Origin: a virus
Length of the DNA: 29,966 nt
IMG/VR virus record: IMGVR_UViG_3300020174_000045
Location: 1 to 29,966 of that record
Reading direction: 5' to 3' (one strand)
Part shown: positions 1 through 29,966 of the stretch, one piece after another
How positions within the stretch are numbered: the first letter of the stretch is position 1
Layout of the letters: each line of letters begins with the position of its first letter
Made by a program: the position numbers and the translations under genes
The notes under the pieces: generated by a model
What the model was told of the DNA's origin: nothing
Seen by the model: the letters and a program-made list of their open reading frames with translations, nothing else
Database searches by the model: none

Positions 1-29
1 ATTCTAGTTGAATGAGTTTAGATTCTATC

Positions 30-635
30 TTAGCGATCTTCCGAGAGTTGTGCTTTACTGAAGCCTTCAATAGTTTCATCCATAGTTTTAGTAACTTCTT
101 TTGCAGATCTTGCATTGATGTATTTAACCTCCTGTATAGTTTCTGTAATAACTTGTAAGTCTGTGTAGAACCATTCGTTTTTATGCGTAGAAACTTTAGA
201 GCGCAAGCATTCGTGTATGATAGTCTCTGCGTTGTTTCTGTTATCAAATGCTTCTTGGTACTCTAGCACGTAGTCTCTGTGCGGAGAAGATGTTTGGTAG
301 TTATTTAACCTATCCTCAGATTTTACAGCTTTACCTACCTTATACCAACCCTGCCATGCCTTGTTACTAACAACATACACATGGCCTTCTACTGTCTTGT
401 TATCTATCTCTGTGTGGCTCCAAGCATCATCCAACGTTTTGTATCTGCCAGGTTTCCATAAAGGATGCGTCTTGTTAACTCGTTTACCGTTAAGATACAT
501 GCGGTGCTCTGCATCATAGACACGCCAACAATCTTTACACTCACCCTGTACTCCGTGGGCTTTAGTGGAGTTTTTATAAAAGTATGTTACGGGGTGTTCT
601 ACACCACACTTGTTACAGATTTTTGTTTTAGTCAC
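30..635 (-). CDS. GIY-YIG (T5orf172/Mug113-like) endonuclease with N-terminal zinc finger
   Basis: The 201-aa product begins with a zinc-finger-like segment (CNKC near the start, CKDC about 25 residues later), typical of HNH or homing-type nucleases. The second half fits the T5orf172/Mug113 branch of the GIY-YIG superfamily: GHVYVVSN, then YKVGKA, RLNNYQTSSP, an Ala-Glu helix (NNAETIIHECL) and NEWF. Such proteins cut DNA; free-standing phage copies often act as homing endonucleases. I chose the GTG at 635, which overlaps the upstream stop by 8 bases and has a GAGG about 10 bases ahead; the TTG at 644 lacks a spaced ribosome site. It is last in the visible minus-strand operon, just downstream of ribonucleotide reductase alpha. 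The family call is fairly firm; the homing role is inference. Confidence 0.7.
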   Translation of the reverse strand: MTKTKICNKCGVEHPVTYFYKNSTKAHGVQGECKDCWRVYDAEHRMYLNGKRVNKTHPLWKPGRYKTLDDAWSHTEIDNKTVEGHVYVVSNKAWQGWYKVGKAVKSEDRLNNYQTSSPHRDYVLEYQEAFDNRNNAETIIHECLRSKVSTHKNEWFYTDLQVITETIQEVKYINARSAKEVTKTMDETIEGFSKAQLSEDR

Positions 636-1065
636 GAGATACAAACCTCACCATGTCTAGGGGGATTTGATAGAAGTATTCCCCACCTGCTATGTACTTA
701 TTCGGTACTTCAACAGGAGTCAGTGTTGCCACATCCTTTGACCAAAACATCGCAGCCTTGGTCAGATTCATATTCCATATAAAGAATGTAGTAAGCGTAT
801 TGAAGAACTTTTTCTTACGTTCAGGTAGCTGTACGCTATCAAACGGGAAGTCCCCGTGTTTCCATAAAGTCTTCACCTCACACTCGGCTAACCACTGTCG
901 TCCTTTGTGGGATACGACTAAGTCTTGAGCGTAGTCATCGGGGTTCGGAATAACCGAAAACCCCTGTGACGACAAAAACTCAATAGTTGCTTCACGAGCA
1001 AGGGCATCGTACTGTTGGTACAAGCCCCTATTGAATTGCTTTCTTAGCCCTGACAAGCTACGCAT
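628..1065 (-). CDS. PD-(D/E)XK-like nuclease-fold protein
   Basis: The 145-aa product has a restriction-endonuclease-like core. An N-terminal helix contains an acidic residue (LAREATIEFLSSQGF). It is followed by NPDDYAQDLVV and then WLAECEVKTLW, which gives the D...E-x-K catalytic pattern of the PD-(D/E)XK superfamily. This suggests a small phage nuclease or Holliday-junction-resolvase-like enzyme acting on replicating DNA. It starts inside the 3' end of the reductase gene (22-base overlap) and its own stop overlaps the GIY-YIG start. The GGAG before the ATG is only one base away, so the exact start is uncertain. The fold assignment rests on motif spacing alone, and the substrate is unknown. 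Confidence 0.5.
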   Translation of the reverse strand: MRSLSGLRKQFNRGLYQQYDALAREATIEFLSSQGFSVIPNPDDYAQDLVVSHKGRQWLAECEVKTLWKHGDFPFDSVQLPERKKKFFNTLTTFFIWNMNLTKAAMFWSKDVATLTPVEVPNKYIAGGEYFYQIPLDMVRFVSRD

Positions 1066-2786
1066 TCTCCATCTTCAAAGTCTTTCAAAGCTTGACGCTG
1101 TACTTGTGTACCTACCTTCTCAGCAGTAACACCTGCTGACGTACGTAAATAATACAAACCTTTAAGTCCGTCAGTGTACGCCTTTTCGTGTACCAACCGA
1201 TAGTACTCTTTATCTGTACCTGATGGGAAGAATACGTTTACGCTTTGGCCTTGGCATATAAACTCTTGACGAATAGCTGCGTGTTCTATTACCCAAATCT
1301 GATCTATCTCAAAAGCGGTACGGAACACTTCTTTTTCTTTGTCAGTTAAAAACTCTAAGTTCTGAACAGAGCCTTCGTCGGCAATAATCTTTTGCCAGAC
1401 AATATCAGTATCCATACCGTAAGCTTCAAGCACCTTAGCTAACGCTTTGTTTTTGATAAGGTGAGCACCTGCACGAGTAAGATGGGTATAAGCATTAGAC
1501 TTAATAGGCTCAATAGAAGAGCTACAATTACAGATAATGGAACTGTTAGCATTGGGGGCAATCGCCAGAAGATGGGCATTACGCATCCCCGTACCTTCCA
1601 TGTCAGGAGCCTCCCCACGTTCTCTGGCCAGTTGCTGACTTGCTTGGACTGCTTCATCCTTAATGTACCTAAACATCTGGTAGTTAACACCCGTAGCTTG
1701 GATGCCCTTCCACGGGATGCCGTTATTCTGCAAGTACCCGTGGAATCCCATAGCTCCTAGACCGAGCGAGCGTTCTCTTTCAGCACTGAATTTAGCTTTT
1801 CTAAGTTCTTCTGGTGCATTGTCGATAAAGTATTGGAGTACATTGTCAAGGAATCTAACCAAGTCTCTAACCATTGGTGTTCCTTTCCAGTCGTCGTACT
1901 TTTCGAGGTTGACGGAACTGAGGCAACAGACTGCTGTGCGTTCTTCACTTGTTGGGAGGTGGATTTCATTGCAGAGGTTAGAGCCATGAATGCGCAATCC
2001 AAGTTTTCTTTGGCTTTCCGGTAAGCCTCTGTTGGCTGTGTCGATAAAGTTAAGGTAAGGACTGCCAGTTCGGAACCTAGTTTCAAGTATTCCGTGCCAA
2101 AGCGTTCTAGCATTGATTGTATCTCTTGTAGTTCCGTCATGAGGGTCTCTAAGTTCCCAGTTTGCGTTTGCATATACTTTCTCCATAAATTTATCGGTGA
2201 TATTCACCGCATTAAAAATGTTAAAACATTTCCGATTGAAGTCTCCTCCAGTCGGTTTTTTAAAGCTAATAAACTCAACAATGTCAGGATGACTGACATC
2301 TAGATAAGCCGCATAGCTACCTTTTCTAGTACGCCCTTGCTTCCAAGCAGTCATACCAGAATCGATTACTTTAAGGAACGGGAGTGGTCCCGGTGCTTTA
2401 TCACTAATACCACGTACGTCAGACCAGTGCCCGCCAACACCACCACCCTTTACAGAAAGCCAAGCAACCTCTTCAGGGTGGGTAATAAGGGAATTAAGAT
2501 TGTCACCAATGTAAGATAAGAAACAACTAATAGGCAAACCCTTACTGGAGCCTTTGTCACTTGGAGCATTACTAAGGACAGGACTAGAGAACATAAACCA
2601 ATTAAGTGAAGCATAATCGTAAATACGTTGAGCAAACTCGTAGTCCCCATAACAATACGCCTCCGCAGCCCTCGCATACGCTTCTTGTGGGGATTCCTCC
2701 CACGGAAGCATGTAGTAATCTTTCATGAGGGCCATACCCTGTACGGATATTAGGGAATCACGTGATAGGTCAATCTTAACTTTCAC
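1044..2786 (-). CDS. nrdA: Class I ribonucleoside-diphosphate reductase, alpha (large) subunit
   Basis: It reduces ribonucleotides to deoxyribonucleotides and so supplies dNTPs for phage replication. In the 580-aa product, the radical cysteine lies in SNLCNEIHLPT (C272), the redox pair is C88 (ISCFLS) and C287/C288 (AVCCLSS), and the late LYYLRT matches the paired tyrosines that carry the radical from a beta subunit in class I enzymes. The C-terminus ends in CVACQG, the swinging redox CxxC. No N-terminal ATP cone is present, so it is shorter than E. coli NrdA. I chose the GTG at 2786 because AAGGAA lies just ahead; an ATG at 2873 would add 29 unconserved residues overlapping the upstream gene. 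No beta subunit lies in the window; it may lie further left. Confidence 0.93.
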   Translation of the reverse strand: MKVKIDLSRDSLISVQGMALMKDYYMLPWEESPQEAYARAAEAYCYGDYEFAQRIYDYASLNWFMFSSPVLSNAPSDKGSSKGLPISCFLSYIGDNLNSLITHPEEVAWLSVKGGGVGGHWSDVRGISDKAPGPLPFLKVIDSGMTAWKQGRTRKGSYAAYLDVSHPDIVEFISFKKPTGGDFNRKCFNIFNAVNITDKFMEKVYANANWELRDPHDGTTRDTINARTLWHGILETRFRTGSPYLNFIDTANRGLPESQRKLGLRIHGSNLCNEIHLPTSEERTAVCCLSSVNLEKYDDWKGTPMVRDLVRFLDNVLQYFIDNAPEELRKAKFSAERERSLGLGAMGFHGYLQNNGIPWKGIQATGVNYQMFRYIKDEAVQASQQLARERGEAPDMEGTGMRNAHLLAIAPNANSSIICNCSSSIEPIKSNAYTHLTRAGAHLIKNKALAKVLEAYGMDTDIVWQKIIADEGSVQNLEFLTDKEKEVFRTAFEIDQIWVIEHAAIRQEFICQGQSVNVFFPSGTDKEYYRLVHEKAYTDGLKGLYYLRTSAGVTAEKVGTQVQRQALKDFEDGECVACQG

Positions 2787-2955
2787 TGGCCTGTTCCTTG
2801 TAAATGTTGTAAGTCTTGTTAAAAATGTGACGAAGTTCTTTCGCCGCTTGTTCTTCTTCTGCTGAGAGTTCATTGGCTTCTACCATACGTAACATCTCTT
2901 CAGTGAACCCGAGTAGTTTGACCAGTTGACCTTCTGGCAACTTAATCTTAATCAT
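2776..2955 (-). CDS. Small hypothetical protein upstream of ribonucleotide reductase
   Basis: The 59-aa product (MIKIKLPEGQLVKLLGFTEE...) is charged and probably helical, with an acidic middle (ANELSAEEEQAAKEL). I do not recognise the family. The ATG at 2955 overlaps the stop of the DUF3310 gene, and its own stop overlaps the GTG of the reductase by 11 bases, which is the tight coupling seen throughout this operon. A TTG further upstream at 2988 would lengthen it but has no better ribosome site. Its position suggests co-expression with nucleotide metabolism; no function can be assigned. Confidence 0.6.
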   Translation of the reverse strand: MIKIKLPEGQLVKLLGFTEEMLRMVEANELSAEEEQAAKELRHIFNKTYNIYKEQASES

Positions 2956-3358
2956 CTTGCGAGTCAAAACGAAACTCCCCTCTAGCAATCATACGATCTA
3001 TAATTGAATCTAAGTACCACTTCGCTTTCTCTAGGTCTTCACGGCCATTCTTGAAAGGAGCACGAGTAACATACTCCCACGCAGTCATCCACTCGTGTGC
3101 GTCTTCGTACGGCATGACAATACCATCTGTCATAAGTTTTTGAAGCAACGCAATGCGTACGTCCTTAACTTCTAATCCGTCACGTAAGATATAATGCTTA
3201 GGAGAGTTAACCATATCCACTGCAGTAGCACGGTTGTTTTCATCTATTACAACGGACATAGTATCCCCTGTATCTAAATCTGTCAGCGTAATTACATCGT
3301 TTTCGTATTGTGCATTTACTGTTTCAAAAAAAGATTCGTAATCATCCTTAGACATCAT
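2948..3358 (-). CDS. DUF3310 family protein
   Basis: The 136-aa product carries the DUF3310 signature in its second half: VNSPKHY, then EVKDVRIAL, WMTAWEYVTRAPFKNG and EDLEKAKWYLDSII. This small domain is common in phages and sits among replication or nucleotide-metabolism genes, often in proteins loosely annotated as nucleotide kinases; its biochemical role is unsettled. The N-terminal 50 residues are a separate acidic segment. Two ATGs in tandem (3358 and 3355) follow AAGGAG, and the second has the more usual spacing, so the protein may be one residue shorter. It overlaps both neighbours by a few bases. Confidence 0.8.
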   Translation of the reverse strand: MMSKDDYESFFETVNAQYENDVITLTDLDTGDTMSVVIDENNRATAVDMVNSPKHYILRDGLEVKDVRIALLQKLMTDGIVMPYEDAHEWMTAWEYVTRAPFKNGREDLEKAKWYLDSIIDRMIARGEFRFDSQDD

Positions 3359-3687
3359 GCTTCTCCTTTCGTATCCATACTTAATAGCTCAAGCTGTTCA
3401 TCACTCAAGTTATCGTAGTATTCTTGATCGGTTTTATTAACTATAAAGTCATAGGGTCTATTACCCTTCTGTAAATACTTAACACCTTCTGAAAGTATGT
3501 TGTCAACATCGGTTTTTAATAGACTAATCATTCCCGCCATAAAAAGTGTCAGTATCTCGTTGTTGTTAAATTCGTTGGTTTCATCTTCTGGGTATATGCC
3601 ACATGTAAAGCACGGTATTCCATCATCGTCTAACCGCATACGAAAAAACGCCTCGCCTTGCTCCAAGTCAACAGGTACTCTACTCAT
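3355..3687 (-). CDS. Hypothetical protein between endonuclease I and DUF3310
   Basis: The 110-aa product (MSRVPVDLEQGEAFFRMRLDDDGIPCFTC...) is acidic and has a cysteine pair (CFTC) near residue 26, plus a hydrophobic helix (ILTLFMAGMISLL) that is too short and mixed to call a membrane anchor. I do not recognise the family. The ATG at 3687 has GAGGAG about 8 bases ahead and overlaps the stop of endonuclease I, so I preferred it over an upstream extension that would run antisense into the nuclease motifs. It is translationally coupled to both neighbours. Confidence 0.65.
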   Translation of the reverse strand: MSRVPVDLEQGEAFFRMRLDDDGIPCFTCGIYPEDETNEFNNNEILTLFMAGMISLLKTDVDNILSEGVKYLQKGNRPYDFIVNKTDQEYYDNLSDEQLELLSMDTKGEA

Positions 3688-4072
3688 CAAACCACTCCTC
3701 TGGTATAAGTTTATCTGCGTACAGAAAGCCGTGTTTAACACACCAATCCGCATAGGATGTTTTAGAACCTTTACGAATCTTTGCTTTAGAATTGGAGAAT
3801 ACAAATCGTATATCATAATCTGTTTGCTCCTGTATCCATAGGTGCTTCTTGCGATCTTCTAAGGTGAACCGGCCTTTTGTTTCAACCACAATACCATTAG
3901 GCAAGATAAAATCAGGAGTATACGTTCGATTAATAGCGGGTTGTATAAAGCTAATTCTTGAAGATGAGTCTTCGTATTTAACACGAAGACCCCGCTTTTT
4001 GATTTGATCAGCAACAGTTTTTTCCAAGCCAGATCTATATCCATACTTCTTGGCCGCCTTACTGAACGTCAT
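3680..4072 (-). CDS. Endonuclease I, T7 gp3-like Holliday-junction resolvase
   Basis: The 130-aa product matches T7 endonuclease I in size and in its catalytic set: E17 in SGLEKTVADQI, D54 in YTPDFILPNG, and E64/K66 in VVETKGRF. T7 uses E20, D55, E65 and K67, so the spacing is nearly identical. This PD-(D/E)XK homodimer cuts branched DNA, resolving recombination and replication intermediates before packaging, and in T7 it also helps break down host DNA. The tail (TSYADWCVKHGFLYADKLIPEEW) resembles the T7-type C-terminus. The start overlaps the end of the exonuclease gene by 14 bases, so the two nucleases are made together. Confidence 0.9.
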   Translation of the reverse strand: MTFSKAAKKYGYRSGLEKTVADQIKKRGLRVKYEDSSSRISFIQPAINRTYTPDFILPNGIVVETKGRFTLEDRKKHLWIQEQTDYDIRFVFSNSKAKIRKGSKTSYADWCVKHGFLYADKLIPEEWFDE

Positions 4073-4934
4073 CGGTATACACCGTGTAGTATCGCCAAGG
4101 CTTATTCTTAGCTTGAGAAGCCGCTACTTGTCTATACTGCAGGGTAGGCCAACATTTAAACTTGTAATCGCAGTACATACATTCCTTAGCAATATATTTA
4201 TTGCCTGTAGGTTTACTGCGAAACGTCTCTTCTATCTCATCAAAGCAACGCTCAAAGTCTTTGTCAGTCGCAATGTAGTTAATCGTGTCTTTAATAACGC
4301 CTTTGTATTCTTCACTGTAAGAGTTGTCTGCTTCAACAAACTTCCACTCTCCAGTAGATTTATTGATTACAATCCACCCACCGAAGGGCATTCCACTAGC
4401 GTTAGCGTAGCCGAAGCCCTGAGCGACATACCCAAATGAATCGTCGTTCTTGACATCTTCAAAACTTTTGAATTTATGCTCAAAGGCAAAAGGAGAAGCG
4501 GATTTGATATCCCAGACTTTGCCGTCGATGACTACATCATATTCGCCCTGGATGGACACATCGTCATCAAAAGTAAGCTCTACCTTTCCGTGGTAGGATT
4601 CTACTGGTATACCCGCACTTCGCATCAAAAGCAAGGACAAGACTTCAATTGTGTCACCGAGCAACATTTTCATAATAAAGTCGTACGAAAACGCTTGTCC
4701 TTCTTCTGGATGATTCTTTTGAAACCACAGTTGACAGCGAGGTCTTCCTGCGTTTGACATGCGTACAGTAAAGTTGCGTTCATTATCTCTAGTGAACTGT
4801 TTAACTAACGCATTCCGGAAGTCCTCACACGCTTGATCTATCAGTGTATCATCAACGGGGGGAGCTTCCCCCGCTGACAACTTAGACAGGTACTCACGTA
4901 TCTGAACCTCGTATTGATGAGGTATTTCAGACAT
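4059..4934 (-). CDS. RecB/Cas4-like PD-(D/E)XK exonuclease with probable Fe-S cysteines
   Basis: The 291-aa product has the RecB-type nuclease core: SIQGEYDVVIDGK with D133, then VWDIKSAS with D142 and K144, and a downstream QGFGYANA helix that resembles the QxxxY motif of the family. A C-terminal cysteine cluster (CMYCDYKFKC) together with the earlier RPRCQLW cysteine matches the four-cysteine iron-sulfur arrangement of AddB/Cas4-like nucleases. Such phage enzymes process DNA ends in recombination and replication, in the way T7 gp6 does next to gp3. It lies directly between the ssDNA-binding candidate and endonuclease I and starts on a TAATG overlap at 4934. Confidence 0.8.
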   Translation of the reverse strand: MSEIPHQYEVQIREYLSKLSAGEAPPVDDTLIDQACEDFRNALVKQFTRDNERNFTVRMSNAGRPRCQLWFQKNHPEEGQAFSYDFIMKMLLGDTIEVLSLLLMRSAGIPVESYHGKVELTFDDDVSIQGEYDVVIDGKVWDIKSASPFAFEHKFKSFEDVKNDDSFGYVAQGFGYANASGMPFGGWIVINKSTGEWKFVEADNSYSEEYKGVIKDTINYIATDKDFERCFDEIEETFRSKPTGNKYIAKECMYCDYKFKCWPTLQYRQVAASQAKNKPWRYYTVYTDDVQ

Positions 4935-5791
4935 TAAGATGCCTCATCAAAATCAGAGTCTAGATAGCCTTCTACTTCAGCAACTATTTTCTCATCGTTA
5001 GAGTCTGATTGCTTTGAACGTAAAGCATCATTGTGTTTACCAATAATTCTCTTGTTCTCAGCGTTAACTGTTTCTAATATTTTGGACATAAATGCAAAGT
5101 CTTCACCAGTGATTTCACGGATGTTAGACATGTCTGGGTGCATCTCAATAACAAAGTAATTGACAGAACCCCGCTTCTTACGAACAGTCTTAATTACACT
5201 CTCAACCTGTGTGAACTTCAGACGCTGAGACTTAGTTGCTTCTAAAACAGCATTAAAGGCCATGAAGCTTCCGGTTTTCATGCGGAACAGGCAAGGTACA
5301 TCCTTGACCTCAGCCTTTGTTCCATCTGCCAAAGTAGCGTCTGCAATCGTGACAGTAGAGTACAAGTAGCGGAAGCACGTAACACTACGCCACTTCTGCT
5401 GTGTCTCTTCATCCATTTCACGAAGGTCTTTCGACACTGGCTTACCACAGCGTACCCCGCCTTGCTCATCAATAGGCTCGTCACCCGCACGATGGATGAT
5501 AGTCTTATTGACTACCGCCTCTGCTACAGGATCGTAGTTAAGGTACTGCATATAGTCAGCATATACACGTACACGAACATCCTTGCCGTATACTGTGCCT
5601 GTTGACAACGTAAGAGCAAACGCTCCTTTCTTTAGTTCGTTGCCTTTATCGTCTTCCTCTTGATAGTTTACTTTTAAGATAGGTAACAAGTTTCCTGTGG
5701 ATTCCTGTTCGTCTGACTGTGGCTGTTGCATACCCATTGCAGCCAATAGTTCGTTTTCAGACATTCCATTATATAGTGCTACTTCATTCAT
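4934..5791 (-). CDS. Probable single-stranded DNA-binding protein
   Basis: The 285-aa product begins with an acidic, Gln-rich leader, has a beta-rich middle (FALTLSTGTVYGKDVRVRVY; FRYLYSTVTIADATLADG) and ends in a strongly acidic tail (EGYLDSDFDEAS). That overall form, an OB-like body plus an acidic C-terminus, and its place between polymerase and exonuclease match phage ssDNA-binding proteins, which use the tail to contact partners. No sequence signature proves this. I chose the ATG at 5791, which has GGAAATG ahead and overlaps the polymerase stop by 8 bases; the ATG at 5806 has no ribosome site. Confidence 0.55.
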   Translation of the reverse strand: MNEVALYNGMSENELLAAMGMQQPQSDEQESTGNLLPILKVNYQEEDDKGNELKKGAFALTLSTGTVYGKDVRVRVYADYMQYLNYDPVAEAVVNKTIIHRAGDEPIDEQGGVRCGKPVSKDLREMDEETQQKWRSVTCFRYLYSTVTIADATLADGTKAEVKDVPCLFRMKTGSFMAFNAVLEATKSQRLKFTQVESVIKTVRKKRGSVNYFVIEMHPDMSNIREITGEDFAFMSKILETVNAENKRIIGKHNDALRSKQSDSNDEKIVAEVEGYLDSDFDEAS

Positions 5792-7892
5792 AAATAACAT
5801 TTCCATTTAACCAATTTGATCCACTCTTTATCTCGATGGCGAGTGGAATTACCATATCATAATTGTAACGCACTGATACTTCATCTGCAACATTTTCCAT
5901 CGCATCAACCAAAATATCTTTTATTACATCTTTCTCGCCTGGATACACATCCACAACAATAGAATCATGAACTGTCAGTACAAGTTTAGATTTGACACCT
6001 GCGCTACGCATTAACCTAGATGCACGAATACACGCAATCGGTACGATATCTGCGGTAGCAAACGATTGTACTGGGTAGTTAACAATCTGTGTTGCATAGC
6101 TGATTCTTCCGTTAGACTTACGTTCTACGTTGGGCCAGAAGAACTGTCGTCCTGACGGCAGGGTGACTGTTCCGTCTTTGAGCACTCCTCGCTTGAGTAT
6201 GTCGTGCCAGTTTGAGAGTCCTTCGTAGATGTTGAAGTATTCTTTGAAGTACTGTTGAACATGTGGAGCCTCCTGCGCCCCCTGACCGCCGTAGAGCGGC
6301 GCAAACGTATAAGCCTTCGCCTGTTGCCTTTCATTCTTAGTGATCTCCGTTATAGGCTTCTCATTAATGATGGCGGCAGTCTGCTTGTGTACATCCTTAC
6401 CCGTCATGATGTCATCATATATTTGACCATCTTTAGACAGTTCACCTGCTACACGAAACTCTAGTCCACTGAAGTCAGCTTCCATAATCTCACCGCCTTC
6501 AAATCGAGAGACGACACATTCACGGATAGGGAACGTACCGCCTCGTGGCTGATTCTGGAAGTTAGGGTCTGATGAGGATAACCGGCCAGTCGCAGTAATG
6601 CACTGGTTAAAGGTAGTGTGCAGTATGCCGTCACTGCGTGTATTACGTCTCATACCACCACAGAAAGACGACAGGTAGACGTTTAGTGCATTCAGCCTAC
6701 GCATACCTTGCAAGAACTCTACAGCGTCTGTGTAGCCCTTACGTTGAGCCTGACCGAGTAGAAACTGAAGTGTTGTTTTATCTGTAGAGAAGCCGGTGGC
6801 AGCCACATCACGCACAGTAGAAGGTACAAGCTTAAACCCTGCAACACGATCTGTAGGGCTGTAACATACTCCTGCACCATTACATATTGGACATTTTGTA
6901 CGATTCTTGTACGGCTTACCATCCTTCTTGATCTTCTGCGTAGACCCGATGCCATTACAGGGTGTACACCGTTCAGCTTTTGTGCGATACACAAGACTGG
7001 CGTTATCTTTTACAGCCTTAGAAAACTCTTTGGGGGACATGCGAGGACGAGGTAAAGGCTTGCCTGCCTTGTTTAATCCAATGTTAAATACTTCACGCCA
7101 CTTATCACGATCAGAAATTCTACGTGAGTAAATGACTTCCGACAATTGAAACGGGCTGTTCAAGTTGATTGGGGTATCTCCCATAACTGAACTTGCTAGC
7201 TCATACAGGCGAGTCTGTAGTTCATTGCGCTCAATGGTGAACTTATCTTCTACCTCATTCAGCTTGTCCATCTCAATATAGATGCCGTTACGTTCCATCT
7301 CTAGCAACACAAGTAGCATCTCATTCATCATGTCACGTACTTTACGCAAGCCGGTGAACTCAGGCTTACGGTAGTCGTGTAACTGTGATTCGTACACTTC
7401 AAGACATGAGGTTACGTCGGCACGTCCATACTCCTCTACAATGCTTGGGTCCATTGCTTCGTACCCAATGCCTTTCTTAAATGTCTGCTCCATCAGGTCA
7501 GACCGCTTCAGTGTCACCTTACGTCTCTTAGCAGTCTCTTCCAATGACAGCAATGTCTTTTGACCACGAGCCAGTATGTATTCCCCAATCATAGTGCAGT
7601 ACACGTCACAGTCCACTTGGAATCCTGACTCAGTCAACCACAGCAGATCGTACTTGGCATTGTGGGCTACCAGTAAATCTGCTTCATGTATAGCTCCTTG
7701 TACAGCTTTATGACCTATACGTGAATCAACGTCCAAGTCATTATGCTTAAAGAAATAGTACTCTCCCTGTTCTTCACCGAGCCACTGAAACCCACAAGAC
7801 ACCAGATAGTTATCTGGATTGAACGGACTATTGTCTAATCCCTTCTCTGCCTTCTGGACTGTTGTTTCTACGTCTAGTGCTAGAACCTTCAT
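5784..7892 (-). CDS. polA: Family A DNA polymerase with DnaJ-like zinc insertion
   Basis: The 702-aa replicative polymerase starts with a 3'-5' proofreading exonuclease: DVETT near residue 8, HNAKYDLLWL, and YGRADV. A spacer carries two CxxCxGxG units, C309/C312 and C334/C337, the zinc pattern of the DnaJ central domain. Polymerase motif A is ADFSGLEFR (D473); motif B is R522-x3-K526-x3-F530-x3-Y534 and matches E. coli R754, K758, F762 and Y766; motif C is VHDSIVV (H642, D643), with Ser where Glu is usual. The zinc insertion is the known mark of HMO-2011-type marine phages. It is coupled to the helicase gene by TGATG at 7892. Confidence 0.96.
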   Translation of the reverse strand: MKVLALDVETTVQKAEKGLDNSPFNPDNYLVSCGFQWLGEEQGEYYFFKHNDLDVDSRIGHKAVQGAIHEADLLVAHNAKYDLLWLTESGFQVDCDVYCTMIGEYILARGQKTLLSLEETAKRRKVTLKRSDLMEQTFKKGIGYEAMDPSIVEEYGRADVTSCLEVYESQLHDYRKPEFTGLRKVRDMMNEMLLVLLEMERNGIYIEMDKLNEVEDKFTIERNELQTRLYELASSVMGDTPINLNSPFQLSEVIYSRRISDRDKWREVFNIGLNKAGKPLPRPRMSPKEFSKAVKDNASLVYRTKAERCTPCNGIGSTQKIKKDGKPYKNRTKCPICNGAGVCYSPTDRVAGFKLVPSTVRDVAATGFSTDKTTLQFLLGQAQRKGYTDAVEFLQGMRRLNALNVYLSSFCGGMRRNTRSDGILHTTFNQCITATGRLSSSDPNFQNQPRGGTFPIRECVVSRFEGGEIMEADFSGLEFRVAGELSKDGQIYDDIMTGKDVHKQTAAIINEKPITEITKNERQQAKAYTFAPLYGGQGAQEAPHVQQYFKEYFNIYEGLSNWHDILKRGVLKDGTVTLPSGRQFFWPNVERKSNGRISYATQIVNYPVQSFATADIVPIACIRASRLMRSAGVKSKLVLTVHDSIVVDVYPGEKDVIKDILVDAMENVADEVSVRYNYDMVIPLAIEIKSGSNWLNGNVIYE

Positions 7893-9115
7893 CAGTCTAC
7901 ATACCTTGAAAGTTTAGGTTGAATCTCACAAATTACTGTGCCGTGCCATCCGGTAATCTTGTTCTTACCGACTGTCAAGTGGCGGGTGTAGTCTGGCTCA
8001 TCATCAATACCTGATGTGTCATGCTTACCAATACCGATGATGATGTCTGCCTCAGCAAACTTACCTGTCTTACTACCCTCCATCTCTGATGGATTAAGTC
8101 GTGTGTTTCCTTCCGCATCCGCACTGGCCTGACTGATTGCAATGAGTGCCGTGTTGTGCCGTTTGGCAATCTCACGGGCTTGGGTGTAGATCTCTCGCAG
8201 TTTTTCATCGGTACGGCTAAAGTTACCAAAGACCTGTACCTTATCTAGCTGATCTACTACAAGTATATCTGGCTTGTGGTTCTCACAGTACGCATCAATC
8301 TGCTCGATAGACACACCCTGTGCATCGTACATATTGACGTTGTCATGAATGATACGCCATTCGTTAGCAACAAACTTAGGGTCTTCGTAAATCTCTTCTT
8401 TCGTCACACCGGTAAATGAAGACATAGCACGTAGCATTGTACGTGATGCTTTCTCTTCGTTGACAAAGGTATGTACGCTTGCACCTTGTTCAGCAAACCC
8501 TTCTGGTCCATAGCACAGGGACACATGGGCTGCGGTCTTACCTGTCTCTGGTCTTGCAAATAAGATCATCAGTTCACCACCGGCAACCCCTGGAATCTTA
8601 TCCCTCAGTGCTCTGACATTGAACGTCCATCGGGTATCGTCCTCTGTCTCTTTGAGCAATTCAAACACATCTTTAGTACATGGTTTGATATCAATCTGAG
8701 GTGTGAAATCTTCACTTGTCTTCTCAATAAGTCTCTTAATTGATGAAAGATCATGGATCAATCCGTGGGATATCTGCGTTCCAATGTTAGCAATATCCCT
8801 ACCAATTTCTTTCTTCCAGACACGAGACAGTACTTCTTCCGCAACAGAAATAGAAAGAGGGGTAGCCTCCGCCAACTCACGTAGTAATATTCGTATATTG
8901 TCTTTCTTCGCACGTGTCTCTGCGGGGTTATCGACTTCGTAAATTTCAGCCACATCTTGAGGAGTAATGTCGTCATCAGTTATCTCGTGTGCTCGTACTA
9001 TGCTTTTGTAGATGGGTTTATAGTCCGAATCATCAAACATTGAATTTCGGACTCTGTGCTTATTGCTTTCATAAAATTCTTTATTTAGTAGAAGTTGAAT
9101 TAGTTCCTTGTTCAT
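7892..9115 (-). CDS. DnaB-type replicative helicase
   Basis: The 407-aa product has a short N-terminal helical domain (to about residue 170) and a RecA-fold motor. The P-loop ILFARPETGKTA has the ARPxxGKT form of DnaB, the Walker B is DILVVDQLDKV, and a later ALIAISQAS strand precedes a region corresponding to DnaB motif H4. It would unwind DNA ahead of the polymerase as a hexamer. The primase is a separate gene (10309-11097), unlike T7 gp4 where the two are fused. The ATG at 9115 has AGGGAG seven bases ahead; the gene ends in a TGATG overlap with the polymerase. Confidence 0.92.
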   Translation of the reverse strand: MNKELIQLLLNKEFYESNKHRVRNSMFDDSDYKPIYKSIVRAHEITDDDITPQDVAEIYEVDNPAETRAKKDNIRILLRELAEATPLSISVAEEVLSRVWKKEIGRDIANIGTQISHGLIHDLSSIKRLIEKTSEDFTPQIDIKPCTKDVFELLKETEDDTRWTFNVRALRDKIPGVAGGELMILFARPETGKTAAHVSLCYGPEGFAEQGASVHTFVNEEKASRTMLRAMSSFTGVTKEEIYEDPKFVANEWRIIHDNVNMYDAQGVSIEQIDAYCENHKPDILVVDQLDKVQVFGNFSRTDEKLREIYTQAREIAKRHNTALIAISQASADAEGNTRLNPSEMEGSKTGKFAEADIIIGIGKHDTSGIDDEPDYTRHLTVGKNKITGWHGTVICEIQPKLSRYVD

Positions 9116-9236
9116 CTATATCTCCCTTTGACTTTTTGCCAAATATCCTATCCCAATTGTCAGCGAACTTTTTGTCATCCACTGGGCGTTTCCAATCTCC
9201 CTTTCCGTACGCAGGGCTATTCTTCTTCTTGGGCAT
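9081..9236 (-). CDS. Small basic hypothetical protein
   Basis: The 51-aa product (MPKKKNSPAYGKGDWKRPVDD...) is lysine-rich with a short aromatic centre (DNWDRIFGKK) and looks largely unstructured. No family is recognised. GAGGTG lies about seven bases before the ATG at 9236. Its end overlaps the helicase start by 35 bases and its start lies inside the preceding gene, so expression must be coupled. The charge would suit DNA contact, but that is a guess from composition. Confidence 0.55.
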   Translation of the reverse strand: MPKKKNSPAYGKGDWKRPVDDKKFADNWDRIFGKKSKGDIDEQGTNSTSTK

Positions 9237-9528
9237 ACCACACCTCATCAAAATCATAGGGTTCAAGTTCAGACGCAGGAAGGAATTCTGCAAGAATTAA
9301 ATCGTATGCTTCAATGCGTCTACTGATCTGGAAGGCGTCTTCCTCTGGATCATTCAGCACAAAGATAGAACGTTTACCTCCTGCCTTTGTATCTTCATAA
9401 TCGTCAATCATTCTCTCACGAGATTCTAGTAATCTAGGCACGAGATAGTGTTTATCTAACTCGTCCTTTAAGTTATGAATTATTTCATCGGGGACTTCAA
9501 TCTGTTCAAGAATTTTGTTTAAGTTCAT
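9217..9528 (-). CDS. Hypothetical acidic protein
   Basis: The 103-aa product (MNLNKILEQIEVPDEIIHNLKDELDKHYLVPRLL...) is strongly acidic and mostly helical by composition, with a C-terminal EEVWYAQEEE-like acidic end. No family is recognised. The ATG at 9528 has a clear AGGAGAAG ahead, which favours it over an upstream in-frame start. It lies between two small genes and the helicase in the replication operon, so a role as a replication accessory is possible but unsupported by any motif. Confidence 0.6.
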   Translation of the reverse strand: MNLNKILEQIEVPDEIIHNLKDELDKHYLVPRLLESRERMIDDYEDTKAGGKRSIFVLNDPEEDAFQISRRIEAYDLILAEFLPASELEPYDFDEVWYAQEEE

Positions 9529-9547
9529 AATCTTCTCCTGTTCTGCA

Positions 9548-9820
9548 TCATTCTTGTGGATCACTGCCAGGATACACGTACTCAACTACATTGTAGTTTT
9601 TTATTGCATCTTCTAAGGCAGCACAATGAACAGCCGCAGGTATTGGTTTATCCTGCTTAGGTGCAAGGTCATCCATCATTGACTTCCACTTATCATACCC
9701 AAAGGTATCGTCTGCCATGTCAGCTTCATTAGCTAGGAAGCAAGCCCACAAGTAAGCGCACTCGCCAGTCAATCCAATTTCATACCCGTATGGGCGTTCA
9801 ACGTAAGGTACTTTACTCAT
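9548..9820 (-). CDS. Hypothetical protein in the replication operon
   Basis: The 90-aa product (MSKVPYVERPYGYEIGLTGECAYLWACFLANEADMADD...) has a short hydrophobic helix containing two cysteines but no membrane-length segment. No family is recognised. The ATG at 9820 overlaps the TGA of the zinc-ribbon gene upstream (ATGA arrangement), with GGAAG ahead. An extension to a TTG at 9853 would run through the coding region of that zinc-ribbon gene and is unlikely. Confidence 0.6.
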   Translation of the reverse strand: MSKVPYVERPYGYEIGLTGECAYLWACFLANEADMADDTFGYDKWKSMMDDLAPKQDKPIPAAVHCAALEDAIKNYNVVEYVYPGSDPQE

Positions 9821-9936
9821 TTCTTTTTCTTCCCATAAAACTTCATCCAACAATCAGCGCAGAGATACTGAGGCTCATCGCCTAACTTTGCATCTGCTTT
9901 CTTATTGCAGTGATCACATTTAACTTGCTTTTGCAT
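9817..9936 (-). CDS. 39-aa zinc-ribbon micro-protein
   Basis: The ORF from ATG at 9936 encodes MQKQVKCDHCNKKADAKLGD followed by a stretch with a second pair (CADC) and a lysine-rich end. Two CxxC pairs about 16 residues apart form a minimal zinc ribbon. A strong GGAGGT sits seven bases before the ATG, and the gene is locked between its neighbours: the start lies within the last bases of the GcrA-like gene, and the TGA overlaps the next ATG. The reading frame, ribosome site and cysteine pattern make it a real gene in my judgement. Its role is unknown; zinc ribbons of this size often bind nucleic acid or a protein partner. Confidence 0.7.
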   Translation of the reverse strand: MQKQVKCDHCNKKADAKLGDEPQYLCADCWMKFYGKKKK

Positions 9937-10204
9937 TACTACCTCCCCAAGGTTTAGTAATCATCCAGTGGCCTAATGGTACAGGACCACTCCACTGAAT
10001 TTCAAATGGGTCTTTAGTTGTCCTACCACCAACCCGTTCGGTTCTCTTCTCTAAGCCTAGCTTGTCTCTGTTCCTGCATAGAAATTGTGTAATAGCACTA
10101 GGTCTACGCTCCAGTATGACGGCTATCTTGTTAGAAGACACACCCTCTTTCCAGAGTTTAACTAAGGTGTCTACATCTTCTTTAGTCCAAGTACTTTGTG
10201 GCAT
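9920..10204 (-). CDS. GcrA-like helix-turn-helix regulator
   Basis: The N-terminal 55 residues of this 94-aa product match the DNA-binding part of GcrA, the cell-cycle regulator of Alphaproteobacteria: STWTKEDVDTLVKLWKEGVS, then SNKIAVILE, RRPSAITQFLCRN and KLGLEKR, paralleling the family's W-T-E...L-W-x-E-G-x-S...I-A...R-x-A-V...R-L-G-L pattern. GcrA recruits sigma70 RNA polymerase at promoters carrying CcrM methylation (GANTC). The C-terminal 40 residues are short and Pro/Trp-rich, so most of the usual sigma-contacting region is absent or replaced. AAAGGAG precedes the ATG. It is the second gene after primase. The family match is good, but whether it binds host promoters is unknown. Confidence 0.65.
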   Translation of the reverse strand: MPQSTWTKEDVDTLVKLWKEGVSSNKIAVILERRPSAITQFLCRNRDKLGLEKRTERVGGRTTKDPFEIQWSGPVPLGHWMITKPWGGSNAKAS

Positions 10205-10258
10205 TAAGTTCTCCTTTGGTTAGTAAGGAGGGATAGCTTGAAGGATACGGGTAGGGTT

Positions 10259-10264
10259 TGTCAA
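10259..10264 (-). promoter_or_regulatory. Isolated TTGACA hexamer upstream of the GcrA-like gene
   Basis: A perfect minus-strand TTGACA lies just downstream of the terminator that follows the primase gene. No good -10 hexamer sits at 16-18 bases, so this is only a weak promoter candidate. If real, it would let the rest of the replication operon be expressed apart from the primase. Confidence 0.2.
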
Positions 10265-10269
10265 CACAT

Positions 10270-10294
10270 AAAAAAGCCCCTCACTAGGAGGGGC
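10270..10294 (-). terminator. Intrinsic terminator after the primase gene
   Basis: On the minus strand, GCCCCTC pairs with GAGGGGC around a five-base loop, followed at once by six T residues. It lies 15 bases after the primase stop but ahead of all the other replication genes, so it should work as an attenuator or partial terminator inside the operon. On the plus strand there is no T-tract. Confidence 0.85.
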
Positions 10295-10308
10295 ATCCAC
10301 ACAACCAA

Positions 10309-11097
10309 CTACTTGGTAAGCAATGACCTCACAATATCGGGAGTAAAATACTTGAGGTCATCTGTTAAGAATAATAGTTCAGTTGGTACGTAGTCGTCAA
10401 GCCTTTTCTGTAATTTAATTGCCTTCTGGGATGCATCTGCATCTAAAGCCACAATAACTTTGTCAAAGACACGGAGTTGCGTAATGTGATGATCAGACAG
10501 TGATGTTCCTAACAGAGCAACGCCTGTGTAGCCAGACGCAAACACAGTACAAGCACTAGCACAATCTTCTACCAATACGGCAGTTCCTTTCTTATCCCCA
10601 CACACAAACATGAGATCTTTCCTTCTGTCGTAACGCTTCCATTTAGGTAAAACACCTTTTGTCAGTGCCCTGCCGACTGCACCAAGTATCTCTTTGTTAT
10701 CATCATAGATTACAAACACACAACGATTTTCTGCAATGTCGTACATGACATGAGCATATCCTTGATCTATTGCATACTGGATGTTTAATTGATCTATGTA
10801 ATCTCTGCATACCTGTCTATCAAAGCATGGAAACACTGTGTCAGGTAGGCGTAAAGGTGTATTTTGATGGGAATTGTCTGGGGTTTCACCGTTAAGGAAT
10901 GCCTCGATACTGGCAATACTTCTACGTACAACCTTAGCTCCTTTAGCACCACAGCTTGCTTTGTAGCAGTTGTACAAAATTTTACCATGTTTGCGGGACA
11001 CAGTGAAAGTCTTGTAGCCTCCACATAGGGGACATGAAACCCGCTGCGTCTCATCATCACGAATATCTAGATCAGATATAAATTCTTGTAGATTCAC
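10309..11097 (-). CDS. Phage primase (zinc-binding and TOPRIM domains)
   Basis: It makes RNA primers for lagging-strand synthesis. The 262-aa product opens with a zinc ribbon (CPLCGGY, then YNCYKASCG) and then has a TOPRIM-type catalytic domain: LVEDCASACTVFASGY with the catalytic Glu, GTSLSD, and VIVALDADASQKAI with the DxD metal-binding pair. Unlike T7 gp4 there is no fused helicase, which is encoded separately at 7892-9115. I chose GTG at 11097 because GGGAGAAG lies eight bases ahead. It is first in the minus-strand operon, 25 bases from a good sigma70-type promoter, and is followed by an intrinsic terminator. Confidence 0.88.
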   Translation of the reverse strand: MNLQEFISDLDIRDDETQRVSCPLCGGYKTFTVSRKHGKILYNCYKASCGAKGAKVVRRSIASIEAFLNGETPDNSHQNTPLRLPDTVFPCFDRQVCRDYIDQLNIQYAIDQGYAHVMYDIAENRCVFVIYDDNKEILGAVGRALTKGVLPKWKRYDRRKDLMFVCGDKKGTAVLVEDCASACTVFASGYTGVALLGTSLSDHHITQLRVFDKVIVALDADASQKAIKLQKRLDDYVPTELLFLTDDLKYFTPDIVRSLLTK

Positions 11098-11121
11098 TAT
11101 TGACTTCTCCCAACACACTAA

Positions 11122-11150
11122 ACTATAGTGCGTACACTACCTGCTGTTAA
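11122..11150 (-). promoter_or_regulatory. Sigma70-type promoter for the minus-strand replication operon
   Basis: On the minus strand, TTAACA (11150-11145) and TATAGT (11127-11122) are separated by exactly 17 bases, each one mismatch from consensus. Transcription would begin near 11115, shortly before the primase GTG at 11097. The site fits recognition by host RNA polymerase, consistent with no phage polymerase being visible. Confidence 0.6.
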
Positions 11151-11164
11151 GCAAACCGTCAAAC

Positions 11165-11226
11165 AAAAATCTTGTACACCTTAAAATAGAAGCTAAAAAT
11201 CTTGTACACCCTATAAATATAAGCTA
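11165..11226 (+). repeat. Tandem pair of direct repeats (copies 1 and 2)
   Basis: AAAAATCTTGTACACC occurs at 11165-11180 and 11195-11210, each followed by an AT-rich spacer and AAGCTA (11190-11194 region and 11221-11226). The two units are 30 bases apart, close to three helical turns. TTGTACA contains the dyad TGTACA. The same element recurs as a pair at 15047-15106, on the other side of the methyltransferase cassette. Confidence 0.9.
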
Positions 11227-11312
11227 TCAAGCATTTAAGCTTTACACCTATCTATAGAAATTATCTATCATACTCATAGACATGAGCTATCTACCACAGC
11301 CATCCAGGCTAA

Positions 11313-11325
11313 AGTCTAATAGACT
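11313..11325. promoter_or_regulatory. Operator-like palindrome next to the rightward promoter
   Basis: AGTCTAATAGACT is a perfect 5-3-5 dyad that lies between the expected -35 region and the TATAAT at 11330. A repressor bound there would block the rightward promoter. Its core TAGACTAA reappears in a larger palindrome at 16965-16979 ahead of the late block. Confidence 0.45.
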
Positions 11326-11329
11326 AAAG

Positions 11330-11335
11330 TATAAT
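11330..11335 (+). promoter_or_regulatory. Candidate -10 box for the rightward early cassette
   Basis: A perfect TATAAT lies about 60 bases before the first rightward ATG at 11396. The hexamer 17 bases upstream (GGCTAA) is a poor -35, so the promoter would need an activator or be weak. Confidence 0.4.
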
Positions 11336-11395
11336 ACTAAACGATCTTAGTACCCCTTAGACTTCACCTGTCGCTAACACAAAGGGAGAACGACA

Positions 11396-11629
11396 ATGAT
11401 TGAACAGAAGTGGAAACAACAAGCAACTGACTTCTTAAAAGGTAAGACAGTTAGTGCCGTACGTTATATGTCAGCGCATGAGGCTGAAGAGAATATGTGG
11501 GATCAACGTCCATTAGCTATCTTCTTTGATGATGGATCGTTTATCATTCCTATGTCTGATGATGAAGGTAACAATGGTGGATCGTTGTATACATCCTCAG
11601 AGGAATTACCAATCATACCGGTGATGTGA
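11396..11629 (+). CDS. Hypothetical protein, first gene of rightward cassette
   Basis: The 77-aa product (MIEQKWKQQATDFLKGKTVS...) has a compact alpha/beta-looking pattern with AIFFDDGSFIIPMSDDEG in the centre, a form seen in small phage early proteins. I cannot name a family. AAGGGAGAACGAC precedes the ATG, so it is well translated. Being first after the control region, it is probably among the earliest rightward products. Its stop overlaps the ATG of the membrane micro-peptide (TGATG). Confidence 0.7.
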   Translation: MIEQKWKQQATDFLKGKTVSAVRYMSAHEAEENMWDQRPLAIFFDDGSFIIPMSDDEGNNGGSLYTSSEELPIIPVM

Positions 11630-11691
11630 TGGCTTACGTAATAATACTTGTAATCGTGATTCTCATTAAATTAGCAATCGGGAGAAACTAA
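11629..11691 (+). CDS. 20-aa membrane micro-peptide
   Basis: From ATG at 11629 the frame encodes MAYVIILVIVILIKLAIGRN, a single transmembrane-length hydrophobic run with a positive end. The start overlaps the upstream stop as TGATG, so ribosomes can reinitiate, and the stop falls three bases before the next ATG. The exact fit between neighbours and near-pure hydrophobicity argue for a real gene. A membrane-acting early peptide is plausible; no function is known. Confidence 0.55.
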   Translation: MAYVIILVIVILIKLAIGRN

Positions 11692-11693
11692 AA

Positions 11694-11903
11694 ATGAGAT
11701 ATGTGTTTAAAGAAATCCCTAACACTGATGAGGGTAAGCTTCTTCTCAAATTGATGAAGAAGTATTTCAATCGTGACACTTACACTATGCGTGTTCGTGG
11801 TCAGTACATGAACGATGAAGCCAAGAAGAACTGGCGTAAATATGAGATGGGACAACCCATCAAACTGTCTACTCACTTACGTGTTTACATAGAGGAGAAG
11901 TAA
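11694..11903 (+). CDS. Small basic hypothetical protein
   Basis: The 69-aa product (MRYVFKEIPNTDEGKLLLKLMKKYFNRDTYTMRVRG...) is basic, rich in Lys, Arg and Tyr, and contrasts with its acidic neighbours. No family is recognised; the charge would suit nucleic-acid contact. GGGAG lies upstream, inside the micro-peptide gene. It ends two bases before the next ATG. Confidence 0.65.
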   Translation: MRYVFKEIPNTDEGKLLLKLMKKYFNRDTYTMRVRGQYMNDEAKKNWRKYEMGQPIKLSTHLRVYIEEK

Positions 11904-11904
11904 C

Positions 11905-12150
11905 ATGGCAACATTAGTAATGAACAATGGCAAACCATATATTGAAGACGTATGGAATCTAGACGACTTCCGCAATGTAGCTGAAAGGTCTGATACTGAA
12001 GACTTCACTGATGAAGAATTGATTGAAGCAATGGAGATGGTGGTTGATAACTTTGATGCTAATTACGGCATCACATGGAGCACTGTAGAGTCTGCTCTTG
12101 ACTGGATAGTGTGGGAGCGTAATCGGATTGAGGAGTCACAAGATGCCTAA
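11905..12150 (+). CDS. Small acidic hypothetical protein
   Basis: The 81-aa product (MATLVMNNGKPYIEDVWNLDDFRNVAERSDTEDFTDEELIEAMEM...) is very acidic and mostly helical by composition. Acidic early proteins of phages often bind host enzymes or mimic DNA, but no motif here allows a choice. GAGGAGAAG precedes the ATG. Its end overlaps the Api92-like gene by eight bases. Confidence 0.65.
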   Translation: MATLVMNNGKPYIEDVWNLDDFRNVAERSDTEDFTDEELIEAMEMVVDNFDANYGITWSTVESALDWIVWERNRIEESQDA

Positions 12151-12616
12151 TAACACAGATGTTCGTGTGTACATTGATCACACAAGTAAATCCCGTATTG
12201 ATGATATGGAAAATATCTTCAGTAATGGTTATCCATTTAATATGATCATCCCAATGCCTGACGATATCTTACGCCACAATCTTACGGCTGAGGATCGTGC
12301 AAAATCTGAGGGACGTAATTGGTACGATTGGTGTGTTGCGAATTGGGGTACAAAGTGGGATGCGTACAATGTTAGTGTACAGCGTTTGTCCGATACATCT
12401 CTGTACGTGATGATGGAGACAGCATGGTCACCACCGATTCCAATCTTTGAGAAACTGGTTGAACTAGGCTTTGATGTGTCTGCCTATTACTTGGATGAAG
12501 GGTATATGTACATCGGTCAATTTGAGTGTGGTGAAGATTTTTACTTTGACGTGAATGAGGAAACTCCCTACAATCTCATTGATGAGTTTGGAATTGAGTT
12601 TAATGAGGAGTGTTAA
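12143..12616 (+). CDS. Api92/YubB-type ferredoxin-like domain protein
   Basis: The 157-aa product contains NWYDWCVANWGTKWDAYN (around residues 60-77), the signature of the ferredoxin-like domain found in Api92-like and YubB-like (DUF1281) proteins of phages and plasmids. The rest alternates beta strands and acidic loops (TAWSPPIPIFEKLVELGF; YYLDEGYMYIGQFECG), in keeping with that fold. The family name refers only to the fold; no iron-sulfur ligands are seen. Its function is unknown. GAGGAG precedes the ATG at 12143; an upstream TTG is less likely. Confidence 0.75.
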   Translation: MPNNTDVRVYIDHTSKSRIDDMENIFSNGYPFNMIIPMPDDILRHNLTAEDRAKSEGRNWYDWCVANWGTKWDAYNVSVQRLSDTSLYVMMETAWSPPIPIFEKLVELGFDVSAYYLDEGYMYIGQFECGEDFYFDVNEETPYNLIDEFGIEFNEEC

Positions 12617-12618
12617 GA

Positions 12619-13575
12619 ATGTGTACTAAGCCATTGAATGTATTGAGTTTGTTTGACGGTATGTCATGCGGACGAATTGCGTTAGATCGTGCGGGTATTC
12701 CAGTTAATGCCTATTACGCATCTGAGATTGATAAGTATGCGATTGAGATCGCCAAGAAAAATTATCCCGATACGATCCATCTTGGTGACGTACGTGGTGT
12801 GAAGGGTGATGACTTGGCATCCATTGATCTGTTGATTGGTGGATCGCCATGCCAAGGCTTTAGCTTTGCGGGTGGTCAGTTGAACTTTGATGATCCTAGA
12901 TCTCAGTTGTTCTTTGAGTTTGTCCGTCTCAAGAATGAGACACAACCCAAGTACTTTCTCTTGGAGAACGTCAAGATGAAAAAGGAGTCTGAGGATATCA
13001 TCTCTGAAATGCTTGGCGTGAAACCGATTGAGATCAATTCTAATCTTGTGTCGGCTCAGAATCGTAAGCGTCTGTATTGGACTAACATTAACTTTGATTG
13101 GAACATTGAAGATCAAAACATCAAACTGAAGGATATCATTGAGCATGGCATTGTGGATCGTGACAAGTCCCACTGTTTGGACGCTAATTATTGGAAGGGT
13201 GGAAACCTTACTTCATACTTTGAAAAGCATCGCCGTCAGTTGGTGTTTAGCGAGGATGGACTATGCCATGTCGGTATGGCTGATGTGAATGGGTACGATC
13301 TGATGAAGCGTGTCTACCATGTGGAAGGTAAAGCACCGACACTTAATGCATGTACTGGTGGTAATCGTGAACCCAAGATCGCAATGGATGAAAAGGTATG
13401 GCGTAAGCTCACACCATTAGAGTGCGAGAGACTACAGACTGTACCTGAAGGATACACTGAGGGTGTGTCTAATACGCAACGATACAAGATGCTTGGCAAT
13501 GGTTGGACGGTAGACGTGATCTGCTGTATCTTTAATGGCCTACGTAATGAGGAGAACTTACAATGTGTAGCATAA
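12619..13575 (+). CDS. C5-cytosine DNA methyltransferase
   Basis: The 318-aa enzyme transfers a methyl group from S-adenosylmethionine to cytosine C5. Motifs are in canonical order: I LSLFDGMSCG (SAM binding), IV GGSPCQGFS with catalytic C78, VI ENV in LLENVKM, VIII QNRKRLYW, then a target-recognition region of about 100 residues, IX LTPLECERLQTVPEGYT and X LGNGWTVDVI. All catalytic elements are intact, so it should be active. It is the only enzyme I recognise in the rightward cassette; no paired restriction enzyme is visible, which favours an anti-restriction or epigenetic role. I chose ATG 12619 with GAGGAG ahead. Target sequence unknown. Confidence 0.95.
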   Translation: MCTKPLNVLSLFDGMSCGRIALDRAGIPVNAYYASEIDKYAIEIAKKNYPDTIHLGDVRGVKGDDLASIDLLIGGSPCQGFSFAGGQLNFDDPRSQLFFEFVRLKNETQPKYFLLENVKMKKESEDIISEMLGVKPIEINSNLVSAQNRKRLYWTNINFDWNIEDQNIKLKDIIEHGIVDRDKSHCLDANYWKGGNLTSYFEKHRRQLVFSEDGLCHVGMADVNGYDLMKRVYHVEGKAPTLNACTGGNREPKIAMDEKVWRKLTPLECERLQTVPEGYTEGVSNTQRYKMLGNGWTVDVICCIFNGLRNEENLQCVA

Positions 13576-13802
13576 CTGAAATGGCTGAGAACTTACGTGA
13601 AGCGACTGCCATGTTGAGTCGTAATTCTGAATTAATGTCCCATCGGGATCTGATTACTTCACTCAAGATGGTTGAGGCTCTGTCTAGTGTTCTGAAGGAT
13701 GAAGTAGATGAGATGACCCACATCAATGGATTGCATGAATTCTACCTTGCAAGATCAGAACACATTGATCGTCAGGATGGGTTGTACATTGAACTAGAAT
13801 AG
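13563..13802 (+). CDS. Hypothetical helical protein after the methyltransferase
   Basis: The 79-aa product (MCSITEMAENLREATAMLSRNSELMSHRDL...) is predicted helical by composition and slightly acidic. No family is recognised. Its start lies 13 bases inside the methyltransferase gene, with GAGGAG ahead, so the two are co-translated. A partner or stabiliser of the methyltransferase is possible only by position. Confidence 0.6.
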   Translation: MCSITEMAENLREATAMLSRNSELMSHRDLITSLKMVEALSSVLKDEVDEMTHINGLHEFYLARSEHIDRQDGLYIELE

Positions 13803-13845
13803 GATTATACTTCACTCACACAATAACTGAATGGGAGTTCACATT

Positions 13846-14127
13846 ATGAATCTACGTAAGCGCAATGCGATTGTTAATGCTCTGACCAAAGCGGGTTGGG
13901 GTGCTGTCATCATGACCGATTGGGAACGTGATGGTGATCTTGCAATTAACTGTGAGGAGTATGTTGATGGTAAAGGTATGGCGGGTGATTACTACGCCTT
14001 TGATACTCCTGATACTGTTCTTTATGACGACTTCGGTACTAATCTTGAGATTGAGAAAATCTTGAGTAAGTATGGGTGCTATGCTGAATGGTATAACACC
14101 GCTGTAATTTCTGTTGCTGTTAAGTAG
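13846..14127 (+). CDS. Hypothetical protein
   Basis: The 93-aa product (MNLRKRNAIVNALTKAGWGAVIMTDWERDGDL...) looks like a small alpha/beta domain with an N-terminal basic helix. No family is recognised. The ATG at 13846 has GGGAG about ten bases ahead; an in-frame start at 13831 would add five residues and lacks a ribosome site. A 43-base gap separates it from the preceding gene, with no promoter seen. Confidence 0.65.
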   Translation: MNLRKRNAIVNALTKAGWGAVIMTDWERDGDLAINCEEYVDGKGMAGDYYAFDTPDTVLYDDFGTNLEIEKILSKYGCYAEWYNTAVISVAVK

Positions 14128-14137
14128 GGGGTGAACC

Positions 14138-14347
14138 ATGACTAACTTTGAATCTTATAAGCATACTGTTGATAGCATCTGTAGTTTCTATTTTGAATTG
14201 GATGCGGATGAAATGAATGGTGCTTGTAACCTAGATGAAGTTCTAGGTTGGGCAAACTACGATGGTTTCTACCATTCTGTTAAGGCGTACATTGAAGTGA
14301 AGTATCCTGAAGTCTATCAAGCGCATTTCGCATGGGAGGATGACTAA
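14138..14347 (+). CDS. Small acidic hypothetical protein
   Basis: The 69-aa product (MTNFESYKHTVDSICSFYFELDADEMNGACNL...) is acidic and aromatic-rich. No family is recognised. A strong GGGGGTG lies before the ATG. The stop overlaps the next ATG (TAATGA), which continues the coupled series of small acidic proteins in this cassette. Confidence 0.6.
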   Translation: MTNFESYKHTVDSICSFYFELDADEMNGACNLDEVLGWANYDGFYHSVKAYIEVKYPEVYQAHFAWEDD

Positions 14348-14550
14348 TGAATAATCCATACAGCACATATGTGTTTCAGTACATCAACGACTATGAACGT
14401 GATGCGGGTTTCAAACTGGAGCATGGTGAGATTGTAGAGTTTTCTGCGTTGGATGAACCAAGAGCATGGGATGAATTTGAAGCTTGGGCGAAACTTAAAG
14501 AGGAGCGTGTTGAGCTAGTAGAAATCATAGAGGTGTATCGTGATGAATAA
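14347..14550 (+). CDS. Small acidic hypothetical protein
   Basis: The 67-aa product (MNNPYSTYVFQYINDYERDAGFKLEHGEIVEF...) is acidic, with many Glu and aromatic residues and a helical C-terminal half (WAKLKEERVELVEIIEVY). No family is recognised. It starts on the stop of the previous gene and overlaps the next by eight bases. Confidence 0.6.
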   Translation: MNNPYSTYVFQYINDYERDAGFKLEHGEIVEFSALDEPRAWDEFEAWAKLKEERVELVEIIEVYRDE

Positions 14551-14779
14551 TATCTCAACCATTATCTTAATTCGTGAATTGGATCGTAGACTGTCTGATT
14601 GGAATAATGATCCTGATCCTCAGTACGATGGGTGTTTCGCCTATCTGTCAAAAGGTCAGACCAAGATGCTAGAATATAGCGTACAAGCTGTTTTGGCGAA
14701 GTATTCTAAAGCAGTTATTGAACGGGTGATCAAAGATGATCCTGATTTAATGGAATTGTATGGAGACCAATTATCATGA
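14543..14779 (+). CDS. Hypothetical protein
   Basis: The 78-aa product (MNNISTIILIRELDRRLSDWNNDPDPQYDG...) is helical by composition, with a hydrophobic N-terminal strand that is too short for a membrane anchor. No family is recognised. I preferred the ATG at 14543 (GAGGTG eight bases ahead) to the GTG at 14540. It is coupled to its neighbours by overlaps on both sides. Confidence 0.6.
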   Translation: MNNISTIILIRELDRRLSDWNNDPDPQYDGCFAYLSKGQTKMLEYSVQAVLAKYSKAVIERVIKDDPDLMELYGDQLS

Positions 14780-15048
14780 GTCGTACGCAAACATTATTTG
14801 AATACGTGACATCAGGTGACTATCGTGATCCTGACGCACCTACAGTCGCTGTAACCACAGAACTATTGGAAACAGCAGTTGAGTATCACATTGAGAACTT
14901 GTCCGCTTCTGAGCGCAGAGAATTGCTAGAGAACTATGTGTATGAACAGTGTGTAGATAATTGGCTGAAGCATAAGAATGCTGATTATGCTCAGAGCATT
15001 GTTCAGGAGTTTATTGATGATCATCAGCCCGAATACTTTGGTGATTAA
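14776..15048 (+). CDS. Acidic hypothetical protein, last of the cassette
   Basis: The 90-aa product (MSRTQTLFEYVTSGDYRDPDAPTVAVTTEL...) is acidic and mostly helical in its second half (NLSASERRELLENYVYEQ). No family is recognised. It starts on ATGA over the previous stop. Its TAA lies inside the first bases of the third copy of the direct repeat, and an intrinsic terminator follows at 15131. Confidence 0.65.
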   Translation: MSRTQTLFEYVTSGDYRDPDAPTVAVTTELLETAVEYHIENLSASERRELLENYVYEQCVDNWLKHKNADYAQSIVQEFIDDHQPEYFGD

Positions 15049-15106
15049 AATCTTGTACACCATTAAAAGCTATAGGATAAAAATCTTGTACAACCTATAG
15101 AAGCTA
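15047..15106 (+). repeat. Tandem pair of direct repeats (copies 3 and 4)
   Basis: AAAATCTTGTACACC at 15047-15061 is followed by ATTAA and AAGCTA; AAAAATCTTGTACAACC at 15079-15095 is followed by TATAG and AAGCTA (15101-15106). Orientation and bipartite form are the same as in the pair at 11165-11226. The pair spans the end of the last cassette gene and the space before the terminator. Confidence 0.88.
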
Positions 15107-15130
15107 AACCACAAATTTGCTCCCTCATTT

Positions 15131-15155
15131 CCCCGCCATCGTGCGGGGTTTTTTT
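15131..15155 (+). terminator. Intrinsic terminator closing the rightward cassette
   Basis: CCCCGC pairs with GCGGGG around a six-base loop (CATCGT), followed directly by seven T residues. It lies 83 bases after the last cassette stop, beyond repeat copies 3 and 4. Confidence 0.92.
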
Positions 15156-15373
15156 ATGTGTACGCACCCCCTCCCGCCCCGATTTTGCCCTGGATGAGAA
15201 TCGTTCGCATTACGATTACGATTTGCAATGTAATAAAATTTCTCAGTTGAAACCGATAGCAGCGGACAATCGAGTCTAGGTTTTTGATTGGTTTTTACTA
15301 TTACAAATCTCTACCGATTGATTGGTATACTGTGCCTACGCCAACAATGGCGGGTTTCATTAAACGGGAGTAG
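15156..15373. other. Intergenic region with a second rightward promoter
   Basis: Together with the repeats and terminator, 15049-15373 is a gene-free stretch of 325 bases. This half is AT-rich after a C-rich start and holds ATTGGT words (15287 and 15321), one GAGTC (15272-15276) and an extended -10 promoter. No credible ORF is seen in it. Confidence 0.7.
15323..15331 (+). promoter_or_regulatory. Extended -10 promoter
   Basis: TGGTATACT fits the TGnTATAAT extended -10 pattern (TATACT at 15326-15331), with no strong -35. Transcription would begin near 15338, leaving a short leader before the gene at 15374. Confidence 0.5.
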
Positions 15374-15616
15374 ATGAAAATGGTTACAAAAGAACAAAAG
15401 AAAACAATGTCCGAAATTGCCAATCTGATCTGTCAGGCTCGCAATCTAGCGGACGAACTACAGTCGGAATTGTTTGAGTCTGATTTGGATGATCTGTCTT
15501 ACTTTTTCCAATATGACGTACAGTTTGAATTGGAAAATATAGAAACAGCAGTAGACGAAAAACTGGAATCTCTTTCTGCTGATGACTCACAGTTTATTGA
15601 TCTAGGGAGTAAGTAA
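15374..15616 (+). CDS. Acidic helical hypothetical protein
   Basis: The 80-aa product (MKMVTKEQKKTMSEIANLICQARNLADELQ...) is acidic after a lysine-rich start, with heptad-like leucine spacing that suggests a coiled coil. No family is recognised. GGGAG is four bases before the ATG at 15374 and ten before the ATG at 15380; either start is possible. It ends one base before the Gp88-like gene, so the two form a short operon under the promoter at 15323-15331. Confidence 0.65.
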   Translation: MKMVTKEQKKTMSEIANLICQARNLADELQSELFESDLDDLSYFFQYDVQFELENIETAVDEKLESLSADDSQFIDLGSK

Positions 15617-15617
15617 A

Positions 15618-16226
15618 ATGAATATCGTTAAAGTATCCAAGATGTCCGGTAAGCTTTCAGGCATTCCGGCAATCAACACGAACACTGTCACGAATGAGTT
15701 CTGTATCAAAATGAAAGATACGGACTCAATTTGTGGTTCTTGCTATTCGCATCGCATGTTGAATACCTACCGGAAAAATTGCCAACCGGCTTTTCAGTTC
15801 AACTCTGACATATTGAGTAAATCCGTTTTGATAGAGGATTTTCTACCGGTTATCAATTCCGCATTCTTTCGCTTTAATGGCCATGGTGAATTGATTAACA
15901 TGACTCATTTAATCAATCTGGTGAATATCTGCAAAAAGAATCCGCACACTAATTTTGCTCTTTGGACAAAACGAAAGGATCTTATTAATAAATTGTTTAA
16001 GTATTCCGATTCGTATCATCCACCAAAGAACATGATTTTGATCTATTCCAATCCCAAGATAGATTGCGTACGGATTGAACCACCTAGATACTTTCACAAA
16101 GTATTTAATAACGTTTCGCATGGTGGGTACAAAAACGAAAACTGTACCGGTCAAAAATGCATGGAATGTTTGGCCTGTTACAAAAAGGATTCTGGTATTG
16201 ATTCAATAATTGAGAGAGTGAAATAG
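15618..16226 (+). CDS. Gp88-like cysteine-rich phage protein
   Basis: The 202-aa product resembles the phage Gp88 family: an opening with KMSGKLSGIPAINTNT, then CGSCYSHRML with a CxxC, a middle FRFNGHGELINMTHLINLV and FALWTKRKDL, and a C-terminal CTGQKCMECLACYK cluster. The alternation of strands and helices with conserved N-terminal CxxC and C-terminal cysteines recalls small metal- or Fe-S-binding barrels of phages. The biochemical role of the family is not known. All clustered cysteines are present, so it is probably intact. It follows the acidic gene after one base and is followed after one base by a membrane micro-peptide. Confidence 0.55.
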   Translation: MNIVKVSKMSGKLSGIPAINTNTVTNEFCIKMKDTDSICGSCYSHRMLNTYRKNCQPAFQFNSDILSKSVLIEDFLPVINSAFFRFNGHGELINMTHLINLVNICKKNPHTNFALWTKRKDLINKLFKYSDSYHPPKNMILIYSNPKIDCVRIEPPRYFHKVFNNVSHGGYKNENCTGQKCMECLACYKKDSGIDSIIERVK

Positions 16227-16227
16227 T

Positions 16228-16302
16228 ATGTTTAAAATCTGGTTACCGATTATCGGTTGGTTTTTGTATGTAACTGTCTTTTGGATTGTGATCGTTATTT
16301 AA
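16228..16302 (+). CDS. 24-aa membrane micro-peptide
   Basis: ATG at 16228 opens a frame for a 24-residue peptide beginning MFKIWLPIIGWFLYV and ending IVIVI. One Lys near the start is followed by an uninterrupted hydrophobic, Trp-rich helix long enough to cross a membrane. It begins two bases after the Gp88-like stop and ends 22 bases before an intrinsic terminator, so it is the last product of that short operon. The GAGAGAG upstream could serve as a ribosome site. Its function is unknown; it is a second membrane micro-peptide beside the one at 11629. Confidence 0.5.
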   Translation: MFKIWLPIIGWFLYVTVFWIVIVI

Positions 16303-16324
16303 CCTGTAAATCCTTCCCTCTTTG

Positions 16325-16348
16325 CCCGTCTTTATGGCGGGTTTTTTT
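16325..16348 (+). terminator. Intrinsic terminator 1 after the Gp88-like operon
   Basis: CCCGTC pairs with GGCGGG (one G-T wobble) around TTTAT, followed by seven T residues. Confidence 0.88.
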
Positions 16349-16350
16349 AT

Positions 16351-16384
16351 GCCTGTTTTAACCTGACAACAGGTAGGCTTTTTT
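16351..16384 (+). terminator. Intrinsic terminator 2, in tandem
   Basis: GCCTGTT (16351-16357) pairs with AACAGG-T-AGGC (16368-16378), followed by six T residues. An alternative inner hairpin, ACCTG with CAGGT, is also possible. Two terminators in series separate the early region from the gene-free stretch before the late block. Confidence 0.75.
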
Positions 16385-17023
16385 GTGTACACATTAAACA
16401 ACACACCACACCAGTACTAAAAAATCATATTGCATAAGTTTTGTGTATTGAGTTGTCGGCTGCAGGGAGTCCATAAATAAAACCAATTGATACCAGGATT
16501 CTAATAAATTTTAACTATGGGTACGATTACCCAACAGCTAACCAATAAACAAAACCAATCGGGCATATCAAACGCTTGTGAACACCAATAAAAGCAGAAG
16601 AACAGCAAACAAAAGAGATTTTTTTAAAAATCGCACCAAGAAGCCGAGCGCAAGCGAGAGCCTTGCCCGTAAGGGTATGTGACAGGTGGGGGTATAGGGA
16701 TAGGGGTATACCACGTATACAACGGATAGGAATTTAAGGTAGTCAGATTTTAGACAGATTTTAAGCCAGTACTGTGACTAATTACTGCTGTTTAGTCATT
16801 GCGTACAAAGCCTAAGTACACACTACGGAGCGTAGCGTAGTAGCGGGGTCAAACGTACTAAGCTATAGGTATAGCCTCTGGAGTAAGTTTGAATAACCGG
16901 TTTCGGTAAAACTTGTTATATCCACATTTTGTCTATCGTCAAGACTTGTATCTATAGTTATTTTCTATTAGACTAATAGTTCCCAATTAACAAAGGGTAT
17001 CGCTATGACAAAGGAATAATACA
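16385..17023. other. Gene-free region rich in palindromes and short repeats (candidate origin or control region)
   Basis: About 640 bases hold no convincing ORF. Visible structure includes: TGTGTACACA near 16385; four ACCAAT words (16482, 16541, 16554, 16584); GTATAC-CAC-GTATAC (16706-16720); a repeated AGATTTTA near 16746-16765; hairpin CTACG-GAG-CGTAG (16823-16835); GCTATA-GG-TATAGC (16862-16875); and the palindrome at 16965-16979. Such density in the one long non-coding stretch, between the early and late blocks, suggests a replication origin, packaging site or control region. None of these can be proven from sequence alone. Confidence 0.5.
16965..16979. promoter_or_regulatory. Perfect 7-1-7 palindrome ahead of the late block
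   Basis: CTATTAGACTAATAG is a perfect dyad about 45 bases before the first gene of the late block. It shares the core TAGACTAA with the palindrome at 11313-11325, so one DNA-binding protein could read both. Confidence 0.5.
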
Positions 17024-17254
17024 TTGGATAACAAACGGCCTAGCTCTGAGCATTTCTTAGAGTATTTTTACGATTACGTAGCAAACGAAAAAACCCCAGA
17101 CATGAATATGCTCCCGCACTCTGACCTATTCTACATACGTGCAGCCCTAGAGCATAAGTTCTCACCAAGACTATTTACAATGGAAGAAATACGTATATTA
17201 GTTGAACAAATTTACAATATAAAATACCCCAGACCATCTAAAAAATTATTGTGA
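17024..17254 (+). CDS. Small hypothetical protein with TTG start
   Basis: The 76-aa product (LDNKRPSSEHFLEYFYDYVANEKTPDMNML...) contains two helical stretches and a basic C-terminus (KYPRPSKKLL). No family is recognised. There is no in-frame ATG at the front; a TTG at 17024 with AAAGGA about eight bases ahead is the best start. A four-codon ATG frame (17004) precedes it and overlaps the ribosome site. It stands alone: a candidate promoter begins five bases after its stop, so it may belong to the control region rather than the virion operon. Confidence 0.5.
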   Translation: MDNKRPSSEHFLEYFYDYVANEKTPDMNMLPHSDLFYIRAALEHKFSPRLFTMEEIRILVEQIYNIKYPRPSKKLL

Positions 17255-17258
17255 ACTA

Positions 17259-17286
17259 TTGACAAATTATCGTTTGTGCCTATACC
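17259..17286 (+). promoter_or_regulatory. Candidate promoter for the packaging and head operon
   Basis: TTGACA (17259-17264) is followed after 16 bases by TATACC (17281-17286). The -35 is perfect and the -10 has four of six matches. It lies just ahead of the packaging genes. The context TATTGACAA is repeated ahead of the capsid gene at 27828. Confidence 0.45.
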
Positions 17287-17358
17287 ACCGCCTATAGTAC
17301 CACTAAAGGTTTTCACTTTTACTATTATTAAAAGAGCTTCACAGTGGTTACTCAACTT

Positions 17359-17412
17359 GTAGGCGGAGTATCTAGTGTCGGTGCAATACCGGCCTCCGCC
17401 TGCTACTTTTTT
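17359..17412 (+). terminator. Two-stem RNA structure with T6 tract in the late leader (possible attenuator)
   Basis: AGGCGGAG (17361-17368) pairs with CTCCGCCT (17394-17401). Inside, GTCGGT (17377-17382) pairs with ACCGGC (17388-17393), and the 3' strand of the inner stem runs directly into the outer stem. GTAG (17359) can also pair with CTAC (17403-17406), bringing six T residues right behind the stem. A transcript from 17259 would meet this before the first late gene. Confidence 0.55.
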
Positions 17413-17429
17413 ATAGAGAGGAATTTAAA

Positions 17430-17588
17430 ATGGCATATTGTCCAAGTTGTCCAAACAAAGCAGGTTGTAAGGCTGCAGGTAAGTGCGCTAAGACTGGTAA
17501 GAAATTAGCAATGAACGCAGGCGGTATGGCTAAGAAGAAGCCTGCTGTTAAGAAAGCTTACGGTGGAATGGCTAAGAAGAAGAAGTAA
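17430..17588 (+). CDS. 52-aa cysteine- and lysine-rich protein with repeated GGMAKKK
   Basis: ATG at 17430 opens MAYCPSCPNKAGCKAAGKCA, which gives four cysteines in 16 residues (C4, C7, C13, C19) that could bind zinc. The rest contains two near-copies of a tag, NAGGMAKKK and AYGGMAKKK, and ends in lysines. GAGAGGAA precedes the start. It is the first gene of the virion operon. The same Gly-Gly-hydrophobic tag appears in other late proteins of this window. Highly basic short proteins next to packaging genes may bind DNA or be packaged in virions; that is inference. Confidence 0.65.
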   Translation: MAYCPSCPNKAGCKAAGKCAKTGKKLAMNAGGMAKKKPAVKKAYGGMAKKKK

Positions 17589-17593
17589 TCTGA

Positions 17594-17974
17594 ATGACCA
17601 TTGCAAGAGATAGTCGTACAAAAAGCTACATTGACGATGCAACCGTAGACGGTACTGCAGTTACTTTGTACACCTGTCCTTCAAATTGTAAGACACACAT
17701 GTCTTTATTGTACATAGGTAACAGTGGGACAGCCGCTTCAGATATTCAAATAAGTTGGTATCGTGCAGAAGATACAGAGACTCACCAGATCATCGCAGGT
17801 AAGAATTTAGTGGTAGGTGATTATGTACAGTGGTCTGGTGCATTTATTGTATTAGAGCCGGGTGACAACATTACCTTTACTCCCAGTGCAACGGGTGGCG
17901 GTGCAACTCCTCATATTGACTGTTTTTGTACAGTAGAAGAATTCTTCCTACCACAGCAAGCAGGACGAGTGTAA
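17594..17974 (+). CDS. Putative beta-rich virion protein
   Basis: The 126-aa product (MTIARDSRTKSYIDDATVDGTAVTLYTCPS...) consists mostly of short strands: SLLYIGNSGTAASDIQISWY, then VVGDYVQWSGAFIVLEPGDN and FTPSATGGG. This resembles the small beta-sandwich decoration or fibre-attachment proteins of phage heads and tails, in which LEPGD turns are common. No firm family is named. It sits before the terminase genes, among small conserved late peptides. There is no clear ribosome site beyond AGAAGAAG, in the preceding gene. Confidence 0.55.
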   Translation: MTIARDSRTKSYIDDATVDGTAVTLYTCPSNCKTHMSLLYIGNSGTAASDIQISWYRAEDTETHQIIAGKNLVVGDYVQWSGAFIVLEPGDNITFTPSATGGGATPHIDCFCTVEEFFLPQQAGRV

Positions 17975-18159
17975 TGAAAAAGAAACACCCCATGAATGCT
18001 GTGCCGATGGCTAAAGGCGGTCTTTATGAAAATATCCATGCCAAACGGAAGCGTATTGCGGATGGGTCAGGAGAAACAATGCGTAAGCCCGGTAGCAAAG
18101 GCGCACCTACGGCCAAAGCATTCAAGCAAGCCGCAAAGACAGCAAAAAAGAAAAAGTGA
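17974..18159 (+). CDS. Small basic late protein with AKGG tag
   Basis: The 61-aa product begins MKKKHPMNAVPMAKGGLYEN and continues with IHAKRKRIADGSGETMRKPG and a Lys/Ala-rich end. It is strongly basic and low in hydrophobics. I recognise the form as a short peptide that recurs beside terminase genes in marine phages, but it has no known function. It starts on a TAATG overlap with the previous gene and precedes the DUF6321-like gene by ten bases. Confidence 0.65.
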   Translation: MKKKHPMNAVPMAKGGLYENIHAKRKRIADGSGETMRKPGSKGAPTAKAFKQAAKTAKKKK

Positions 18160-18169
18160 GTAAGGAAGA

Positions 18170-18454
18170 ATGGCTACTACAAAGGATGTCGAACGTTTAC
18201 CTTCAGGCCGTATTAAGTATCGTGGAGAAACCTTTTCTGGATACAACAAGCCAAAGAGAACGTCAGGAGGCTCTAAGAAATTTGCGGTTCTTGCGAAGAA
18301 AGGGGACCAGATAAAGCTTGTACGCTTTGGTGATCCAGATATGGAAATTAAAAAAGATAATCCAGAACGCCGTAAGAGTTTTCGTGCAAGGCACAATTGT
18401 GATACGGCAAAAGATAAATTCAGTGCCCGCTATTGGAGTTGCCGCAAATGGTAA
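18170..18454 (+). CDS. DUF6321/DUF5872-like small basic protein
   Basis: The 94-aa product contains the conserved run KFAVLAKKGDQIKLVRFGDP, followed by MEIKKDNPERRKSFRARHNC and a final ARYWSCRKW. This module is widespread in marine phages, alone or fused to virion proteins; its role is not established. The two C-terminal cysteines and many Arg/Lys residues suggest metal or nucleic-acid binding. GGAAG precedes the ATG. Its TAA overlaps the start of the small terminase gene. Confidence 0.7.
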   Translation: MATTKDVERLPSGRIKYRGETFSGYNKPKRTSGGSKKFAVLAKKGDQIKLVRFGDPDMEIKKDNPERRKSFRARHNCDTAKDKFSARYWSCRKW

Positions 18455-18852
18455 TGAACGTTAAAACCTATTTAAATCCTGAGCGTAATTACTCAGACAA
18501 ACAACTATCGTTTTTAGAGGCAATGGCAGGTGACGCTCATGGCAATATTAATTTAGCGTTAAAGATGTCAGAGTACGGTAACGTATCTGCACGTGACGTT
18601 GTTCCGTATTTGCAAGATGAGTTGATTGCTATTGCGGAGCACATCTTAGCATACAATGCTCCAAAAGCTGCATTCGGTATGGTAGGGGTGTTAGACGATC
18701 CTACAGCACTAGGTGCTAAGAACTCAGTTGCTGCGGCAAAAGAAGTTCTAGACCGTGTCGGTATCGTAAAGAAAGAGAAAATAGAAGTATCGTCAGAAGA
18801 TGGCTCAGGATTATTTATCCTGCCTGCTAAGAAAGAGGACGATGAGTCTTAA
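18448..18852 (+). CDS. Putative terminase small subunit
   Basis: The 134-aa product (MVMNVKTYLNPERNYSDKQLSFLEAMAGDA...) lies directly before the large terminase gene. An N-terminal helical domain (YSDKQLSFLEAM, INLALKMSEYG) looks like the DNA-binding part. The distal segment LGAKNSVAAAKEVLDRVGIV followed by KKEK is typical of phage small terminases. It would recognise the packaging site and regulate the motor. I chose ATG 18448, which has GGAG nine bases ahead; ATG 18454, forming TAATG with the previous stop, is equally plausible. Its end overlaps the large subunit gene. Confidence 0.7.
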   Translation: MVMNVKTYLNPERNYSDKQLSFLEAMAGDAHGNINLALKMSEYGNVSARDVVPYLQDELIAIAEHILAYNAPKAAFGMVGVLDDPTALGAKNSVAAAKEVLDRVGIVKKEKIEVSSEDGSGLFILPAKKEDDES

Positions 18853-20857
18853 TTACGACTTCATAGAAGATGAAGGGCTAAGGGGTATCGCTGAAGAGCT
18901 ATACCCTGAATTCGTTATACGAAGTCCCAGAGGTAAGGCGTACCGCCCTTACTTGTATGACAGAATGCCGTATAAAGACCAAGATACGGGCAACGCTGTA
19001 TACAAACTGCGTACAAGTGATTTAGAAATTTTTGTTAAAGCAATGGAAGGCGCACGAAGTGGTGTGTCTTATCGTAAGGTAGCAGATTATCTTGTCTCTG
19101 AAATTGGCGCATCATGCTCTTATCAAAAAGTAGCTGAAGAATTTAAGCTTATTAAGGATAGATTACCTCAATGGGCGGAGACACAGGAGAAAGTTAATAA
19201 CTTTGCCGGCGAAAAGCACTTTACTAAAAAGCAAAATGTAAAAGAAAAGGCTAAAACCAACAAGAAAAAACAACTTTCACGTAAAATGCGTGAGATGGAG
19301 CTTGAACTAAAGCGTATTACCGCTGAAGAAGCCATTGAAGCAGGTAAATTAAGCGAACAAGATGCTCAGAACATTGAGCAATTTGTAAATGAAGGTGGAA
19401 AACTTAAGTCTGACAAACAAATAGAGGTTACCAAAGAGAATTTAGAGGCTGAAGAGCAACAAAAAATTATTTTTCAGCCTAATAAGGGTCCACAGACGGA
19501 CTTTTTAGCATCAGTAGAGCGTGAAGTGCTCTATGGAGGTGCTGCAGGAGGTGGTAAGTCGTACGCACTGCTCGTAGATCCTCTCAGATACGTCTCTAAC
19601 CCTAATTTTAATGGTCTACTACTACGTAGACGCTCAGATGAGCTTAGAGAGCTTATATGGAAGGCTCAAGAGCTATATCCGAAGGTATTTAAAAGCGCAA
19701 GATGGTCAGAGCGCAAATCACAGTGGACGTTCCCTAGTGGAGCGAGACTTTGGTTTACGTATTTGGACAGAGAAGACGATGTACTGCGCTATCAGGGCCA
19801 AGCCTTTACTTGGATCGGGTTTGACGAACTCACTCAACACCCTACTCCATTCGCTTGGGACTACATGCGTTCTCGTTTGCGTACTACAGACTCTAATCTT
19901 CCCCTCTGTATGCGAGCTACCACGAACCCGGGAGGTCCAGGACATGGTTGGGTTAAACAAATGTTTATTGACCCTTCACCTCCCAACAAATCGTTTGTCC
20001 CTCGTGATTTAGAGACAAATGAAGAGTTAAGGTTTCCTGCTAACCACACAAAAGCAGGCGAACCTTTATTTTATAGACGGTTTATACCGGCAACGCTAAA
20101 AGACAATCCGTATCTGTATGTAGACGGAATGTACGAAGCAAACTTGTTGTCAATGCCGGAACAACAACGCAGGCAGTTACTAGAAGGTGACTGGACAATA
20201 GCAGATGGAGCGGCTTTCCCTGAGTTCCGTGTCCATTCGCATACATGCGAGCCATTTGAGATACCGCATAACTGGAGAAAGTTTAGATCTTGTGATTACG
20301 GGTACAGTTCGTTTTCTGCAGTGCATTGGTTTGCAATAGATCCTGCATATGAGACTTTATACGTTTACAGGGAACTGTATGTCTCTAAACACACTGCACG
20401 AGACTTAGCTAGAAAAGTGTTGGAGCTAGAAGCAGGCGAAGACATTAGCTATGGGGTATTAGATAGTTCAACGTGGCATACACGAGGACATACTGGGCCT
20501 TCAATTGCAGAAGAGATGGTTGCAGAGGGTTGTCGATGGAGACCATCAGATAGAACAGGTGGTTCTCGTGTTGCAGGTAAAAACCGATTACATGAACTAC
20601 TAAAAATAGATGAGCAGATTGAACAGCCATCTATTATTTTCTTTAATGATTGCCGACAGATCATTGCAGATCTACAAGTCATCCCTACGGACCCCAAGGG
20701 TACTGATGACATAGATCCAAGATATGCATCCGATCACGCATACGATTCTGTACGGTATGGGATTATGTCAAGACCTAAGTCAAGAAGTTTATTTGACTTT
20801 GGCAACGATTTTAATAAAACAGCATGGAAACCAATGGACCCCGTTTTTGGGTATTAA
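18842..20857 (+). CDS. terL: Terminase large subunit with N-terminal HTH extension
   Basis: This ATP-driven packaging motor and nuclease has 671 residues. Walker A is YGGAAGGGKSYALL (glycine-rich loop near residues 232-239), Walker B is FTWIGFDELTQ, and the coupling motif is RATTNPGGPG. The nuclease domain carries FRSCDYGYSSFS, YGVLDSSTW and DHAYDSVRYG, which place the three metal-binding acids. About 220 residues precede the motor: an HTH-like segment (GVSYRKVADYLVSEIG, then SYQKVAEEF) and a Lys-rich charged coiled region. That extension is long for the family and may bring its own DNA-binding domain. ATG 18842 with GAGGACG ahead overlaps the small-subunit stop. Confidence 0.93.
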   Translation: MSLNYDFIEDEGLRGIAEELYPEFVIRSPRGKAYRPYLYDRMPYKDQDTGNAVYKLRTSDLEIFVKAMEGARSGVSYRKVADYLVSEIGASCSYQKVAEEFKLIKDRLPQWAETQEKVNNFAGEKHFTKKQNVKEKAKTNKKKQLSRKMREMELELKRITAEEAIEAGKLSEQDAQNIEQFVNEGGKLKSDKQIEVTKENLEAEEQQKIIFQPNKGPQTDFLASVEREVLYGGAAGGGKSYALLVDPLRYVSNPNFNGLLLRRRSDELRELIWKAQELYPKVFKSARWSERKSQWTFPSGARLWFTYLDREDDVLRYQGQAFTWIGFDELTQHPTPFAWDYMRSRLRTTDSNLPLCMRATTNPGGPGHGWVKQMFIDPSPPNKSFVPRDLETNEELRFPANHTKAGEPLFYRRFIPATLKDNPYLYVDGMYEANLLSMPEQQRRQLLEGDWTIADGAAFPEFRVHSHTCEPFEIPHNWRKFRSCDYGYSSFSAVHWFAIDPAYETLYVYRELYVSKHTARDLARKVLELEAGEDISYGVLDSSTWHTRGHTGPSIAEEMVAEGCRWRPSDRTGGSRVAGKNRLHELLKIDEQIEQPSIIFFNDCRQIIADLQVIPTDPKGTDDIDPRYASDHAYDSVRYGIMSRPKSRSLFDFGNDFNKTAWKPMDPVFGY

Positions 20858-20868
20858 CAGGTGTATGA

Positions 20869-22971
20869 ATGGCAATTGTAGATAAACCGGAATTTGATAC
20901 CGATGAGGTAATAGCTCTAGAAGACTCTAGAGAAGAGGCAACCGATGTTGAGTATATGCCATTTGTTAGCATTATTCAAGAAAAGTATCAACGTGCCAAA
21001 GACCGCCGATTAACTGATGAACAACGGTGGTTGTTATCTTATAAGAACTATCGTGGAATCTACGACGACTCTACGCAGTTTACGGACAGTGAACGTTCTC
21101 AAATTTTCGTAAAGATTACTAAGACTAAAGTTCTTGCGGCGTATAGCCAAGTAACCGACGTATTATTTGCGGGGAATAAGTTTCCAATTGGTGTTGAAGC
21201 TACACCAGTACCTGAAGGTATTAAAGATACTGTACACATTGATGCTGCAGTTCCAGATCCCCTCAAAGAACTATACGACGAAGTTAACGTAGGTTATGCA
21301 GGTGATGGGAGAGAAGTTCCTGAAGGTGCCGTTACTGCTCGTGACCTTGGACCTATTGCAGATAAAGTTGCCGGTGCCGAAGAAGCGATAAAAGCAGGGC
21401 CAGGAAGCACACCAACAGCGGCTATCTACGAGCCTGCTAAAGAAGCAGCTAAAAACATGGAGCGTAAGATCCATGATCAGCTTGCAGAGTCTGACGGTAC
21501 AAAACATCTTCGGTTTATGGCGTTTGAGCAGTGCTTATTTGGTACAGGCATTATCAAAGGACCGTTTGCTCAGGATGTTGAGTATCCGAAGTGGACAGAG
21601 GACGGAGAATACGATCCTGTAATTCTTACACGCCCTCGCATTGAAGCAGTTTCTATTTGGAACTTCTACCCAGACGCTGACGCATATTCTATGGACGAAG
21701 CTGAACACGTTGTGTATAGGCATCGTATGTCTCGTTCTCAAATGCGTGAGCTAAAAGATCGTCCAATGTTCCGTGACGAAGCTGTAGAACGTGCGCTGAT
21801 GGCAGGAGCCAACTACACAAAGGAATATTGGGAAGATGTTATTGACGACGCAAACTCTGTCAGTGATATTAATCGTTGGGAAGTATTAGAGTATTGGGGA
21901 TACATTGATACAGAGTTAGCTGAAGAAGCAGGTCTTAAACTGCCACGTAAAGCTAAGAAACTCGATCAGATACAAGTTAACGCTTGGGTGTGTGGTAATC
22001 ATATCTTGCGTCTTGTAATGAATCCATTCAAACCTACACGCATTCCTTTTTATGCAGCACCTTACGAATTAAACCCGTATTCTTTCTTTGGGGTTGGTGT
22101 CGCAGAAAACATGGAAGATACACAACATCTCATGAATGGTTTTATGCGTATGGCGGTAGATAACGCCATACTTTCAGGTAACCTGATCTTTGAGGTGGAC
22201 GAGACGAACTTAGTGCCCGGTCAGGACTTGTCAGTGCATCCCGGTAAAGTCTTCCGTCGTCAGGGCGGTGCTCCGGGGCAAGCACTATTTTCTACTAAGT
22301 TCCAGAATGTAGCGCAAGAAAACATGATGCTGTTTGACAAGTCTCGTCAACTAGCAGATGAGTCTACTGGTATCCCTTCATTCTCTCACGGACAAACAGG
22401 TGTTACTGGCGTAGGCCGTACAGCATCCGGTATGTCAATGTTAATGGGTGCGGCTGCACAGAACATTAAGACTGTCGTCAAGAACGTCGATGATTACTTG
22501 CTGTCACCATTAGGTCAAGCAATGTTTGCTTTCAATATGCAGTTTGATTTTGACCCAGAAGCAAATGGCGATCTAGCCGTAATTGCCCGTGGTACTGAAT
22601 CCCTCATGCGTAATGAAATTAGATCTCAAAAGCTCATGCAAATTATGCAGCTAGGTGCTAACCCTGCAATGGCTCCAATGATTAAGTTTGATTACATCTT
22701 GCGTGAGATTGCGGCTTCTCTAGACCTAGATGAAGATAAGATCGTCAATGATCCACGAGAGGCTGCAATACAGGCGGCACTGATGGCTCAATATGCCCCT
22801 CAGCCTTCACCAGAAGGCGCACAACAGCCGCAACAAGGTCAGGAAGGTGTACCTACCCCAGATAACCAAGCAGGGCTAGGAGCGGGTGCTATGGGGCCAG
22901 GAAACGCACCTGAACCGGGAGCAGAGGGATTTAGCCGTCCTGATGCCGCAGGACCGGAGACTATGCAATGA
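20869..22971 (+). CDS. Portal protein, P22-type
   Basis: The 700-aa product matches the large portal proteins of the P22 type in length, in position after terL, and in body: YQRAKDRRLTDEQRWLLSYK near the start, RIEAVSIWNFYPDADAYSMD, NPYSFFGVGVAENMEDTQ and GVGRTASGMSML. Twelve copies would form the DNA channel at one vertex and dock the terminase. A variable insertion of about 80 residues (near 110-190) and a Pro/Gln/Gly-rich tail of about 60 residues after QYAPQPSPEG are probably disordered. AGGTG precedes the ATG. The stop overlaps the next ATG as ATGA. Confidence 0.88.
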   Translation: MAIVDKPEFDTDEVIALEDSREEATDVEYMPFVSIIQEKYQRAKDRRLTDEQRWLLSYKNYRGIYDDSTQFTDSERSQIFVKITKTKVLAAYSQVTDVLFAGNKFPIGVEATPVPEGIKDTVHIDAAVPDPLKELYDEVNVGYAGDGREVPEGAVTARDLGPIADKVAGAEEAIKAGPGSTPTAAIYEPAKEAAKNMERKIHDQLAESDGTKHLRFMAFEQCLFGTGIIKGPFAQDVEYPKWTEDGEYDPVILTRPRIEAVSIWNFYPDADAYSMDEAEHVVYRHRMSRSQMRELKDRPMFRDEAVERALMAGANYTKEYWEDVIDDANSVSDINRWEVLEYWGYIDTELAEEAGLKLPRKAKKLDQIQVNAWVCGNHILRLVMNPFKPTRIPFYAAPYELNPYSFFGVGVAENMEDTQHLMNGFMRMAVDNAILSGNLIFEVDETNLVPGQDLSVHPGKVFRRQGGAPGQALFSTKFQNVAQENMMLFDKSRQLADESTGIPSFSHGQTGVTGVGRTASGMSMLMGAAAQNIKTVVKNVDDYLLSPLGQAMFAFNMQFDFDPEANGDLAVIARGTESLMRNEIRSQKLMQIMQLGANPAMAPMIKFDYILREIAASLDLDEDKIVNDPREAAIQAALMAQYAPQPSPEGAQQPQQGQEGVPTPDNQAGLGAGAMGPGNAPEPGAEGFSRPDAAGPETMQ

Positions 22972-23198
22972 TTCAGTTTGATACTGCCCGTAAGCTTCTA
23001 GCTTTAGTCAATAATAAGCAGAACATGGAACGGCTAGAGGCTTACGTGGTGGATCGCTTAGAGTTCTTGCATAGGGAACTAGAGTCTAAAGACAACATGG
23101 TGGACATTGGCCGCATTCAAGGTCAGATCAGAGAAGTCCGTAGATTACTCACTCTCCAAGATGAAGCCGTGCAGAAGGCTGAAGAAGGTAAGCACTAA
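22968..23198 (+). CDS. Small coiled-coil hypothetical protein
   Basis: The 76-aa product (MIQFDTARKLLALVNNKQNMERLEAYVVDR...) is almost entirely helical and charged, with heptad-like spacing. It is joined to portal by ATGA and to the next gene by TAATG, so the three are co-translated. No family is recognised. Proteins of this size beside portal genes can be head-completion or portal-interacting factors; that is inference from place only. Confidence 0.65.
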   Translation: MIQFDTARKLLALVNNKQNMERLEAYVVDRLEFLHRELESKDNMVDIGRIQGQIREVRRLLTLQDEAVQKAEEGKH

Positions 23199-25081
23199 TG
23201 GCAGAAGACAAACGCCAAGAACTAGAAGCTCAACTTGAAAGTGGCTTAATGTCCCCTGACGAGTTTGATGCTCGTATGGATCAGTTAAATCTTGAAAAGT
23301 CTTTTGAGTTACCGGAAGGTGATGTACGAAGTGACATACTTCCTATTATTTCCAGACAAGATGAGACTGCACAGGGCGGTAAGTTTTTAGATATAGGTAC
23401 TCCAGGATTTATCAAAGATGCGATTGTTCGTGGAGGTGAGATTGTAGCCGATCTACGTTCAGGTAAAACTCCTGATCCTCAGACTGTCACTGAAACCGCA
23501 ATGGATATCGCAGGTACGGGTTTTGGGTCTTCTGCAGTTACCGGTGTTGGTGCAGACATTGCGGGTACTGCTCTAGGGTCTAATGTTATATCAGCAGGTT
23601 CACGCTTTGGTAAAAAGACTCCACAAACGTCTTTTGGAATTGGCGACAGAGTAGCACCTCCTGATGACAGACGTTCAGCTAAAAACGTTAAAGATGTGGA
23701 AGGTAGGGTTGCAGACTTCCACAGTGGGACGAATGCAAAGGTAGATGATATTTACGTAGGTGAAGACGGAAAGACAAAAGTTGTCGTCCGCTACATGAAA
23801 GATACCGACGAGATTGATCCTGAAACTAACACACCTGTATTTGAAGAAGTTACTCAAACCTTTGATGCAGACCAAGCAGAAAAGGCGGGGTTAGAGACTT
23901 TAGTTAAAGGTAAACAACCAGAAATCATACCTGCCAAAATTTTTGACGAAGAGCAAACCGAAAAAGTAAACAACGTGATGTTCAAAGATTACTTTTTTGA
24001 TACCGACGAAGACATTGATCTAGGTAAAGCTGTTGCGGGTGTTCTTTATGAGGCAGGAAAGTTTGACGACATCACGCTAGGTAAAAAGTTTAAAAATACC
24101 AACGGTGAAATTGTTGAAGTAATTGATTTTGATACCGTACCCGCACCTTATCCCACTAAAGAGTTATCAGGTAAGTCAGACCGTATTTATTTTGAAGTAG
24201 GTTTAGACAAACCATTAGGTGTACTTGTTCGCTACAAGAACTTAACAAAAGGCACTGAAGGCAGCGATGTCTTTGATAACTTTAAGGGCGGTAAGTACGA
24301 AGAAGTTACTGGGGAGTTAAAAGCTGTTGAACAACCTAAGACTGGGTTGATGGCAGATGATCTTTCTGCGGCAGAGCCTTTGGAAGTAGGGTTTGACGAA
24401 GCGTTAGCCAGTGGTAAGTTTTTAAAGAACTACGATAACAACGTTGCGACAGAGATGGCAGAACGTGCAAAGACTGCAAGAACTGGTGCCCGTGGTGAAA
24501 CTGATTTGCTTATGGCTGATGTTCCAGAAGGTACCAAAGTAGGTGTTCGTGTTAATTTAAATTCTAAAATTGAAGGAATGCCAAAAGGATTAGATAAGTT
24601 GCAGACTTTGCATAAGGGAACTTACAGCGGAAAGGCAATGTCTTATCAGCCGTATGTTGTACTACGAAACGTAAAGTTTAACGTTAGTCAGCCAGGAAGA
24701 ACTGGAATTGCTGCAAATGCTAAGGGTATTGATACACCAGAAGCCAAGAATAAATTTCCAATATCTAGCGCAGACGGAGAGTATGTACCTAACGCCAATC
24801 TTTTAGAAGGCAATACAGATGATTTGGTAGAGATTGGTTTTAATCCCGTGGACTACCATTTGTTTTATGACTTATCTACGGGGCAAGCCGTAAAGAGTGC
24901 TGACGAAGCAATGGTAATTGGGGATCGTGTGTATGCACGAAATCTTGAATATTGGAAAAAATCAGAAGCACCTGAACCTAAACCTACTAAATCAGGGGTA
25001 GATGTTCCTTCAAAGGTTCGCTTTAAAGAAATGAATGTTGGCGGTTTAATGCTAGATGACTATAACAGGGTTGACACATGA
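23198..25081 (+). CDS. Long late protein with polyvalent-protein-type C-terminal domain
   Basis: The 627-aa product is a mosaic. Residues 5-30 form a SHOCT-like helical hairpin (LEAQLESGLMSPDEFDARMD). Two SH3/KOW-like stretches follow (FGIGDRVAPPDD...; ITLGKKFKNTNGEIVEVIDF). Residues from about 440 to 605 resemble a domain found at the ends of large polyvalent proteins of phages and plasmids: GKAMSYQPYVVLRNVKF, then EIGFNPVDYHLFYDLSTGQA and SADEAMVIGDRVYARNLEYW. The extreme C-terminus is MNVGGLMLDDYNRVDT, a glycine-pair tag shared with other late genes. The role is unknown; a virion or ejected protein is likely from the place between portal and scaffold. Confidence 0.6.
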   Translation: MAEDKRQELEAQLESGLMSPDEFDARMDQLNLEKSFELPEGDVRSDILPIISRQDETAQGGKFLDIGTPGFIKDAIVRGGEIVADLRSGKTPDPQTVTETAMDIAGTGFGSSAVTGVGADIAGTALGSNVISAGSRFGKKTPQTSFGIGDRVAPPDDRRSAKNVKDVEGRVADFHSGTNAKVDDIYVGEDGKTKVVVRYMKDTDEIDPETNTPVFEEVTQTFDADQAEKAGLETLVKGKQPEIIPAKIFDEEQTEKVNNVMFKDYFFDTDEDIDLGKAVAGVLYEAGKFDDITLGKKFKNTNGEIVEVIDFDTVPAPYPTKELSGKSDRIYFEVGLDKPLGVLVRYKNLTKGTEGSDVFDNFKGGKYEEVTGELKAVEQPKTGLMADDLSAAEPLEVGFDEALASGKFLKNYDNNVATEMAERAKTARTGARGETDLLMADVPEGTKVGVRVNLNSKIEGMPKGLDKLQTLHKGTYSGKAMSYQPYVVLRNVKFNVSQPGRTGIAANAKGIDTPEAKNKFPISSADGEYVPNANLLEGNTDDLVEIGFNPVDYHLFYDLSTGQAVKSADEAMVIGDRVYARNLEYWKKSEAPEPKPTKSGVDVPSKVRFKEMNVGGLMLDDYNRVDT

Positions 25082-26613
25082 CTAAAACAGAAGCAGGCGA
25101 AAAAATGAAGAAAGAGAACCCTACTAAGGCTCTCCCAGAAGAAGCAGACATCAACAACGACGGTGAATTCCAAGAGTGGGAAAAAGCTCGTCACGAAGCC
25201 ATTCAAGCAGCTAGAGCATCAGAAAAAGCTGAAATGAACATGGGTGGATTGATGCAAGACGGTATGGGAATTATTGTAGGCATTGAAGAAACTTCAGGTA
25301 ATGAAATCCCTGCGGGTTCTAAGCCCGAAGAAGTGGCTGACGACATTCCTGCGGTGTTATCTGAAGGCGAATACGTAGTACCGGCGGATGTAGTACGGTG
25401 GCATGGTGTTAAAACCTTTGAAAGCCTGCGCTGTGAAGCAAAGATGGGTATGGGTCTAATGGCACAAGACGGACGTATTGCTGAAGTTGACGCAGATACA
25501 AAAGAGCCTGAACAAGAAATAGAAGAAAAAGACAAGCCTAAAGTTGAAAAGGCTGAAGTTAAAGTTGTCGAAGCGGCTGAGGGCGTATCTGTCGAGCCAT
25601 TCTATCAACTAGATTACGTTACAGACCCAATCACTGGTGCCCCTGTAATGGCGTACGTTGATCCTGCAACGGGACAACAAATTAGCCAAGAAGAGTATCG
25701 AGAAGAATTAGCATCTCGCTACGATCCAGAACCGTACCTGCAAAGAGAAGGTTTGCTAGAAAAGCCCGAAAAAGACACAGAAGAAGAGCCTAAGAAAGAC
25801 GAAGAGGCTGACGAAGAGATTACTACGTGCCCTCCTGGTATGTCGTATAACCCCACCACAAAGATGTGTGAGCCTGACGAAGATGGTCAAATGCCTGAAT
25901 CTGAAAGTCTGTTTGATCAAACTCGTGACATGGCAGAAACACTAGGTGCCACTTACGCAGATGATCCAGAAGCTGCATTAGAGCGAGCTACCAGAGAAAA
26001 CAAAGCGTTAGGTGTAAAAACCGCAAGTGGAGCAGGAGCTATTTTTGGAGCACCTGCACTTGGCGTTGTTATCAACGAAGCTGTTCGTTATGCCGATGCT
26101 GTTGGTGCTCAACGTGCATTGTTAGGCCGAGAGCAGTATCTAGGTGTGAGCGAAAATATCCGTGGCGATCAGATAACTGACGGTACTTTCGAGTATGCCG
26201 GTCCACAAACTTATAACTTTACAATGCGGGACGACGGAACAATTGAAGCATCTACTGGCGGTGCCCGTATTTCCGAAATAAGTACAACTGCAGATGGTAG
26301 AAATTGGGTTTCTGATTACACCCACGTAGACAAAGATGGTAATGAGATTGATCCTCTTAAGGATTTTGATGCCTTCTTAGAATCCATCGGAGAAGCTGAC
26401 GAAGACGACGATCCGTATAATCCTTCGGATGTAACTGCCGGACCTAGTACACCCTCTTCCGATAAAGCCACCACGGATGCTCAAAGTGATGCAGCAGCGG
26501 GAGCTAATTACGGCTCTGACGAAGAAGACGTAACTTCTGGATATGAAAAATTAGCTAAAGGCGGATACGTCTCTCGTAAAAACACTCCACGAACAGCAAT
26601 GATTAAGTATTAA
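25078..26613 (+). CDS. Acidic late structural protein with EF-hand-like loop and DDIPAxLSEGEY motif
   Basis: The 511-aa product has several parts. A DINNDGEFQEWE loop near residue 24 fits the 12-position EF-hand/dockerin calcium pattern. A segment DDIPAVLSEGEYVVPADVVR with HGVKTFESLR matches a motif recurrent in marine phage virion proteins. An acidic Glu/Lys linker follows, then a cysteine pair (CPPGMSYNPTTKMC), an alanine/glycine helix near residue 320 (GAGAIFGAPALGVVI), a beta-looking part and a low-complexity Asp/Ser/Thr region. The end is LAKGGYVSRKNTPRTAM. The MNMGGLMQDGMG tag lies near residue 55. It is joined to the previous gene by ATGA. Virion protein by context; exact role unknown. 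Confidence 0.6.
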   Translation: MTKTEAGEKMKKENPTKALPEEADINNDGEFQEWEKARHEAIQAARASEKAEMNMGGLMQDGMGIIVGIEETSGNEIPAGSKPEEVADDIPAVLSEGEYVVPADVVRWHGVKTFESLRCEAKMGMGLMAQDGRIAEVDADTKEPEQEIEEKDKPKVEKAEVKVVEAAEGVSVEPFYQLDYVTDPITGAPVMAYVDPATGQQISQEEYREELASRYDPEPYLQREGLLEKPEKDTEEEPKKDEEADEEITTCPPGMSYNPTTKMCEPDEDGQMPESESLFDQTRDMAETLGATYADDPEAALERATRENKALGVKTASGAGAIFGAPALGVVINEAVRYADAVGAQRALLGREQYLGVSENIRGDQITDGTFEYAGPQTYNFTMRDDGTIEASTGGARISEISTTADGRNWVSDYTHVDKDGNEIDPLKDFDAFLESIGEADEDDDPYNPSDVTAGPSTPSSDKATTDAQSDAAAGANYGSDEEDVTSGYEKLAKGGYVSRKNTPRTAMIKY

Positions 26614-26625
26614 AGGATATTAACA

Positions 26626-26982
26626 ATGGCACGTACTGAAGAACAAATGACTGAAGAATTAACTGGCATGGCCGCACCGGCAGAAGGTATGCCAATGGAA
26701 GAAGAAGCTCCAGAGATGAAGTATGACATGGAGTCTATGGTAGGTAACTACCTAGATATGGAAGAGTCCGACAGAAAGAAAGTACTTTCGTTAGTCGCTT
26801 CACCTGTTACACGTCTTCTGGACACACTATTAGGCGAACCTGTATTAGAACGTTTCTCTATGCAAATTGAAAAAGAAATCCCTGCAGGAGAGCCAATGGC
26901 AGAAGGTGAAGCAGAGCCTATGCCAGAAGGTGAAGGAATGATGGCACCGACAACTGAAGAGGAACCTGCCCCTTTAGTATAA
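26626..26982 (+). CDS. Acidic, Met-rich hypothetical late protein
   Basis: The 118-aa product has Glu/Pro/Met-rich, probably disordered ends (EEQMTEELTGMAAPAEGMPM; GEAEPMPEGEGMMAPTTEEE) around a short ordered helix (SDRKKVLSLVASPVTRLLDT). Similar short acidic proteins accompany portal and scaffold genes in marine podoviruses. It might assist prohead assembly. No family is named. AAAGGAT precedes the ATG by about ten bases. Confidence 0.6.
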   Translation: MARTEEQMTEELTGMAAPAEGMPMEEEAPEMKYDMESMVGNYLDMEESDRKKVLSLVASPVTRLLDTLLGEPVLERFSMQIEKEIPAGEPMAEGEAEPMPEGEGMMAPTTEEEPAPLV

Positions 26983-27033
26983 GGCAGGACTATATGGGCT
27001 ACCCATTAGGCCCCCAGAAAAAGGAAACTCACA

Positions 27034-27813
27034 ATGGCAAAGCGTTATTCTCGTAGAGAGGAAGAAGAAGTAGAAGTGGCTGAAGGAGAAGCTACCGAAG
27101 AAACCACCAATGTAACACCTGAAGAGGAAGATACCTTTAAGAAACGCTACGGAGATCTTCGTCGTTACATGCAACAGACTGTAGAGTCTAAAGACAAAGA
27201 ACTGGAACAGTTAAAAGCACAGCTAAGGGATAAGCAAAAAGATGAATTCACTCTTCCAACATCTGAAGACGAAATTGAAGCTTGGGCTACAAAGTATCCA
27301 GAAGTTGCTAAGATCGTTGATTCAATCGCTCAAAAACGGGCTAGAGAAGCTTCGCAAGAAGTAGAGCAAAGCATGTCTGACCTTCGTAAGATGAAGAGTC
27401 AGTTAGAGCGTGAGAAAGCAGAACATCAATTAAAAACTATGCATCCTGACTTTGACAATATCAGGACAAACAAGAGTTTTCATGAATGGGTGAAAGTCCA
27501 ACCTACTTACATCCAAGACGCACTTTATAAAAATGAGACAGATGCAATTGCAGCCGCAAGAGCTATTGACCTTTACAAAGCTGATATGGGAATGATTACA
27601 GAAAAACGTTCTGACTCTCAGCTTGAAAAGGAAGCGGCTACTGCAGTGGCTAAGTCTTCTAAGAATTCTCCTTCTGCATCACCAAATGCGGAATGGAGTG
27701 AAAGCAAAGTTGCTAGTTTGAAGCCTTATGAGTACGAGAAGTACGAAGATAAAATCTTAGAGGCTATGCAAAGTGGTAAGTTTGTTTATGATATGACTGG
27801 TGCAGCACGATAA
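27034..27813 (+). CDS. Probable capsid scaffolding protein
   Basis: The 259-aa product is highly charged and helical. It has an acidic N-terminus (REEEEVEVAEGEATEETTNV), long coiled-coil segments (ESKDKELEQLKAQLRDKQK; LRKMKSQLEREKAEHQLK), an Ala/Ser-rich linker and a basic-aromatic end (SLKPYEYEKYEDKILEAMQS). That design and its place right before the capsid gene are typical of scaffolds that shape the prohead and then leave. No protease signature is seen. AAAGGAAAC precedes the ATG. Confidence 0.75.
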   Translation: MAKRYSRREEEEVEVAEGEATEETTNVTPEEEDTFKKRYGDLRRYMQQTVESKDKELEQLKAQLRDKQKDEFTLPTSEDEIEAWATKYPEVAKIVDSIAQKRAREASQEVEQSMSDLRKMKSQLEREKAEHQLKTMHPDFDNIRTNKSFHEWVKVQPTYIQDALYKNETDAIAAARAIDLYKADMGMITEKRSDSQLEKEAATAVAKSSKNSPSASPNAEWSESKVASLKPYEYEKYEDKILEAMQSGKFVYDMTGAAR

Positions 27814-28080
27814 ATTTATTGTTTAAGTATTGACAATATCTAAATATTAACTAAACCAGTGATATTATTAGTGATGGCTGCAGCCCCTTATGGACAACCT
27901 GTAGCCTTCACATAATAAAGATTACAACCGTGGTTAGAATACCTTGTAAGCGTGGCCTCTGATTGTAATGACTTTGGCCGGTCATGTCAATCCCAGACAC
28001 CCACAGCAACCAAGCCTCTATAATCGGTCAGACGTAATCTATTTAAAATAGACATTGCCTGACTATGAGGAGAACTTATC
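27814..28080 (+). other. Structured leader of the capsid gene
   Basis: This 267-base gap is the longest within the late operon. It contains GGCTGCAGCC (a perfect dyad near 27886), ATTACAA paired at distance with TTGTAAT (27920s and 27960s), ATGAC/GTCAT around TTTGGCCG (27968-27985), and a symmetrical element at 28027-28063: GTCAG ... CTGAC enclosing TCTATTT-A-AAATAGA. Then follows TGAGGAGAAC before the ATG. No credible ORF is present. Confidence 0.6.
27830..27835 (+). promoter_or_regulatory. TTGACA element ahead of the capsid gene
   Basis: A perfect TTGACA lies 17 bases after the scaffold stop, within the context TATTGACAA shared with the late promoter at 17257-17265. No good -10 is found at 16-18 bases, so an accessory factor or a non-standard -10 would be needed. 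Confidence 0.3.
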
Positions 28081-29166
28081 ATGGCATTTCGTTCAGCTGC
28101 AGGATATGGAAACTTACCTAACGGTAATTTCTCACCTGTAATTTATTCCCAGAAGGTACAAAAAGCCTTCCGTAAGTCTTCTATTGTTGAAGACATCACA
28201 AACAATGACTACTTCGGTGAAATTGCTAACTTCGGTGATTCTGTAAAGATCATCAAAGAGCCTGAAATCACTGTTAAAGAGTATTCTCGTGGTACTCAAA
28301 TCACAGCGCAAGATATCGACGACGAAGATTTCACTCTTGTTGTTGACCAAGCGCACTACTTTGCATTCAAGATGGACGACATCGAAGATGCGCATTCGCA
28401 CGTTAACTTCATGGACATGGCTACTGATCGTGCAGGCTACCGCCTCCGTGACCAGTTTGACCAAGAAGTCCTTGGCTATATCTCAGGCTACAAGCAAGCT
28501 TCATTGAATACTAATGCTAGCGCAGTCAACGATCAAGTAGCAGGTTCTGTTGCTGTTGACACTGCAGGTACTGATGAACTGTTGGCTTCTATGAAGCTAG
28601 ACGCTACTGACTTCTCTTTGGACGACGGTGGTGCGGCAGTAGCAGGTGAAGCGATTCCTCTGAAGCCTCGTCTTCCAGGTGTCACTGCAACTACAGATGA
28701 CGATATCTCTCCACTCCAATTGATCAATCGTATGGCTCGTCTTTTAGATCAGCAATTCGTTGATACAAATGGCCGTTGGTTGGTTATTGACCCTGTCTTC
28801 ATGGAGCTTCTCCGTGATGAAGATTCACGTCTGTTCAACTCTGACTTCGGGGAGAACGGTGGACTTCGCAATGGCTTGACTGTTAACAACTTGCACGGTT
28901 TCCGTGTCTATGTTTCTAACAACTTGCCAGTAGTTGGTGGCGGAGCGGCTCAGTCTAGCTCTACACTTCAGGCTACAGACTTCGGCGTTGTCGTTGCAGG
29001 TCATGATTCAGCAATAGCTTCTGCACAGCAGATTGCTAAGACTGAAACTTACCGTGACCCAGATTCATTCGCAGACATTGTCCGTGGTATGAACCTGTAT
29101 GGCCGTAAGATCCTTCGTCCAGAAGCTATCACAACTGCACGTTATGTAACAGCAACTGGTGTATAA
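28081..29166 (+). CDS. Major capsid protein
   Basis: The 361-aa product forms the shell. It has the hallmarks of a marine-phage capsid protein: VIYSQKVQKAFRKSSIVEDI near the start, GDSVKIIKEPEITVKEYSRG, FAFKMDDIEDAHSHVNFMDM with ATDRAGYRLRDQFDQEV, and WLVIDPVFMELLRDEDSRLF in the C-terminal half. This fits the P22-coat-like, HK97-fold group, with the scaffold gene directly upstream. A strong GGAGAAC site and the structured leader suggest high, separately tuned expression. The codon pattern is somewhat richer in C-ending codons than its neighbours, which would suit high translation. Confidence 0.9.
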   Translation: MAFRSAAGYGNLPNGNFSPVIYSQKVQKAFRKSSIVEDITNNDYFGEIANFGDSVKIIKEPEITVKEYSRGTQITAQDIDDEDFTLVVDQAHYFAFKMDDIEDAHSHVNFMDMATDRAGYRLRDQFDQEVLGYISGYKQASLNTNASAVNDQVAGSVAVDTAGTDELLASMKLDATDFSLDDGGAAVAGEAIPLKPRLPGVTATTDDDISPLQLINRMARLLDQQFVDTNGRWLVIDPVFMELLRDEDSRLFNSDFGENGGLRNGLTVNNLHGFRVYVSNNLPVVGGGAAQSSSTLQATDFGVVVAGHDSAIASAQQIAKTETYRDPDSFADIVRGMNLYGRKILRPEAITTARYVTATGV

Positions 29167-29177
29167 GGAGATAAACA

Positions 29178-29588
29178 ATGGCTAAATCACAATCCTTGCT
29201 TTCACAAGCAGTCATGGTTGAGAAGGAAGTTGAGCTTCCGACTACAACTGGAACAGTCACAGGTCCATCTGTAGGAGCGGGTACTCTCGTTCTTGCGGCA
29301 GGTGTTGAGCTAATCGACGCTATGGATTCTGCAGACTATGACGTTACGGTCACTGATGGCACAACTACTTTCATGGCCGCTACTGCGGTAGACAGCGGTT
29401 CTGCAGGTGACTTTGCTTTTGGTACTCAAACTCAGGGTATCGTGGCTACAGCAGACACTATCGATGTAACAGGTACAGCAACAGCTTCTCCTGCGGCAAC
29501 AGTAACGGCTCGTGTATGGGCTATCGTTGTTGACGTAAATGAAGCGACGGCAGGTGCCGATGAAGTTGATCGTGATCAGCTAGCCTAA
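29178..29588 (+). CDS. Ala/Thr/Val-rich probable head decoration or structural protein
   Basis: The 136-aa product (MAKSQSLLSQAVMVEKEVELPTTTGTVTGP...) is low in complexity and beta-prone, rich in Ala, Thr, Val, Gly and Asp, e.g. GTLVLAAGVELIDAMDSADY and VTGTATASPAATVTARVW. Its position 11 bases after the capsid gene, behind AAGGAG, and just before a strong terminator suggests a decoration or minor head protein made with the capsid. No family is recognised. Confidence 0.55.
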   Translation: MAKSQSLLSQAVMVEKEVELPTTTGTVTGPSVGAGTLVLAAGVELIDAMDSADYDVTVTDGTTTFMAATAVDSGSAGDFAFGTQTQGIVATADTIDVTGTATASPAATVTARVWAIVVDVNEATAGADEVDRDQLA

Positions 29589-29595
29589 TGAGCTT

Positions 29596-29614
29596 GGGGG
29601 CTTCGGCCCCCTTT
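29596..29614 (+). terminator. Intrinsic terminator after the capsid pair
   Basis: GGGGGC and GCCCCC close a TTCG tetraloop (29596-29611), followed by TTTCTCTTCTTTTC. The six G-C pairs and the UUCG loop make this very stable; it should end most transcripts from the capsid gene. Confidence 0.92.
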
Positions 29615-29647
29615 CTCTTCTTTTCTTTCATATAGGAATTTAGAAGC

Positions 29648-29966
29648 ATGGCAATTACAACTGCTATCTGCAAATCATTCAAAGAAGAGTTGTTAGGAGG
29701 TGTTCACGATCTGGACACTGACACGCTCAAAGTTGCATTGATTAAAGAAACACCAACAGGTACATACGATACCAATACCGCAAATTATACTGATGTTACT
29801 GGTAATTCTGATGAAGCAGTCGGAACAGGTTACACAGCAGGTGGACAAGATTTGGACAGTGTTACAATCAGCTTAGATGGCACGACTGCTATTATTGATA
29901 TTGCTGATGAAACGTTTTCTACCGTAACTGTCTCAGCAGACGGTTGCATTATTTATAACTCTTCTC
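29648..29966 (+). CDS. Partial structural protein, cut by the window edge
   Basis: An open frame starts at ATG 29648 (MAITTAICKSFKEELLGGVH...) and is still open after 106 codons at the end of the window. The text LKVALIKETPTGTYDTNTAN, then GTGYTAGGQDLDSVTISLDG, resembles a common small phage virion protein with K-V-A-L near residue 30 and G-T-G-Y-T-A-G-G in the middle, often found after capsid genes. Its role may be in the head surface or head-tail joining. It lies after a strong terminator, so it needs readthrough or its own promoter. Confidence 0.7.
   Translation, partial: MAITTAICKSFKEELLGGVHDLDTDTLKVALIKETPTGTYDTNTANYTDVTGNSDEAVGTGYTAGGQDLDSVTISLDGTTAIIDIADETFSTVTVSADGCIIYNSS

Follow-up and report, generated by a model that had tools for sequence, protein, structure and literature searches.

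Short peptide signals are known to load proteins into phage or phage-like particles. The capsid targeting sequence of phage T4 comprises about 10 residues common to otherwise different internal proteins and is sufficient for foreign proteins to enter the head (PMC9958956); as the original work states in its title, it permits proteolytic processing. In the PVC contractile injection systems, a short signal on unrelated effector payloads allows loading into a phage-like particle (PMC11495950); these signals are N-terminal, and the loading into the tail tube is aided by an ATPase. Phage polyvalent proteins are of great size, combine several domains, including variable enzyme domains, and have been proposed to enter the cell with the DNA (PMC5512222). 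For tape measure proteins, a role as envelope channels has been proposed, and cleavage close to the C-terminus is known from those of the phages T5 and lambda, in the T5 protein after Arg1127 and not at a Gly-Gly site (PMC10038345).

The window is the whole stretch of DNA analysed here, a virus record of 29,966 bases. Replication genes oriented leftward occupy its left half, and late genes oriented rightward occupy its right half: terminase (18800), portal (20869), two large proteins (23198 and 25078), a scaffold-like protein (27034), and coat (28081). The source is an uncharacterised marine phage of the HMO-2011 type, and the order portal, module protein (25078), scaffold, and coat is that of HMO-2011-like genomes. 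The protein search of 50,697 phage records matched the 25078 protein only to Puniceispirillum phage HMO-2011, Roseobacter CRP phages, and one spring-water podovirus. A further 80 loci homologous to the module protein were taken from IMG/VR. HMO-2011-type phages have been described as dominant in the ocean, with a broad distribution there (PMC9038755).

Several late proteins of the window carry copies of one seven-residue short linear motif, roughly F/M-N/A-x-G-G-L-M. The tag consensus is [G]-[F/M/L/Y]-[N/A/K]-x-G-G-[L/M/I/V/F/Y]-[M/V/A], and C-terminal copies are usually followed by lysines. The initial annotation had quoted near-identical tags in four late genes, and every quoted string was present in its gene. 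A position model for the tag, fixed beforehand from 255 contexts in relatives outside the clade of the window, was used to score every Gly-Gly site in 44 window proteins. The five main tags were the top five sites, in the order MNVGGLM (23198 protein, aa 612), MNMGGLM (25078 protein, aa 53), MNAGGMA (17430 protein), MAKGGLY (17974 protein), and LAKGGYV (25078 protein, aa 492). Their scores ranged from 8.6 to 6.5, and the sixth Gly-Gly site scored 1.4. The late proteins of the window contained 5 tag matches versus 0.5–0.9 in shuffles (p of 0.003 or less), and its early and middle proteins contained no site above the threshold of the model. The bare GG[LMYV] count in the window was not significant (7 vs. 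4.4, p = 0.14), which indicates that the context of the tag decides. The codons differ among the copies; this rules out a DNA-level repeat or recombination seed and indicates that the tag is conserved as protein. No published description of the tag was found in the open-licence literature.

The best site, MNVGGLM (25031–25051, +), lies in the 23198 protein, 11 residues ahead of its final residue, and is kept in L008, L010, and L011. The second best, MNMGGLM (25234–25254, +), lies ahead of the module in the 25078 protein; its Gly-Gly is invariant in 9 close relatives, and it had low confidence in the AlphaFold2 model and is probably unstructured. MNAGGMA (17511–17531, +) ranked third and belongs to the 52-aa Cys-rich basic protein of the 17430 gene, with M..GGM[AT]KK in the relatives L179–L181. 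The claimed near-identity did not extend to the second copy in this protein, KAYGGMA (17553–17573, +) at the C-terminus, which has a spacing one residue shorter than that of the main tag and a low model score, although KAYGGMAKK is kept in L179–L185. The fifth site, LAKGGYV (26551–26571, +), lies in the 25078 protein at 15 residues from its C-terminus, ahead of a basic tail, and agrees with the C-terminal tag profile of 46 relatives. The end of the 25078 alignment conserves [AN]KGG[MY], and the linker ahead of it is not conserved.

The fourth site, MAKGGLY (18007–18027, +), lies within the start of the conserved G-LYANI domain of the 17974 protein, which belongs to the family phrog_16028. The first Gly of the pair is usually another residue in this family, and GG is present in 6 of 25 members. 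Because only one Gly is conserved, MAKGGLYEN, which the initial annotation had listed as a tag, is probably a look-alike, and full membership is ruled out for most of the family. Among 1177 ORFs of other marine phage contigs of the 17974 type, the motif occurred 37 times versus 29 (max 47), without clear enrichment. These contigs thus gave no sign that the tag is enriched across marine phage proteins in general, and the signal is specific to some families.

The absence of conservation in relatives had been set beforehand as the result that would speak against the tags, and conservation was found. The pattern [FMLY][NASKD]xGG[LIMVFYA] occurred in 178 copies in 84 module proteins, compared with a shuffle mean of 12 (max 24); the ratio counts more than the p-value here because the 84 sequences are related. 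The tags recur at four places: FNKGGAVM ahead of the module, FMNEGGIxDD immediately before it, GFNEGGxV after it, and G[FLY][NA]KGGL[MV][SK]KKKK at the terminus. In 46 relatives, the conservation of the C-terminal tag starts sharply at −4 and persists as far as the basic tail, at a distance of 7–27 residues from the terminus, and the 15 residues upstream are conserved near background level.

Early and late proteins were compared in HMO-2011, CRP-1, CRP-3, CRP-9, CRP-235, CRP-603, and the window. The tags were not equally common in early proteins, which had 1 match in 28,329 aa (2.4 expected, thus under the shuffled mean), whereas all late proteins had 38 matches in 74,228 aa. Without the module protein, the late proteins still had 28 matches in 69,115 aa versus 10.7 expected (max 23), and the module proteins had 10 matches in 5,113 aa versus 0.9 expected. 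The proposed position at or near a terminus was correct for many carriers: a C-terminal tag was present on 13 of the 18 separate interval proteins, which lie in the portal–scaffold gap of split genomes (0.07 expected), and on 39 of 85 module proteins. Some tags are internal, and some module proteins lack the tag that precedes the module or the terminal one. None of 253 portal, capsid, terminase, and scaffold proteins had a C-terminal tag, so the idea of a signal on virion proteins in general was not borne out. HMO-2011 (L002, gp49), L009, L012, L033, and L034 have no C-terminal tag on the module protein; their module proteins finish in other C-terminal segments of different build, which may stand in for it.

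The 23198 and 25078 proteins had been taken as unrelated carriers, but they correspond to the halves of one protein in relatives. A single fused ORF lies between portal and scaffold in HMO-2011, CRP-3, CRP-9, and ctYwJ313, and the gene split of the window falls between two tags. Genomes in which a stop codon splits the fused gene keep the now redundant tag 3–20 residues from the new C-terminus. The front part of the fused protein is variable, with a methyltransferase-like domain besides a cell wall hydrolase in CRP-3 and an L5 gp82-like domain (PF25735, E = 4e-7) in the window, at aa 443–580 of the 23198 protein (23198–25081, +), the variable payload between the portal and the module protein. 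This front is replaced by unrelated proteins in other relatives, and the interval proteins form mutually unrelated groups, represented by the window, L028, L030/L036, and L035. The centre of the fused protein is a nearly invariant module, DPVSGNEVPxGSxxEEVRDDIPAxLSEGEYVVPADVVRYxGV (54 sequences), and the rear is a fast-changing linker. A 649-aa interval payload, L036:7862-9811 and L084:7862-9811, differs much in the middle between these two close relatives and keeps the start and the C-terminal tag.

The module protein of the window (25078–26613, +) consists of a tag, a tape-measure-type module, a long variable linker, and a C-terminal tag. The module itself (GNEIPAGSKPEEVADDIPAVLSEGEYVVPADVVRWHG..., 25294–25464, +) is predicted to be a small folded unit, probably related to tape measure proteins. 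The AlphaFold2 model gave a pLDDT of 80–86 for the module core and placed the tag outside the fold at a pLDDT below 50. The tag as a part of the folded module was rejected as the main reading on this ground and because several relatives have the module without a preceding tag. The model of the full-length 25078 protein was too poor for use (mean pLDDT 36). No solved structure matched the module by sequence or by fold; Foldseek found no match in the PDB, and tape measure matches in BFVD appeared only at E = 0.6 or worse. Between the two tags at the gene split lies a segment (DINNDGEFQEWEKARHEAIQAA, 25147–25215, +) with an EF-hand- or dockerin-like calcium-binding pattern, DINNDGEFQEWEKARHEAIQ, which is conserved in the clade of the window and in CRP-3.

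The module matched 17 PHROG families (best E = 2.5e-6), and tape measure proteins make up 11 of these. In six tape measure proteins, one of them lambda gpH, GF[AS]xGG[YF]TG precedes a GE[FY]V stretch, after which comes GYAxGG[YLV]VG or a close variant; the Gly-Gly pairs of the two gpH tags are at aa 736–737 and 781–782. These six lambda-like proteins share the tag–module–tag order with the module protein of the phage. The direct profile comparison of the module with the lambda-like set was weak (hhalign E = 0.008, probability 5%), and homology of the module with the C-terminal region of tape measure proteins is likely but not proven. The module protein differs from them in its place between portal and scaffold, outside a tail block, in a phage that groups with podoviruses. 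The whole 25078 protein is not a tape measure protein by its features: those are long coiled proteins of siphovirus or myovirus tail gene blocks, and it has 511 aa and lies between portal and scaffold of a phage with a P22-type coat, outside a tail block.

The tag is conserved at the protein level, is restricted to late genes, lies in variable or unstructured regions or at the C-terminus, and occurs on carriers that are otherwise unrelated. A docking motif fits these properties, because the tag is short, outside the fold, often terminal, on unrelated proteins, and conserved as protein but not in its codons. We tentatively suggest, as the best explanation, that the tag is a putative docking label that puts ejection-type cargo on a shared virion partner. 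Each copy would insert a hydrophobic-Gly-Gly-hydrophobic peptide into a pocket of one common partner in the virion. The cargo would comprise the module protein, the small basic peptides, and the variable portal–scaffold payloads, such as wall hydrolases and the methyltransferase-like domain. Tagged cargo may collect in the prohead close to the portal and exit with the DNA. In podoviruses, the tag–module–tag cassette could correspond to the one that tape measure proteins, which are likewise ejected, carry close to their C-terminus. The literature searched contained no mass spectrometry of virions of HMO-2011-type phages.

Among the loading signals already known, the T4 capsid targeting sequence is the closest analogue of the proposed docking motif. 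The likeness is a short sequence on mutually unrelated proteins, which in T4 are internal proteins and here are putative virion proteins. The T4 sequence is N-terminal, whereas the tag is repeated, mostly internal or C-terminal, and N-terminal as well; it is not confined to the N-terminus as a T4-type sequence is, and no prohead protease was seen. Because the position differs, we do not assign the tag to the T4 type. It is also unlike the PVC signals, given their N-terminal position and the ATPase-aided loading into the tail tube. The fused protein resembles the polyvalent proteins in its size, multidomain build, and variable enzyme domains; a search of PMC5512222 found mention of neither HMO-2011 nor a Gly-Gly tag.

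The tags could instead be structural hinges, in which a Gly-Gly turn with hydrophobic flanks separates domains or self-associates and needs no dedicated partner. The tags stand at the borders of the payload, the EF-hand-like segment, the module, and the linker, and small basic proteins made almost only of repeated tags would suit self-association. In most comparisons, tags sharing a genome also showed no greater similarity than tags of separate genomes (A–B p = 0.93, B–D p = 0.93; two of six with p about 0.02, uncorrected). This lack of co-variation suits a hinge and counts against docking: the co-variation expected if each phage had its own pocket was not found in most comparisons, no sign of co-evolution with a changing pocket was seen, and the pocket, if it exists, is conserved. 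However, a plain linker needs neither the residue pattern from −3 to +3 nor a place 7–27 residues from the C-terminus of unrelated proteins, and we consider the hinge unlikely. Gly-Gly-x sites are processed in the polyproteins of adenovirus and African swine fever virus, and the initial annotation had offered docking, packaging, or processing as the role of the tag. Docking or packaging fits best. Cutting after Gly-Gly during head or tail maturation would suit the tags between domains and the gene split of the window between two tags, and near-C-terminal cuts are known from the T5 and lambda tape measure proteins (PMC10038345). The sole mapped site that we found in a tape measure protein, that of T5, is not Gly-Gly (PMC10038345). 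Split genomes retain tags with nothing left to cut, and cuts at terminal tags would remove only 7–27 residues. Among the late proteins of HMO-2011 and the CRP phages scanned with Pfam (not every protein), no SUMO-type or C39 peptidase was present, and the only peptidase-like domain was S74. Because redundant tags are kept, many tags lie too close to a terminus, and the T5 site is not Gly-Gly, cleavage is less likely than docking and appears improbable.

The tag may also act after ejection and not in assembly, for example by entering the cell envelope with its lysine tail. The basic tail after the tag, the wall hydrolase domain of CRP-3, and the occurrence of the tag in tape measure proteins, the proposed envelope channels (PMC10038345), are in line with such a role. 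Tags also stand beside soluble enzyme-like domains and on 50-aa Cys-rich peptides, which are not obviously membrane-active, and we regard this role as quite improbable. Chance or the compositional bias of Gly-rich proteins would explain the unremarkable bare GG[LMYV] count in the window and the counts in the 1177-ORF control. All context-aware tests were against it, and the ranking by the out-of-clade model refuted it, which leaves it extremely improbable.

If the docking label is real, a particle-marking signal would account for the block of unannotated genes that lies between those for portal and scaffold. Late "hypothetical" genes could then be annotated from sequence alone, and chosen proteins could be loaded into laboratory phage particles. 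The signal would bear on how HMO-2011-type phages load and deliver proteins. The link with tape measure proteins would give a testable function to the conserved, unexplained stretch near the C-terminus of lambda gpH. A wider reading is possible but rather doubtful: a general cargo-loading code of virions, in which one Gly-Gly motif across podoviruses and tape measure proteins captures unrelated enzymes for ejection and payloads are swapped in front of it, as in effectors.

Tags were also seen in other late proteins of the relatives. The HMO-2011 gp25 family (700–1140 aa; L002:505-2625, L176:19718-23002, L004:7681-10746, L178:22491-25916, and L005:5864-8455) has a conserved 45-residue segment, MGYxGxMxxFxxYLxxxP, which is often followed by a tag, and the CRP-3 member has a Peptidase_S74 domain at its end. 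Upstream of the terminase are very small basic peptides, often with Cys, that consist of nearly only repeated GY(N/M)xGGM units and a CGAS motif (L046:2709-2870, L050:4316-4576, L068:760-933, L075:2-280, and L084:2287-2448). The 17430 gene belongs to this group and is built largely of tags. Elsewhere in the window, a C-5 cytosine DNA methylase gene (12610–13575, E = 1e-48) was annotated in the middle region, and a protein with a T5orf172/MUG113 (GIY-YIG-like) domain at the left end (30–644). The region 15618–16226 had a weak Pfam match to GP88 (E = 0.004), a domain that is strong in HMO-2011 gp01.
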